A stretch of DNA of 64,000 bases, taken from contig NZ_JACSJI010000001.1 in the NCBI RefSeq assembly GCF_014349105.1, positions 310,001 through 374,000 on the forward strand, in the 5' to 3' direction. Every line of letters starts with the position of its first letter. The first letter of the stretch is position 1. The notes below the pieces were generated by a model that worked only from the letters and a program-made list of their open reading frames with translations, did not search any database and had not been told where the DNA came from. Below, piece after piece: positions 1 through 64,000 of the stretch. This stretch comes from Caulobacter sp. 17J80-11. GTDB lineage: Bacteria > Pseudomonadota > Alphaproteobacteria > Caulobacterales > Caulobacteraceae. Made by a program: the position numbers and the translations under genes.

Positions 1-12
1 TCTCGCTCGAGC

Positions 13-2202
13 TTACGCCGCCTTCGCCTTGGCGCTGAAGCGGCCGTAGAAGCTCTCGCCGTTCGCCGCCATGTCACGCAGCAGCTGCGGGACCTTGAAG
101 CGCTCGCCGTACTGGCTGGCGAGGCGGTCGCAGGTCTCGACGAACTTCGCCGCGCCGACCTGGTCGATCAGGGTGATGGGGCCGCCCGACCAGGGCGCGA
201 AGCCCCAGCCCAGGATGGCGCCGACGTCCGCCTCGCGCGGGTCGTCGATCACGCCCTCTTCCCAGCAGCGCGCCGCTTCCACAGCCTGGCGATAGAGCAG
301 GCGGGTCTTCATCTCCTCGACCAGCTCCGGGGTCGATTCCGACACCGTCACCGGCGCGAGCTCCGACAGGCCGGCCCACAGGCTCTTCGGCCCGCTTTCC
401 GGATAGTCGTAGAAGCCCTTCTTGTTCTTGCGGCCGTAGCGGCCCAGCTCCGACACCATCTTGGCGACGATGTCCTCGCCCGGGTTCGGCACGTACTTGT
501 CGCCCAGGTCCTTCGCGGTCTGCTGGCCGATCTTGTAGGACAGGTCCAGGGCGACGTCGTCGTGCATCTCCAGCGGGCCGCGCGGCATGCCGGTCATGCG
601 CCCGACGTTGTCGATCATGGCCGGGGCGTAGCCTTCCTTCAGCATGGCCATGCCTTCGGTCAGGTACGTCGAGAAGCAGCGCGAGGTGTAGAAGCCGCGG
701 CTGTCGTTCACCACGATCGGGGTCTTCTTGATTTTGGTGACGTAGTCGATGGCCTTGGCCAGGGCGACCTCGCCGGTCTTCTCGCCCATGATGATCTCGA
801 CCAACATCATCTTGTCGACGGGCGAGAAGAAGTGGATGCCGATGAAGTTCTCCGGGCGAACGGAAGCCTCGGCCAGGCCGCTGATCGGCAGGGTCGAGGT
901 GTTGGAGCCGAACACCGCGTCCTCGGCCAGCTGGGCCTCGGCCTTCTTGGTCACCTCGGCCTTGATGTCGCGGTTCTCGAACACCGCTTCGATCACCAGG
1001 TCCGAGCCCTTGACGTGGGCGTAGTCGGTGGTCGGCGTGATCAGGGCCAGGGTGGCGTCAGCCTTCTCCTGGGTCATCTGACCGCGCGAGACGCGCTTGG
1101 CGATCAGGCCCTTGGCGTAGTCCTTGCCCTTGTCGGCGGCTTCCTGGGTGGTGTCGATCAGCACGGTCTCGATGCCGGCCATGGCCTGCACGTAGGCGAT
1201 GCCCGCGCCCATCATGCCGGCGCCCAGCACGGTGACCTTCTTGGCTTCCGACTTCGGCACGCCGGCCGGACGCACGGCGCCCTTGTCGAGCTCCTGCTTG
1301 GACAGGAACAGCGAGCGGATCATCGCCTTGGCCTGGGGCGTCATCAGCGTCTTGACGAAGTAGCGCGTCTCGATGCGCAGGGCCGCGTCCATCGGCACCT
1401 GCACGCCTTCGTAGACGGCCTTCAGCATGTTGGTCAGGGCCGGGTAGTTGCCGTAGCTCTGCTTACGCAGCAGGGCGTTGCCCATGATGAACACCTGGAT
1501 GCCGGCCGGGTGGTAGGGGCCGCCGCCGGGGAGCTTGAAGCTCTTCTCGTCCCACGGCTGCACGGCCTTGCCGGTCTTCACCCAAGCTTTGGCGGCTTCG
1601 ACTTCCTGGCCGGCCGGGACCACCTCGTGGACCACGCCGGCGCCCTTGGCCTCCTGCGGACGCCAGGACTTGCCTTCGCTGATCTGCATCAGCGCGGCCT
1701 GCACGCCGATCAGGCGCGGCAGGCGCTGGGTGCCGCCGGCGCCCGGGAACAGGCCGACCTTGGTCTCCGGCAGGCCGAGCTGGATCTTCGGATTGTCGCC
1801 GACCACGCGGTAGTGGCAGGCGAGCGTGATCTCCAGGCCGCCGCCGAGCGCCAGGCCGTTGATGGCCGCGGCCACCGGCTTGCCGCAGGTCTCCAGCGCG
1901 CGCAGCGAACCCTGCAGGCGCCAGGAGCGGTCGAAGCCGGCCTTGAGCGCCGCTTCTTCCGAAGCCGGCGCGGCCGACTGGGCCCCGCCCAGGTCGCCGA
2001 GGTCGGCGCCGGCGCAGAAGCCGGTCGCCTTGCCCGAGGTGATCACCGCGCCCTTGATGGCCGCGTCGGTCTTGATCCGCTCGACCAGCAGCGGGATCTC
2101 CTCCATCACCTTGGAGGTGATGGTGTTCATCGAGCGGCCCGGCACGTCGAAGGTGACGAGCGCGATGCCGTCGGCGTCGACTTCGATCTTGAAGTTTTCC
2201 AT
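13..2202 (-). CDS. Fused enoyl-CoA hydratase / 3-hydroxyacyl-CoA dehydrogenase
   Basis: This is the multifunctional alpha subunit of fatty-acid beta-oxidation (FadB/FadJ type): it hydrates enoyl-CoA and oxidises the 3-hydroxyacyl-CoA with NAD. The N-terminal third is a crotonase fold, with an oxyanion-hole segment ([17 protein letters not shown]) and a second glycine-rich stretch ([10 protein letters not shown]). The dehydrogenase half begins near residue 320 with the Rossmann motif [12 protein letters not shown], and HFFSPVDKM follows. The length of about 729 residues is normal. The ATG at 2202 is preferred over the upstream extension because AGGA lies just before it. It starts 11 bases after the thiolase stop, so the two form one operon. 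FadB and FadJ cannot be told apart here. Confidence 0.93.
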
Positions 2203-2213
2203 GGCTCGGTTCC

Positions 2214-3419
2214 TCAGACGCGTTCGATGACCGTGGCGGTGCCCATGCCGCCGCCGATGCACAGGGTGACGAGCGCGGTGCCCTTGCCGGTGCGCTCCAG
2301 CTCGTCGAGCACGGTGCCCAGGATCATGCCGCCGGTGGCGCCCAGCGGGTGGCCCATGGCGATGGCGCCGCCGCAGACGTTGATCTTGTCGTGATCGATG
2401 TCGAGCGCCTGCATGTAGCGCAGCACCACGGCCGCGAAGGCCTCGTTCAGCTCGTACAGATCAATGTCGCCGACGCCCATGCCGAGCTTGCCCAGCAGCT
2501 TGCGGGTGACCGGCTCGGGGCCGGTCAGCATGATCGACGGCTCCGAGCCGATCGAGGCCATGCCCTTGATGCGCGCGCGCGGCTTCAGGCCGGCGGCGAT
2601 CCCGGCTTCCTTGGAGCCGATCAGCACGGCCGAGGCGCCGTCGACGATGCCCGAGGAGTTGCCAGGCGTGTGCACGTGGTTGACGCGCTCGACCTCGGGG
2701 TAGCGCTGGTTGATCACCGCGTCGAAGGCCATCTCGCCCATCATCTGGAACGAGGCGTTCAGCGCGCCCAGGGTCTGCATGTCCGTGTCGGGACGCATCA
2801 GCTCGTCATGGTCGAGGATGGTCAGGCCCAGCTGGTCCTTCACCGGCACGACCGAGTTCTTGAAGCGGCCTTCCTTCCAGGAGCGGGCCGAGCGCTTCTG
2901 GCTCTCGACCGCGTAGGCGTCCACGTCGGCGCGCGAGAAGCCGTACTTCGAGGCGATCATGTCGGCCGACACGCCCTGCGGCACGAAGTAGGTCGAGAAG
3001 GCCGAGGACGGGTCCACCGGCCAGGCGCCGCCGTCCGAGCCCATCGGCACGCGGCTCATGGCCTCGACGCCGCCGCCGATGGCGAAGTCGGCCTCGCCGC
3101 TCATCACCTTGGCGGCGGCCATGTTGCAGGCCTCCAGGCCCGAGGCGCAGAAGCGGTTCACCTGCACGCCGGCGGTGGTCTGGGCGTAGCCGGCGGTCAG
3201 CACGGCGGTGCGGGCGATGTCGGCGCCCTGCTCGCCCACCGGGGCGACGCAGCCCAGCACCACGTCGTCGACGCGGCTGGTGTCCAGCTGGTTGCGGTCG
3301 CGGATGGCGGCGAGCGCCTGGGCGGCGAGCGACAGGGCCGTGATCTCGTGGAGGGATCCGTCCTTCTTGCCCTTGCCGCGGGGCGTGCGGACGGCGTCGT
3401 AAATATAGGCTTCGGCCAT
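2214..3419 (-). CDS. Acetyl-CoA C-acyltransferase (thiolase)
   Basis: This thiolase carries out the last step of beta-oxidation, thiolytic cleavage of 3-ketoacyl-CoA. At 401 residues it is of normal length for the family. The nucleophilic cysteine is C91 in [11 protein letters not shown], the C-terminal histidine is in GHPLGATGG (about H357), and the second catalytic cysteine is in CIGGGMGTA (about C387). It is the first gene of a two-gene operon with the hydratase/dehydrogenase that follows 11 bases downstream. This matches the FadA/FadI-FadB/FadJ pairing, with the beta subunit first. Nothing is missing from the active site. Confidence 0.93.
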
Positions 3420-3562
3420 GGTCTGCTCCTGAAGCGCGGGGTCGCCAGGGAGATGGCGCGGCGCTTACGTAAACGTCAAGATCACCTTGCGTCAGCTTCC
3501 GCCTCGGCAGAGCTCGTCATCTAGGCGCGCGAGGCGGCGACGAAAAGCTTCAGCGGGGCCCT

Positions 3563-4102
3563 TCATCGGCGTTCTGGGCCGATCATGAAGGCGGCCGCGA
3601 CCAGGGCGGCGCCCAGGAAGATCAGGTCGACGCCGACGATGATGCCGAGCGCGATCAGGCTGGCGCCGGGCCAGCCGGCCAGCACCACGCCGCCCAGCAG
3701 CATGGTGGCCAGCCCGCTCAGCAGCGGCCACAGCCAGCCCTTCAGCGTCGCGCGCCGCTTCAGGGCGAACACGACGGTGAGCAGGCCCCGGATCAGGAAA
3801 AAGATCGCCAGCGCCAGGGTCACGGAGGCTGCGCCGACCACCGGCCGGCCCAGCAGCCACAGGCCCATGACGAAGGACAAGAGCGCCCAGGCCAGCTTGG
3901 TCCCGAAGCCGGGATGCTTGCGGTCGCGCACCGCGGCGACCGCGCCCAGCACGCCGGCGGCGGCCAGGATCGCCCCCAGGAACAGGGCGACGGCGATGCT
4001 TGAGACCAGCGGCGCGGTCAGGGCCAGCGCGCCGAGCACCATCAGGCAGACGCCGTAGAGCGCGGAGACGACGCCGAAGGTCCAGCGGGGAGGAGCGGCC
4101 AT
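3563..4102 (-). CDS. HdeD-like (DUF308) membrane protein
   Basis: A 179-residue, strongly hydrophobic protein with about six predicted membrane segments separated by very short loops. Glycine- and alanine-rich helix pairs repeat along it (for example LGAILAAAGVLGAVAAV and LGGVVLAGWPGASLIALG), which is the pattern of the HdeD/DUF308 family. E. coli HdeD is linked to acid resistance; no specific role can be assigned here. The gene stands alone, with about 140 bases separating its stop from the thiolase start and a repeat-filled gap upstream. A basic tail (GPERR) lies on the predicted cytoplasmic side. Confidence 0.75.
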   Translation of the reverse strand: MAAPPRWTFGVVSALYGVCLMVLGALALTAPLVSSIAVALFLGAILAAAGVLGAVAAVRDRKHPGFGTKLAWALLSFVMGLWLLGRPVVGAASVTLALAIFFLIRGLLTVVFALKRRATLKGWLWPLLSGLATMLLGGVVLAGWPGASLIALGIIVGVDLIFLGAALVAAAFMIGPERR

Positions 4103-4140
4103 GCCGGGAAAACCGTGTGCCGCGACGGGACGTTCCTATT

Positions 4141-4470
4141 CCTCCCCACTGGGGGAGGGGGACCACGCGGAGCGTGGTGGAGGGGGCTCGTCTTGGCGCG
4201 ACGGAGACCGCGGTCCTTCTCCCCTTGAGGGAGAAGGAGGGGCCCGCGCACCGGAGAGCGAAGCTCGAAGGTCCGCGCGGGAGGATGAGGGGTCGTGCTC
4301 CCTATACGGCTGCGCTCCTGACGCTCCCGCCGAATAGGAAAAAACTACTCCGGCCGCGCTCGTGACGCTCCCGCCGGGAGAGGTCGTGCGACCCCTCATC
4401 CTCCCGCGCAGCCCTCCGCTTACGCTCCGGGGCGCGGGCTCCGTCCTTCTCCCACAAGGGGAGAAGGAGA
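4141..4470. repeat. Cluster of palindromic intergenic repeats
   Basis: The 374-base gap between two minus-strand genes holds several palindromes and no convincing gene. A GC hairpin (CTCCCC/GGGGAG, 4142-4157) is followed by ACCACGC/GCGTGGT with a three-base loop (4162-4178). Two larger copies of one element then face each other: about 4215-4293 and about 4391-4470 are imperfect inverted copies, and within them 4275-4293 and 4391-4409 match perfectly as a 19-base inverted repeat. Each copy also contains its own CCTTCTCCC/GGGAGAAGG hairpin. These look like REP/MITE-like elements dispersed in this genome; a related copy is at about 6587-6638. Confidence 0.8.
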
Positions 4471-4476
4471 TATCTC

Positions 4477-4812
4477 TCAAAACGCCTTGTTCAGCACGGC
4501 CTGCAGGGTCTGGCCGGTGCGCGGCACGTCCTCGGCCAGGCGCCGGGCGATCTCGCGGGCGCCGACCGGATAGGCGTCGCCGCCGTCGGCGATCTCCTCG
4601 GCGACCACGGCCAGCTCCTTGAGCAGGCTCTGCAGCACGCCGACGTGCTCGCGGGCCAGGCTCTGGGCCTCGGCCTGCAGGCGCTTGATGCGCTGGGCGG
4701 GGCTCTCCGCCTTGGGCTCCGGCGCCGCGACGACCGCCTCCGGCGCGGCGGTGCGCGCCTCCTCGGCCGGGGGCACCAGAGTCAGTCGAGCGGTGGTCCT
4801 CGATCGCGCCAT
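4477..4812 (-). CDS. Small alanine-rich protein, paralogue A, unknown function
   Basis: Unrecognised 111-residue protein. The first 50 residues are Ala/Pro/Glu-rich and probably disordered; the rest is a predicted helical, partly coiled-coil domain that begins IKRLQAEAQSLAREH and ends in the conserved block IADGGDAYPVGAREIARRL. The next upstream gene (4971-5456) carries the same domain with the same block, so the two are tandem paralogues. AGAGGTGA lies upstream of the ATG at 4812. There is no signal peptide or membrane segment, so it is probably cytoplasmic. The arrangement loosely recalls small nucleoid or phasin-type proteins, but no family can be named. Confidence 0.75.
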   Translation of the reverse strand: MARSRTTARLTLVPPAEEARTAAPEAVVAAPEPKAESPAQRIKRLQAEAQSLAREHVGVLQSLLKELAVVAEEIADGGDAYPVGAREIARRLAEDVPRTGQTLQAVLNKAF

Positions 4813-4970
4813 GGTTACGTCACCTCTTACAGCGAGCCCGTTGATTTGCGTTCGGGGGCGGCTCGCAGACCGGCGTCATGCAAGGCCGGCGCCGTCCCGA
4901 AACGGAGCGCATTCCCCCCCGTGCGCTCGCGGGTCGTCCTGGGGGTGACTTCGGCTCAGCTCCGCTGAGC

Positions 4971-5456
4971 TCAGCTTCTTTGGGCGATGGCGTGCAGGGT
5001 CTGGGCCTTCTGCGGGGCCTCTTCCGCCAGCCGCCGGGCGATCTCGCGGGCGCCGACCGGATAGGCGTCGCCGCCGTCGGCGATCTCCTCGGCCAGCTGG
5101 GCGACCTCGATGAGCTTCTGCTCGAGCGCGCCGATCTGCTCGCAGGCCAGCGCCTTGGCCTCGGCCTGCAGGCGCTTGACGCGGGCGGTCAGGGTCTCGC
5201 CCGTCGGCGCGGGCGGGGCCGGCATGGCGACCGCCAGGGCGGCGGTCTCCAGGATCGGCTCGGGCGCGGGCGGCAAGGGCACCGAAAGCGCCGGAACGGT
5301 CGGAACGACGACCGGAACGCCCGCGACTTCGGGCGGAGACAGTACCGTCAGATGCGACGCGGACATGGATTTCACCTCGGCGGACTCGGCGCCACTTGGG
5401 GCTGAGGCAGTGTCGGGCGCCGCCGCCGCGTTGCTCTTGCGTGACCGTCCCGCCAT
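4971..5456 (-). CDS. Small Ala/Pro-rich protein, paralogue B, unknown function
   Basis: Unrecognised protein of 161 residues, paralogous to the gene at 4477-4812. It shares a short basic start (MAGRSRKS against MARSRTT), a long low-complexity Ala/Pro/Val linker, and the C-terminal helical domain with VKRLQAEAKALACEQ and the same 15 to 20 residue block IADGGDAYPVGAREIARRL. The start at 5456 is well supported by GGGAGGAG nine bases upstream, so the longer upstream reading is discarded. The two paralogues are 158 bases apart, enough for separate promoters. Duplication followed by change in linker length is the simplest explanation. Confidence 0.75.
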   Translation of the reverse strand: MAGRSRKSNAAAAPDTASAPSGAESAEVKSMSASHLTVLSPPEVAGVPVVVPTVPALSVPLPPAPEPILETAALAVAMPAPPAPTGETLTARVKRLQAEAKALACEQIGALEQKLIEVAQLAEEIADGGDAYPVGAREIARRLAEEAPQKAQTLHAIAQRS

Positions 5457-5843
5457 GCGCTCCTCCCGAGGTGAATACGCGCTGCGCCGGTTCCGAGTTC
5501 CGGACGGAAAACAGCCTCCGGCGAACACCCGAGGCGCCTGTGGCGCCGGCGCCGCACCCGCTGCGCTTCGCCCAGGCGCGAGGCCGTGACCTTGGAACGA
5601 TCCGACGCGGACGGACGCCGCCGAGCTTGAACCCGACAACGCCGCAACTGTTGCGTTCCCGGGCGGCCGAGGGGCAGAATTTGATCGCCGCTGACCCACG
5701 TCGCATAACGAGAGTTTTGCAATCACGCTACCGCGGGTATGTCTCTCCGGCTTGCCGACAGGGCGGCGCGCGCGATAGGCGCAGGCCAGCTCGGCCATAG
5801 CCGGGGGTGACGGCGGGGGCCGTCGCGTTAGGGGGAGACATTC
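5457..5843. other. Divergent intergenic region, no gene seen
   Basis: This 387-base stretch separates the minus-strand small protein (start 5456) from the plus-strand lipoprotein (start 5844). It must hold promoters for both. Frames here are open only because of high GC and show no recognisable domain or ribosome site. A less GC-rich patch at about 5700-5725 is the likeliest promoter area, but no -35/-10 pair can be called with confidence. Confidence 0.5.
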
Positions 5844-6524
5844 ATGTCCGTGATCAACCGCGCGGTTCGCGCCGCGACGCTCGCCGCCTTTGCCGGCCTG
5901 ACCGCCTGCGCCAGCCTACCGGAGCCGCAGATGGCCGGCCAGGCCGGCCGCATCACCGGCGCAGACGGCAAGGCCAAGATCGGCACGTTGGTGGCCGTGC
6001 ACGCGCCGCAGGCCGACCGCTGCCAGATGAACGGCCAGGCCAGCTGGAAGAAGACCGAGGCGGGCGACCACGAATTCCTGTTCACCGCCGGGGCCTGGTC
6101 CAACCCGAAGGTGATCAACGTCGTCTGCGCCGGCGCCGACGGCGCGCAGTCCACGCGCGACGTGCAGGCGCCGTTCTTCGAGTCGCAGTGGCGCTCGGCC
6201 CGCACCAGCTCGACCGTGGCCGCCGCCATCGTCTCCGGCCCGCTCGCCCTGATCACCGGCCCGCTGGTGGCCGAGGCCCAGAAGGACGCCTACCGCTTCC
6301 CGCCCGTGCTGATCCATGTGCCGACGGCGGTCCAGGTGGAGACGGACGCGGCCCGCGAGCTCTCGCTGCAGGAGGCCGCCGACCGTTGGGCCAAGCTGCA
6401 GACCGAGCTGAAGGCCCAGTGTGAGGACAAGAAGCGCAAGATCCCGGTCGGCTACGTCTGCGACCCGCTCTACTTCGGCGAACTGCGCGACGCCGACCTG
6501 GCGGTGTTCCGCGGCGCGAAGTGA
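5844..6524 (+). CDS. Outer-membrane-type lipoprotein, unknown function
   Basis: A 226-residue predicted lipoprotein. The N-terminus is a lipoprotein signal, with a basic start, a hydrophobic core and the lipobox LTAC, placing the acylated cysteine at residue 22. The mature part shows no catalytic motif that I recognise. A short hydrophobic segment (VAAAIVSGPLALITGPLVAE) at about residues 130-150 might be membrane-associated. Several cysteines near the C-terminus (QCEDKKRK, GYVCDPLYFG) could form disulfides. AGGGGGAGA lies upstream of the ATG. It is monocistronic, closed by a strong hairpin terminator ten bases after the stop. Confidence 0.7.
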   Translation: MSVINRAVRAATLAAFAGLTACASLPEPQMAGQAGRITGADGKAKIGTLVAVHAPQADRCQMNGQASWKKTEAGDHEFLFTAGAWSNPKVINVVCAGADGAQSTRDVQAPFFESQWRSARTSSTVAAAIVSGPLALITGPLVAEAQKDAYRFPPVLIHVPTAVQVETDAARELSLQEAADRWAKLQTELKAQCEDKKRKIPVGYVCDPLYFGELRDADLAVFRGAK

Positions 6525-6532
6525 GGTGAGAC

Positions 6533-6563
6533 GCCCCGCGCCCGGCCGAGGGCGCGGGGCTTT
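6533..6563 (+). terminator. Hairpin terminator after the lipoprotein gene
   Basis: A perfect 11-base GC stem (GCCCCGCGCCC, 6533-6543, with GGGCGCGGGGC, 6550-6560) encloses a six-base loop and is followed by TTT. It begins eight bases after the lipoprotein stop codon. The T tract is short, as is usual in GC-rich genomes. Confidence 0.75.
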
Positions 6564-6586
6564 CGCCCCAGACCGTCGGGAGCCGA

Positions 6587-6638
6587 CACCCCTCATCCGG
6601 CACGCCCCGCGCCACCTTCTCCCGCGGGGAGAGAAGGA
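6587..6638. repeat. Palindromic intergenic repeat (copy of the 4.3-kb element)
   Basis: Contains CACCCCTCATCC followed by the hairpin CCTTCTCCC-GC-GGGGAGAGAAGG (about 6615-6636). This is the same sequence family as the inverted pair at 4215-4470. It lies between convergent genes and could also act as a terminator for acyP. Confidence 0.65.
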
Positions 6639-6917
6639 TCACTCGGTCGGCCGCTGCCCGAACCCCTCCGTCCCGTCGTCCTGGGCCGGCGCGCGTTCGA
6701 CCCGCTCGACGTCCGCCCCGGGCGGCCCGGCGCGGCACGCCGTCGCCAGCGCGTCGATCGCCTCGCGTTCGCCGATCGCCAGCAGCTCGACCGTGCCGTC
6801 GCGGCGGTTGCGCACCCAGCCCTCCAGCCCCTTCCGCTGCGCCGCGGCCACCGCCCAGGCGCGGTAGCCGACCCCTTGCACGCGGCCGGAGATCGTCAGG
6901 CGTTCGGCGTGTCTCAT
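6639..6917 (-). CDS. acyP: Acylphosphatase
   Basis: A 92-residue acylphosphatase, which hydrolyses carboxyl-phosphate bonds such as that of acetyl phosphate. The signature GRVQGVGYRAW, at about residues 11-21, contains the catalytic arginine. The conserved asparagine of the family is in GWVRNRRDGTVEL. The length is typical for the free-standing enzyme, with a short extra charged tail (DDGTEGFGQRPTE). It is a lone minus-strand gene facing the lipoprotein gene. Confidence 0.9.
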   Translation of the reverse strand: MRHAERLTISGRVQGVGYRAWAVAAAQRKGLEGWVRNRRDGTVELLAIGEREAIDALATACRAGPPGADVERVERAPAQDDGTEGFGQRPTE

Positions 6918-6993
6918 GTGAACAGCGATCCCATGAAGGACGGCGGACGGGCAAGCGGAGCATAATCCGAGTGCTGCGTGGTCCGCCCCACGC

Positions 6994-7102
6994 CGTCACC
7001 CTCGGGCTCGTCCCGAGGGCCATCGTTCCGGTGCGCGATCGCCGGACGTGAGGCGTTTCGGCTGCGGCGCCATGGGCGCTGGGGACAAGCCCGAGGGTGA
7101 CG
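6994..7102. repeat. Inverted-repeat element upstream of the DUF4126 gene
   Basis: Two near-identical 20-base arms (6994-7013 and 7083-7102; 19 of 20 positions pair) flank about 70 bases. Each arm carries the palindromic core ACCCTCGGG. Arms of this type are common dispersed intergenic repeats in alphaproteobacteria. The right arm ends some 35 bases before the start codon of the next gene. Confidence 0.65.
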
Positions 7103-7137
7103 CTCATAATGGACGCCGCATCGCGTCGGAGGTCCCC

Positions 7138-7710
7138 ATGGAAGCCGTCGACACCTGGATCCTGCCCGCCCTGGTCGGCCTGGGGCTGGCCGCGGCCTGC
7201 GGGCTGAAGACCTTCCTGCCGCTGCTGATGCTGGCGGCGGCAGCCCGCTTCCAGCTGTTCGGCGTCGCGCTCAACGACAGCTTCGCCTGGCTGGCCTCGA
7301 CCCCGGCCCTGGTGGCGCTGGCCCTGGCCACGGCGCTGGAGCTGGCCGCCGACAAGATCCCGGTGCTGGACCATGCGCTCAGCGCGGTCGGCACGGTGGC
7401 CCGCCCGGCCGCCGGCGTGCTGGCGGCGGGAAGCCTGTTCGCCCACCTCGACCCGGCCACGGCGGCGCTCGCCGGCGTCATCGTCGGCGCCCCCACCGCC
7501 TTCGCCTTCAACGCCGCCCAGGGGACCGCCCGCGTGGCCAGCACCGCCACGACCGGCGGCCTGGCCAACCCGCTGTTCTCGCTGGTCGACGACGCGCTGA
7601 GCTTCCTCACCGCCGCGGTGGCGATCGTCCTGCCGCTGCTGGTGCTGCCGCTGCTGGGGGTGATGCTGTGGCTGGCGTGGCGGGTTTGGCGGCGGGCGAA
7701 CTCGCGATGA
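7138..7710 (+). CDS. DUF4126-family membrane protein
   Basis: A 190-residue integral membrane protein rich in Ala/Leu/Val with about five or six helices. It has the features of the DUF4126 family: LAAACGLKTFLPLL near the N-terminus, LELAADKIPVLDHALSAVGT in the middle, and NPLFSLVDDALSFLTAAVAI towards the end. The function of the family is not established. GGAGGT lies five bases before the ATG at 7138, which is why the longer reading from 7048 is rejected. Its stop codon (7708-7710) directly abuts the stop codon of the convergent DUF4435 gene, with no spacer. An island junction may therefore lie at its 3' end. Confidence 0.75.
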   Translation: MEAVDTWILPALVGLGLAAACGLKTFLPLLMLAAAARFQLFGVALNDSFAWLASTPALVALALATALELAADKIPVLDHALSAVGTVARPAAGVLAAGSLFAHLDPATAALAGVIVGAPTAFAFNAAQGTARVASTATTGGLANPLFSLVDDALSFLTAAVAIVLPLLVLPLLGVMLWLAWRVWRRANSR

Positions 7711-8634
7711 TTAGGCGGCAATTCTCGTGAGCGCCTCTTCGAGGCCTGGCGGCTGATCTGCGTAAGCGCACAATCGTTCGAAGATCATACTGGGTTGATA
7801 GTTTGTGTTGGCTCGGCGATTGAAGCGGTGAATTTTGCCTTCCTTGTGCGCGGTGAGGAGTCTGCTTCCTATGTGCTCAAGGAATATGGAAGCCGCAGTC
7901 AATAAGTATTTCCCGCGCAGCCAGCGGGCATCATCGTTATTCGAGAATCTTTCTGCGAGAGTTGTGCTCTCAATCGAAAAGTCAGAGTCTCGGAGGCCAA
8001 TCGCGAGAAGCTGGGCGGGGTCGAAAGCTTCCGGAAGGTCCTCGCCTCGAAGCGCGGCTTTGAAGGGCGTGCTCACGTCGAGCTTGTCTAAATCGAGTTG
8101 CCTTCCCGAGGAGACGGCGGCAAGCGCCGCTCCAAGCAGCGGTTTGAGCCAAGTGAACAGCAGTCGCACGCGTTCTTTGAATTCGTTGCCGATGTCGTCG
8201 ACAGCAATCTCTGAAGTGTCTATCCCGAAATTTCTGGTCACAAACGTCTTTATCGTGTCTACTGTGCAAACGTAATTTTCAACCGAGTATCCGTCGGTCA
8301 AAAATACGTAATCCTTTATAGGTGCGTATCCCAAGAACGCGTCAAAATCGCTGTCTCGTATAAAGAGAACCTTTTTGTTTCGCAGATCCGATGCCGAATA
8401 CAGCCTTTCGACTTCGTCTAGATTTCTCTTTCCAAAACAGATGTAATCAACCCACCGCTTCTGCATCTTTGCAGCGGCGCTATCGATCGTCTTTCCATAG
8501 AAGGTTACGTCGTCGTACCCCTCTAAAAAGACGTGGACATCGCAATCGTGCCGTTCGGCGGCCAGTCTAAATCTGTGAAAAATCGCGACTGGACGTCGGG
8601 CGACTTTATCCAGGGCGTCTTTGAACGAGTTCAT
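7711..8634 (-). CDS. DUF4435 / TOPRIM-like effector, AriB-like (putative PARIS)
   Basis: A 307-residue protein with a DUF4435 (TOPRIM-type) fold near its N-terminus. VHVFLEGYDDVTFY (E38, D41, D42) and FIRDSDFDAF (D94, D96, D98) give the acidic metal-binding set expected of this nuclease fold, and TDGYSVENY follows at about 113-121. In PARIS systems the DUF4435 partner AriB is the toxic nuclease released by the ATPase AriA. The start is set at the ATG 8634: the ATPase stop is TGA with one base between (TGACATG), which implies translational coupling. A start at 8658 is also open. The coding sequence is much richer in A and T than its neighbours, suggesting transfer. Confidence 0.75.
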   Translation of the reverse strand: MNSFKDALDKVARRPVAIFHRFRLAAERHDCDVHVFLEGYDDVTFYGKTIDSAAAKMQKRWVDYICFGKRNLDEVERLYSASDLRNKKVLFIRDSDFDAFLGYAPIKDYVFLTDGYSVENYVCTVDTIKTFVTRNFGIDTSEIAVDDIGNEFKERVRLLFTWLKPLLGAALAAVSSGRQLDLDKLDVSTPFKAALRGEDLPEAFDPAQLLAIGLRDSDFSIESTTLAERFSNNDDARWLRGKYLLTAASIFLEHIGSRLLTAHKEGKIHRFNRRANTNYQPSMIFERLCAYADQPPGLEEALTRIAA

Positions 8635-8635
8635 G

Positions 8636-10009
8636 TCAACGCTCGAAACAGTCAACAAAATCTATAACGTCAGAAGACATTGTATTGTCGTAAATGAATG
8701 GAGAGTGAGTCACAGCGAATACCTGACTGCAGCTTGGCGCTTTTGCTATGTCTGGCAAGAAGTCAAATTGCCAAGGCACAGATAGTGAAAGCTCCGGCTC
8801 ATCGATAAAGACGTTCATTTTTGAAAATTTAGAGAAATGCAATAGACTTAGGACGGATACGAGTTGTTTCTCGCCGGAAGAGAGGTCGGAAAGGAACAAT
8901 TCCTTTTCCGGACCTGCCATAATGCTAAAGTGATACTTTTCCACGTCGTACAGGACGCGTTTTGTCGGCGTGAAATATTTTGACAGCGTCTCGACGAGCG
9001 ACCGCATTGGACGCTCGCGCTCCTGAATAGACTCGTTCACCTCCATCAGTTTGATGAAGAAGTGCGCGAGCCACTTTTTGTGGAATGGGGGGTTACCCGC
9101 GGAGTAATCGTTGGACAGCTCTAGGACGACGTTCGCAATTTCCGCCTTTTCGGTAGGGCTTAGGAGTCCTTCCTCGATCCGGGATAGGACGATATCTACC
9201 GTCGACGCGGTAATTGTCTTCGATCTAAGTTCCCGAACCGAAAGTGCGTTTGCCCGTGCCATATCTTTGAGATATGACGTCATCATCCGGTTGAACTGAT
9301 TTCGAGCGTAATCCTTTGTTTCTCGTTCAAAGGACTGGAGCGTGTTGGTGACGTCTTCCATCCCAAAGCGGATAAGTTCGACGATGAATTCTGTGTCAGT
9401 GCCTTGAAGAGATTTTTCGAACTGAGATTTGTAAATTTCCGGAATTTGATCGATCGCGCGCTTTAGCTCGAGCTCGATTCTTCGGTATGTCGGAAGAAAA
9501 AGTACTGGCGGGGAATCCGCTAAGGTCAATGCGGATTGAAAGTCGATTATCTCTTTATATGATGCTTTGCTGTTTGTAGCCGATCTCAACCAGTGTTGAA
9601 ACTGTCTGATTTCAACGGGGGATGAGCGCAGAATATCTGAATAAACAGATGCGGTGGCCGCATCTTTGAGGTTTACGTCAGCAAAGGATGCTGACATGCC
9701 CGAGTCGTTCAGCAACTTTTGAAGGCGGACATAGCGATCAGTTTGGCGTCCGGCATAAATGTGGTTTTCGCACGCAGAGCGGCTCAATTTGGCGATCACT
9801 CCGTTGGAGAAAGTGAGCTCCAGGGCGTGAAATCTAAGCTCGCTGAGCCGCTTCCATTGTCGGCCGAGGGCCGCCGCAATGATCTGCAAGGCAGTGCTTT
9901 TGCCACTGCCATTCGGGCCGACAAGAATGCAGTGGGTGTCTTTGAGCTGGATTCTGAGGTCGTGTACCCCGTTGAGTCCGGCAATTTGAATGCTGGAAAT
10001 GATGGGCAT
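8636..10009 (-). CDS. ABC/AAA-type ATPase, AriA-like (putative PARIS)
   Basis: An ATPase of about 457 residues related to SMC/OLD/RecF-type ATP-binding proteins. Walker A is GPNGSGKST (about 31-39), the ABC signature LSSGEKQ is at about 376, Walker B is NVFIDEPE (about 400), and the switch histidine is in VTHSPF (about 435). The middle 300 residues are helical with little recognisable sequence. Paired with the downstream DUF4435 gene, one base away, this is the gene composition of PARIS, where AriA senses phage anti-restriction proteins and releases AriB. The ATG at 10009 fits the family N-terminus; ATG 10045 is an in-frame alternative, and neither has a strong ribosome site. Base composition is unlike the flanks. 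Confidence 0.75.
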   Translation of the reverse strand: MPIISSIQIAGLNGVHDLRIQLKDTHCILVGPNGSGKSTALQIIAAALGRQWKRLSELRFHALELTFSNGVIAKLSRSACENHIYAGRQTDRYVRLQKLLNDSGMSASFADVNLKDAATASVYSDILRSSPVEIRQFQHWLRSATNSKASYKEIIDFQSALTLADSPPVLFLPTYRRIELELKRAIDQIPEIYKSQFEKSLQGTDTEFIVELIRFGMEDVTNTLQSFERETKDYARNQFNRMMTSYLKDMARANALSVRELRSKTITASTVDIVLSRIEEGLLSPTEKAEIANVVLELSNDYSAGNPPFHKKWLAHFFIKLMEVNESIQERERPMRSLVETLSKYFTPTKRVLYDVEKYHFSIMAGPEKELFLSDLSSGEKQLVSVLSLLHFSKFSKMNVFIDEPELSLSVPWQFDFLPDIAKAPSCSQVFAVTHSPFIYDNTMSSDVIDFVDCFER

Positions 10010-10145
10010 CGTGCCCGCAAGCTCCGCTGATTCCGCCTCACGCATTAGTTGCAGAAGAGGGCGTCTATGGCAAAGCTTGCGGCCTCTCGCCACGAGAGAC
10101 CCGGCGCTTTCGGCCGACTAATTGGGTGCCAGGCTGCCTGGGCCC

Positions 10146-12401
<2,256 letters not shown>

Positions 12402-12447
12402 GAACGCCAAGGTAGGCGCGCAGGGGCCGCACGGCTAGGGGGGCCGC

Positions 12448-12528
12448 CCTCGTCCTTCGACAGGCTCAGGATGAGGGCTACTCAGAGCGCAGTCGAAATC
12501 CTCATCCTGAGCCTGTCGAAGGACGAGG
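12448..12528. repeat. 29-base perfect inverted repeat between uvrB and a secreted-protein gene
   Basis: Positions 12448-12476 and 12500-12528 are perfect inverted copies of a 29-base sequence containing GAGCCTGTCGAAGGACGAG, with a 23-base loop. The motif is a well-known dispersed repeat in Caulobacter, Phenylobacterium and Sphingomonas relatives. Here it lies just after the stop of the gene at 12547 and before uvrB, so the transcript would form a very stable hairpin there. Confidence 0.85.
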
Positions 12529-12546
12529 ATTTCGGGTTCGCGCCGC

Positions 12547-13011
12547 TTACAGCCCCGAGCGTTTGTACTGATCGCCGAAGTCGCCGCAGAGGCTGCGCAT
12601 CATGTTCCACTGCGAGTTCGGGCCGGTGCCGGACTGGCGCATGCGGTCGGTGCTGGCGCGGGCCTGGCCGGCGCGCTGCGAGGCGATGGCGCGGGCGGCG
12701 TCGAAGCTGATCTTGCGGTCCTTCATCAGGCGGATGATCGAGGACTCCAGGAACTGGACCCCGTTTTCCTCGGCCGCCTTCGCGTCGCCGCCGCCGTACA
12801 TCTTCAGGTACAGGGCGTAGGAGCTGTCGAAGCCCGAGCACTCGGCCAGGATGGACCAGTAGGCCTTGCCGTCCAGCGGCTCGAGGATCTCGGCGTGGCC
12901 GGACTTGTACTGGTAGACCCGGTCCATCGAGAGCTTGTCCTGGGCCTGGACGCTCGAGGCGGCGGCGAGCGCCAGGGCGGCGGACAGGCCGGCGACGAGA
13001 CGACGAGACAT
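12547..13011 (-). CDS. Small secreted protein, unknown function
   Basis: A 154-residue protein with a clear Sec signal peptide ([18 protein letters not shown], cleavage near VQA-QD at about residue 23). The mature domain is mostly helical. It has two cysteines (AECSGF and RSLCGDFGDQY) that probably form a disulfide in the periplasm. It resembles conserved hypothetical proteins of Caulobacterales, but I cannot name a family. The reading upstream of 13011 is rejected because the signal peptide starts at this ATG. No functional partner is evident. Confidence 0.7.
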   Translation of the reverse strand: MSRRLVAGLSAALALAAASSVQAQDKLSMDRVYQYKSGHAEILEPLDGKAYWSILAECSGFDSSYALYLKMYGGGDAKAAEENGVQFLESSIIRLMKDRKISFDAARAIASQRAGQARASTDRMRQSGTGPNSQWNMMRSLCGDFGDQYKRSGL

Positions 13012-13097
13012 TGAGCGCGCTCCGCGAAGGTTGCAGGCGCGCACTCTGCCCGCCCTCGCGTCGAACTGCAACGCTTGGTGGACCCCCGTTCGGGCGA

Positions 13098-13301
13098 TCA
13101 ACCTTTCGGCTTGTCCTTCTTGGCCTCGTCGGTGGCCTGCTGGGCCGCGGCGCCGGCCGCGCCGCCGACCGCCGCGCCCACCGGCCCGCCGACCACGGCT
13201 CCGGCGACGGCGCCGGTGGCGGCCTTCTGCTCGGTGGTGGTGCCGCAGGCGGCCAGGCCGAGGCCGGCGGCGGCGAGGGCGATCAGCATCAGACCGCGCA
13301 T
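13098..13301 (-). CDS. Small glycine-zipper lipoprotein
   Basis: A 67-residue lipoprotein. The signal MRGLMLIALAAAGLGLAAC ends in a lipobox with acylated C19. The next 30 residues are a glycine zipper (GAVAGAVVGGPVGAAVGGAAG) able to pack as a membrane-embedded helix, followed by a short lysine-rich tail (DEAKKDKPKG). GAGGAGA upstream of the ATG at 13301 supports the start. Proteins of this shape are common small envelope lipoproteins with unknown or stabilising roles. Confidence 0.75.
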   Translation of the reverse strand: MRGLMLIALAAAGLGLAACGTTTEQKAATGAVAGAVVGGPVGAAVGGAAGAAAQQATDEAKKDKPKG

Positions 13302-13457
13302 GACGCGTCTCCTCTTGTCCGCCGGGGAGAACGGGCGCGGCCGGGGCCGGTTGCGCCATCCGGCCGCAGGGGGTGGGACGGCGCGCCTCATCCCTGTTCG
13401 GCGAACCCTGCTCGATATTGCCGGCTCCGTGTCACGCGAGCCGCCGAGGAACGCCCT

Positions 13458-15212
13458 TTGCTGAAGGTCTACGCCCGCGCCCTGTCGCACCTGGGCCCTG
13501 AAAAGGGCCGCGCCGTCCTGATCGTCGGCGCCAACCTGCTGCTGGGGGCGCTGGCCCTGCTCGACCCGATCCTGTTCGGCCGCGTGGTCGACTCCCTGTC
13601 GAAGGGCACGCACGCGACCTGGCCGGTGATCGGCCTGTGGGCGGCGCTGGGCGCGGTCGGCATCGGCGCGGGCGTGACGGTCTCGGTGCTGGCCGACCGG
13701 CTGGCCCACCGCCGGCGCCTGGCGGCCATGACCGCCGCCTTCGACAACGCTGTCACCCTGCCGATCAGCCGGGTGTCCGAGCAGGGCACCGGCAAGCTGG
13801 TGCGCGTCATCCTGGCCGGCGGCGAGAGCCTGTTCTGGCTGTTCCTGGGCCTCATGCGCGAGCAGCTGCCGGCCGCCTTCGCGCTGGTGCTGCTGATCCC
13901 GGTGGCGTTCTGGATGAACCCGGCCATGGCCACCGTGCTGGCCGTGCTGGCGGTGGTCTATGTCGTCGTCAACGTGATGGTGGTGCGCAAGACCGAGGAC
14001 GGCCAGCGCGAGGTCGACCAGCACCACCAGGAGGTGTCGGGGCGGATCGGCGACGTGGTCGCCAACGTCTCGGTGGTGCAGGCCTACGCCAACCTGAAGT
14101 CCGAGACCGCCAAGCTGGAGGCGCTGGGCCACGCCCTGCTGAAGGCCCAGTTCCCGGTGCTGAACTGGTGGGGCCTGCTGGTCGTGCTGACCCGCTCCGC
14201 CTCGACCGTGGCCATGGTCTGCGTGTTCGTCGTCGGCGCCGCCCTGGCCGCCGCCGGCAAGACCACGGTCGGCGAGATCGTCAGCTTCGGCGGCTTCGCC
14301 GGCATGCTGATCTCCAAGCTGGACGTGCTGTCCGGCTCGATCGCCCGCATGGTCATGGGGGTGCCGACGCTGGACGCCTTCTTCGACCTGGTCGACGAGC
14401 AGGCCGGCTCGCAGGACGATCCGGAGGCCAAGCCGCTGGAGCGGGTCGACGGCGCGGTCGCCTTCGAGGGCGTCACGCACCGGGTGACCGCCGACTCCGA
14501 GCTCGGCGTGTTCGACGTGGACGTGAACGTCGAGGCCGGCCGCACCGTGGCCCTGGTCGGCGCCTCGGGGGCGGGCAAGACCACCCTGATGGCGCTGCTG
14601 CAGCGCCTGCGCGACCCGGATCAGGGCCGCATCACCCTCGACGGCGTCGACATCCGCAAGGTCACCCTGGAGTCGCTGCGCAAATCGACCGCCGTGGTGT
14701 TCCAGGACGCCGGCCTGTTCAACCGCTCGATCGCCGACAACCTGCGCCTGGCCAGGGCCGAGGCCACCGAGGCCGAGCTGGAGGCCGCGCTCCGCGCCGC
14801 CCAGGCCTGGGACTTCGTCCAGCAGAAGGAGGGCGGGCTGGACTACAAGATCGGCGAGCGCGGCCAGCTGCTGTCCGGCGGCGAGCGTCAGCGCCTGGCC
14901 ATCGCCCGCGCCATTCTGAAGGACGCGCCGGTGCTGATCCTCGACGAGGCGACCAGCGCGCTCGACACCGTCACCGAGGCGCGCGTGAAGGCGGCGCTGG
15001 ACGCCGCGCGGCGCGGGCGCACCACCTTCGTCATCGCCCACCGGCTGTCGACCGTGGTCGACGCCGACCTGATCCTGGTCATGGACAAGGGGCGGATCGT
15101 CGAGCGCGGAACCTTCGCCGAGCTGTGCCAGAACGACGGCCGGTTCGCCCGCATGGCCGAGGAAGCGGGCCTGCTGGAGCGCGACGCCGAGGGCCTGGCC
15201 GAGGCCGCCTGA
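13458..15212 (+). CDS. ABC exporter, permease-ATPase fusion, NdvA-like
   Basis: A half-transporter of 584 residues with an N-terminal six-helix ABC exporter domain and a C-terminal nucleotide-binding domain. The sequence resembles NdvA/ChvA-type cyclic beta-1,2-glucan exporters (start region LKVYARALSHLGPEKGRAV, and ILFGRVVDSLSKG). Walker A is GASGAGKTT (about 367), the signature is LSGGERQR (about 472), Walker B VLILDEATSALD (about 492) and the H-loop IAHRLST (about 525). The TTG at 13458 is chosen because GAGGA lies seven bases upstream and the family N-terminus begins there; the open frame from 13011 is not supported. The exported substrate is inferred, not shown. Confidence 0.85.
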   Translation: MLKVYARALSHLGPEKGRAVLIVGANLLLGALALLDPILFGRVVDSLSKGTHATWPVIGLWAALGAVGIGAGVTVSVLADRLAHRRRLAAMTAAFDNAVTLPISRVSEQGTGKLVRVILAGGESLFWLFLGLMREQLPAAFALVLLIPVAFWMNPAMATVLAVLAVVYVVVNVMVVRKTEDGQREVDQHHQEVSGRIGDVVANVSVVQAYANLKSETAKLEALGHALLKAQFPVLNWWGLLVVLTRSASTVAMVCVFVVGAALAAAGKTTVGEIVSFGGFAGMLISKLDVLSGSIARMVMGVPTLDAFFDLVDEQAGSQDDPEAKPLERVDGAVAFEGVTHRVTADSELGVFDVDVNVEAGRTVALVGASGAGKTTLMALLQRLRDPDQGRITLDGVDIRKVTLESLRKSTAVVFQDAGLFNRSIADNLRLARAEATEAELEAALRAAQAWDFVQQKEGGLDYKIGERGQLLSGGERQRLAIARAILKDAPVLILDEATSALDTVTEARVKAALDAARRGRTTFVIAHRLSTVVDADLILVMDKGRIVERGTFAELCQNDGRFARMAEEAGLLERDAEGLAEAA

Positions 15213-15608
15213 GGTCCGTGCGAATCGCCGGGGAAAGTCCCGTTTCGATCCGTTCGAGCGGTGCGGGGCGGGGCGTCAGACGTTCTGTAATCGCGTGTCG
15301 TTAACACCAAGGTTTGTAGATCGATTACTTGAGCTGTACCGTCCACAATAGTGTTCGCGTCACTGTGGATATCCTCGGGTTCCCTGGGGGGAAACTCACT
15401 GGGCTTTCAAGGGTTTCTGGCGCTTGGGCGGTCGAGGTTGCGAATCGACCACAATGGCGCCACATTGCGTCGGCTATAGGCGTACAAACCCCGGTCGCCG
15501 AGTGGCGTGATTTTTGACTGGGGCACAGTCGCGGTCCGGCTCTGAGACAGTCGGACGCGGCGTACGGTCAGGGGTCGGGACGGGCCTCGCCATAGAGGAT
15601 CTACAGCC
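15213..15608. other. 396-base intergenic region, no gene seen
   Basis: This is non-coding by appearance and less GC-rich than its surroundings around 15290-15380. A weak hairpin followed by TTT (CGGGG-AAAG-TCCCG, 15229-15245) may end the ABC transporter transcript. The rest probably holds the promoter and a long leader for the SleB hydrolase. A TTAAC half-site is present at 15301 but lacks a properly spaced partner. Confidence 0.5.
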
Positions 15609-16691
15609 TTGACGACGAAGACGCAGACGCGTGCGCCCGCACGCGCCCTGGTCGGCGCCGCCGCGTTCGGTTCCCTGGTGGGACTGGCCATGGGCTGCGC
15701 GTACCTGGGCGGAGCCCTCGCCAAGTCGACCGCCGTGCACGCCCGGGCCGAGCGCCTGGCCGACGCCGCGGAGTCCGGCTACGCCGCCCCGGCGGTGATC
15801 GACGCCGCCGTCGGTCTGGACGAGAGCGCCGTCGCCATCGCCCGTCGTCACGATCCTTACGAAATCGCCGGCGGCGCGCACCGCGACCGTCAGGCCGCCC
15901 AGTTCGCCGCCCGTCTCGAGCGCAGCCGCCGGGCCGACACCATCCGCGCCGGCCTGCGCAAGGCCAGCCTGATCACCAGCCCCGCCGCGCGGCCGTTCCA
16001 CATGGTCGGCGCGCTGGACGATTCCCGCGATCTCGAGTGCCTGACCCAGGCGGTCTATTACGAGGCCCGGGGTGAGGGCGCGGCCGGCATGCGCGCGGTC
16101 GCCCAGGTGGTGCTGAACCGCGTGCGCCACCCGGCCTTCCCGAAGACCGTTTGCGGGGTGGTGTTCCAGGGCGCGGCCCACAAGACCGGCTGCCAGTTCA
16201 GCTTCGCCTGCGACGGCTCCATGCGCGCCGGCGTCCAGCGCGAGATGTGGACTCGCGCCGAAAAGGTCGCCGCCCGCGCTCTGGGCGGCCAGGTGATGGG
16301 CGAGGTCGGCACCGCCACCCACTTCCACACCACCGCGGTCACCCCGAACTGGGCCCCGAACCTGCTGAAGGTCGCCCAGGTGGGCAGCCATGTGTTCTAC
16401 CGCTTCGGCGGCAAGGCCGGCGGCACCGGCGCCTTCCGCTACCAGGCCAAGCCGTCGACCGAAGAGTTCAAGCCGGTCTACGCCGGCTTCCCCGGCCCGG
16501 CCGAAGCCGGGGCCGAGGGCCAGACCTACAAGGTGCTGTTCGCGGGCCTGCCGGGCGGCGAGCCGACGGTGACCCCGGCGGAGCGCGCCGCGACCATCGC
16601 CGCCCTGCCGCGCGCGAGCGCCTCCGAACCCGCCCCGGTGGACGGCGCGCTGGCCCCAGCGGCGGTCCGGGTCGAGCCGGGCGCGCTCTAA
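15609..16691 (+). CDS. SleB-type cell wall hydrolase, copy 1
   Basis: A 360-residue membrane-anchored hydrolase. Residues 14-40 form a hydrophobic anchor. The SleB/Hydrolase_2 domain begins at about residue 144 with CLTQAVYYEARGEG, whose glutamate is the expected catalytic residue of this lytic transglycosylase-like fold, and continues with VAQVVLNRVRHP and GCQFSFACDG. A Pro/Ala-rich tail follows. The start is a TTG at 15609 with AGAGGA suitably upstream; no better start exists. It is paralogous to the gene at 26343-27449. In bacteria that do not sporulate such enzymes act in peptidoglycan remodelling; the precise role is not known. Confidence 0.85.
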   Translation: MTTKTQTRAPARALVGAAAFGSLVGLAMGCAYLGGALAKSTAVHARAERLADAAESGYAAPAVIDAAVGLDESAVAIARRHDPYEIAGGAHRDRQAAQFAARLERSRRADTIRAGLRKASLITSPAARPFHMVGALDDSRDLECLTQAVYYEARGEGAAGMRAVAQVVLNRVRHPAFPKTVCGVVFQGAAHKTGCQFSFACDGSMRAGVQREMWTRAEKVAARALGGQVMGEVGTATHFHTTAVTPNWAPNLLKVAQVGSHVFYRFGGKAGGTGAFRYQAKPSTEEFKPVYAGFPGPAEAGAEGQTYKVLFAGLPGGEPTVTPAERAATIAALPRASASEPAPVDGALAPAAVRVEPGAL

Positions 16692-16707
16692 GCCGCCCTA
16701 GGCTGTT

Positions 16708-16917
16708 TCAGGGCGTCTTCTTCGACGAGCGATGGAAGTCGTCGTGACTGTGGCGGATGTCGCGTTCGCCGCCGCCGCCCGAAACCTGGCTGACCGGCGG
16801 ATTGGTCGGCGTGCCGGGCGGGCGGGGATCGAACAAGGCCGGCGCCGGCTTGCTGGCGTCTTCGTGGCTCGAGCCGGGTCCGCCCCAGCGACGGGTGTTG
16901 GGATTCTTCTGAGGCAT
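16708..16917 (-). CDS. Small hydrophilic protein, unknown function
   Basis: A 69-residue protein rich in Pro, Gly, Ser and charged residues with no hydrophobic segment (starts MPQKNPNTRRWGGPG, ends HDDFHRSSKKTP). It is probably disordered. It follows the gene at 16919-17134 with a single base between stop and start (TGACATG), so the pair is translationally coupled. Similar pairs of tiny hydrophilic proteins occur as conserved hypotheticals in Caulobacterales and sphingomonads, to my recollection. No function can be given. Confidence 0.65.
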   Translation of the reverse strand: MPQKNPNTRRWGGPGSSHEDASKPAPALFDPRPPGTPTNPPVSQVSGGGGERDIRHSHDDFHRSSKKTP

Positions 16918-16918
16918 G

Positions 16919-17134
16919 TCAGCGGTCCTGGGTCTTCCAGTGGGTCGCGGCGACGTTCTGCTTCAGGTTGCCGGCGCGGCCCTGCTCCTTGAGGTTCATG
17001 TCGGCGTCGCCGGGCTGGCCCGACTGGGCGCCGGTCGTCGCGTCGCGCCGGTCCTGGCGCGCGCCGGCGACGTCGGGCTTCCCTTCGCGATGGAAGCTGC
17101 GTTGATCCTTCGGAATCGGGGGCGTTCTGGACAT
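16919..17134 (-). CDS. Small hydrophilic protein, unknown function
   Basis: A 71-residue, highly charged protein (MSRTPPIPKDQRSFHREG start; later TGAQSGQPGDADMNLKEQGR). It lacks membrane segments and is probably unstructured. The ATG at 17134 has a near-perfect GGAGGT upstream, so the seven-residue longer reading is rejected. The composition (many D/Q/G/R, few hydrophobics) is reminiscent of desiccation or general-stress hydrophilins, but that is a guess. It is the first gene of a two-gene unit with the 69-residue protein. Confidence 0.7.
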   Translation of the reverse strand: MSRTPPIPKDQRSFHREGKPDVAGARQDRRDATTGAQSGQPGDADMNLKEQGRAGNLKQNVAATHWKTQDR

Positions 17135-17270
17135 GCAAAACCTCCGTACTGTCAAAGGCCAACGTCCCGGCTAGGGGCCGGTTCCTCGCTCGACGGCGCC
17201 CGTCGGGAGGGCGGCCCGCGATCTGCAACAGCCACGGCTTCGTCCCATTCCGGGGCGCCTCGGACGCCGT

Positions 17271-18389
17271 TTGGCCGGCGCATCGATCACAGACAGGCCC
17301 GAACGCGGCGGCGCGCTGGACGCCCTGCGCTTCCTCGCGGCCGCCTTCGTGGTGCTCTACCACTACGGCTCGGAGGCCCCGGTCCCGCTCGACCAGGTGG
17401 CGCCGGTGCTCGGCCGCGGCTGGCTGGCTACGGACTTCTTCCTACTGCTGTCGGGCTACGTGCTGGGCCGCGCCTACGGGGCGGGGCTGGACGCCGGACG
17501 CTGGAGCGCGGCGGGCTTCGTCGGGCGGCGTCTGCGCCGCGTCTGGCCGGCGCACCTGCTGGTGCTGCTGGGCTTTGTCGCCCTGGTCGGGCTCAGCGCG
17601 CTCCTGCGCGTCGGGCCCTTGCATCCGGGCCGGTTCGGCGCAGAGAGTTTCTGGCTGCAGGCGGCCCTGATCCACGCCTGGGGGACCACGAGCCAGCCCG
17701 CCTGGAACGTGCCGAGCTGGACGCTTTCGGCCCTGGTCGTCTGCTATCTCGCCTTCCCGCCGATCTGGCGTGCGGCCCGGTCCCTCAAGGGGCGGACGCT
17801 GGCGGCGGCCGGCGCGCTGATCGTGCTGGCGCTCGGCGCTGTCGTCAGCCTGGTCGTCCTCGGCCGCTCGCTGTTCGACCTGCCGTTCCAGTACGGGGTG
17901 CTGCGCGCGCTGCCGCTGTTCGTCGCCGGCGTCCTGCTCGCGCGCTTCCGCCAGGGGCGGGAGATCGGCGCAGGGAGCGCGACCACCCTCGCCTTGGCCG
18001 GGGCGCTGGGCCTGGTCCTGTTCGCGCTGGCCCCGCGGTCGGCGCTGGCGGACTTCGCCGCGGTGATCGCCATCGCCGTGCTGGTCGTGGCCGCCGACGC
18101 GCGGCCCAGGCGCGGCTCGTCGATCGCCGCGCAGGCCGCGGCCCTGTCCTTCGCCCTGTTCATCACCCACGCGTTGGCGGGCGCGGTCTGGTTCGGCGCG
18201 GTTCGCGTGCTGGTCGCCGGCGCCCAGCTCGGCCGCACAGCCGCGTGGGCGCTGTGGGCCGGCGGCCTGCCGTTCGCCCTGGCCGCGGCCTGGGCCTTCA
18301 ACCGCTGGATCGACGCGCCCCTGCAGGCCCGCCTAGCGGCGTTCAAATTGCGTCCAGCCCCACGTCCAGCACCGGCGCCGAGTGGGTGA
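17271..18389 (+). CDS. Acyltransferase 3 family membrane protein (OafA-like)
   Basis: A 372-residue membrane protein of the acyltransferase 3 family, which O-acylates sugars of surface polysaccharides or other envelope molecules. The conserved beginning is present: LDALRFLAAAFVVLYHYGS with the histidine thought to be catalytic. About ten hydrophobic segments follow. There is no SGNH domain. The start is a TTG at 17271 without a convincing ribosome site, so it is uncertain by some residues. The 3' end runs 47 bases into the convergent nadC gene, which is unusual for two intact genes. Confidence 0.8.
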   Translation: MAGASITDRPERGGALDALRFLAAAFVVLYHYGSEAPVPLDQVAPVLGRGWLATDFFLLLSGYVLGRAYGAGLDAGRWSAAGFVGRRLRRVWPAHLLVLLGFVALVGLSALLRVGPLHPGRFGAESFWLQAALIHAWGTTSQPAWNVPSWTLSALVVCYLAFPPIWRAARSLKGRTLAAAGALIVLALGAVVSLVVLGRSLFDLPFQYGVLRALPLFVAGVLLARFRQGREIGAGSATTLALAGALGLVLFALAPRSALADFAAVIAIAVLVVAADARPRRGSSIAAQAAALSFALFITHALAGAVWFGAVRVLVAGAQLGRTAAWALWAGGLPFALAAAWAFNRWIDAPLQARLAAFKLRPAPRPAPAPSG

Positions 18390-19188
18390 GGGCGCCCACC
18401 GAGATCACGTCCACCCCGGTCTCGGCGATGGCGCGCACGGTGTCGAGGTTCACCCCGCCGGAGGCCTCCAGCACCACCTTGCCCTTGGCCAGGGCGACGG
18501 CGGCGCGCAGGTGCTCCGGGCTGAAATTGTCCAGCATCACCACGTCCGGCCGGAAGGGCAGGGCCTCTTCCAGCTGGCCCAGCGAGTCGACCTCCAGCTC
18601 GATCTTCATCAGGTGACCGACCTCGGCGCGGGCGCGCGCGAGCGCCGGGCCGACCCCACCGCAGACGGCGACGTGGTTGTCCTTGATCAGGATGGCGTCG
18701 TCGAGGCCGTAGCGGTGGTTGATCCCGCCGCCGCAGCGCACGGCGTACTTCTCCAGCGCGCGCAGGCCCGGCGTGGTCTTGCGGGTGCAGACGATCTTCG
18801 CGCCGGTTCCCTCGACGGCGCGGACATAGGCGCGGGTCAGGGTGGCGACGCCGGACATCCGGCAGAGCAGGTTCAGCGCGACCCGTTCGGCCGCCAGCAG
18901 GGCGCGGGCGTTCCCCCACACCCGGGCCAGTTCCGTTCCGGCCGAGGCGTCGTCGCCGTCCGCGACCAGCGCCTCGAACCGGGCGTCGGGATCCATCACC
19001 TTCACCGCCAGCCGCGCGCAGTCGAGGCCCGAGATCCGGCCGTCCCGGCGCACCGCGAACACCGCGTTCATGCGGGCGTCGGCGGGAATGCAGGCGGCGC
19101 CGGTGACGTCGCCGGCGCGGCCGAGGTCCTCGGCCAGGGCGGCGCGCACGATCGGCTCGATCAGGAGGTCGGGAAGCGGAGCGGTCAT
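18343..19188 (-). CDS. nadC: Nicotinate-nucleotide pyrophosphorylase (carboxylating)
   Basis: Quinolinate phosphoribosyltransferase, the third enzyme of de novo NAD synthesis: it converts quinolinate and PRPP to nicotinate mononucleotide. At 281 residues it is of normal size. Family motifs include LLCRMSGVATLT, the TRKTTPGLRALEKYAV stretch with substrate-binding Arg and Lys, the HRYGLDDAILIKDNH block and LEASGGVNLDTV near the C-terminus. The ATG overlaps the nadB stop as ATGA, so it is the last gene of the nadA-to-nadC operon. The 3' end overlaps the convergent acyltransferase by 47 bases. Confidence 0.95.
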   Translation of the reverse strand: MTAPLPDLLIEPIVRAALAEDLGRAGDVTGAACIPADARMNAVFAVRRDGRISGLDCARLAVKVMDPDARFEALVADGDDASAGTELARVWGNARALLAAERVALNLLCRMSGVATLTRAYVRAVEGTGAKIVCTRKTTPGLRALEKYAVRCGGGINHRYGLDDAILIKDNHVAVCGGVGPALARARAEVGHLMKIELEVDSLGQLEEALPFRPDVVMLDNFSPEHLRAAVALAKGKVVLEASGGVNLDTVRAIAETGVDVISVGALTHSAPVLDVGLDAI

Positions 19189-20704
19189 TCGGCGGCCATG
19201 GGTTCGGCGGAAGCGGAGAGGTCGGCGAGGCGGAAAACGGCGCGTCGCGCCTCGGCCGCCGGATTGGGGAAGTCGGAGCGGAAGTGGCCGCCGCGGCTTT
19301 CCTGGCGCAGCAGAGCGGCGTGACCGATCAGGCGGGCGGCGACCAGCGGCGCGGCGCGGCCGTGCGCGTCCTCCAGCCGCTGGACCGTGTCGAGCAGGCG
19401 CGTCAGACCCGCCCCGTTGCGCTCCACCCCGGCTTCGCGGCTCATGGCGGCGCGCAGTTCGGCGAGGGCAGGGGCCGGCAGGTCGGGCGTCGCCTGCGGC
19501 TTGATCAGGCGGGCGGTCGCGGCGACGTCCTGGGCGGCGGCGATCCCGGCGCGCGCGCCGAAGGCGGCCGCCTCCAGCAGGGAATTCGAGGCCAGGCGGT
19601 TGGCCCCGTGCACGCCGGTCGAGGCGCATTCGCCGACGGCGTAGAGCCCCGGCAGGGAGGTGCGCCCGTCGGCGTCGGCGGCGATCCCGCCCATGTGGTA
19701 GTGCGCCGCCGGCGCCACCGGCATCGGCTGCACGCGCGGATCGAGGCCCGCCCGCAGGCAGGCGGCGTAGACCGCCGGGAACTCGTGCGGGAAGGCCTGG
19801 CCGACCGCCTTGCTGGCGTCCAGGAAGGCGCCTTCGCCCGACAGCGCCTGGCGATGCACGGCGCGGGCGACCACGTCGCGGGGGGCCAGATCGGCCAGCG
19901 GGTGCACCGCGCCCATGAACGGCCGCCCGTTGCGATCGACCAGCACCGCGCCCTCGCCGCGGAGCGCCTCGGTGGCCAGCGGCGCGGGGTCAAGGCCGAC
20001 GTCCAGCGCGGTCGGGTGGAACTGCACGAATTCCGGATCGGCGATCTCGGCCCCGGCCAGGGCGGCCAGGCCCAGGCCCTCGCCACGCACGGCGGCCGGG
20101 TTGGTGGTTACGGCATAGAGGCCGCCGACGCCGCCGGTGGCCAGGACGGTGGCCGGCGCCGTCACCTCGATCAGGCGGCCGGCGCGCTCGACCAGGGCGC
20201 CGCGGACCCGGCCGGTGGCGTCGGTCAGCAGGGCGCGGGCGCGGGCCTGCTCCCAGACCTCGACGCTGGGGGCGGCGCGGGCGGCGGCGACCACCGCCTC
20301 CATGATGGCGCGGCCGGCCTGGTCGCCCTTCACGCGGGCGACGCGGGGGCGGGAGTGGGCGGCTTCGAGGCTCTGCAGCAGGCGGCCCTGCGGGTCGCGG
20401 TCGAACGGGGCGCCGAGCTCGGCGAGCCAGGCCACCGTGTGGGCGGCGGCGGCGGTCAGCCGGCGGACCGCGGCCGCATCGACCAGGCCCGCGCCGGCGG
20501 CTTCGGTGTCCTGGGCGTGCAGTTCGGCGGAATCGTCGGGGGCCAGGGCCGCCGACAGCCCGCCCTGGGCCCAGGCCGAGGAACAGGCCTGGCTGAGCGG
20601 GGCCGGCGACAGCACCAGCGCCTTGCGGGGCGAGGCCAGGGCGGCGGACAGGCCGGCCAGGCCCCCGCCGATCACCAGCACGCCGTCGTGGACATAGCGG
20701 CTCG

Positions 20705-20708
<4 letters not shown>
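19185..20708 (-). CDS. nadB: L-aspartate oxidase
   Basis: FAD-dependent L-aspartate oxidase, which makes iminoaspartate for NadA. A Rossmann FAD motif ([15 protein letters not shown]) lies at residues 9-23. Further flavoprotein motifs are [47 protein letters not shown] and the C-terminal [26 protein letters not shown]. The length of 507 residues is typical. It starts ATGA-overlapped with the macrodomain gene upstream and ends ATGA-overlapped with nadC. All expected motifs are present. Confidence 0.95.
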
Positions 20709-21235
<527 letters not shown>

Positions 21236-21237
21236 GG

Positions 21238-22059
21238 TCAGATCGAGCCCAGCAGGGTCAGCAGGTCGGACCTGCCGCCCGCCAGTCGGAAGGCGGCGTA
21301 GAGCGTGCCCACGCAGAGGCCGGCGGTCGCCAGCCACAGGGTGAAGGCCGCGGCTTGCTGGCGCCCGTCCAGCTTCACCGCCTGCGGGCGCATCCGCGCC
21401 GAGCGCAGGGTGAGAAACAGACCGAAGCCCATGAACACGGCCAGGAAGACGGCGTTGCGCTCGACCGCCCACAGGATCGCCAGGCCGCCGACCAGCACCA
21501 GCGCCACACGTTCGACCTGCGGGTGCAGGCGCGCCAGCGCCGGGCCCAGCGCCTTGGAGCCGTCCAGAGGCGGGGCCGGGGCGAGGTTGAGCAGGTTGAT
21601 GACGGCGATGAAGATCGCGCCGTCCAGCCACATGGCCTGACGCGTGACGGCCCAGGCGGCGAAGAACGGCAGGGCGGCGAAGATCCCGACCGCCGGGCCG
21701 GCCAGCGCGATCAGCACGTCGATCCATTCGGTCGGCGAGGCCCGCTTGGCGGTGGCCGCGCCGCCCAGGAACGGAATGAAGTGGATCTTGCCCGGGCCGC
21801 ACCCCAGCCGGTTGATCGCGAACAGGTGGCCGAGCTCGTGCACCAGGATGCCGAACACCCCGGCGACCGCCACGACCGGCCCCATCCGCCAGCCCAGCCA
21901 CAAGGCGATCAGGGCCGAGGAGATCAGGGCCCAGACGATCTCCTTGGTCCGGCCGGACCCGGCGGTCGTCGGTTCGGCGGCCGCCGCGGGGGCGGGCGCG
22001 CCGGGGCGAAGGCCTTCCGCCTCCTCCCACGGTCCGGGTTGGCGCGGCGCGTCGGTCAT
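21238..22059 (-). CDS. Site-2 protease family (M50) membrane metalloprotease
   Basis: A 273-residue polytopic protein with a zinc site typical of family M50. HELGH is at residues 74-78 within a membrane segment, and the second element [10 protein letters not shown] (D166) supplies the third ligand. About six hydrophobic segments are visible, and the first 40 residues are an Ala/Pro-rich cytoplasmic extension. No PDZ domain is present, which sets it apart from RseP. Its ribosome site (GAGG) overlaps the nadA stop codon seven bases upstream, so its translation is probably linked to nadA. Its substrate is unknown; a place in a NAD operon is unusual. Confidence 0.85.
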
Positions 22060-22066
22060 GACGACC

Positions 22067-23164
22067 TCAGATCAGCTCGACGTCGACGTGGTGGCGGGCC
22101 TTGACCAGGTCGTAGCGGGCCGGGACGGCCGGCGGCGGCAGGTCGATCATCCGTTGCACGGCGCCGCGGGCGGCCTCGGCGATGGCCGGGTCGACGGTCA
22201 CCTCGTGCTGCTCGTTCAGCAGGGCGTCGTAGATGTTCTGCAAGGTGATCCGCTTCATGTGCGGGCACAGATTGCAGGGGCGGACGAACTCGGTGCCCGG
22301 CGCGTCAGCGGCGACGTTGTCGGCCATCGAGCACTCGGTGATCAGCACGACGCGCTTGGGCTTCCGCTGGATCACGTAGTCGTTCATGGCCGCGGTCGAG
22401 CCGGCGAAGTCCGAGACCTCCAGCACTTCGGCCGGGCATTCCGGGTGGGCCAGCACCTCGGCGTCGGGCCAGGCTTCCTTCATGTCCAGGATGTCCTGGG
22501 CGGTGAAGCGCTCGTGCACCTCGCAGCGGCCCTTCCAGGCGATGATGCCGACGTTGGTCTGGCGCGCGACGTTGCGGGCCAGGAATTCGTCCGGGATCAG
22601 GATGACCCGGTCGACGCCCCAGTCCCTGGCGACCTGCTCGACCACCTGCACGGCGTTGGCCGAGGTGCAGCATACGTCGGTCTCGGCCTTCACGTCGGCG
22701 GTGGTGTTCACGTAGGTGACCACCGGCAGGCCCGGATAGCGCTGCTTGATCAGGCGCACGTCGTCGCCGGTGATCGAGGAGGCCAGCGAGCAGCCCGCGC
22801 GCAGGTCGGGGATCAGCACCTTCTTGTCGGGGCAGAGAATCTTCGAGGTCTCGGCCATGAAGTGCACGCCGGCCTGGACGATGATCTCGGCGTGCTCGGC
22901 CTTCTGCGCCTCGCGCGCCAGGCCCAGGCTGTCGCCGACGTAGTCGCCCACCCCGTGGAAGATCTCCGGCGTCATGTAGTTGTGCGCCAGGATGACCGCG
23001 TTCTTCTCGCGCTTCAGCCGGTTGATGGCGGCGATCAGCGGGGCGTGGAAGCGCCACTCGATCGGCGTGACCTTGTCCTTGACCTTCTCCCAGATCGGGG
23101 CGGTCTCCGCTTCGACCTCCGCAGTGAAGGCGAAAGCGGCGGGGGCGATCGAGCCGTCGGCCAT
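22067..23164 (-). CDS. nadA: Quinolinate synthase
   Basis: Quinolinate synthase, a [4Fe-4S] enzyme condensing iminoaspartate with dihydroxyacetone phosphate. The 365-residue length fits the longer alphaproteobacterial form. Conserved stretches include [43 protein letters not shown] and CTSANAV. The likely cluster cysteines are C125 (AGCSL), C214 (GRCEVH) and one of CNLC (297/300). It is the first gene of a five-gene operon. GAGAGGA lies before the ATG, and two related palindromes lie 15 and 76 bases upstream, the likely site of transcriptional control. Confidence 0.95.
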
Positions 23165-23178
23165 TTGGTCCTCTCATT

Positions 23179-23197
23179 TATGCTCAAACTGAGCATA
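23179..23197. promoter_or_regulatory. Palindromic operator 1 upstream of nadA
   Basis: A 19-base palindrome, TATGCTCA-AAC-TGAGCATA, with perfect eight-base arms, ends 15 bases before the nadA start. A second matching site lies 61 bases further upstream, centre to centre. The pair is very probably the operator of the nadA operon. Similar sites have, from memory, been proposed for the NadQ regulator of alphaproteobacterial NAD genes. Confidence 0.7.
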
Positions 23198-23239
23198 TCT
23201 CGGGGCCGAGAAAACGCCGGCCGGGGTCGGTCGGCGACT

Positions 23240-23258
23240 TATGCTTAAAGTGAGCATA
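23240..23258. promoter_or_regulatory. Palindromic operator 2 upstream of nadA
   Basis: TATGCTTA-AAG-TGAGCATA, 17 of 19 positions identical to operator 1, with the palindrome extended two bases outward on each side (CTTATGC...GCATAAG, 23238-23260). It lies between the nadA start and the convergent end of nothing else: the neighbouring kinase gene also reads leftwards and ends at 23336, so this site can only serve nadA. Confidence 0.65.
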
Positions 23259-23335
23259 AGTTGGCGGTTAAAATAGGTCGGGCGGCCCTGAAGACAAGCC
23301 TGATCCGCCTTCCCACGTTCACGAATTGTGACGGA

Positions 23336-25522
23336 TCAGGCGGTTTCCGTTTCGCGGGAAGGGGCCAGGGCCTGCAGGGTCGCGGCCAGCTCGTCGGCGT
23401 CGTAGGGCTTTTTCAGGAACGGCCAGGGCGCTTCGGCCAGGGCGGCGTCGACCGTTTCGCCCGCGTAGCCTGAGCTGAGCAGGACCGCCAGCCCGGGGCG
23501 CAGGACCGAGGCCAGGCGCGCCAGCTCCACCCCGTTCACCCCGCCCGGCATGATCACGTCGGTGAGCAGCAGGTCGACCGGCCGGTCGGCGTGCAGCAGC
23601 TTCAGCGCCTGCTCGGCGTTCTCCGCCCGCATGACCGCGTGGCCCAGCTCGACCAGCATGGTCTCGGCGATGACGGCGACCGACGGGTCGTCCTCGACCA
23701 GCAGCACCCGCAGCACGCGGGTCGACGGCGTTCCGACGGTTCGCGGCCGGGCGGCCTCCGGCTGGCTCTCGGCGGCCGGCAGGTAGAGGGCCACGGTGGT
23801 GCCCCGGCCCTCGGCGCTCTCCAGGTGGGCCACGCCGCCGGACTGGCGGGCGAAGCCGTAGACCTGCGAAAGGCCGAGACCCGTGCCCTTGCCGGCCGGC
23901 TTGGTGGTGAAAAAGGGCTCGAACACCTGGGACAGCACGTCGGCGCTCATGCCCACGCCGCTGTCGCGCACGCGCACGACCACGTAGGCGCCCGGCGCGA
24001 GCTCCGGCACCTGGTCGGCCGAGACGTCCAGGCGTTCGGTCTCGACCGTGATCTCGCCGCCCGCCGACGTCGCGTCGCGCGCGTTGACGACCAGGTTCAG
24101 CAGGGCGGCGTCGAACTGGGCGGTGTCGACCCGCGCGGTCGCCGCGCCCTCGCTGAGCCGCAGGTCGAAGGCGATGGCCTCGCCCACCGCGCGCCGGGTC
24201 AGGGGCTCGCCGTCGCGGATCAGCGCGTTGACGTCGCAGGTCTCGGGCCGCAGGGCCTGGCGTCGCGAGAAGGCGAGCAGCTGATGGGTCAGGCGTTCCC
24301 CGCGACGCGCTGCGGCCAGGGCCGCCTCGCCCAGCCGGCGCCGCTTGGCCCCGTCCTCGGGGTGCTTGAGGATCATGTCGAGCGCGCCGATCACGACCGT
24401 CAGCAGGTTGTTGAAGTCGTGGGCCACGCCGCCGGTCAGCTGGCCCACCGCCTCCATCTTGCGGGCGTGGAACAGGGCGGCTTCGGCGTCGGCCTTCTCG
24501 GCCAGCGCCGCGGCGACCCGCTCCTCCAGCAGCTCGTTGATGCGCTTCAGGTCGCTCTCGGCCTGCTTGGCCTCGGTGACGTCGACCGCGACGCCGACAT
24601 AGCCGGCGTGTTCGCCGCCCGGCCCCTTGCGAGGCGTGGCCTGGGCCCGGAGCCAGCGCCACTCGCCGTCGGCCCGCTGGAACCGGGCCTCGAAGGCGAA
24701 CGGCTTGCGGCTGGCCATGCCCGCGGCCTGCACGCCCAGCACGCGATCCCGGTCGTCCGGGTGCAGCCGCTCGACGAAGCTCTTCTGCAGGGCCTCCTCG
24801 TAGGTGACGCCGGCGAAGTCCAGATAGGCGCGATTGACGAAGACGAACCGTGCGCCCAGTTCGCTGACCCACATGAACACCGAGGCGCTGTCGGCGATGA
24901 GGCGGAAGCGCGTTTCGCTCTCCAGGCGCGCGGCGTCGGCGGCGCGCGCCTCGGTGACGTCGTGGCAGACGCTGATGAAGCCCTTGAACGCGCCACAGGG
25001 CCTGAAGCGCGGCACGGCGGTGGCGTCGATCAGCCGCCACTGGCCGTCCGCGCGCATCAGGCGCGGCGACATGGTGAAGGGCGCGTGCGAGGCGACGCCG
25101 GCCACGATGGTGGCCTTCAGGCTCTCGCGGTCCTCGGGGTGGACCAGTTCGAACCAGCCCATGCCGGCGAGGCTTTCCGGAGTTCGGTGGCCCCAGAAGT
25201 CCCGGAACATGCGGTTGAGGTAGAGCCCGCCGCCCTCGGCGTCGCCCATCCACAGCATCACCGGCGCGTCGTCGGCGACCAGGCGGAAACGCGCGTCGCT
25301 TTCGCGCTGTTCGCCGACAGCAGGCTGCGGGCGCTGGCCCAGACGCGACAGGGCGAAAGCCGCTCCGGCGCCGCCCAGGAAGACCAACGGAACCGCCAGG
25401 GCGGGGGTCTGCTGGACCAGCGCGCCGGCGGCGAGGGCGGCGAGCGTGCACGTCCCGGCGGCGACCGCGGTCAGCCGGCGATCGCGCGCGGCGATCCGAT
25501 CGAGCAAACGCTTGAACGCCAC
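23336..25522 (-). CDS. Hybrid sensor histidine kinase with two PAS domains
   Basis: A 728-residue hybrid kinase. Two hydrophobic segments lie at about residues 17-60, followed by two PAS domains (each ending in an HPEDR/HPDDR-type element and a DVTEA linker), a coiled stretch, then a HisKA domain with the phospho-acceptor in [11 protein letters not shown] (about H365). An HATPase follows with DSGVGMS and [14 protein letters not shown]. The C-terminal receiver has VEDD and phospho-acceptor DVIMPG (about D653). This order is like that of CckA, but it is not necessarily CckA. The start is GTG at 25522 with GAGGT upstream. No cognate regulator gene is adjacent. Confidence 0.9.
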
Positions 25523-25722
25523 CCCGGACCTCGCCCCTAAGCCCCGCCGACCGAGGGTATTCGCTCAGCGGTCGCCCCGCTAGTGCCGGGAACGCGGCGA
25601 CGGCCGCAGGCGTTACGGCCTGCGTCGCGGGGCGGCGCGCCGGTCGCGCTGGCCCCCTCGCGACCTTGGCGGGCGGCCGCGGGCGCCTACCTCACGTCAG
25701 GCGCTACAGGGAGCATCACCGC

Positions 25723-26202
25723 ATGGCTGTCGACATCCGGACCGGCTTCACGGCCGAACAGCGCGGCGAGATCGCCGCCGGACTGACCAAGCTGCTGGCC
25801 GACAGCTACGCGCTGTACCTCAAGACCCACGGCTATCACTGGAACGTCCGCGGCCCGAACTTCGGCGAGCTGCACAAGATGTTCGAGGCCCAGTACACCG
25901 AGATGTGGCAGGCGCTGGACGAGATGGCCGAGCGCATCCGGGCCCTGGGCGAGTTCGCGCCCCAGGGTTATGGCGCCTTCGCCAACCTGACTTCGATCAA
26001 GGACGGGGATCCGGAGAAGGCGGCGAGCGGCATGCTTGAAGAGCTGATGCGCGACCACGAGACGGTCATCGGCACCGCGCGGGCCGCCCTGAGCGTCGCC
26101 GACGAGGCCGACGACCAGGCCACCGTGGACACCATCACCATGCGCCTGGAAGCTCACGAGAAGCACGCCTGGATGCTGCGCGCCACGCTCGGTCACAAGT
26201 AA
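25723..26202 (+). CDS. dps: Dps-family ferritin-like DNA-protection protein
   Basis: A 159-residue Dps-type miniferritin, which stores iron and protects DNA from oxidative damage as a dodecamer. The intersubunit ferroxidase pattern is visible: HGYHWNVRGPNFGELHKMFEAQY followed by DEMAERIRALG, with the histidine and acidic ligands in place. A helix with NLTSIKDGD and a C-terminal helix (EAHEKHAWMLRATLG) complete the fold. The ATG at 25723 is chosen because AGGGAG precedes it and the family N-terminus begins there. The N-terminus lacks a lysine-rich tail, so DNA binding would need another surface. Confidence 0.9.
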   Translation: MAVDIRTGFTAEQRGEIAAGLTKLLADSYALYLKTHGYHWNVRGPNFGELHKMFEAQYTEMWQALDEMAERIRALGEFAPQGYGAFANLTSIKDGDPEKAASGMLEELMRDHETVIGTARAALSVADEADDQATVDTITMRLEAHEKHAWMLRATLGHK

Positions 26203-26342
26203 GCGTCGTCGCCGCACTCAGTCTTTGACACCGGTCTCCCGGGGCGCCACGAAGCCGCCCGAAAACGCCGTTACCCCTCCGGGGGCGACGTAGTACCTTT
26301 GCGGAGCCGGCGGGGCCCGCGCCACGAGGGAAAGCAGAGCGG

Positions 26343-27449
26343 ATGTTTGGAGCGGTTTCGCGAGAGCAGTCTCGCGCGCTCGGCGCGCTCGGCGGAGCCG
26401 CGACGGCCATGGCCGTCCTGGCCACCGCGCTCTCGGCCAGTTCGAGCCCGGGGCCGGCGCCGGATCGCGCGCACGAGCACATTCTGAAGGTCACCGGCGG
26501 TTCGCTGTCGGAAGACGCGCTGAAGGCGCTCGCCGCCGGCATGGACCCGGCCGCCCGCGCGCTCGCCGCCCGCCACGATCCCGCCGCCGAGCCGCAGGAG
26601 TGGGGCCGGGTCGAAGGTTGGCCGAACTACGACGTGTCCGTGCGTCCAGATCTCGGCATCGGCGCCCTGGACGGCGATCGCGCGCGCCAGATCAACGCGC
26701 TGATCCCGATCGCCGCCGGCGAGCTGAAGCCGGCGCGGCCGTTCGTCTTCCAGGGCTCGGCCGCGGAGCGCAAGAAGGCGCTGCGCTGCCTGACCCAGGC
26801 GGTCTATTACGAATCCGCGCTGGAGAGCGACAAGGGCCAGGCCGCGGTCGCCCAGGTCGTGCTGAACCGGGTGCGCGACCCGAACTTCCCCGCCAGCGTT
26901 TGCGGGGTGGTGTTCCAGGGCGCCGAGCGGACCACCGGCTGCCAGTTCTCCTTCACCTGCGACGGCGCCATGGCCGGGGGCGTCGTGCCCTGGGCGTGGG
27001 ACCGCGCCAAGGTCGTCGCCGAGCGGGCCCTGGCCGGCCAGGTGGTCGCCGAGGTCGGCACGGCCACCCACTATCACGCCGACTACGTGCTGCCGTGGTG
27101 GAGTCCGACCGTGCGCAAGGTCGGCCAGATCGGCACCCACATCTTCTACCGCTGGGCCGGAAGCCCCGGCGAGCCGGCCGCCTTCGTCCAGCGCTACGCC
27201 GGGCGCGAGCCGTTCATCGACGAGGCCCGCTTCGCCCGTCCGCGCCTGCCCGACGCGGAGAACACGGTGGTGCTGGCCTCCGAGGACGGGCACGGCCGGG
27301 TGGCCGCTGTGCTGGGCGGTCGGCGCAAGCCCACCGCCGACGACATCGCCCGCATCAACGAGAAGCTGCGCCGGTTCGAGGCCGAGACGCCGAGCCCGGC
27401 CGCCGCGCCGGAGGCCGCCGGCGGCGAGCCCGCTTCGCCCGCGGCCTGA
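26343..27449 (+). CDS. SleB-type cell wall hydrolase, copy 2
   Basis: A 368-residue paralogue of the hydrolase at 15609-16691. It has an N-terminal hydrophobic segment (residues 10-30) that may be a signal or an anchor, and a hydrolase domain from about residue 149, CLTQAVYYESALESDKGQ, with the expected glutamate. It then shares VAQVVLNRVRDP, CGVVFQGAERTTGCQFSFTCDG and GTATHYHADYV with the other copy. The C-terminal 90 residues are an unrelated charged, Ala/Pro-rich tail. The gene follows Dps but has its own 140-base leader. Peptidoglycan lysis or remodelling is inferred from the family. Confidence 0.85.
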   Translation: MFGAVSREQSRALGALGGAATAMAVLATALSASSSPGPAPDRAHEHILKVTGGSLSEDALKALAAGMDPAARALAARHDPAAEPQEWGRVEGWPNYDVSVRPDLGIGALDGDRARQINALIPIAAGELKPARPFVFQGSAAERKKALRCLTQAVYYESALESDKGQAAVAQVVLNRVRDPNFPASVCGVVFQGAERTTGCQFSFTCDGAMAGGVVPWAWDRAKVVAERALAGQVVAEVGTATHYHADYVLPWWSPTVRKVGQIGTHIFYRWAGSPGEPAAFVQRYAGREPFIDEARFARPRLPDAENTVVLASEDGHGRVAAVLGGRRKPTADDIARINEKLRRFEAETPSPAAAPEAAGGEPASPAA

Positions 27450-27527
27450 GCCGGGCTTAACGCCGAGCTCGGCCGTCCCTATCTGTCGCGCGCGCCGGGC
27501 GCAGGGTCCGGCCGTTCGGAGGCTCGC

Positions 27528-28475
27528 ATGCAGAAACGTCGGCTCGGTCGCTCGTCCCTCGAGTTCGCCCCGCTGGTCCTCGGCGGCAACGTTTTCGGCT
27601 GGACCGCCGACGCGGCGACCTCGCACCGGGTGCTGGACGCCTTCGTCGACGCCGGTTTCAACGCCGTCGACACCGCCGACGCCTATTCCGCCTGGGTGCC
27701 TGGCCACGTCGGCGGCGAGTCCGAGACCATAGTCGGCGACTGGCTGCAGGCGCGCGGCCGCCGCGACGACGTGCTGATCTTCACCAAGGTCGGCTGGGAG
27801 CTGGGTCCCGACCGAAAGGGGCTGTCGGCCGCCTACATCACCTCGTCGATCGAAGGTTCGCTGAAGCGGCTTAAGACCGACTATGTCGACCTCTACCAGT
27901 CGCACGTGGACGACAGGGCGACGCCCTTCGAGGAGACCCTGGGCGCCTACGCCAAGCTGATCGAGCAGGGCAAGGTGCGCGCGATCGGGGCGTCGAACAT
28001 CGAGGCGCCGCGCCTGAAGGAGGCGCTCGAGACCAGCGGCCGGCTGGGCCTGCCGCGATATGAAAGCGTGCAGCCGCCCTACAACCTCTACAGCCGTTCC
28101 GACTTCGAGGCCGAACTGCAGCCGCTCTGCCAGAGCGAACAGGTCGGCGCGATCACCTATTACGGCCTGGCCAGCGGCTTCCTGACCGGCAAGTACCGCT
28201 CCGAGGCCGACCTCGGCAAAAGCGCCCGCGGCGGCGGGGTGAAGAAGTACCTGAACGATCGCGGCCTGCGCATCCTGGCGGCTCTGGACGAGGCGGCCGA
28301 CCGGCTGGGCGCGACCCAGGCTCAGGTCGCCCTGGCCTGGCTGATGGCTCGGCCCGGCGTCACCGCGCCCATCGCCAGCGCAACCAGCGTCGAGCAGCTT
28401 AACGACATCGTCGGGGCTGCGCGGCTGAAGCTGGATTCCGAGCTGATGCGGCTGCTGGATTCCGCCAGCGCGTGA
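27528..28475 (+). CDS. Aldo/keto reductase
   Basis: A 315-residue NADPH-dependent aldo/keto reductase of the YajO/Tas-like type. The catalytic tetrad is visible: Asp and Tyr in DTADAYSAW (about 47-51), Lys in FTKVGWE, and His in DLYQSHVDD. Nucleotide-binding residues appear as YESVQPPYNLY and GLASGFLTGKY. GGAGG lies seven bases before the ATG. The natural substrate cannot be told from sequence. Its 3' end lies against a fragment of a divergent-strand acetyltransferase gene. Confidence 0.9.
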   Translation: MQKRRLGRSSLEFAPLVLGGNVFGWTADAATSHRVLDAFVDAGFNAVDTADAYSAWVPGHVGGESETIVGDWLQARGRRDDVLIFTKVGWELGPDRKGLSAAYITSSIEGSLKRLKTDYVDLYQSHVDDRATPFEETLGAYAKLIEQGKVRAIGASNIEAPRLKEALETSGRLGLPRYESVQPPYNLYSRSDFEAELQPLCQSEQVGAITYYGLASGFLTGKYRSEADLGKSARGGGVKKYLNDRGLRILAALDEAADRLGATQAQVALAWLMARPGVTAPIASATSVEQLNDIVGAARLKLDSELMRLLDSASA

Positions 28476-28551
28476 ACTTGGGACCGGCGAAGGCCGGGTC
28501 GGTGAGGCGCGCGACGGCGAGCTGGTCGCCCTCGCGCGCGTCGCGGATCAC
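28476..28551 (-). pseudogene. 5' fragment of a GNAT acetyltransferase gene
   Basis: Reading leftwards from GTG at 28551, the first codons give VIRDAREGDQLAVARLT, which is the standard opening of GNAT acetyltransferases (VIRDAREGD...). The GTG overlaps the trxB stop as GTGA, as a real downstream gene in the trxB operon would. The similarity ends after about 25 codons, where the convergent aldo/keto reductase gene begins, and the frame stops at 28399 inside it. The rest of the GNAT gene appears to have been lost by a deletion or insertion. Confidence 0.45.
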
Positions 28552-29558
28552 CACTGGCCGATCTTCTCTGCCTCGGCGTGACTGATCGGGTGCCTGGACC
28601 GGGCGTGGTCTTCCTCGGCCAGGAAGCGCACGGCCTCCAGGGCGGCCATGCAGCCCATGCCGGCGGCGGTGACCGCCTGGCGGTAGACGTCGTCGGTGAC
28701 GTCGCCGGCGGCGTACACGCCCGGGATGGCGGTCGACGCCGTGCCCGGCTTCACCTTGAGATAGCCGCCCTCGTTGGTCTCGAGCTGGCCCTTGAACAGC
28801 TCCGACGACGGGGCGTGGCCGATGGCGACGAAGAAGCCGTCGACGGCCAGTTCCGACACCTCGCCGGACTTCAGGTTCATCAGGCGCAGGCCGGTGACGC
28901 CGGTCGGGTTCTCGGTGCCCAGCACCTCTTCGATGGCGGTGTCCCAGATCACCTTGATCTTGGGGTTGTGGCGCATGCGCTCCTGCAGCACCGCCTCGGC
29001 CCGCAGCTCGTCGCGGCGGTGGATCAGGGTCACCTGCTCGGCGAAGTTGGTCAGGAACAGGGCCTCTTCGACCGCGGTGTTGCCTCCGCCGACCACGGCC
29101 ACGTGCTTGCCGCGATAGAAGAAGCCGTCGCAGGTCGCGCAGGCCGACACGCCGAAGCCGCGGAAGTGCTGCTCGGACGGCAGGCCCAGCCACTTGGCCT
29201 GGGCGCCGGTGGAGATGATCACGGTCTCGGCCAGGTACTCGGCGCCGCTATCGAGCTTCAGGCGGAACGGCCGCTTCGACAGGTCGGCCTCGACCACCAC
29301 GTCATGGATCACTTCGGCGCCGACGTGTTCGGCCTGGGCGCGCATCTGGTCCATCAGCCAGGGACCCTGGATGACGTCGGCGAAGCCCGGATAGTTCTCG
29401 ACGTCGGTGGTGATGGTGAGCTGGCCGCCGGGCTGGAGGCCGGCGAACACGACGGGCTTCAGCAGGGCGCGGGCGGCGTAGATCGCCGCGGTCCAGCCGG
29501 CGGGGCCGGAACCGATGATGGCGACGCGGACGATGTGGGGAGCGGAGACGTTCGACAT
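28548..29558 (-). CDS. trxB: Thioredoxin-disulfide reductase
   Basis: Thioredoxin reductase, which transfers electrons from NADPH through FAD and a redox dithiol to thioredoxin. The 336-residue protein has the FAD motif IIGSGPAGWTAAIYAAR (about 14-30), the redox pair CATC (C140, C143), an NADP motif VVGGGNTAVEEALFL, and the final FAD segment GVYAAGDVTDDVYRQ. All are intact. Its stop codon overlaps the start of a truncated GNAT fragment. Confidence 0.96.
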   Translation of the reverse strand: MSNVSAPHIVRVAIIGSGPAGWTAAIYAARALLKPVVFAGLQPGGQLTITTDVENYPGFADVIQGPWLMDQMRAQAEHVGAEVIHDVVVEADLSKRPFRLKLDSGAEYLAETVIISTGAQAKWLGLPSEQHFRGFGVSACATCDGFFYRGKHVAVVGGGNTAVEEALFLTNFAEQVTLIHRRDELRAEAVLQERMRHNPKIKVIWDTAIEEVLGTENPTGVTGLRLMNLKSGEVSELAVDGFFVAIGHAPSSELFKGQLETNEGGYLKVKPGTASTAIPGVYAAGDVTDDVYRQAVTAAGMGCMAALEAVRFLAEEDHARSRHPISHAEAEKIGQW

Positions 29559-29647
29559 GGGCGGCTATTTAGGGTCGATTCCGTGCGGGCGCGACCGCTG
29601 ATCGCGGGCGTGGTCCTGAAACGGCCGAACGGCCGATTGGGTCGCCT

Positions 29648-31360
29648 TCAGGCGGCCTGGGCCGGCGCCGCGTCGGGTTCGCGTCCGGATCGGGCCAGCG
29701 TCCCGCGATAGCGAACCACCAGGCCCACCAGCGGCAGACCGATCTCGACGTGGAAGCGGAAGCGCCCGTCCTCCGCCGCCTCGTACATCTCGCCGCCGGG
29801 CGCGAGCGCGGCCGGCATGGGAACGCCGAACATCCGCCAACCGCGCACCGCCAGCTTCAGGCGCTCGCCTTCCAGCACCAGGGCGAAGTCGCAGGCCATC
29901 GGGCCGAACCTCTCCGTGACGAGGCCCTCGGCGCGCCTGCGGCCCTCCGACTGCACGCTGAAGAACGAGTGTCCGGCGAAGGTCCTGCGCCAGACCTCGC
30001 CGGCGGGCGTGCTGCGGAAGCGGACGGTCACCGGCACGTCGCGCCCGGCGCGCGGGAAGCCGATCACGGCGGCGACCAGGGTGGCCAGGGGATTGCGCCC
30101 CCGCTCGACGTCGGCGACGCCCTCGAAGGTCGTCTCGCCGCCGTCTCCGAGGTCGTGCAGGACGCGGACGGGCTCGGGCAGGCGCTCGAAGGCTTCGCCG
30201 AGGATGCGGCGGTAGAGCGGGGCGTCGGGGGGCGCGGGCTCGCGCACGCCGGTGTGAATGGCTCGCCGGGCGAACAGCCGCTCGTAGTCGGCCATGTCCA
30301 GTTCGTGCGTCGCCGGGCGGGCGCCGACGGCGGGCGTCTTGCCGTCGAGCATGCGCCGCACGATCGCCTCGACGCCCATCGACGGAATGTGCGGGCCGTC
30401 GTCGCCCTCGGCGGTCAGGTGCCAGGACCGGGTGATCGAGCGACCGTCGGCGGCGGCGCCGGCGACCTCGACGAACATGCCGCCACGATGCTCGCCCCAG
30501 CGGAGCGCGTTCATCACGCGGTTGGCCAGGGGCGCCAGCGGGGCGAGCGAGGGCGCCAGGCCCGACCGGACCAGGCCGGCCAGGGCGTTGAGCACGCGGT
30601 GCAGGCTCTCCGGCAGCGTGCCCGCGCCCATCCAAACTTCGCGCACCTCCGGCCAGAGCTCGGGCATCACGCGCAGATCCGGCACGTCGACCAGCGAGAA
30701 GCGCATGTTCTTCAGCGGCACGCGGCCGGGCGGACGGATCACGAAGCGCCGGCTCTCGGCCCAGCCGGTCCCGAGCGCAGGGCGGCCGTCGCGGACCAGC
30801 GGCACGGGTTTTCCGGCATAGCCGATCACCGCCCGCACGACGTTCAATCCCACCTTCGCGAAGGGCGAGGGGGCGATGCCGGCGACCACGCGATCGACCC
30901 TGGCCATGTCGTGCGCAAGGCTGCGCACCACCGTCGCGGTGAGCAGCGGGCAGCTGCTGACGCCGGACAGCACGAAGCGGCCCCGCGCCCCGGCGACCTC
31001 GTCGAAACGGCCGATCCCCAGCACGAAGTCCGAACCGTCGGCCAGGTCGAGGTAGTCGCAGCCGACCGCCAGCGCCGCCTCGACCACCCGGTAGGGCGCC
31101 TCGCCATAGCCCTGGAAGGGGCCGCTGGCGTCGACCACCATGTCGGGGGCCAGGGCCGCGAGCTGCGCGCCCACGTCGCCGTCGCGGTCGAACACGGCGG
31201 TTTCGATCCGCGCGCCGCCCGACGGCAGGGTCGCGGCGAAGGCGTCGGCTTTCGACCGCGACCGGCCGGCCAGCACCAGCGTCAGGCGCGGCTCGTCCGC
31301 CAGGAGTCGGGCCAGGCGGCCGCCGAACATGCCGTAGCCGCCGAGGATCAGCAGCTTCAT
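29648..31360 (-). CDS. Saccharopine dehydrogenase-like / DUF4166 fusion protein
   Basis: A 570-residue protein in two parts. The N-terminal 380 residues have a Rossmann fold of the saccharopine dehydrogenase-like type (LILGGYGMFGGRLARLLA at residues 3-20, then DASGPFQGYGEAPYRVVEAAL and VGCDYLDLADG). The C-terminal 180 residues match the DUF4166 pattern, with RILGEAFERLPEPVRVLHD and WRRTFAGHSFFSVQ. The reaction is unknown. It starts by ATGA overlap with the DCC-family gene upstream. The pairing of these two genes is conserved in related bacteria, to my recollection, suggesting a shared redox role. Confidence 0.8.
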   Translation of the reverse strand: MKLLILGGYGMFGGRLARLLADEPRLTLVLAGRSRSKADAFAATLPSGGARIETAVFDRDGDVGAQLAALAPDMVVDASGPFQGYGEAPYRVVEAALAVGCDYLDLADGSDFVLGIGRFDEVAGARGRFVLSGVSSCPLLTATVVRSLAHDMARVDRVVAGIAPSPFAKVGLNVVRAVIGYAGKPVPLVRDGRPALGTGWAESRRFVIRPPGRVPLKNMRFSLVDVPDLRVMPELWPEVREVWMGAGTLPESLHRVLNALAGLVRSGLAPSLAPLAPLANRVMNALRWGEHRGGMFVEVAGAAADGRSITRSWHLTAEGDDGPHIPSMGVEAIVRRMLDGKTPAVGARPATHELDMADYERLFARRAIHTGVREPAPPDAPLYRRILGEAFERLPEPVRVLHDLGDGGETTFEGVADVERGRNPLATLVAAVIGFPRAGRDVPVTVRFRSTPAGEVWRRTFAGHSFFSVQSEGRRRAEGLVTERFGPMACDFALVLEGERLKLAVRGWRMFGVPMPAALAPGGEMYEAAEDGRFRFHVEIGLPLVGLVVRYRGTLARSGREPDAAPAQAA

Positions 31361-31809
31361 CCGAGGACCCTTTCCCGGTCGCCGGGCTGCGGCACGAAGC
31401 AGACCTCGCGCCGGCCGGCGAGGCGGAAGCGGTTGCGGGCGACGAATTCGTACAGCGCGTCGCGGATCGGCTCGGGCAGCACGCGCATGACCACGGCCGC
31501 CGACCAGGGCGCGCCCAGGCCCTCGAACATGCGGATGGTGCCTTCGGACTTCGTCCAGGCGCGCCCGTCCTCGATCAGCAGGTTGGTCTCGTAGTCCTGC
31601 GGCTCCAGCCCGAAGTGGACGTAGAGCGCCTGGCCCAGCGGCGACTGGGCCGTGGCCAGCCGATAGCGCCGCCGCCGGTCGTGGCGCAGCACCGTCTTCG
31701 CCCACCCCGAGCAGAACACGCACGCGCCGTCGAACACGATGACAGGCCGGTCGTCGGGGAAGGCCGGGACGGCGGGGTCGTCGCGGTAGCTGTAGGGCGC
31801 GCGGTTCAC
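31357..31809 (-). CDS. DCC-family thiol-disulfide oxidoreductase-like protein (DUF393)
   Basis: A 150-residue protein of the DCC (DUF393) family, named for the motif DGACVFCSGW, in which C30 and C33 form a CxxC-like pair. The family is thioredoxin-like in fold, but its partners are largely unknown. The start is GTG at 31809. The stop overlaps the start of the DUF4166 fusion gene as ATGA, so the two are co-translated. The long leader upstream (about 320 bases) separates it from a divergently read patatin-like gene. Confidence 0.85.
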   Translation of the reverse strand: MNRAPYSYRDDPAVPAFPDDRPVIVFDGACVFCSGWAKTVLRHDRRRRYRLATAQSPLGQALYVHFGLEPQDYETNLLIEDGRAWTKSEGTIRMFEGLGAPWSAAVVMRVLPEPIRDALYEFVARNRFRLAGRREVCFVPQPGDRERVLG

Positions 31810-32129
31810 CGGCGAAGCTTACTCCAAACACCGTCCGAAGCCGAAAACGGGCTGCTCAGGACCAAAAATTTCCAATCGTGCGCGCAAGAACCGCCGCCGC
31901 GCCGGCATCGCCGCCTCGAGCGCCGGATCGGATCATCCCTTCATTGCCTGCCGCAGTGCACAAATCGTGCGCTCCGGAGCGGCCCTGACGCGAAAATACC
32001 GCCCGTTGCCGCTCCTGTTTCGGGGCCTGCGGCGTCGAGGCCACAGGCCGGGTCCCTCGCAATTGGTCCGCTTGCAGAAAACGCGGGTTCCTGAACAGAG
32101 TTAAGCGAACCTTAACAGTGGGGGCTGGG
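31810..32129. other. Divergent intergenic region upstream of the patatin-like gene
   Basis: A 320-base region between divergent genes, noticeably less GC-rich around 31810-31880 and 31960-32010. No gene is seen in it. It holds the promoter for the DCC/DUF4166 pair on the left and the CtrA-type box (32101-32116) on the right. No clear -35/-10 elements can be assigned. Confidence 0.55.
32101..32116 (+). promoter_or_regulatory. Perfect CtrA-type binding box
   Basis: TTAA-N7-TTAAC (TTAAGCGAACCTTAAC) matches the full Caulobacter CtrA consensus with exact spacing. It ends 14 bases before the ATG of the patatin-like gene. That is too close to the start for a normal -35 activation site, so repression, or a start further downstream, should be considered. 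Confidence 0.6.
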
Positions 32130-33215
32130 ATGGCGCGCTTCGTGCTGTCGATCGACGGGGGAGGCGTGCGCGGGCTGCTGCCGGCGCTGGTCCTGCAGGA
32201 GCTGCTAGGGCGCGTGGGGGAGCGCCTGGGCCGCCGTCCCGAGGCGCACGAGTGCTTCGACCTGATCGCAGGAACCGAGACCGGGGGTCTGCTGGCCGCC
32301 GGGCTGACCGCGCCGGCCGGGGCCGATCGCGACCGGGCTGTGCTGGGGGTGGACGGACTGGTCGCCTTCTTCCGCAAGCGCGTGCGCAAGATCTATCCGA
32401 ACGGCTGGTTCGCGCCGCGCGTGGGCGAGGGGCTGTACGACCACCGCCGCCTGGAGCGCCTGCTCGGCGAGTTGTTCGGCGCGACGCGGCTGAGCGAGTG
32501 CCTCGCTCCGGTGATGATGACCGCCTACGACCTGGAGGCGCGCCGGCCGGCGCACCTGGTGGCTGGCGGCCCCTACGCCTGGAGCGACCTGGACGCGAGC
32601 TATCGCGACGCCGTGCGCGCGACGACGGCCACCCCGACCTGGTTCCAGCCGGCGGAGGTGAAGAACGCCTTCGCGTCCGGCAAGCCGATGCCGCTGATCG
32701 GCGGGACCCTGTTCGCCAACGACCCGGCGATGGCCGTGCTGGCCGAGGCCGCGCGCATGGACTGGGGCCACGAGAAGATCTTCGTGCTGTCCCTGGGCAC
32801 GGGGCGTCCGACCCGGGCCTTCCCGGCCAGGAAGACGCGCAAGTGGACGCCGGAACGCTGGCTGGACCGGCGCAAGGGCTCGGCCCTGATCGCCATAGCC
32901 GCTCAGGCGGCGGCCGACGGCGTGGCCTACCAGGCGGACCTGTTCCTCAACCAGGGCGGCGAGCTGCAGTACACCCGCATCGACGGCCCGCTGAGCGCCG
33001 GCGTCAGCGAGCGCAGCGATCTGGCCTCGGGGCGCAATCTGAAGGCGCTGGAGCGCCAGGCCCAGGCCTGGATCGCCGAGCACTCGCGCGACCTCGACGC
33101 CTGGGCTCAGCGGCTGGCCCGCCGGCTGGGCTGGATGGACCCGGCGGCGGCCGTGACCGCGCCTATGGCGGCGCCTGTCGGGTCGACGGAGGTCGCCGCC
33201 GCGGTGGCGGCCTGA
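32130..33215 (+). CDS. Patatin-like protein lacking both catalytic residues
   Basis: A 361-residue patatin-like protein. The oxyanion-hole loop is intact (SIDGGGVRGLLPALVL, residues 7-22), and the fold-defining stretch FDLIAGTETGG follows. In active patatin lipases that motif is GTSTGG: the nucleophilic Ser is Glu50 here (codon GAG). The usual DGG of the catalytic aspartate is IGG (I190, in PLIGGTLFANDPA). Both dyad residues are therefore replaced, which predicts no lipase activity. The frame is intact, so it is probably a functional pseudo-enzyme. ATG at 32130 is preferred to a GTG at 32118. It lies directly behind a CtrA-type box. Confidence 0.8.
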   Translation: MARFVLSIDGGGVRGLLPALVLQELLGRVGERLGRRPEAHECFDLIAGTETGGLLAAGLTAPAGADRDRAVLGVDGLVAFFRKRVRKIYPNGWFAPRVGEGLYDHRRLERLLGELFGATRLSECLAPVMMTAYDLEARRPAHLVAGGPYAWSDLDASYRDAVRATTATPTWFQPAEVKNAFASGKPMPLIGGTLFANDPAMAVLAEAARMDWGHEKIFVLSLGTGRPTRAFPARKTRKWTPERWLDRRKGSALIAIAAQAAADGVAYQADLFLNQGGELQYTRIDGPLSAGVSERSDLASGRNLKALERQAQAWIAEHSRDLDAWAQRLARRLGWMDPAAAVTAPMAAPVGSTEVAAAVAA

Positions 33216-33220
33216 GGCGA

Positions 33221-33739
33221 TCAGGCGGACGCGGGCGGCCGGTGGTCTGGAGCCGATCTTAGCCCGATCGGCGGCCCGAGTTCGCGGCGCAACACGGCGA
33301 ACACGAGCACGCCGAGCTGCAGGTAGGCCAAGACGCTGGAGACCCACCACAAGGCCCGCAGCACGCCGCGCTGCTCCGGGGCCAGGGCGTGGATGAACAA
33401 CCGGATCAGATCAACCGGCAACGCTTCGACCACCACCAGGGCGGTCGCCCACGGCGCGCGGCAGCGCCACCAGATCCACAAGGCGCCCAGGAACATGCCG
33501 GCGTTCACAATCGCCATGGCGGCGTCGCGCGCCAGCAGGCTGGTGGAGGCTTTCATCCCCAGCGCGCCCAGGGTGGTGCCGGCCAGAACCACCAGGGCGG
33601 CGTAGCGCTCGTAACGGCCGCCGAAGGTGCACGTGAGCGCGACCACCGCGAACTGGACGAATATGTAGATCAGAACCAGCAGCAACGACGCGCATCCCCG
33701 GGCGAGGTCCTTGGTGTCGGCGGAACCTTCGCGTGGCAA
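33221..33739 (-). CDS. Four-helix membrane protein, unknown function
   Basis: Unrecognised 172-residue membrane protein with about four to five hydrophobic segments (for example LLLVLIYIFVQFAVVAL at about 19-35 and AMAIVNAGMFLGALWIW in the middle). The only start that reaches the full first helix is TTG at 33739, directly after an in-frame stop; no ribosome site is visible, so the start is uncertain. It converges with the patatin-like gene, their stops five bases apart. It is divergent from the LuxR-type regulator with about 53 bases between starts. Confidence 0.6.
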   Translation of the reverse strand: MPREGSADTKDLARGCASLLLVLIYIFVQFAVVALTCTFGGRYERYAALVVLAGTTLGALGMKASTSLLARDAAMAIVNAGMFLGALWIWWRCRAPWATALVVVEALPVDLIRLFIHALAPEQRGVLRALWWVSSVLAYLQLGVLVFAVLRRELGPPIGLRSAPDHRPPASA

Positions 33740-33792
33740 GTCTTAGGATGTATGTACGTCGTTCAGGGAAGCCGCAGTCGAGCGTCGGGGCG

Positions 33793-34359
33793 ATGGGGAT
33801 CCGGGCCAACATGGCCTTTCACCGAGCGGTCCGCGAGGAAGCGGCCGTGCTGGTGGCGCGCCACGGCGCCTTCGGCGCGTTCGAAGAGGCGCGCCGGCGA
33901 CGGCAGGGCGCCGAGCCCGGCGACCTGCAGCTGTTCGCCTACAACGTGGAGCGCGCCACCGCCGAGATCGCGGGCATTTCGCTCGACAATCCCAAGGCGC
34001 GGCCGCTGGGGCCCGAGCCGCCGGTCTGGTTCCTGCCGTTCCTGTCGGAGGCGCGCCTCGCGCGGCTGACGGAGCTGTTCGAGGCGCTGACGCGCCGCTG
34101 GGGCATGGCCTCGGCGCCGGAAGCCGACCGGCTGAAGGTGGAGTTCTCGGCCAAGTTCCCGACGGCGGGATTGCTCACGCCGCGTCAGGCCGAGTGCCTG
34201 CGCTGGGCGGCCGAGGGCAAGAGCTCCTGGGACATCGCGCAGATCACGGGGCTGAGCCCTCGCACGGTCGACGAGCATCTGGACAACGCTTGCCGGCGGC
34301 TGGGGGTGAAGCGCCGCGCCCAGGCCGTCGCAGCGGCGACTCGCGCCGGAATTCTCTGA
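33793..34359 (+). CDS. LuxR-type (GerE domain) transcriptional regulator
   Basis: A regulator of about 188 residues. The C-terminal 60 residues form a LuxR/GerE helix-turn-helix: LTPRQAECLRWAAEGKSSWDIAQITGLSPRTVDEHL. The N-terminal 120 residues are helical and do not look like a receiver or a normal autoinducer-binding domain. The start is uncertain: ATG codons at 33793 and 33811 are both plausible, and one further upstream at 33751 is open. An 18-base palindrome follows the gene, before a small unknown gene. It is divergent from a membrane protein gene. Confidence 0.75.
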   Translation: MGIRANMAFHRAVREEAAVLVARHGAFGAFEEARRRRQGAEPGDLQLFAYNVERATAEIAGISLDNPKARPLGPEPPVWFLPFLSEARLARLTELFEALTRRWGMASAPEADRLKVEFSAKFPTAGLLTPRQAECLRWAAEGKSSWDIAQITGLSPRTVDEHLDNACRRLGVKRRAQAVAAATRAGIL

Positions 34360-34370
34360 AAATTCAGCGC

Positions 34371-34388
34371 CCCCGTAGGTCTACGGGG
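34371..34388. promoter_or_regulatory. Perfect 18-base palindrome CCCCGTAG-GT-CTACGGGG
   Basis: Eight-base arms around a two-base centre, 11 bases after the LuxR-type gene stop and 49 bases before the next start. The two-base centre makes a poor hairpin loop, so an operator for a dimeric regulator is as likely as a terminator. Confidence 0.4.
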
Positions 34389-34437
34389 CCGGCGCCCGGG
34401 ACCGGATCAGGCATGGCTCTCCCTCAGCGGAGGCGAC

Positions 34438-34776
34438 ATGACCATCGTTTGCAGTGACTTCGAATGCCCTGACGTCAGCGGCTTCAGCGCCGCCGAGCGC
34501 CGGCTTCTGAAGCGGTATCACCACCAGCTCGTTTCGCAGGATCGCCAGGGGCGCGTGCCGCCCGCACGGCTGTACTACGCCGCCGCCAGCGCGGTGGAAT
34601 GCCTGCGCCACGCGCGGACGGACGCACGCGCGTGCCGCACCGCCGGCGGCTCGGCCGATGAGGTCCGCCGCACGCTTGAGACGGGGCGGGGCGACGCGCT
34701 GTTCTATCTGGAGCTGGCGCGGGCCTGGATCGTCACCGCCGACGTCGGCGGCGGCGGCCTTCGCCTGGTCTGTTAG
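34438..34776 (+). CDS. Small protein, unknown function
   Basis: Unrecognised 112-residue protein. GGAGG lies seven bases before the ATG, a strong sign that it is translated. The sequence is helical with no membrane segment or signal ([18 protein letters not shown] near the start, [15 protein letters not shown]-like helix at the end). It contains five cysteines (CSDFEC near the N-terminus; C-terminal C), possibly metal or redox related, though no CxxC motif is present. It follows the LuxR-type gene and ends with a four-base convergent overlap on the epimerase gene. Confidence 0.6.
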
Positions 34777-35786
34777 GCGCCCGCCGGGGCGTAGTGCTCC
34801 AGATACCAGTCGCAGAAGGCCCGCACGCCGTCCTCGACGGTCGTCGACGGACGGTAGCCGGTCAGGGCGACCAGCAGCTCGGCGTCGGCCCAGGTCTTTG
34901 GCACGTCGCCGGCCTGCATGGGCATGTAGTTGCGCACGGCCTCGCGGCCGAGCTGCTTCTCGATGGCCTCGACGAACTCCAGCAGGTTCACCGGCGCGCC
35001 GCGGCCGATGTTGACCAGTCGCCACGGTGCGACCGGGCTCAGGGAATCGACCACGCCCTGCGCCGGCTCGCCCTTCACCGGGACCGCGTGAATCAGCCGC
35101 TCGATGCCTTCGACCAGGTCGTCGACGTAGGTGAAGTCCCGCTCCATCTGGCCGTTGTTGTAGATGTCGATCGGCTCGCCCGAGAGGATGCCCTTCACGA
35201 ACTTGAACAACGCCATGTCCGGCCGGCCCCACGGGCCGTAGACGGTGAAGAAGCGGAACACGGTGGTGGGGATGTCCCACAGGTGGCTGTAGGCGTGGCT
35301 CATCTCTTCCGTGGCCTTCTTGGTGGCCGCGTAGAAGGTGAGCGGGTGGTCGCAGCGCTGGGTCTCGCCGAACGGCATCTCGGTGTTGGCGCCGTAGGCG
35401 GAACTGGTCGAGGCCAGCAGCAGGTGGCCGACCCGGTGGGCGCGCGCCAGCTCCAGGATGTTGAAGGTGCCGATCAGGTTGGAGTCGACGTAGGCGCGCG
35501 GGTTCTCGAGGCTGTAGCGGACCCCGGCCTGGGCGGCGAGGTGGACGATCACGTCGGGCCGCGCGGCCTCGACCACCTGCTCCAGCGCGGTCTTGTCCTC
35601 CAGCATCAGAACGTGCTCGGAGAAGCCGTTGTGGCGCTTCAGGAGGGCGTGGCGCGCCTCCTTCAGCTTGACGTCGTAGTAGGTCGTCATGCCGTCGACG
35701 CCGAAGACCTCGTGGCCCTGCGCGATCAGCCGACGGGCGAGGTGGAAGCCGATGAACCCGGCCGTTCCGGTGACCAGTATGCGCAT
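34773..35786 (-). CDS. NAD-dependent epimerase, UDP-glucuronate 4-epimerase type
   Basis: A 337-residue short-chain dehydrogenase-type sugar epimerase of the UDP-glucuronate 4-epimerase (LspL/WbnF-like) group. The NAD motif is [22 protein letters not shown] at the N-terminus, followed by [17 protein letters not shown]. The catalytic Ser/Tyr/Lys are in STSSAYG and [10 protein letters not shown] (Tyr and Lys). [21 protein letters not shown] is typical of this subgroup. It would supply UDP-galacturonate for an exopolysaccharide. It is divergent from the nucleotide-sugar dehydrogenase, and the two could act in one pathway, though the substrate is inferred. Confidence 0.88.
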
Positions 35787-35994
35787 CTGATGTCCGTCTC
35801 GCTCGTCTTTCTGCCGCGGTCCGCGAACGCGGGTGTCGCCGCTTGCCATGTATCCGATAGCGAGGGAAGACTCCCTTGGCGCCGTGGGGGCGGCGCTTGC
35901 GAGTCGCGCGTACAACCCCGCGCGCCGAAACGTGGCTCGGCGGTCGGGCGCGACTGACAGTGCGGGTCATGCCCCCGGATCGGGGGAATCGGAC

Positions 35995-37272
35995 ATGCAT
36001 TCCATCGACTCTGCGCACCTCGGGGTGGTGGGGCTGGGCTATGTCGGTTTGCCACTCGCGCTGGCGTTCGGCCGCCGCTTTCTGACCGTAGGGTTCGACA
36101 TCGACGCGGGCCGCATCGCCGAGCTGAAGGCCGGCGCGGACCGCACGCGCGAGTCGGAGCCGGAGGACTTCGTCCGAGCCGAGCAGCTGAGCTTCACCCA
36201 TAAGTTGGAGGAACTCGCCGGCTGCAACACTTTCGTGGTGACGGTGCCGACCCCCATCGATGAAGCCAAGCGCCCCGATTTCGGTCCGCTGGTCGCCGCC
36301 AGCCGTTCGGTCGGTTCGGTGCTGAAGCGCGGCGACGTCGTGATCTTCGAATCCACGGTCTACCCGGGGGCGACCGAGGAGGTGTGCGCGCCGATCCTGG
36401 AGAAGGTGTCGGGCCTGACCTTCAACCGCGACTTCTTCTGCGGCTACAGCCCCGAGCGCATCAACCCGGGCGACAAGGCCCACCGCCTGACCGACATCGT
36501 GAAGGTGACCTCCGGCTCTACGCCGGAGATCGCCGACTATGTCGACGCGCTCTACGCCGCGATCGTCTCGGCCGGCACTCACAAGGCCAGCTCGATCCGG
36601 GTCGCCGAAGCGGCCAAGGTGATCGAGAACACCCAGCGCGACCTGAACATCGCGCTCGTCAACGAGCTGGCGATGATCTTCAACCGGCTGGGCATCGACA
36701 CCCACGAGGTGCTGGCCGCAGCCGGCACCAAGTGGAACTTCCTGCCCTTCCGGCCGGGCCTGGTGGGCGGCCACTGTATCGGCGTGGACCCGTACTACCT
36801 GACCCACAAGGCGGTGGAGATCGGCCACCACCCCGAGGTGATCCTGGCCGGGCGGCGCATCAACGACGGGATGGGCGCCTACGTGGCCGACCAGGTGCTG
36901 CGGCTGATGGCGACCAACCGCATCAATCCGGTGGGGGCCAAGGTGCTGGTGCTGGGCCTGGCCTTCAAGGAGGGCTGCCCGGACATCCGCAACACCCGCG
37001 TGGTCGACGTCGTGCGCCAGCTGCAGCGCTTCAACGCCGAGGTCGACATCTGGGATCCTTGGGTGTCGCCGGAGGATGCGCGCCACGAGTACGGCTTCGG
37101 CTTGGTCGAGCAGCCCAAGGAAGGCGCCTACGACGCCATCGTGCTGGCGGTCGGCCATCCGGAGTTCGTCGCGCTGGGCCACGAGGGGCTGCGTCGCCTC
37201 GGGAACGGGCCGCACGTGATCTACGACGTGAAGTCGGTCCTCTCGCAGGCCGGGGTCGACGCGCGGCTCTGA
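35995..37272 (+). CDS. Nucleotide-sugar dehydrogenase (WecC/TviB type)
   Basis: A 425-residue UDP-sugar dehydrogenase resembling Vi-polysaccharide TviB and related UDP-N-acetylglucosaminuronate dehydrogenases. The NAD motif is [18 protein letters not shown] (residues 9-26). The catalytic cysteine is in [16 protein letters not shown]. The C-terminal substrate-binding half has [19 protein letters not shown]. It oxidises the sugar C6 to a uronate. The ATG at 35995 is chosen because the family N-terminus begins there. Together with the divergent epimerase it would provide an activated uronic acid for the polysaccharide machinery downstream. Confidence 0.9.
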
Positions 37273-37276
37273 CGCC

Positions 37277-38623
37277 TCAAGCCGGTGTGCGGCGCTGGCG
37301 GGCGCCGCCGCGCTCCAGCACCGCGCAGCAGAAGGCCAGGAAGACGGCCAGGGTCTCGGTGCGCAGAGGATAGTCCGCCGCCGAGTGCAGCAACAAAAGC
37401 GCGATCGCGGCCGAGGCGGCGCGGGCGAGGTCGCCGCCGTCCGCCGTCCAGGCGCGCCAGCTGCGCTTCGCCCACCACGCTACGAAGCCGGCGAGCACGG
37501 CGGCGCCCAGCCAGCCGGTCTCGAGCCAGGTCTCCAGGAAGTCGTTGTGGGCGTGGTTGAGGAAGGTCTCGCCGACCGACTCCAGCGGTTCGACCGTCCG
37601 ATACACGACGTCGAACGCCCCGACACCCGCGCCCAGCGGCAGGTGCGCGTCGGCTGCCTGGGTGATGGTCGGCCAGGTCTCGAAGCGGCCCTCGGGGCCC
37701 TGCTCGTCGAAGCGGGCGAGGATCGGATTCAGGGCGAACAGGGCGACGGCGGCCAGGGCGGCGGCGCTGACACCGGCCACGCCGAGCACCGCCGGCGTGG
37801 TCCGCCGCGCGCCGGTGGTGCGCCACACGATCAGCAGGCTGGCCACCAGGGCGGGGCCCGCCAGCAGGATGCCGGCGCGCGAGCGCACCGACGCGATCCC
37901 GACCAGCACCAGCAGGTAGAACAGCCCCGCCAGCACCATGCGCAGGCTCCGGTCGCGCCGCCGGCTGGACAGCGCCTCGCCGACGAACACGCCGGCCAGG
38001 GGCAGGCTCGCCACCAGCAGGGCGGCCAGGTGATTGCGGTTGGCGAACAGGCCCACGGCCGAGCCGTAGTTCGTGCTGGCGTAGGGATAGAAGGGCCCGT
38101 CGACGCCGCCGAGGAGCTGCAGCGCCCCGAGCAGCAGGCTGAGGATCGCCGCGAGCAGGTAGCCGACCGCCATGCGCCGACGCGCGTCGGAGGACACCGT
38201 CAGGGCGGCCAGGAACATGGCCGCCGGCGGGATCAGGGCCAGGACGGCGCGCCAGGTCGCTTCCGGGGTCAGGCTGAACGTAGCCCATGCGGGCGCCGCG
38301 CCGGCCAGATCCGCGACCGCCGCGACGGGCGCCCGGCCGGGCAGCTGTCGCCACAGGCCGAAGGGCAGGGGAAGAAGCTGAAGCAGGGGGACGGCGACAA
38401 GGCCGGCCAGCAGCGCCAGGGGGAACTTGTGCTCGCGCCACGCGCCGGAGGCGATCAGCCGCCGGCCGGCGATCACCAGCAGGGGCGTGGCCGCAAGCTC
38501 GACCAGCGCCAGGGGCAGGGCGTTCTCGCGGCTGGCGCCCCCCAAAACGACAGAAAGGGCCAGCAGGACGAACGCCATAATGGCCATCACGTCCTGCCGA
38601 CCCTCTCGAACTCTGGCGATCAC
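37277..38623 (-). CDS. O-antigen ligase / polymerase-like membrane protein (Wzy/WaaL family)
   Basis: A 448-residue protein with about 11 to 12 hydrophobic segments and a large loop around the middle-to-C-terminal part, the layout of the O-antigen ligase (Wzy_C) family. Within the loop, LFANRNHLAALLVASLPLAG and HNDFLETWLETGWLGAAV (the final HNDxLE-like segment) are typical. It would polymerise or ligate the polysaccharide made by this cluster. The start is GTG at 38623 with GAGGCG upstream. It is the last gene of the leftward exopolysaccharide set. Confidence 0.85.
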   Translation of the reverse strand: MIARVREGRQDVMAIMAFVLLALSVVLGGASRENALPLALVELAATPLLVIAGRRLIASGAWREHKFPLALLAGLVAVPLLQLLPLPFGLWRQLPGRAPVAAVADLAGAAPAWATFSLTPEATWRAVLALIPPAAMFLAALTVSSDARRRMAVGYLLAAILSLLLGALQLLGGVDGPFYPYASTNYGSAVGLFANRNHLAALLVASLPLAGVFVGEALSSRRRDRSLRMVLAGLFYLLVLVGIASVRSRAGILLAGPALVASLLIVWRTTGARRTTPAVLGVAGVSAAALAAVALFALNPILARFDEQGPEGRFETWPTITQAADAHLPLGAGVGAFDVVYRTVEPLESVGETFLNHAHNDFLETWLETGWLGAAVLAGFVAWWAKRSWRAWTADGGDLARAASAAIALLLLHSAADYPLRTETLAVFLAFCCAVLERGGARQRRTPA

Positions 38624-38674
38624 CCGCGCCTCATCGGCCGATACTGGAACCGGCCCCGAGGCGGCCGTGGTCGA

Positions 38675-38899
38675 TTACGGGCTGGTCGGGCTGTCGTCTT
38701 CGTTGGCGACGACCGTCGCGGTCACGACGGCGGCGCCTACGATCAGCCAGGGGACAAACGCTTCGGCGGCGAACTCGTTGGCCGCGCCGCTCTTGGCGCC
38801 GACTCGGTCGCCGACCCGCACGGTGGCGGTGTTGCCCGCGGCGGCTTGGCCCGCGACGAGTAGCAGGCCCGCCGTCACGGCGAGAACTGACTTGCGCAT
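38675..38899 (-). CDS. Small secreted/membrane protein, unknown function
   Basis: A 74-residue protein with a Sec signal peptide (MRKSVLAVTAGLLLVAG, cleavage near AAA-GN at about 22) and a second hydrophobic segment (FVPWLIVGAAVVTATVVA) near the C-terminus. AGGGGTG precedes the ATG at 38899. It sits inside the exopolysaccharide gene set between the TPR-like gene and the polymerase gene, so it may be an accessory envelope protein; no family is recognised. Three CCGCAAGC repeats lie just upstream. Confidence 0.6.
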   Translation of the reverse strand: MRKSVLAVTAGLLLVAGQAAAGNTATVRVGDRVGAKSGAANEFAAEAFVPWLIVGAAVVTATVVANEDDSPTSP

Positions 38900-38923
38900 G
38901 AACACACCCCTGGTCGAAACAGC

Positions 38924-38977
38924 CCGCAAGCTTTGCGGTTAGGTCTCTGGTAGCCGCCCGCAAGCCTAGCCGCAAGC
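38924..38977. repeat. Three CCGCAAGC direct repeats upstream of the small secreted gene
   Basis: CCGCAAGC occurs at 38924-38931, 38958-38965 and 38970-38977. The first copy lies in a small palindrome (CCGCAA-GCT-TTGCGG, 38924-38938). The repeats lie in the 150-base gap before the gene starting at 38899 and may be a regulator site. Confidence 0.35.
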
Positions 38978-39050
38978 TTCGCCGATCTGTGTTCGTCGAC
39001 CCTTGCAATGGGATGATCGCACCCGGTCCCGCAAACCGTTGTTGGGCCAC

Positions 39051-40295
39051 CTATTTTTCGGCGGAGCCGTTCGCCGGGCGAATCTTCATCCCGTCGTACC
39101 AGACCACCAGCGTGGTGCGCCGATCGCCGGGCAGGGCCCTCAGCTCCAGCCATTGGGCCGCGCAGCCCTCGGCCGGGACCTCGAACCGGATGGACGATGC
39201 GCGCCAGGGTGTCGGCGCCGCGGCGGCGGGCTGGACGGCGCGCGCCGCGATCCGGTTGTCCCCGATGCAGCGCACCGTCCAGGCCAGCCGCTCGGCGGGC
39301 ACCGGCGTGTCGCTGCGCCAGCGCACCTCGAGCTCGTGCGCGCCGGCCGACAGAACCACGAACTGGTGGATCAGGCCCGGTGTGGAATAGCCGTCGTACT
39401 CGACACGCAGGGCCGACTGGCCGGCCAGCCGGTCGTCCGGCGCGATCTCAACCGACGCGCCGGCGCCTGACTCGATCTGCCAGCGGAACGGCGCGGGACC
39501 GGCGCGGTCGTCGAACTCGCCGTCGAAGGGGCTGACGGCCGCGGCCGCCGGCGCGAGCCGGCGGCGCAGGCCGGCAGCGTCGGCGAACTGGCCGCCGTTG
39601 ACCAGGCGGGTCAGCAGGAAGCCCTGCTCCTTGTCGCTCAGGGGCGCGCGGCCGGGCTGCAGCATGATCGCCAGGGTCGCGGCGCTCTCCAGACCTTTGG
39701 GGGTTGAGGCGAGGTTCTGCAGGAAGGGTTCGCGCCAGGCGGGCTGGTGCGCCAGGCGTTCGGCGATGGGGGCGAGCGCGCGGCGGTCGGCGGCGGCGGC
39801 CGCGGAGAGCAGCTTGAAGAAGTGCGGCTGCAGCTCCGGCTTGCGGCGCATCAGGGCGTCGGCGTGGGCGAAGGCCGACGCGAAGTCGCCCTGGCGCAGG
39901 CGCTGGTCGACCAGCCAGACGTGGGCGGGACCGTCGCGCAGGCTCCAGTTGCCGGCCTGGGTCACCAGATCGTCGGCACGCTGCGGGTCGCCGCCGCGGT
40001 CGACGGCGATGCCGAGCACGCGGAGCGCGCGGGCGTTCAGCGGCTGGGCGAGGAGGGCGCGACGGGCCAGGGACTCGGCGGCCGCCGGGCGTCCGGCCTC
40101 AAGCTCGGCCTCGGCTTCCAGGGCTAGCAGGCGAGGCGAGCGGGGCGCGAGCTTCAGGGCCGCCGCCGGGGGCAGGCGGTCGGCCGCGGCCTGGGCGACG
40201 ATCTGCCAGGCCATGAGCGCGCCTACGCCGATCGCCGCCGCGGCGGCCAGGCGCTTGGCCGGTTCGGCCGGGCGGCGTTCTGCAGCCTCGCTCAC
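39051..40295 (-). CDS. Membrane-anchored TPR-like protein in the exopolysaccharide set
   Basis: A 414-residue protein. One membrane segment near the N-terminus (AAAAAIGVGALMAWQIVAQAAA) is followed by degenerate tetratricopeptide repeats to about residue 250 and a C-terminal beta-rich domain of 150 residues (LRVEYDGYSTPGLIHQFVVL, RTTLVVWYDGMKI) that looks like a jelly-roll sugar-binding domain. The upstream ATG at 40343 lacks a ribosome site and would overlap the kinase gene by 41 bases; a GTG at 40295 with AGGCG upstream is preferred. Proteins of this kind are found with polysaccharide polymerases and may help export or chain-length control. Function is inferred from context. Confidence 0.7.
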   Translation of the reverse strand: MSEAAERRPAEPAKRLAAAAAIGVGALMAWQIVAQAAADRLPPAAALKLAPRSPRLLALEAEAELEAGRPAAAESLARRALLAQPLNARALRVLGIAVDRGGDPQRADDLVTQAGNWSLRDGPAHVWLVDQRLRQGDFASAFAHADALMRRKPELQPHFFKLLSAAAAADRRALAPIAERLAHQPAWREPFLQNLASTPKGLESAATLAIMLQPGRAPLSDKEQGFLLTRLVNGGQFADAAGLRRRLAPAAAAVSPFDGEFDDRAGPAPFRWQIESGAGASVEIAPDDRLAGQSALRVEYDGYSTPGLIHQFVVLSAGAHELEVRWRSDTPVPAERLAWTVRCIGDNRIAARAVQPAAAAPTPWRASSIRFEVPAEGCAAQWLELRALPGDRRTTLVVWYDGMKIRPANGSAEK

Positions 40296-40302
40296 CGCGC
40301 GC

Positions 40303-42543
40303 TCACGCCTGGGCGCGCTTCTTGGCGTCGACGCCGTAGTCATAGTCGTAGGCGTAGTCGTAGCTGGCGATGCGGGGGTCGAACTTGGTCAACAGGGCGC
40401 CCAGCAGGCGCGCGCGGCTCATATGCAGGCGGGCCAGCGCGTTGCGGGCCTGGCCGCGACGGGTGCCGCGGGATTCCAGCACGAAGATGGTGCCGCCGAC
40501 CATCGAGGCCAGCACCGGCCCGTCGGCGAGGCCCGCGATCGGAGGGCCGTCCATGACCACCACGTCGTATCGGGCCTGGGCCTCCTCCAGGAAGGCGCGC
40601 ACCCGGCTGCCGGCCAGCAGTTCGGCCGGGTTCGGCGGCCGCGGTCCGCAGGCGACGAAGGACAGGGCCGAGGCGCCGGTCGACTGCACGACCTCCCCCA
40701 GGGTGGAGACGCCGGCCAGCACGTTGGACAGGCCGCGGCTGTTGTCGGCGCCCAGACTGCGGTGCATCGACGGATTGCGCAGGTCGGCGTCGATCAGCAG
40801 CACCCGCTGGCCCAGCCGCGCCAGGTTGAGCGCGACGGCCAGCGAGGTGGTCGACTTGCCTTCGCCCGGGCGCGTGCTGGTCACCAGCAGCGAGCGCGGA
40901 ATGCCGTCGGGCGTGGAGAACTGCAGGGCGGTGCGCAGGGAGTAGTACGCCTCGGCGAAGCCCGAACGGATGTCGGCCAGAGCCTCGGGCGGGGTGACCC
41001 CCTTCTCGAGCAGCGGGATGCTGCCGAGGATCGGCACGCCCAGCTTTTGCTCCGCGTCGTCCGGGGTGGCCAGGGTCTCGTCCAGCGCTTCGATCACGAA
41101 GGCGGCCAGCACGCCCAGGCCCAGACCCAGCACGGCGGCCAGCATCATGTTCAGCATCAGGTTCGGCTTGGACGGCCCCAGCGGCGGGTCGGCCCGGTCG
41201 ACCACCGAGATGTTGTTGGTGGTGATGCCGCCGGCGACGCCGATCTCCTTGTAGCGCTGCAGCAGGCCCTCGTAGAGCGTGCGCGACGTGTCCACCTCGC
41301 GCTGGAGGATGTTGTACTGGATGCTGCGGTCGCGCAGGTCCAGCACGTCGGACTTGAGGCCGGCGACCTGCTGCTGCAGCGAGGCCTCCTGGTTCATCGC
41401 GATGGTGTACTGGGCCTGGATCGAGGCGCGGATGTTGCCGGCCTCGGCCTGGATCTGACGGTTCACTTCGTCGATCTGCGCCTTCAGCTGGCGCATTTCG
41501 GGGAAGTCCGGCTTGAACACGCGCAGCTTCTGCTCGTACTCGGCCGTCAGTCGGGCCCGCTCCTGGCTGAGCTGCTGGACGGTCTGGCTCTGCAGCACCT
41601 CCGGCAGGCTCATCAGCGGGGCGCTCTTGGCCTCGCGCCAGCGCTCCTCGGCGCGCACGCGCTCGGTCTTGGCGGCGGCCAGGGCCGAGTTCAGGGCCAG
41701 CAGGTTGTTGGTGTCCAGCGACTGGGCGGCGCCGGCGTGGTCGCCGGTCTCGATGATCTGCTGCTGGGCGGCGTAGGCGACCAGCTGGCGCTCGGATTCC
41801 TCCAGCTTGGCCTTCACCTGGGCCAGGCGCTGCTCGAGGAATTCGCGGGCGTAGGAGGAGGACTCGAAGCGGCGGTCCAGATTCGACTGGATGAAGTTCT
41901 CGGCGAATGCGTTGGCGACCCGGGCCGACAGCTGGGCGTCGGGGCTGTCGAAGGTGACGCTGACCAGGCGCGAGCCGCGCACCGGATTGACCCCGAGGTT
42001 GGCCTGCACCAGGCGCAGCACCTGCTCGCGGCGGTTGGGCGGTCGCTTGCCCGGCTCGGGCTTGGGCGGCGTGATCCCCATCTGCTTCAGGAACTTGTCC
42101 GAGCCGGCCAGGCCAAGGCTGTCGATCACGCGCAGGGACAGCGAGCGGCTGCGCAGCAGGCCGTACTGGGTCTGGAAGAACTCTTCGCCGGCGACCATCG
42201 AGTCGCGCGGGGAAGTGTCGTCGTCCTCGGTGACCTTCGCCGCCTGACGGTCGATCTGCAGGGTGGTCGTGGCGGTGTAGACCGGGGTCATCAGCATCGT
42301 CGCCGCCGCGCCCAGGGCCAGGCACACGGCGAAGGTCGCGCCGATCACCACCCGGTGCTTGACCAGCAGCCGCCAGTACTCGCCGATGTTGAAGGCGTTC
42401 GCCCCGGCTTCCTCGGCGACTGGGGTCCACTGCAGCAGGGCGCTGGATTCGCGAACGGTCGGCAGGCCGGTGCGGCCGCCGTCGATCGACTGGAACCGCC
42501 GCAGGGCGCCGTACTCGCCTTCATTCGTGTCGTCGCCGCTCAT
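40303..42543 (-). CDS. Polysaccharide co-polymerase / BY-type tyrosine kinase (Wzc-like)
   Basis: A 746-residue Wzc/Etk-type protein. Two membrane segments (about 66-86 and 460-480) flank a periplasmic coiled-coil (Wzz/GNVR) domain. The cytoplasmic kinase follows, with Walker A in STRPGEGKSTTS (about 552-563), Walker A' in VLLIDADLRNP and Walker B in DVVVMDGPPI. The C-terminus is a tyrosine cluster (Tyr 728, 730, 732, 734, 736, in YDYAYDYDYG), the expected autophosphorylation site. It controls chain length and export of an exopolysaccharide together with the Wza-like gene upstream and the PHP phosphatase. Confidence 0.92.
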   Translation of the reverse strand: MSGDDTNEGEYGALRRFQSIDGGRTGLPTVRESSALLQWTPVAEEAGANAFNIGEYWRLLVKHRVVIGATFAVCLALGAAATMLMTPVYTATTTLQIDRQAAKVTEDDDTSPRDSMVAGEEFFQTQYGLLRSRSLSLRVIDSLGLAGSDKFLKQMGITPPKPEPGKRPPNRREQVLRLVQANLGVNPVRGSRLVSVTFDSPDAQLSARVANAFAENFIQSNLDRRFESSSYAREFLEQRLAQVKAKLEESERQLVAYAAQQQIIETGDHAGAAQSLDTNNLLALNSALAAAKTERVRAEERWREAKSAPLMSLPEVLQSQTVQQLSQERARLTAEYEQKLRVFKPDFPEMRQLKAQIDEVNRQIQAEAGNIRASIQAQYTIAMNQEASLQQQVAGLKSDVLDLRDRSIQYNILQREVDTSRTLYEGLLQRYKEIGVAGGITTNNISVVDRADPPLGPSKPNLMLNMMLAAVLGLGLGVLAAFVIEALDETLATPDDAEQKLGVPILGSIPLLEKGVTPPEALADIRSGFAEAYYSLRTALQFSTPDGIPRSLLVTSTRPGEGKSTTSLAVALNLARLGQRVLLIDADLRNPSMHRSLGADNSRGLSNVLAGVSTLGEVVQSTGASALSFVACGPRPPNPAELLAGSRVRAFLEEAQARYDVVVMDGPPIAGLADGPVLASMVGGTIFVLESRGTRRGQARNALARLHMSRARLLGALLTKFDPRIASYDYAYDYDYGVDAKKRAQA

Positions 42544-42600
42544 CTCGCCCCGCCCGTTGCCGGTGGTGGGCGCGCCCCCGCGCCCGAACTCGTTTCGATC

Positions 42601-43308
42601 TCAGTACGGTCGGAAGATGCTGAACGCCGGGAGGGCGCCCAGAACCTCGCGCCAGGCCCCCTTGAGGCCCGAGCTGTCCACCACGATCACGTCGTCGCCG
42701 TAAATCTCCGGATCCTCGGCCTTGCCCTTGCGGATGGCGCTCAGATCGAACACCGCCGCCTGGCGCTGGCCGTCGACCTGACGGAACACCGCGACCCGCT
42801 TGAGATTGGCGTTGCGCGCCGGGCCCTTGGCCATGGCCACCGCCTGCAGCAGGGTGGTGCGGCCACGCAGCTCGAACACCCCGGCCTCGGTCACGGCGCC
42901 GTCGACCGTGACCTTCTGGCTGGCGGCTTCGGAAACCACCACTGACACCTGCGGATGCTGCAGATAGCTGGCCTCCAGCTTGGCCGCGATCTCGTCGGAG
43001 AGCTCGGTCGTGGTCCGGCCCCCGGCCATGACCTGGCCGATGAGCGGCAGCAGGATGCGCCCGCTGGCGTCCACCTGCACCCGGTCCAGCGTCAGGTCCT
43101 TCACCTGGAAAACGGTGATGTTCAGCTTGTCGAGCGCGCCGATCCGGTACTCGCCGCGGGGCGTCGCGTGGACGCCTGGCGCGGTCGTCGCAACCTGGGC
43201 CGGGTCCCGATCCTGAGCGTGGGCCGCGCCGGCGCCGAGCAGGGCGCAGGCCACGGCGATCGCCAGGGGAGCTCTTGAAGCCATGGGGGCAGCCTTTCTC
43301 CAGCTCAT
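42601..43308 (-). CDS. Wza-type polysaccharide export protein
   Basis: A 235-residue periplasmic/outer-membrane polysaccharide export protein (Poly_export plus SLBB-type domains). Signal peptide residues 9-32 (MASRAPLAIAVACALLGAGAAHA) precede a domain with RIGALDKLNITVFQVKDLT and VDASGRILLPLIGQV. The C-terminal repeat has VTVDGAVTEAGVFELRGRTTLLQAVAMA. No lipobox is seen, unlike E. coli Wza. The ATG at 43308 overlaps the phosphatase stop as ATGA, so translation is coupled; ATG 43284 is a possible alternative. Confidence 0.88.
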   Translation of the reverse strand: MSWRKAAPMASRAPLAIAVACALLGAGAAHAQDRDPAQVATTAPGVHATPRGEYRIGALDKLNITVFQVKDLTLDRVQVDASGRILLPLIGQVMAGGRTTTELSDEIAAKLEASYLQHPQVSVVVSEAASQKVTVDGAVTEAGVFELRGRTTLLQAVAMAKGPARNANLKRVAVFRQVDGQRQAAVFDLSAIRKGKAEDPEIYGDDVIVVDSSGLKGAWREVLGALPAFSIFRPY

Positions 43309-44102
43309 GCGGCGCGGAACAGCCGGCTGAGCAGGCCGGGACGCTTGGTCGGTTCGCGGCGCACGCCGACGGCGGTCGGCAGGCTGGCCGGCGGGGCGTT
43401 CGCCAGCACCGCCAGCGGGCGGGTCATCACCATGTCGGTCGCCGCCTGCTCGCCGAGCCTGCGAGCGACCAGGTCGCGAGCCTCGGCCAGGGCGGGCCTT
43501 CGGTTGCGCAGGTTGTGGGCGTCGGTGGCCAGCACGTGGACCAGGCCTTCGTCCAGCATGCGCTCGCCCCAGTACTGGGCGCGCTTGCCGAAGCGACCGG
43601 TCAGCGAGCCGGCGGTGATCTGCATCCAGGCGCCGGCGTGGGCGATGCGGGTCATCACCTCGTAGTGGCTCTCGATCCAGCGCAGCCGCTCGGGGTGGGT
43701 GATCAGCGGCTGGTAGCCGGCCGCCATCACGTCGAACACGGCGTCTTCCATGCGCGGCGGCGCCACGTGGTGGGGCGGCTCGAACAGGAAGTAGCGGGAA
43801 TCCGCCAGGGTCAGCAGGCGGCCGGAGCGCAACCCCGGGGCCAGGCCGGGGACCAGGTGCACGTCGGCGCCCGCGACCAGCTCCAGCACAATGCCGGCCT
43901 CGTCCAGCTGCGTCTGCAGCCGGTCCACGCGGGCGCGGATGTCCGGGCCGGTGTTCTCGTAGTAGCCGGGCATGATGTGCGGGGTGCAGGCGGTGATCTG
44001 GATGCCGTCGGCGACCGCGACGCGGGCCATCTCCAGCGAGGTCTCCAGATCCGGAGCCCCGTCGTCGATTCCAGGCAGCAGATGGCAGTGCAGATCGATC
44101 AT
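43305..44102 (-). CDS. CpsB/CapC-type PHP-fold protein tyrosine phosphatase
   Basis: A 265-residue metal-dependent phosphatase of the PHP fold, similar to CpsB/Wzb-function enzymes, that would reverse tyrosine phosphorylation of the BY-kinase encoded two genes downstream. Metal ligands are visible: IDLHCHLLPGIDDG (H5, H7), ACTPHIMPG, ITHPERLRW and LATDAHN. The start is ATG 44102 (GAGGTGG at about 12 bases). The gene overlaps the Wza-like gene by ATGA. It is the first gene of the leftward exopolysaccharide operon and lies opposite the J-domain gene, the 230-base gap holding both promoters. Confidence 0.88.
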   Translation of the reverse strand: MIDLHCHLLPGIDDGAPDLETSLEMARVAVADGIQITACTPHIMPGYYENTGPDIRARVDRLQTQLDEAGIVLELVAGADVHLVPGLAPGLRSGRLLTLADSRYFLFEPPHHVAPPRMEDAVFDVMAAGYQPLITHPERLRWIESHYEVMTRIAHAGAWMQITAGSLTGRFGKRAQYWGERMLDEGLVHVLATDAHNLRNRRPALAEARDLVARRLGEQAATDMVMTRPLAVLANAPPASLPTAVGVRREPTKRPGLLSRLFRAA

Positions 44103-44335
44103 GCGTAGGTCACCACCTCGCTCGACCGCCCCCAAGGCCGACGCCCCAGAATCGAAGACGACGTTGTCGCTCGAACGTTGGTTTCTCGCTTGCACCCCCT
44201 TTGCAGTCAAGCTGGCATGACAGCGTTCTCCGACGGCTCTCGCCCGTTCCGGCTTTCGTCTATGGTCGCGCGGGGAAGGGGAATCGGCATGTGGCGAGCG
44301 TTCGCGTCAGCTCCGCACGGCGGTGGCCGGACCGT

Positions 44336-45655
44336 ATGAGCGGGTCAGCCGATCCCTACGCGGTTCTCGGCCTGACCCCGGACGCCGACGCGGCGCAGAT
44401 CCGCGCCGCCTACCTGGCCCTGGCGCGGCAGCACCATCCCGACCGCCGGGCCGGCGGGGCCGGGCCTTCGGAAGACCGGATCAAGGAAATCAACGCGGCC
44501 TTCGCGGTGCTGGGCGATGCGCGCAGGCGCGCGGCCTACGACCGGGCGGCGCAGGCGGCCGTGGTCGCCGCGGTGGACGGCGTCCGTCCCGCCGTCCACC
44601 GCAGCCCGACCGAGGCCCGGCGGCTCGCGTCGCGGCGGTCTCGGGTCATCGCGCGCGGGGGAGCGGGCGCGGCCGGCGCCCTCGTCGCGGTCTCCGTGCT
44701 GGCGGTCGCGCATGCGAACGGCCTGCCCCGGTTCTCCCTGGCGCACTTCGACGCTCGCCCCGAGGCCGAGGCGATGCGGGCGAACCTCGCGATCGGCGGC
44801 GGTGACGCCGCGCCGGAAAACGTCATGTTGCCGTGGCCCGGCCGCGGCGCGCAGGTCCGCTCGGGCGGGCTGGAGCTGTCGTTCGAGGCGGCCCGCGGCG
44901 ACGGCGGGGCGCGGCTGACGGTGCGCGACGCGGGGGGCGACACCGTCGCCCTCTCCCTGCCGAAAGACGCCGAGCTCGATGGCGCGCGCTACGGCGTGGG
45001 CCGGCTGGATCCCGACAGCCGCGGCGCTTCGGTGGTCCTGGCCTATCGCAGCCGGGGTGAGGCTGGCGCACAGCTGAAGGTCGCCGCGCCGGTGGATCGT
45101 GGCTGGAAGATCGTCGACCTGGGCCCCCGCCCGGGCGCGCCGCTGGCGGTGTTTCCGGAGGAGATCGACGGCGACGGCGTCGCGGAATTCGTGCTGCCGG
45201 ACGCGCGCTTCCTGTCGGTGTTCGGGCCGCCGCGCCAGGCCCTGTTCCCGCCGCAGATCCTGCAGGTGCGCGCCGGACAGGTCGTGGACGTCTCGGACAG
45301 CGGCCGCTTCGTCGCGGTCTTCCGCGCCGACATGGAGGCGGCCCGCCCGATCTGCGCGCTCGGGTCGAACAGCGCCTGCGCCGCCTTCGTCGCCGACGCC
45401 GCACGGGTCGGGCGGCTGGAATGGGCCTGGTCGGTGATGCTGCAGAGCTACGACCGCAAGGCGGGCTGGCCCTTGCCCTCGGGCTGCGCCGCCGAGGCCG
45501 TGCCTTGCCCGGCCGGTCAGGGGCGGCGGTTCACCGGCTATCCCGCGGCGTTGGAGGATTTCCTGCGGCGCAGCGGCTACGTCCGCGCGCACATCGACCT
45601 GGGCGAAGAGGCGCCCCCGGTCACGCCGCCGGCGTCGCGCGCCGGAGCGCGATAG
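44336..45655 (+). CDS. Membrane-anchored J-domain protein with a long extracytoplasmic domain
   Basis: A 439-residue protein. Residues 5-70 are a J domain (DPYAVLGLTPDADAAQIRAAY, then HHPDRR with the HPD motif at 34-36 needed to stimulate DnaK). A basic stretch and one membrane helix (about 107-127) follow. The remaining 300 residues, probably outside the cytoplasm, include EIDGDGVAEFVLPD at about 276-290, which looks like an FG-GAP/VCBS-type calcium-binding turn, and eight or so cysteines. J domain and extracytoplasmic sensor together are unusual. The ATG at 44336 is supported by the J-domain start. It overlaps convergent genes by 35 bases at its 3' end. Confidence 0.75.
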   Translation: MSGSADPYAVLGLTPDADAAQIRAAYLALARQHHPDRRAGGAGPSEDRIKEINAAFAVLGDARRRAAYDRAAQAAVVAAVDGVRPAVHRSPTEARRLASRRSRVIARGGAGAAGALVAVSVLAVAHANGLPRFSLAHFDARPEAEAMRANLAIGGGDAAPENVMLPWPGRGAQVRSGGLELSFEAARGDGGARLTVRDAGGDTVALSLPKDAELDGARYGVGRLDPDSRGASVVLAYRSRGEAGAQLKVAAPVDRGWKIVDLGPRPGAPLAVFPEEIDGDGVAEFVLPDARFLSVFGPPRQALFPPQILQVRAGQVVDVSDSGRFVAVFRADMEAARPICALGSNSACAAFVADAARVGRLEWAWSVMLQSYDRKAGWPLPSGCAAEAVPCPAGQGRRFTGYPAALEDFLRRSGYVRAHIDLGEEAPPVTPPASRAGAR

Positions 45656-46043
45656 ACCCGCGCCAGGCCTGGATGGCCAGGACCAGGCTGAACAGGTCGA
45701 CCAGCGCGTTCAGCCCTTGGGTGACGCTGAAGGCGGTGACCGCCAGCCACAGGTCCCCGGCCGTCTCGACGACGACCCAGAGCAGCAGCGGGCCCGCCGC
45801 GATGGCCGAGGCGCGGGCGCTGAGCCCCCAGGCGAGGGCGCCGGCGACGCAGGCGACGAGGGCCACAGTCACGAGCGTCGCGGCGTTTACGGCGTTCGCC
45901 AGGACGAGCGCGTAGCTCAGGACCAGCAGGCCGGCGGCCCACACGCCGCCGCGGGCCAGCGCCCGGGCGTGGGCGTCGTCGGCGATCGCGACCAGCGGGT
46001 TCCAGGAGAAGTCCGCGGTCTGCGTGCGGATGCCGGACGTCAC
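45621..46043 (-). CDS. Small integral membrane protein, unknown function
   Basis: A 140-residue protein with four hydrophobic segments (for example GGVWAAGLLVLSYALVLA and AAGPLLLWVVVETAGDLWLAV). GTG at 46043 overlaps the VanZ gene's stop as GTGA, so the two are coupled. No family is recognised. The 3' end runs 35 bases into the convergent J-domain gene. Confidence 0.6.
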   Translation of the reverse strand: MTSGIRTQTADFSWNPLVAIADDAHARALARGGVWAAGLLVLSYALVLANAVNAATLVTVALVACVAGALAWGLSARASAIAAGPLLLWVVVETAGDLWLAVTAFSVTQGLNALVDLFSLVLAIQAWRGSIALRRATPAA

Positions 46044-46486
46044 GCCCGGCTTTTCAGTTTGCGGGCGGTCGGCAGGTCGACGATCGCGTTCTTTTCGGTC
46101 TCCTGCGTTGCGCGCGCGCCCAGCGCGCGCAGCCGCCAGGCCAGGACCGGCAGCAGGGCGAAGGCGATGCCGGCGACGTCGGCGACCACGTCCTTCACGT
46201 CCGAGTCGCGATGGATCATCGGCAGGGCCTGCAGCACCTCGATCAGGACGCCCAGCCCCGTGAGGGCCACGGCGATGACCGCCAGCGACGCGCGCGGGAA
46301 AGCGGGAATGGCCAGCAGGGCGACCACGTAGAAGGCGGTGAAGTGGGCGAGCTTGTCCCAGAAGAACAGGCTCTTGTCGTCACCGCCCGGGATAAGCGCG
46401 TTCCAGAGGGCGAAGCCGGCCGCGCCGACAAAGGCGGCCTTCGCCAGCACGCCCAGCGCCGTGGGCAGGCGATCTCGAAAGTTCAT
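46040..46486 (-). CDS. VanZ-like family membrane protein
   Basis: A 148-residue membrane protein with about four helices. DKLAHFTAFYVVALLAIPAFPRA and LPMIHRDSDVKDVVADVAGIAFA are the VanZ-like signature segments (an FxDKxxHF motif in the first, DxxDxxxNxxG-like in the second). In enterococci VanZ alters resistance to glycopeptides; in proteobacteria the role is unknown. GGGGTG precedes the ATG. It leads a two-gene unit with the small membrane protein downstream. Confidence 0.75.
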   Translation of the reverse strand: MNFRDRLPTALGVLAKAAFVGAAGFALWNALIPGGDDKSLFFWDKLAHFTAFYVVALLAIPAFPRASLAVIAVALTGLGVLIEVLQALPMIHRDSDVKDVVADVAGIAFALLPVLAWRLRALGARATQETEKNAIVDLPTARKLKSRA

Positions 46487-46598
46487 GACACCCCAACACC
46501 CGAAGCGGCGAACCGCTGCGTGCGGTTTAGGGCGCCGGCGGCCGCATATCTAGGGCGTGAAGTGCTCCCCGGCGCGCGCGCAGCCGAGCGGGGGGCCT

Positions 46599-46625
46599 CT
46601 GCAAACAACTGCAAACACCTGCAAG
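46599..46625. promoter_or_regulatory. Three CTGCAAA repeats spaced exactly 10 bases, upstream of the MFS gene
   Basis: CTGCAAA starts at 46599 and 46609, and CTGCAAG at 46619. The 10-base period puts all three on one face of the helix. The same heptamer in the opposite orientation (TTTGCAG) occurs twice before the LacI-type gene (48359 and 48372). This suggests an operator for that regulator, inferred. Confidence 0.5.
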
Positions 46626-46758
46626 TCCCCGCGGTATCGACGGCTAAGGTTTCGGCGTTCGTCGACCGCTGTAAAGGGCGCGCTGATTGCCAAGCCGGCC
46701 CGGCCGTGCGCAGATGCCCGCAGAAAAAGACTGAAAACGGCCGTTCGGGGGGACGACC

Positions 46759-48282
46759 ATGAAGGCGCGCCTGAGCTTCTTCCAGATCTGGAACATGTGT
46801 TTCGGGTTCCTGGGCATCCAGATCGCGTTCGGCCTGCAGAACGCCAACGCCAGCCGTCTCTTCCAGACGCTGGGGGCGGACATGAGCGCGCTTCCGCTGC
46901 TGTGGATCGCCGGGCCGGTGACCGGCCTGATCGTGCAGCCGCTGGTCGGTCACTTCAGCGACCGGACCTGGGGGCGGTTGGGGCGCCGCCGGCCCTACTT
47001 CTTCTGGGGCGCGATCCTCACCACCGCCGCCCTGTTCTTCATGCCCACCGCCCCCGTGCTGTGGATGGCGGCCGGAGCGCTCTGGATCCTGGACGCCTCC
47101 GTCAACGTAACCATGGAGCCGTTCCGCGCCTTCGTCGGCGACCTGCTGCCGGAAGAACAGCGGACCACCGGCTACGCCATGCAGAGCTTCTTTATCGGGG
47201 TGGGCTCGGTGTTCGCTTCGGCCCTGCCGTGGATGCTGTCGCACTGGTTCGCCGTCAGCAACGAGGCGCCGGACGGCGGCGTGCCGGAGTCGGTGCGCCT
47301 GGCCTTCTACATCGGCGGCGCCATGCTGCTGGTCGCGGTGCTGTGGACGGTGCTGACCACGCGCGAATACAGCCCCTCCGAAGTCGAGGCGTTCGAGCGC
47401 GCCGACCGGCCGGCCGAGGCCGCGGAAGCGCGCAAGGCGCCGCCCTTCTTCGCCAGCGGCCTGATCTGGACCGTGGTCGGCGCGGTCGCCACCGTGCTGA
47501 TCGAGCGTTTCGGCCTGGAAAAGGAGCTCTACATCCTTTCCGGCGTGGTCGCCGCCTTCGGCCTGGTCCAGCTGTTCGCCGGCTGGCGCCGGCGCGGCCG
47601 GGCCGCCTCCGAGGGCCTGTTCGAGATCGTCGAGGACTTCTTCCACATGCCGGCGACCATGAGGCAGCTGGCGGTGGTCCAGTTCTTCTCGTGGTTCGGC
47701 CTGTTCGCCATGTGGATCTTCACGACGCTCGCCGTCACCCAGGTCCACTTCGGGACCACCGACACCGCCTCGAAGGCCTACAACGAGGGGGCTGACTGGG
47801 TGGGCGTGCTGTTCGCGGTCTACAACGGGGTCGCGGCCCTGGCCGCCTTCCTGCTCCCGATGCTGGCCAAACGGATCGGGCGGCGCGCCTGCCACGCGCT
47901 GAACCTGTGCCTGGGCGGCCTGGGCCTGCTCTCGTTCTATTTCATCCGCGATCCGAAGCTGCTGTGGATCGGCATGGTCGGGGTGGGCTTCGCCTGGGCC
48001 TCGATCCTGTCGGCGCCCTATTCGATCCTGGCCGGGGCGGTGCCGGCCAAGAAGATGGGCGTCTACATGGGCATCTTCAATTTCTTCATCGTCATCCCGC
48101 AGCTCGTCGCCGCGACCATCCTGGGTCTGACCCTGAAGACCTGGTTCAACAGCGAGCCGATCTACGCCCTGGTGCTCGGCGGCGGATCCATGTTCGTCGC
48201 GGCGGTTTGCATGTTCCTGGTCCGTGACCCGGTCGGCCGTCGCGCGGACGCCGAGGCTCTGGAGCCCGCTCCGGCGGCCTGA
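46759..48282 (+). CDS. MFS sugar transporter (GPH/SLC45-like)
   Basis: A 507-residue major facilitator with 12 predicted helices. It resembles sugar:cation symporters of the maltose/sucrose type found in Caulobacter (start region SFFQIWNMCFGFLGIQIAFGL; loop GHFSDRTWGRLGRRRPYFFWG, which carries the MFS motif-A equivalent DRTxGRLGRRRP; VDASVNVTMEPFRAFVGD). The last cytoplasmic tail is short. A strong GGGGGGA site precedes the ATG. A LacI-type regulator follows at 48389 with shared candidate operators. The sugar transported is inferred, not proven. Confidence 0.85.
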   Translation: MKARLSFFQIWNMCFGFLGIQIAFGLQNANASRLFQTLGADMSALPLLWIAGPVTGLIVQPLVGHFSDRTWGRLGRRRPYFFWGAILTTAALFFMPTAPVLWMAAGALWILDASVNVTMEPFRAFVGDLLPEEQRTTGYAMQSFFIGVGSVFASALPWMLSHWFAVSNEAPDGGVPESVRLAFYIGGAMLLVAVLWTVLTTREYSPSEVEAFERADRPAEAAEARKAPPFFASGLIWTVVGAVATVLIERFGLEKELYILSGVVAAFGLVQLFAGWRRRGRAASEGLFEIVEDFFHMPATMRQLAVVQFFSWFGLFAMWIFTTLAVTQVHFGTTDTASKAYNEGADWVGVLFAVYNGVAALAAFLLPMLAKRIGRRACHALNLCLGGLGLLSFYFIRDPKLLWIGMVGVGFAWASILSAPYSILAGAVPAKKMGVYMGIFNFFIVIPQLVAATILGLTLKTWFNSEPIYALVLGGGSMFVAAVCMFLVRDPVGRRADAEALEPAPAA

Positions 48283-48358
48283 CCCTTAGGTTTCGTCGGC
48301 TTTCGTCGCAGGCGCCCTTGCGTAGACCTGCGGCTACGCCCTATGTGCGCTGAAAATA

Positions 48359-48378
48359 TTTGCAGCAAACATTTGCAG
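48359..48378. promoter_or_regulatory. Candidate LacI-type operator overlapping the LacI gene leader
   Basis: TTTGCAG occurs at 48359-48365 and 48372-48378. The core GCAAA-CA-TTTGC (48365-48376) is a near-perfect palindrome of the kind bound by LacI-family dimers. It lies 13 bases before the GTG start, so binding would block its own transcription or initiation. Confidence 0.5.
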
Positions 48379-48388
48379 CGAGCGGGGC

Positions 48389-49402
48389 GTGGTGAACAAG
48401 AGCGTCACAAGGCTGGAGGACCTGGCCAAGCTGGCCGGGGTGTCGATCTCCACGGTCTCGCGCGCGCTCAACGACAGCCCCGCGGTGAACGCCCGCACCA
48501 AGCAGCTGATCTGGAAGCTGGCGCGCGAGCGGGACTATCCGTTCCGCAACTACATGCCGGCCGGCCCGATCGGGGCGGAGGCGACCATCGCCATCGTGGT
48601 CCCACGCCCGCAGGGGCGTGAGGGCGGCCTGTCTGACCCGTTCTTCCTGGAGCTGTTCGCCGGCGTGGGCGAAGCGGCGCGCGAGCGCGGTTGCGACGTG
48701 CTGGTCAGCCACGTGGCCCCCTCCAGCTACGAAGACCTCTACGCCGCCATGACCACCAGCCGTGCCGACGGGGTGATCTTCCTGGGCCAGAGCTCGCTGC
48801 ACACCGCCTTCAACCGCCTGGCCGAGAGCGACCGCCGCTTCGTGGTCTGGGGCGCGCAGCTACCCGACCAGAACTACTGCTCGGTCGGCTCGGATAACCC
48901 ACTGGGCGGCCGGCGCGCCACGCTTCATCTGCTCCGGCTGGGCCGTAAGCGCGTGGTCTTCCTTGGCGACACCGAGGCGCCGGAAGCCATGCAGCGTCAC
49001 CGGGGCTATCTCGACGCGCTCCGCCAGAGCGGCCTGCCGGTCGATCCGGACCTGATCGTGCCGGCCCACTTCGAGGTGGAATCGGCCGAGGCCAGCGTCG
49101 ACTCGCTGATCCAGCGCGGCGTCGCTTTCGACGGCGTGGTCGCGGCCTCCGACCTGATCGCGCTGGGCGCCATCCGGGCGCTGCGCAACAACGGCCTGAC
49201 CGTGCCGGGCGACGTCTCGGTGGTCGGCTACGACAACGTGCCGTTCTCGCGCTACAGCCGCCCGGCGCTGACCACTATCGCCCAGGACACCGCCAAGGCC
49301 GGCCGGCTGCTGGTCTCCAAGCTGCTCGACGCCAGCTCGCGCGGCGCCCGCTCGGAGCGGGTGCCCACCGACCTGATCGTGCGGGAGTCTTGCGGGGCCT
49401 GA
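48389..49402 (+). CDS. LacI-family transcriptional regulator
   Basis: A 337-residue LacI-type repressor. Residues 1-50 form the helix-turn-helix (TRLEDLAKLAGVSISTVSRALNDSPAVNARTK), followed by a hinge and a periplasmic-binding-protein-like effector domain (IAIVVPRPQ, FLGDTEAPEAMQRHRGYLDALRQSGL, DGVVAASDLIALGAIRALRNNGLTVPGD). Start: GTG at 48389 with a GTG one codon on. It is likely to control the MFS transporter gene upstream and itself, via the CTGCAAA-type sites seen in front of both genes. The effector is presumably the transported sugar or a derivative. Confidence 0.9.
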   Translation: MVNKSVTRLEDLAKLAGVSISTVSRALNDSPAVNARTKQLIWKLARERDYPFRNYMPAGPIGAEATIAIVVPRPQGREGGLSDPFFLELFAGVGEAARERGCDVLVSHVAPSSYEDLYAAMTTSRADGVIFLGQSSLHTAFNRLAESDRRFVVWGAQLPDQNYCSVGSDNPLGGRRATLHLLRLGRKRVVFLGDTEAPEAMQRHRGYLDALRQSGLPVDPDLIVPAHFEVESAEASVDSLIQRGVAFDGVVAASDLIALGAIRALRNNGLTVPGDVSVVGYDNVPFSRYSRPALTTIAQDTAKAGRLLVSKLLDASSRGARSERVPTDLIVRESCGA

Positions 49403-49527
49403 CCCGCCTGGACGGGCGCGCGCCGACGTCTTCGCCGCGAGCCTTGTTGCACCACTTGAGCGCGTGATACGCGACGATGCTCGCCTTTTCGCGAAATCTG
49501 CGGGGCGGCGGACGAGGGGGCGATCTG

Positions 49528-51270
49528 GTGCGGGTGAGTTCGACGGCGGCCGCGGCGGCCGCCCTGGTGTTGGTCGGGGCGCCGGCGCAGGCGCAGGTCG
49601 CGCCGTTCCTGGGTTGCGACGGCTTCGCCGCCCCCACGAAGATCGGCGACGCCATGACCGAGGCGGCCGGCGGCTATCTCAATGAAGCCGCGCTCAGGGA
49701 CATGCATCTCGAGGGCCAGGGCGATACGGTCCGGGTCGTGGTCCGGGTCGGGTCCGACGGCGTGGCGAAGTGCGACACCGCCCTGACCGAGCCGATGCTG
49801 GCGACTTACGACCTGCGCAAGGTCAGCCTCCTGCAGGCCCGGGCGGTCCACAAGCTGGCGATCGGCGATATCGACGGCGCCCGGGCCGACGTCGCCGCCG
49901 CCCGCGCCGCGGGCGCGTTCGGGCCGCAGGATTTCTACCGGCGCAGCCTCGGGGTCGGAAACGACTACGTGGAAGCCTACGCCGCCGCCCTGGCCGGGGA
50001 TCCGGCCAAGGCCGCGGGCCTGGCCAGCGCCGCCTTCGCGAAGCGGCCGTACAGCCGCAAGTCGGCGACGGCGGCCTGGCTGGTGCTGGAGGCGGCCGGC
50101 CTGAAGTCGGAACAGGAGGCGCAGCTGCGCGCCCTTGCGAGCTTGTATCCCGAGGCGTTGGACATCCTGTTCCAAAGGTTCCTGGCCGAAGGGCGCTGGG
50201 GCGAGGCGATCGCGCTCTATCCGCGTCTGACCCTGCCTTACCGGGACAACCTCGGTCCGCTGCGTACGGAAGTCGAGGAGCGGACGCAGGAGACGCGCGA
50301 CCGCGTCGCGGACGAGACGTTCCGGGTCGAGCGTAGCGGCTGGAAGGCCTACGCCATGGCGGCGAACGGCGATGCGGCGGGCGCGCGCGCCGCCCTGGCC
50401 GAGGCCCGCGCTCGGGTGCTCGCGGCCTCGGAGCCGCCGCCCCCGCTCCAGCTGCGGACGAAGGTCAATGACAACCGACCGCGCAAGCTGGACGTCGACG
50501 TCCACAACTTCGAGGTCGAGGCGCGCGAAGGCTTCCGGCAGTTCGGGACCGAGCTGCTGGACGCCTGGGCGCCGCTGGTCGAGGCGCGCGGCCTGATCGC
50601 CGAAGGCCGGACCACGGAAGCCCGCGCGCAGCTTCCCGCTGTCGACAGGGCCGAAGCCAAGGGGCTCGGGAACGCCCGGGCGGAGCTTCATGCCGCGCTG
50701 CGCGCGCGTCTACCGGCGGCAGAGCGCGCGACGGTCGCCGACCTGCCGCAGGTTCCGGCCCGGATCGCGCCGGCGGCGGGCCTGGCTGCGCTCTTACAAA
50801 GCTTGCCCGAAGCGGAGCGGTTCGAAACCCTGCCGCGCTATCCGGACCCGTCGCCCTTCGACACCCTGCCAGGCAGGAAGCCGCGCGACGGGGCGACAGT
50901 CGACATGACGGACGGCGCGACGGCGCCGGAGGCCGTGGCCGAGGTGGTGCTGCTGCGCGCCGCCAACATGGCGCTGGCGGCCGGCAAGCCCGGACTGATC
51001 GTGAAGGGCCGCGTGGACGTTCGGCACGTGCTCCTCGAGAGCGGGCTGCCCTATACGGCCGGCTACACGACCACTCTGGACGTGTTGTTCGTGGATCCCG
51101 CCGCCTTGCCGCCCGGCTACGAGAGCGAAGGCTGGCGGGTGCTGGACGCCCAGGCCGTTTACGGCGCCCTGGACCGGTTCTACCCCTCGAAGGCGGAGTT
51201 GAAGGCCGAGTGGGTGAAGGAGCGGGCGGCGCGTGCGAAGGCCGAGGCGGCGGGCGGTCGCAAGAACTGA
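49528..51270 (+). CDS. Large secreted protein with TPR-like repeats, unknown function
   Basis: A 580-residue protein with a signal peptide (STAAAAAALVLVGAPAQAQ, cleavage near residue 24). The mature protein is mostly helical with degenerate TPR-like units from about residue 70 to 330 (QARAVHKLAIGDIDGARADVAAARA, and later NGDAAGARAALAEARARV). The last 200 residues are more mixed and end in a charged helix. A GAGGGGG ribosome site seven bases upstream points to GTG at 49528; ATG 49477 has none. The gene stands alone on its strand. The role is unknown. Confidence 0.65.
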   Translation: MRVSSTAAAAAALVLVGAPAQAQVAPFLGCDGFAAPTKIGDAMTEAAGGYLNEAALRDMHLEGQGDTVRVVVRVGSDGVAKCDTALTEPMLATYDLRKVSLLQARAVHKLAIGDIDGARADVAAARAAGAFGPQDFYRRSLGVGNDYVEAYAAALAGDPAKAAGLASAAFAKRPYSRKSATAAWLVLEAAGLKSEQEAQLRALASLYPEALDILFQRFLAEGRWGEAIALYPRLTLPYRDNLGPLRTEVEERTQETRDRVADETFRVERSGWKAYAMAANGDAAGARAALAEARARVLAASEPPPPLQLRTKVNDNRPRKLDVDVHNFEVEAREGFRQFGTELLDAWAPLVEARGLIAEGRTTEARAQLPAVDRAEAKGLGNARAELHAALRARLPAAERATVADLPQVPARIAPAAGLAALLQSLPEAERFETLPRYPDPSPFDTLPGRKPRDGATVDMTDGATAPEAVAEVVLLRAANMALAAGKPGLIVKGRVDVRHVLLESGLPYTAGYTTTLDVLFVDPAALPPGYESEGWRVLDAQAVYGALDRFYPSKAELKAEWVKERAARAKAEAAGGRKN

Positions 51271-51291
51271 GGCGACCTCCGGGCGCCGCGA

Positions 51292-52338
51292 CTAACCCGC
51301 CCGCGCGCGCATGCGGGCCAGCACGTCGGTGGCGGCCCAGTCGGTCTCGCGCAGCGGCGGGTAGTCCCAGCGGTAGAGCGTGCCGCCGAACGGGCGGGCC
51401 ACGTCGCGCCGCTCCAGCTCCTCGTGGAAGCGGCGGAATTTCAGGCTCTCGCCGTCCATCTTGAGGATGAACACCGGCTTGCCGGTCGAGGCGGCCTCGG
51501 TGGCCATGTTGGTCGAATCCTCGGTGACCAGCACGTAGTCGGCCGCCGCCAGAAAGGCGAAGTAGGGGTTCGCGCCCTCGCCGTCCCAGACGATCCCGGG
51601 CAGGGGCTTCAGCCGGCTGGCCAGCAGGTCGCGCGCGCGCTGGGGCGTGCGGCGCGAGAAGGTGACCATCACCGAGCCCTTCTCGGTCTCCACCGCCAGG
51701 GCGATCTCGGCGGCCAGGCGTGAGGCGCGCTCGGGCGAGATGTCGAAGGCCTTGGACTTGCCGCCGATCAGCACCGCCACGCGCGGGTGAGGCAAGGGAT
51801 CGACCAGGTCGCGGAAGCGGACCAGGGCGTCGTCCAGCTTTTCCGGGGTGACCCGGTGGGGCGAGCCGGTGATGTCGATGACGTTGGGGCCGACCACCCG
51901 GTCGTGCCGCGGCGGCACCACCGCGTCGAACATCTGCGGCGGCCAGCGCGGATCCTGGACCTGGACCACGAAGGTCTTGCCCTTGGACCAGCGGCGCATG
52001 CGCAGGGAGAACGGCATGGTCGCCCGGCCGGCGGCGATCCACAGGTCCGGCCACGGCGGCTCGATCGGGTCGGCGTCGGCGGCCAGGAATCGGCGCGGGT
52101 GCAGCTTCAGCCCCGTGGGCAGCCGGTCGTAGTTTTCACGGAAGCGGACGTGCTTGCGCACGATGGAGGCCGGCGTCAGGCGGGCGACCGCCTCGGCCAG
52201 GCCGAGCGCCTGGTTCTCGATCCCGGCCCGGCCGTCGGACACGGCCCAGATGGTGATCGGGCGCTCGTCCATGCGCGCGAACAGGCGCGCCGCCGAGGGC
52301 GTTGCCAGGTCGCGGTCGTCTGGAGGCGTTTCGGACAC
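51292..52338 (-). CDS. ELM1/GtrOC1-type (DUF1022) protein
   Basis: A 348-residue protein of the mitochondrial-fission ELM1 family, which in bacteria is thought to be glycosyltransferase-like. The core has VSDGRAGIENQALGLAEAV, PWPDLWIAAGRATM, QVQDPRWPP and YVLVTEDSTNMATEAASTGKPVFI, the last being similar to nucleotide-sugar-binding loops. The N-terminal 20 residues are an extension; GTG at 52338 is used, ATG 52272 is an alternative. The target sugar or role is unknown. It could act with envelope polysaccharide enzymes. Confidence 0.8.
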   Translation of the reverse strand: MSETPPDDRDLATPSAARLFARMDERPITIWAVSDGRAGIENQALGLAEAVARLTPASIVRKHVRFRENYDRLPTGLKLHPRRFLAADADPIEPPWPDLWIAAGRATMPFSLRMRRWSKGKTFVVQVQDPRWPPQMFDAVVPPRHDRVVGPNVIDITGSPHRVTPEKLDDALVRFRDLVDPLPHPRVAVLIGGKSKAFDISPERASRLAAEIALAVETEKGSVMVTFSRRTPQRARDLLASRLKPLPGIVWDGEGANPYFAFLAAADYVLVTEDSTNMATEAASTGKPVFILKMDGESLKFRRFHEELERRDVARPFGGTLYRWDYPPLRETDWAATDVLARMRARAG

Positions 52339-52389
52339 GCCCGATTTAGCGTCGGAAACTGCGGAGGGAAAAGAGGCGCCGACGAATCG

Positions 52390-52863
52390 TCAGCGCCACT
52401 CGACCTTGAGAATTTCGTAGGCCTTCACGCCGCCGGGGGTGTTCACCTCCACGACGTCGCCGACCTCCTTGCCGATCATCGCACGCGACAGCGGCGAAGA
52501 AACGGAGATCTTGCCGCCCTTCACGTCGGCTTCGTGCTCGCCGACGATCTGGTAGCTGGCCTCTTCCTCGGTGTCCTCGTCCACCACCGAGACGGTGGCG
52601 CCGAACTTCACCTGCGAGCCGGACAGCTTGGACACGTCGATGACCTGGGCGCGCGAGATCTTGTCCTCGATCTCGGCGATCCGGCCCTCGATCCAGCCCT
52701 GGCGCTCCTTGGCCGCGTGATATTCCGCGTTCTCAGAGAGGTCGCCGTGGCTGCGCGCCTCGGCGATGGCGGCGATCACGTTCGGCCGCTCCACCGACTT
52801 GAGACGCTTCAATTCTTCGTCGAGGGCGCGGTAGCCCTCGGCCGTCATCGGCACTTTTTCCAT
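52390..52863 (-). CDS. greA: Transcription elongation factor GreA
   Basis: A 157-residue GreA, which binds the secondary channel of RNA polymerase and rescues backtracked complexes by stimulating transcript cleavage. The coiled-coil N-terminus includes [33 protein letters not shown], with the acidic tip residues in GDLSENAEY. The C-terminal FKBP-like domain has [26 protein letters not shown]. The MEKVPMT start is the usual alphaproteobacterial form. No operon partner is apparent. Confidence 0.96.
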
Positions 52864-53042
52864 GTGCGATTGGGTTCGCTTAGTGCGCCCGGGAGGAAAG
52901 GCAAACCGCCCGATCGCGGGCGAAATACGATCGGGGTGGAGAGCATATGACCAACCCCCGCCCGACTTCAAGCCGCACCGGCGGCGATATGGCGCAGCTC
53001 TTGTGGGCGGCCGGCTATTCCCTTTTGCAATCAGCCGTGACG

Positions 53043-53615
53043 TCAGGCGGCCCGCGTCGCCGACAGCGCTGTCAGGAGGGCGGCGGTGTCGATCACGGTG
53101 GCGAACTCGTAGCCCAGGGTGGCCAGGTGGGCGCGGTGGACGTCCTCGGCCTTCACCGTCCCGCCGCGGCCGTCGGGCAGGTCGAAGCAGTCGCAGGCGT
53201 CGCCGACCAGGATCATGCGGTAGCCGAGGTTGGCCCCCACCCGCACGGTGGTGGACACGCACATGTCGGTGGAGACGCCGAAGGTGACGACGGTGTCGAC
53301 GCCCAGCCGGCGCAGGCGCAGGTCCAGGTCGGTGCCGATGAAGGCCGCGTTGACGCTCTTGCTGACCAGCGGCTCGCCCGCCTTCGGCTCGAAACCGTCG
53401 CGCAGGGCGTTGCCGGGCGAGCCGGCCGCGAACACGCTGCCGGGCTCCACCGAGTCGTGGCGGACGTGGATCAGCGGCCGGCCGGTCGCCCGCCAGGCCG
53501 CCAGCAGGGCCAGGCCGTTGGCGTCCAGCCGGCTGTTCCAGCGCCTCGGCCAGGGCGGCCCGTCGAAGCCGCGTTGCATGTCGATGGGCAGGAGGGCGGC
53601 GTTGGCGAGGTCCAT
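53043..53615 (-). CDS. Isochorismatase-family cysteine hydrolase
   Basis: A 190-residue cysteine hydrolase. The catalytic triad is visible: Asp in LPIDMQRGF (D12), Lys in [10 protein letters not shown] and Cys in [11 protein letters not shown]. This family includes nicotinamidase, isochorismatase and biuret hydrolases; the substrate is unresolved. The ATG at 53615 has GGAG seven bases upstream. It is divergent from an Lrp/AsnC regulator with 119 bases between starts, a common arrangement in which the regulator controls the enzyme. Confidence 0.85.
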
Positions 53616-53734
53616 GGCGGGCTCCGGAACTGAGGCCCGCAGCGTGGAAGCGAACCACGCCGGTTTCACTCGTCAATGCGTCGCGCCGACCGGCGATCTG
53701 GCGGCGCGGACGCGAGACGGCTAGACGTTTCGAC

Positions 53735-54175
53735 GTGATTCTCGACGACAAGGACCGCCAGCTCATCGCCGCCCTCACGCATGACGCGCGCGAGCCGCTG
53801 GTGGCGCTCGCCCGGCGCGTGGGCCTGTCGCGCAGCGCCACGCAAGGCCGCCTGGCGCGGCTGGAGCGCGCCGGCGTGATCGAGGGCTACACCGTCCGCC
53901 TGGCGCCCGGGGCGGAGACCGCCGGCGTCAGCGCGGTCCTGTCGGTGACGCTGGAGCCGGGCCGGACCTGCGCCCAGGTGCTGCCGGCCCTGTCGGGCGC
54001 GCCGGAAATCGTCTCCGCCCGATCCCTGGCCGGGCCGATCGACTTGCTGCTCGAGGTCGCCTGCGCCAGCCCCGAGGCGCTGAGCGCGGTGCGCGAGCGG
54101 GTGGCGGCGACGCCCGGCGTGGCGGCGGCGACCACCCACCTGGTGCTGACCACCCACTGGCGTCGCGCGGGCTGA
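53735..54175 (+). CDS. Lrp/AsnC-family transcriptional regulator
   Basis: A 146-residue regulator with a helix-turn-helix at residues 1-60 ([42 protein letters not shown]) and an effector-binding RAM domain ([24 protein letters not shown]). Start GTG at 53735. The stop overlaps the EamA transporter start (TGATG), so both form one operon. It may also act on the divergent hydrolase gene. Confidence 0.88.
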
Positions 54176-55005
54176 TGCAGGTCGCCGCCCTGATGATCGT
54201 GGCCTCGGGCGCGGCGCACGCGGTGGTCAACGCCATCCTGAAGTCCGGCCGGGACAAGATGTCGAGCCGGGCCCTGCTGGACGGCTTCAGCGCCCTGCTG
54301 GTCTTCCCGGCCGCCTTCTTCATGCCCCTGCCGCACGGCGCGTGGGGCTGGCTGGCGGCGTCGGGCCTGACCCACCTGGTCTACCTGACCTGCCTGGTGA
54401 AGGCCTTCGAGTCGACCGACATGAGCGTCGCCTATCCGATCATGCGCGGCCTGGCGCCCGTCCTGGCGGCGGCCGGGGCGGTGCTGGCCTTCGGCGAGCA
54501 CATCTCGCCGGTCACCGTGCTGGGCGTGGCCCTGGTCAGCTGCGGGGTGGTGATCGTGGGCGCCGGGCGCGGCGTGAACCGGCGCTCGCTGCTGTGGGCG
54601 GCGGGCACGGGCGTGACCATCGCGGTCTACACGGTGATTGACGCCCAGGGCGTGCGCGCCGCGCCCTCGGCCGGCAGCTACATCGTCTGGGTGTTCCTGC
54701 TGCTGGGGATCGGCGTCGGCGGGGTGTTCGCCCTGTGGCGCGGGCCGGCCTTCCTGGTCGCGGCCCGCGCGGAGTGGCGGGCGGGCCTGACCGCGGGCGC
54801 GCTGTCGATCCTGACCTACGGCCTGGCGCTGTGGGCCTACCGGCTGGGCGACACGCCCAGGCTCGCGGCGCTCCGCGAGACCTCGATCCTGTTCGCCCTG
54901 GTCATCGCCGTGCTGGTGCTGAAGGAGCCGGTGACCCGCGCCCGGGCGGCCGGGGCGGCGGTGATCGCCGCCGGCGCCGCCGCTCTGCTGTTGAGCGCAG
55001 GCTAG
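54175..55005 (+). CDS. EamA-family (DMT) transporter
   Basis: A 276-residue membrane protein with ten helices in two EamA repeats (VYLTCLVKAFESTDMSVAYPIMRGLAPVLAA, and ALRETSILFALVIAVLVLKEP in the second). Family members export amino acids, metabolites or drugs. Start and stop codons overlap those of the Lrp-type regulator by one base, so it is the probable target of that regulator, perhaps as an amino-acid exporter. The 3' end overlaps the GST gene by four bases. Confidence 0.85.
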   Translation: MQVAALMIVASGAAHAVVNAILKSGRDKMSSRALLDGFSALLVFPAAFFMPLPHGAWGWLAASGLTHLVYLTCLVKAFESTDMSVAYPIMRGLAPVLAAAGAVLAFGEHISPVTVLGVALVSCGVVIVGAGRGVNRRSLLWAAGTGVTIAVYTVIDAQGVRAAPSAGSYIVWVFLLLGIGVGGVFALWRGPAFLVAARAEWRAGLTAGALSILTYGLALWAYRLGDTPRLAALRETSILFALVIAVLVLKEPVTRARAAGAAVIAAGAAALLLSAG

Positions 55006-55664
55006 CCCAGCTTGTAGAGGCCGCCGCGCTCCAGCGCCCGCTGGTAGGCCGGGCGCGCCTGGATCCGCTCCAGGAAGGCCTGCAGCTTCGGCCGGCCCTT
55101 GAAGCCGACCCGAACGGCGGCGACCTCGACCGGGAAGCTCATCTGCACGTCGGCGGCGGAGAATTCGGAGCCGGCGAACCAGTCGGCCTTGCCGAGCTCG
55201 GCCTCCCAGTAGTCGACGTGGGTCTTCAGCTGCGGATCGATGAAGCTGGACTGCGCCTTGGCGGCGACCGAACCGACCAAGCCTTTCAGCAGGAAGGGGG
55301 CGCGCTTGGGCAGGTTGGCGAACACCAGCTTTAGCAGCAGCGGCGACATGGCCGAGCCCTCGGCGTAGTGCAGCCAGTAGGTGAAGCGCAGCCGCTCCGG
55401 CGTGCCGGCGGCCGGGATCAGCCGGCCCTGGCCGTAGGTCTCGAGCAGGTATTCGATGATCGCGCCGGTCTCGGCGACGGTCTGCCCGCCGTCGGTGATC
55501 ACCGGCGACTTGCCCAGCGGGTGGATCGCCTTCAGCTCCGGCGGGGCCAGCATGGTCTTGGCGTTCCGCTGGTAGCGCTTCACCTCGTAGGGCAGGCCCA
55601 GCTCCTCCAGAAGCCAGAGCACGCGCTGCGAGCGCGAGTTGTTCAGGTGATGGACGACGATCAT
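55002..55664 (-). CDS. Glutathione S-transferase
   Basis: A 220-residue glutathione transferase. The N-terminal thioredoxin-like domain starts MIVVHHLNNSRSQRVLWLLEELGLPYEV, in which a serine or tyrosine near residue 10 would be the GSH-activating position, and includes the glutathione motif GKSPVITDGGQTVAETGAIIEYLLETYG. An all-alpha C-terminal domain follows. Substrate unknown. The 3' end overlaps the EamA gene. Confidence 0.9.
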   Translation of the reverse strand: MIVVHHLNNSRSQRVLWLLEELGLPYEVKRYQRNAKTMLAPPELKAIHPLGKSPVITDGGQTVAETGAIIEYLLETYGQGRLIPAAGTPERLRFTYWLHYAEGSAMSPLLLKLVFANLPKRAPFLLKGLVGSVAAKAQSSFIDPQLKTHVDYWEAELGKADWFAGSEFSAADVQMSFPVEVAAVRVGFKGRPKLQAFLERIQARPAYQRALERGGLYKLG

Positions 55665-55734
55665 GACAAGCCCCCCTCCGGCTGCAGCCGAGGTTGCCGC
55701 GAGCGCGTCCGGAAAAGCAACCCTCTCGAAGTTC

Positions 55735-57087
55735 TCAGGCCGGCCGGCGGCGACGCGGGAATTCCATGGCCGCCATCAGGCCCGGCGCGTTGTCCGACAG
55801 CACCAGGCGCCCGCCATGCAGCTTGGCGCACGCGGCGACGATGGCCAGGCCCAGGCCGGCCCCGGGCGTTGAGCGCGAGCTGTCGACCCGCACGAAGCGC
55901 TCGGCCACCCGCCCCAGGTGCTCGGCCGGCACGCCAGGGCCAGTGTCGGAGACGGTCATCCGCACCTGGCCGTCCGGGGTCTCGGCGACCTGAAGGCGCA
56001 CGTCGGCGCCCGGGCCGGCGTGGACGGCGGCGTTGTGCAGCAGGTTGCCCAGCGCCTGGCGCAGCAGGGTCTCGTGCACGCGGGCGGGCAGGGGGGCCTG
56101 GGGCGTGTCGACCACAAGCAGCTGGCCGGCGTCCTCGATCACCGGGCTGAACAGGTCGCCCATCTCGTCGGCCAGGGCGGCCAGGTCGATCACCCCCATG
56201 GCGTCGCCGGAGAGGCCGGTCTCGGCGCGGGCCACTTCCATAAGGGCCGACAGGGTGGCGAGGGCGGCGTCGACCTCGCCGCGGGCGTGGTCCAGCACGG
56301 CGGCGAGCTCGGCAGGGGGCAGGTCCGGCTCGGCGGCGCGGTCCAGGGCGAACTCCACCCGCATGAGCGGCGAGCGCAGGTCGTGGGCGAGGCTGTCGGT
56401 GACCGTGCGCAGGCCGGTCATCAGCTCCTCGATGCGGGTCAGCATGGCGTTCAGCGACAGGCCCAGCCGATCGAACACGTCGCCGTCGGCCCGCGCGGCC
56501 GCTCGGGCCGACAGGTCGCCGGCGGCGATCGCGCCGGCGGTGTGGGCGATGTCGCGGGCGCGCCGCAGCATCAGGGCGTTGAAGGCGACCCCGACCGCCG
56601 CGACCATCACCACCGCCACCAGCAGCGCCCAGGCGGTGCCGCGGAACAGGGCGTCGCGGAAGGCGTCGCGGGCCTCCAGGTCCTCGGCCACCACCAGGGT
56701 CATGCCTCTGCCCAGCGGCTGGGCCAGCACCCGCCACAGCTGGCGCGGCTGGCCGGTCTCGGCGACCGTGCGCCAGCCGGACGCCGGCAGCTTGATGCTC
56801 TGCAGGTCGGCCCCGGCGATGGTGCGTCCGGCCTTGTCGACCAGGGCGTAGTGGAAGCCGTCGGCCGAGCCCAGCCGTTCGCGCCGTTCGATGGCCGCGG
56901 CCAGCTTCTCGACGCCTTCCTCCCGCGCATAGGTGACGAAGTAGTCGCGCTCGGAGCGGGCGGTGGCGGCCTGCTGGCGGGAGATCAGCGACTCGCCGGC
57001 GTGGCCGACGATCAGGAAGCCGGCCGCCAGGGCCGCGGCGGCGACCGTCAGGGCGGCCACCGGCAGGATCCAGGGCCGCAGTCGCAT
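55735..57087 (-). CDS. Sensor histidine kinase
   Basis: A 450-residue membrane kinase. Two membrane helices (about 9-30 and 160-180) flank a periplasmic domain of some 130 residues. A HAMP domain (LRRARDIAHTAGAIAAGDLSARAA) leads to HisKA with the phospho-acceptor in DSLAHDLRSPLMRVEF (H near 245), then HATPase with NLLHNAAVHA, DTGPGVP and GAGLGLAIVAACAKLHGG. It starts by TGATG overlap with the upstream regulator, its evident partner. Signal unknown. Confidence 0.93.
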   Translation of the reverse strand: MRLRPWILPVAALTVAAAALAAGFLIVGHAGESLISRQQAATARSERDYFVTYAREEGVEKLAAAIERRERLGSADGFHYALVDKAGRTIAGADLQSIKLPASGWRTVAETGQPRQLWRVLAQPLGRGMTLVVAEDLEARDAFRDALFRGTAWALLVAVVMVAAVGVAFNALMLRRARDIAHTAGAIAAGDLSARAAARADGDVFDRLGLSLNAMLTRIEELMTGLRTVTDSLAHDLRSPLMRVEFALDRAAEPDLPPAELAAVLDHARGEVDAALATLSALMEVARAETGLSGDAMGVIDLAALADEMGDLFSPVIEDAGQLLVVDTPQAPLPARVHETLLRQALGNLLHNAAVHAGPGADVRLQVAETPDGQVRMTVSDTGPGVPAEHLGRVAERFVRVDSSRSTPGAGLGLAIVAACAKLHGGRLVLSDNAPGLMAAMEFPRRRRPA

Positions 57088-57770
57088 CAGGCCTTGTCCG
57101 ACAGGCGATAGCCGGTGCCGCGCAGGGTGCGCAGCAAGGGCTTGTCGAAGCCTTCGTCGATCTTCTTGCGCAGCCGGCTGACGTGGGTGTCGATCAGGCC
57201 GGTGTGGGGATCGAAGCGATAGTCGAACACCTGCTCCAGCAGCATGGTGCGGGTCACCACCCGGTCCTTGTTGCGCAGCAGGTGCTCAAGCAGTTTGAAC
57301 TCGCGCGGCAGCAGGTCCAGCGTGCGCTCGCCCCGGGTCACCCGCCGCGACAGCAGGTCCATGGTGAGGTCGCCGCAGGTCAGCACGGTGGCCGGGGTTG
57401 CGCCCGAGCGCCGGCGCAGCAGGCTTTGCAGCCGGGCCGACAGCTCCGAATAGGCGAAGGGCTTGATCAGGTAGTCGTCGCCGCCGGCGCGTAGGCCCTT
57501 CACCCGTTCGTCCAAGTGGCTGAGGGCGGACAGGATCAGCACCGGCGTGTGGATCTCGGCCGCGCGCATGGCCTTCAGCACGCTCAGACCGTCCAGGCCG
57601 GGCAGCATGCGGTCCAGAACGACCGCGTCGAATTTTCCGGTGGTGGCCAGATAGAGGCCGTCGCCGCCGTCGGCCGCATGCTCGACGGTCAGGCCCTCTT
57701 CGCGCAGGCCCTTGAGGATGTGGTCGGCGGTGTCGGCGTCGTCCTCGATGACGAGAATGCGCGAACTCAT
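57087..57770 (-). CDS. OmpR-family response regulator
   Basis: A 227-residue response regulator. The receiver domain has VIEDDAD and the phospho-acceptor aspartate D53 in VVLDRMLPG, with the conserved Lys in LIKPF. The C-terminal winged helix contains LLPREFKLLEHLLRNKDRVVTR and HVSRLRKKIDEG. GCGGAG precedes the ATG. It is the first gene of a two-gene operon with the histidine kinase. The upstream region holds palindromic repeats. Regulon unknown. Confidence 0.94.
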   Translation of the reverse strand: MSSRILVIEDDADTADHILKGLREEGLTVEHAADGGDGLYLATTGKFDAVVLDRMLPGLDGLSVLKAMRAAEIHTPVLILSALSHLDERVKGLRAGGDDYLIKPFAYSELSARLQSLLRRRSGATPATVLTCGDLTMDLLSRRVTRGERTLDLLPREFKLLEHLLRNKDRVVTRTMLLEQVFDYRFDPHTGLIDTHVSRLRKKIDEGFDKPLLRTLRGTGYRLSDKA

Positions 57771-57802
57771 CGGACTCCGCCTGCTGGACGAGAGGGGGAT
57801 GC

Positions 57803-57895
57803 TAGACCACTTCCCGCCGAAGTGGACACCGGTTCGGCGAAGGAAGTGGTCTACCTTCATGACGACCTGAGCATTTTCCGACCCGATCAGGTCGG
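57803..57895. repeat. Two palindromic intergenic repeats upstream of the response regulator
   Basis: TAGACCACTTCC (57803-57814) and GGAAGTGGTCTA (57842-57853) are perfect 12-base inverted arms around an internal partial repeat (GAAGTGGACACC). A second stem, CCGACC-CGATCA-GGTCGG, follows at 57878-57895. Sequences of this kind are dispersed palindromic elements in alphaproteobacterial genomes. Confidence 0.65.
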
Positions 57896-57992
57896 AGAAT
57901 TCTCGGGCCTCGATTCGAGGCTGCGGAGAACCGAAAGGGCGCCGGCGGGGAACACGGGAGGGGGGCGGCCCATCCCCGCCGGCGCGGTCCCG

Positions 57993-58241
57993 TCAGGCCT
58001 TCTCGCAGGCCGCCAGGAATTCCTTCTCGGACTGGGTGTGCTTCTTCTCGGACTTCCACTTCTTCACGCACTCGGCCTTCTTGGCGTGCGCGGCCGACTT
58101 GGCGTTCGACTTGACGGGCGCCGTCGAGGTGGAAGCCGGCTTCGTCTGGGCCGGGGCCGGGGCCGGGTTAGTGGCTGCAAAGGCGGCGGGCGCCGCGATG
58201 AGGGCCGCGACGAAGGCGGCGGAGGTGAGCAGCTTGGTCAT
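57993..58241 (-). CDS. Small secreted cysteine-containing protein
   Basis: An 82-residue protein with a Sec signal peptide (MTKLLTSAAFVAALIAAPAAFAA, cleavage at about 22-23). The mature part has an Ala/Pro/Thr/Lys linker and a C-terminal charged motif with two cysteines (KAECVKKWKSEKK and FLAACEKA), probably disulfide-bonded. It recalls PsiF-type small periplasmic proteins, but the match is loose. GGGAGTG precedes the ATG at 58241. The gene is monocistronic. Confidence 0.65.
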   Translation of the reverse strand: MTKLLTSAAFVAALIAAPAAFAATNPAPAPAQTKPASTSTAPVKSNAKSAAHAKKAECVKKWKSEKKHTQSEKEFLAACEKA

Positions 58242-58360
58242 GAGGGACACTCCCGAAGGACGCCGGCTCGTCCGGCGCTTCGGGATCAAAACATCCCCAC
58301 CTGTCCGCACCCCGACGCCGACCTGACAAATGTGCCAGACGGCGCCGGGGGCGCGACGGG

Positions 58361-61657
<3,297 letters not shown>

Positions 61658-61932
61658 GGGTACTCGCGCGCGTTGGCGGGCTCGCGCGGGGGGCCGCGCG
61701 CCCGGGGTCGGTCGACTTGCAGGTTAAGGGGGCCGTTTAGAGGCGGAGTCGCCTCCGCGCAAGCGGCGAGGACGGACAGGGCCGCGACACGACGCGCCGG
61801 CCTGTGAATTCTCCCCCCAGCCCCTAGGGGAACTTCACTACGAACAGGGCTGTTGGGGGGACGTCTTTAGCCAAGCCTGCCGCCTGCAACGAGTGGCGTA
61901 CCAACAAGCGGCGAGACGCGAGGGGAATCCCT

Positions 61933-64000
61933 ATGACCGCTCTTAAGAGAGGGCTGCTGAGCTCGTCCGTCTACGCGGGAGCGGCGTTCGCGGCCGCGAT
62001 GACCATTGCGCCGCTCGTGCGCGCGCAGGATCTCCCCGAACAGCAGGATCAGCCGCAGGAGGAGCAACAGTCCGAGGTTGAGGAGATCGTGGTCACCGGT
62101 TCGCGCATCCCGCGGCCGAACCAGACCTCGCCCACCGCCGTGCAGGTGGTGACGACGCAGTACATCGAGCAGACCGGCTCCATCAACACGGGCGACATCG
62201 TCCGCACCCTGCCGGCGACCGGCGTCTCGTCGATCACGCCGACCAATTCGGGCTTCGCCACCACCGGCAACGCCATCACCACCGTGGACCTGCGCAACCT
62301 CGGCGAGGACCGCACCCTGACCCTGGTCAACGGCCGCCGGTTCGTGCCGGGCGTGGTCGGCACCCAGGCGGTCGACTACAGCACCATCCCGACCGGGCTG
62401 GTCGACCGCATCGACGTGATCACCGGCGGCGCTTCCGCAGTCTACGGCTCCGACGCCCTGGCCGGCGTGGTCAACATCCTGACCCGTAACGACTTCGAGG
62501 GCTTCCAGCTCAACGGCCAGTACGGCATCAGCGACCGCGGCGACGGGGTCGAGTGGAAGGTCGCCGCCCTGGCCGGCTCGCAGTTCCAGGACGGCCGCGG
62601 CCACGCCGTGGTGAACCTCGGCTACGACCACGTCGGGCCGATCCGGGCGCGCAGCCGCGGCGACCAGGGCATGGCGTTTGACGCCGTCAACGCCGTGACC
62701 CGCTCCGGCGATCCGAACGACCTGAAGGGCCAGACCAACCTCTTCTCCTCGTTCATCCCCGAGGGCCGTTTCCTGATCCCGGTGCCCACCGTGGTCACCA
62801 CCCCTGACGGCCCCGTGGTCCTGACGGAGAACGACACCGGCGTGTTCACCGACGCGGGGATTTTCCCGTATTCGAGCGCCGCCTTCGGCTTCAACCGTCA
62901 GGAGTTCCGGTTGCTGCAGGTGCCGAGCAACCGGATCTCGACCTGGGCCGAGTTCGCCTACGACATCACCGACAACATGCGGTTCTTCTCGGAGTTGGCC
63001 TACATCCGCACCGAGGCGGAATCCCAGATCGAGCCGACGCCGCTGGGCAGCGACCAGGTCTATTTCAACGAAGCGGGCTTCGGCGCCCTTCCCACCTGTG
63101 CGGATGACAACGGCGACGGGGTCGTGGACGCGTGCCGGTTCGGCATCCCCCTGACCAGCGCTTCCGTGCCCGGAGACATCAAGGACCTGGTGCGCGCCGC
63201 CAATCCGGGCCTCGCGGACGAAGACCTGGTCGTCGGCTTCGCTCGTCGCACGCCCGAAGTCGGCAACCGCGGCAACGACATCAACCGCGACACCTTCCGC
63301 GTCGTGTTCGGCGTCGAGGGCGATCCGGTCGAGAACATCCACTACGAAGTCAGCATGAACTATGGTCGTACGGACGACGACCAGACTTCGACCGGCGACA
63401 TCAACACCGACCGCCTGCGCGCGGCCCTGGACACCGTGGTCGATCCGGCCACCGGCCAGATCGTCTGCTCGGACATCAACTTCCGCGCCCAGGGCTGCGT
63501 GCCGATCAACATCTTCGGCGAGAACTCGATCTCGCCGGCGGCGGCCGACTTCATCCGCGCTCAGACCAGCCGCGATTCGGCGATCGAAGAGTGGGTGATC
63601 AACGGCTTCGTGACCGGCCACGCCTGGGAACTGCCGGCCGGCGCGCTGGAGTGGGTGGCGGGCTCGGAGTACCGCCAGGAGAAGTCGCGCGACATCCCCG
63701 ACCCGCTCACCCAGGCGGGCGCCACCTCCGGCAACGCCACGCCGGCGACCATCGGCGAGTTCAACGTCTACGAGTTCTTCGGCGAACTGCGCATTCCGCT
63801 GCTGGCCGACATGGCCTGGGCCCAGTCGCTGGACCTGAACCTGGCCGGCCGCTGGTCCGAGTACTCCACCGTCGGCTGGACCCAGGCCTACGCCGCCTCG
63901 CTGGAATGGCAGGCGACCGACTGGGCCAAGTTCCGCGGTCAGTACTCGAAGGCGGTGCGCGCGCCGAACATCAGCGAGCTGTTCCAGCCCGCCCAGCAGG
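61933..64000 (+). CDS. TonB-dependent receptor (3' end outside the window)
   Basis: The open frame starts at ATG 61933 (GAGGGGA upstream) and is still open at the window end, over 680 codons. A signal peptide is followed by a plug domain with EEIVVTGSRIPRPNQTSPTAVQVV, the TonB-box-like EEIVVTGSR, and the plug core VNGRRFVPG and GASAVYGSDALAGVVNILTR. The rest is beta-barrel. Near 63,100, CADDNGDGVVDAC forms a calcium-loop-like turn between two cysteines in an extracellular loop. The substrate is unknown. The gene is long and partial. Confidence 0.9.
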   Translation, partial: MTALKRGLLSSSVYAGAAFAAAMTIAPLVRAQDLPEQQDQPQEEQQSEVEEIVVTGSRIPRPNQTSPTAVQVVTTQYIEQTGSINTGDIVRTLPATGVSSITPTNSGFATTGNAITTVDLRNLGEDRTLTLVNGRRFVPGVVGTQAVDYSTIPTGLVDRIDVITGGASAVYGSDALAGVVNILTRNDFEGFQLNGQYGISDRGDGVEWKVAALAGSQFQDGRGHAVVNLGYDHVGPIRARSRGDQGMAFDAVNAVTRSGDPNDLKGQTNLFSSFIPEGRFLIPVPTVVTTPDGPVVLTENDTGVFTDAGIFPYSSAAFGFNRQEFRLLQVPSNRISTWAEFAYDITDNMRFFSELAYIRTEAESQIEPTPLGSDQVYFNEAGFGALPTCADDNGDGVVDACRFGIPLTSASVPGDIKDLVRAANPGLADEDLVVGFARRTPEVGNRGNDINRDTFRVVFGVEGDPVENIHYEVSMNYGRTDDDQTSTGDINTDRLRAALDTVVDPATGQIVCSDINFRAQGCVPINIFGENSISPAAADFIRAQTSRDSAIEEWVINGFVTGHAWELPAGALEWVAGSEYRQEKSRDIPDPLTQAGATSGNATPATIGEFNVYEFFGELRIPLLADMAWAQSLDLNLAGRWSEYSTVGWTQAYAASLEWQATDWAKFRGQYSKAVRAPNISELFQPAQQ

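Follow-up and report, generated by a model that had tools for sequence, protein, structure and literature searches.

A patatin-fold protein that has lost both catalytic residues is retained in a small Caulobacteraceae genus and is probably a regulated, non-catalytic binding protein

The window, a stretch of 64,000 nucleotides (C11:310001-374000) from the 3.8-Mb genome of Caulobacter sp. 17J80-11, which belongs to a small Caulobacteraceae genus, encodes a patatin-like protein in which the catalytic Ser/Asp dyad is replaced. The loss of the dyad is well supported by alignment. We consider it likely that the protein is a pseudo-phospholipase, probably cell-cycle-regulated and unstable, which binds a lipid or a partner without catalysis. 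Hydrolysis of lipids has presumably been lost, and we infer that the pocket and surface are reused to bind a lipid or protein partner. A CtrA box upstream of the gene and an Ala-Ala C-terminus suggest a regulated protein. The catalytically dead patatin would thus have become fixed in one small genus, where it may have a stage-limited role in lipid binding or regulation, without catalysis.

The coding sequence (32130..33215, + strand) starts with ATG and is open throughout its 361 codons, in keeping with the clean frame described in an earlier reading of the DNA made from sequence only. The product belongs to the patatin family. It matches the PF01734 Patatin profile with 66.2 bits against a cut-off of 27.7 (E 5.8e-18), and a search of the PDB with the same protein returned 1oxw (E 4e-25). 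The patatin segments IDGGGVRG, ATTATPTWF, NDP and SLGTG are all retained. An AlphaFold model, computed from a 42-row alignment that comprised the window protein, its sister and viral homologues, has a pLDDT of 88 and a pTM of 0.88, with residues 344-352 below 50; a model from two sequences alone reached a pLDDT of only 34. The closest structural match to the model is Patatin-17 (1oxw; Z 43.4, rmsd 1.8 Å over 322 residues, 27% identity), followed by the CBASS phospholipases CapV and CapE (Z 34-37, with 35-37 for CapV). The patatin fold is thus predicted, with good confidence, to be intact.

The oxyanion-hole or anion-binding loop DGGGVRG (residues 9-15; 32154..32174, +) is preserved, as the sequence-only reading had said, and its residues 10-15 (GGGVRG) match the GGGxRG of active patatins. 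The nucleophilic Ser of the GxSxG motif is absent: codon 50 is GAG (32277..32279, +) and the motif reads GTETGG in both species, which bears out the Ser to Glu substitution claimed earlier. This replacement takes a minimum of two base changes. The catalytic Asp, expected in DG[GA], is also missing. It had been reported as replaced by Ile190, a misalignment by one residue. The segment PLIGGTLFANDP pairs without gaps with the homologue pattern xLIDGGVFxNxP, so the Asp position falls on Gly191 (GGC; 32700..32702, +; LIGGTLF against LIDGGVF) and Ile190 is the conserved Ile/Val that precedes it. The earlier view that both catalytic residues are replaced therefore stands, with the position and identity of the second amended. 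Thr193 is within the range of homologues with intact Ser and Asp, some of which have DGT. No replacement acid for the lost Asp is evident in the homologue alignment. The substitution of the dyad is neither chance nor sequencing error, because both codons recur in a second species, assembled independently (NZ_JAAIVC010000061).

This second species, Caulobacter sp. 17J65-9 (L007), is the sole other genome of the genus available, and its protein is 97% identical, with the same Glu and Gly codons. The two genes differ at 67 of 1083 bases, 52 of these at third positions. By the NG86 method, dN/dS over the full gene is 0.086. Residues 1-335 alone give 0.021, below the value of all seven neighbouring genes (0.03-0.49), among them TrxB (0.062), an epimerase (0.033) and a UDP-sugar dehydrogenase (0.065). 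There are 12 amino-acid changes, nine in residues 336-356 and three in the 335 core residues. It is well supported by this comparison, a single pairwise one since the genus has just two sequenced species, that strong purifying selection acts on the core and that the gene is retained rather than decaying. Neither genome of the genus has the dyad; together with the low core dN/dS and the high-confidence fold, this favours the description 'retained pseudo-lipase' given in the sequence-only reading. The genes near the patatin also include a DUF4166/saccharopine-dehydrogenase-like gene (29648-31351, -), which is 70% identical between the sisters (dN/dS 0.49) and is flanked on either side by genes of 93-98% identity; recombination or fast divergence could possibly account for this.

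Across 299 genomes from the family, a search at E 1e-20 found the protein in this genus only. The same order (L071-L080) has relatives of 31-41% identity, as do f17 (L008) and f181, probably the Methylobacteriaceae, with one in 77 of 87 genomes; the f181 loci (L039, L041-L070) are the nearest, at up to 41% identity. Ser is present in every order, f17 and f181 locus read whose motif is covered, and Asp in all of them but two of f181. The same-order relatives keep Ser and Asp wherever readable, and f181 has Ser in 31/31 and the Asp of DG[GAT] in 29/31. The two exceptions, L057 and L062, keep Ser and read IGGD or VGGD at the DGG motif, the Asp being displaced by two residues. Homologues on viral contigs have Ser in 80/80, with two flagged for Asp; the retrieval pattern was biased to kept motifs, yet allowed Glu at the Ser position. 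Intact orthologues, which the sequence-only reading took as evidence against itself, are thus found only outside the genus, at 31-41% identity, and both genomes within it are without the dyad. Judged from these alignments, the intact relatives date the loss, and the loss is fixed within both genomes of the genus.

In a wider sample of the class, Ser is lost in two further alphaproteobacterial lineages. L016:739-1782 (-), a patatin of another family, is a separate double loss, in which Ala stands in place of Ser and Asn in place of Asp (GSATGG, NGG). A one-genus clade, L022, L027 and L086 (74% identity across three genomes), has GxGTG for GxSxG and keeps the Asp. A single clade of the Ser-less P0001, L007, L016 and L022/L027 was rejected (AU p 0.006), in a test affected by long branches and by a grouping picked after the first tree was seen. 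On this phylogenetic evidence, Ser is lost separately in the other two lineages. The window protein has a stem of 1.9 changes per column and the L022 group one of 2.5; a long stem proves nothing by itself, because two Ser-intact sequences also have branches above 2. A mobile or phage origin was considered and rejected: the viral_contigs stretches matched by a query peptide encode no relative, and the plasmid and phage matches are distant (below 40% identity). At the locus of the DCC1-like neighbour in two other genera, the stretches examined hold no patatin. An active paralogue as partner was also considered; the genome has three further patatins, all distant, and L002, the only one of L001, L002 and L004 whose motifs the pattern read, has Ser and Asp intact.

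Upstream of the gene a motif scan located a full CtrA-type box, TTAAGCGAACCTTAAC (32101..32116, +), which ends about 13-14 bp before the ATG and is identical in the sister. Its TTAA-N7-TTAA core (32101-32115, then C) is the single perfect match in the 64 kb, with none in 100 shuffles. Of the 60 alignment columns next to the ATG, one differs between the species, against 32/262 further upstream. Conservation of the box is weak evidence on its own, because a random 16-mer would stay unchanged at this divergence with a chance of 0.18; the rarity and position of the box argue more strongly. In 763 kb of the same genome outside the window there is one full TTAA-N7-TTAA box, and the other spacers (4-11 except 7) gave two matches in total, about 0.4 per Mb per spacer. 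That one box precedes a gene for a coiled-coil, Sel1-repeat protein (L183:1887-4646, G000 C11), which resembles PodJ by architecture, with no named family model confirming it; podJ is a known CtrA-motif target and carries a full motif (PMC4287350).

We infer that CtrA regulates the pseudo-patatin, and the box would tie its expression to the cell cycle. Full boxes in C. crescentus activate when near -35, and one at -14 is believed to repress ctrA P3 (PMC4287350). The direction of the effect here can be suggested only by geometry, because the standard arrangement for activation would put the start of transcription inside the open reading frame. The distance from box to ATG would fit repression better than activation; transcription would then begin near 32115 and give a 15-nt leader containing GGGGG (32120..32124, +), a putative weak Shine-Dalgarno-like run. 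A scan for sigma-70 promoters gave no match.

The C-terminus consists of two distinct parts. Residues 336-356 (33135..33197, +) form a low-confidence, probably disordered and fast-evolving tail, with 9 of its 21 positions changed relative to the sister. The final five residues, AAVAA (357-361; 33198..33212, +), are invariant, being identical in both species at the DNA level too, and are a candidate C-degron of the ClpXP type (or for FtsH). An xAA end is the ClpXP C-motif-1 in E. coli (PMC9775585), and AAVAA presents such an end, predicted to be exposed behind the low-confidence tail. An Ala-Ala end, mostly HAA after a variable linker, is found in 27/31 of the f181 homologues, although these loci are interrelated and mostly drawn as top matches, so that there are fewer independent cases than the fraction implies. 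A degron is plausible on this pattern, and the Ala-Ala end would keep the protein short-lived. Against it, Ala-rich ends are cheap in a genome of 71% GC, and 5/80 viral homologues also end in AA. The last four residues, AVAA, presumably resemble the C-terminus of the ssrA tag in Caulobacter; tmRNA was not found in the stretches examined. In f181 the loci L042-L070 show a conserved C-terminal HAA or NAA after the variable linker, with Ser intact, which suggests regulated proteolysis of those patatins too.

Three other explanations were weighed against a regulated, non-catalytic binding protein. The gene might be decaying, or recently broken and on its way out, as the loss of both catalytic residues and the failure to find it in the other Caulobacteraceae genera searched would allow. 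The frame is however intact in both species, only three of 335 core residues have changed and the 16-bp upstream box is the same in the sister; the dN/dS led us to reject a pseudogene, and we give decay the least credence of all. The protein might instead be an enzyme of changed chemistry, in which Glu50 in the nucleophile elbow takes the part of a carboxylate nucleophile or of a base and the oxyanion hole is preserved. Asp is the nucleophile in dehalogenases and epoxide hydrolases of the alpha/beta-hydrolase fold. In favour of such an enzyme are the presence of Glu, rather than Ala or Gly, at the very position of the nucleophile, the retained oxyanion loop and the strong selection. Glu50 is nevertheless unlikely as a new nucleophile because the partner acid has gone as well, with none to replace it in the alignment, and the other losses of Ser in the family, to Gly and to Ala, follow a pattern of simple loss. 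We regard changed chemistry as very improbable, and its fullest form, a new type of enzyme in the patatin fold with Glu50 as carboxylate nucleophile and under CtrA cell-cycle control, as a shade more so.

The remaining explanation accepts a retained dead patatin and gives it an unrelated role, in housekeeping, in defence or as a decoy, with no link to CtrA or to regulated proteolysis. Among solved structures, CBASS phospholipases are its closest relatives next to Patatin-17, and both the NCBIfam CBASS_lipase model and PADLOC effector models match the protein. The NCBIfam score, however, is 119.4 bits against the 200 required, no SMODS nucleotidyltransferase of the PF18144 family, the CD-NTase component looked for, was matched in the genome, and none of the neighbours of the pseudo-patatin is a defence or CBASS gene. 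A CBASS effector was rejected on this score and on the missing SMODS cyclase. The CtrA box and the Ala-Ala end further favour cell-cycle regulation, and an unrelated role appears unlikely, though it is to be taken seriously. We thus prefer a lipid- or partner-binding protein under cell-cycle control.

Compared with Patatin-17 (1oxw/4pkb) and the bacterial patatin-like phospholipases, the protein shares the fold over residues 1-337 (Z 43) and the GGGxRG oxyanion loop, SLGTG, NDP and ATxAxPT, and differs in having Glu50 for Ser and Gly191 for Asp. The f181 patatins, its nearest relatives, likewise mostly end in Ala-Ala but have kept Ser in all cases and Asp in all but two. CapV and CapE are alike in fold, and E. 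coli CapV also has 361 residues; the window protein differs in its lost dyad, in scoring below the NCBIfam CBASS cut-off and in coming from a genome in which the SMODS cyclase was not found. Patatins without the Ser are already known in parasites and plants. Toxoplasma TgPL1 is patatin-like and lacks the catalytic Ser and PLA2 activity, and its mutant nonetheless has a phenotype (PMC10513453); it is eukaryotic and its other catalytic residues are said to be present, whereas both dyad residues are missing here. Plant pPLAIII (GxGxG) has no nucleophilic Ser in the GxSxG box (PMC4204433), a motif that the GxGTG of L022, L027 and L086 resembles; it has Gly where the window protein has Glu, and the plant papers treat pPLAIII as working phospholipases. 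In a limited literature search we found no report of a bacterial patatin that lacks both dyad residues yet is under selection, nor, as weaker evidence, any patatin termed a pseudo-phospholipase in the open literature. What is new here is the combination, in a bacterium, of double dyad loss, strong selection, a CtrA box and an Ala-Ala end. A lipid binder controlled by CtrA and targeted by ClpXP, if this is what the protein is, would connect the state of the membrane lipids with the alphaproteobacterial developmental programme. The variant CapV Q329R acts without its Ser (Q329R/S64A), affecting motility and division, and this Ser-independent effect still requires the Arg of GGGxRG and the Asp (PMC9095652). 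The parallel is only partial because the window protein keeps the Arg and not the Asp. If it is a lipid binder under CtrA and ClpXP, it would offer a small, testable model for the non-catalytic action of patatins at which CapV Q329R already hints.
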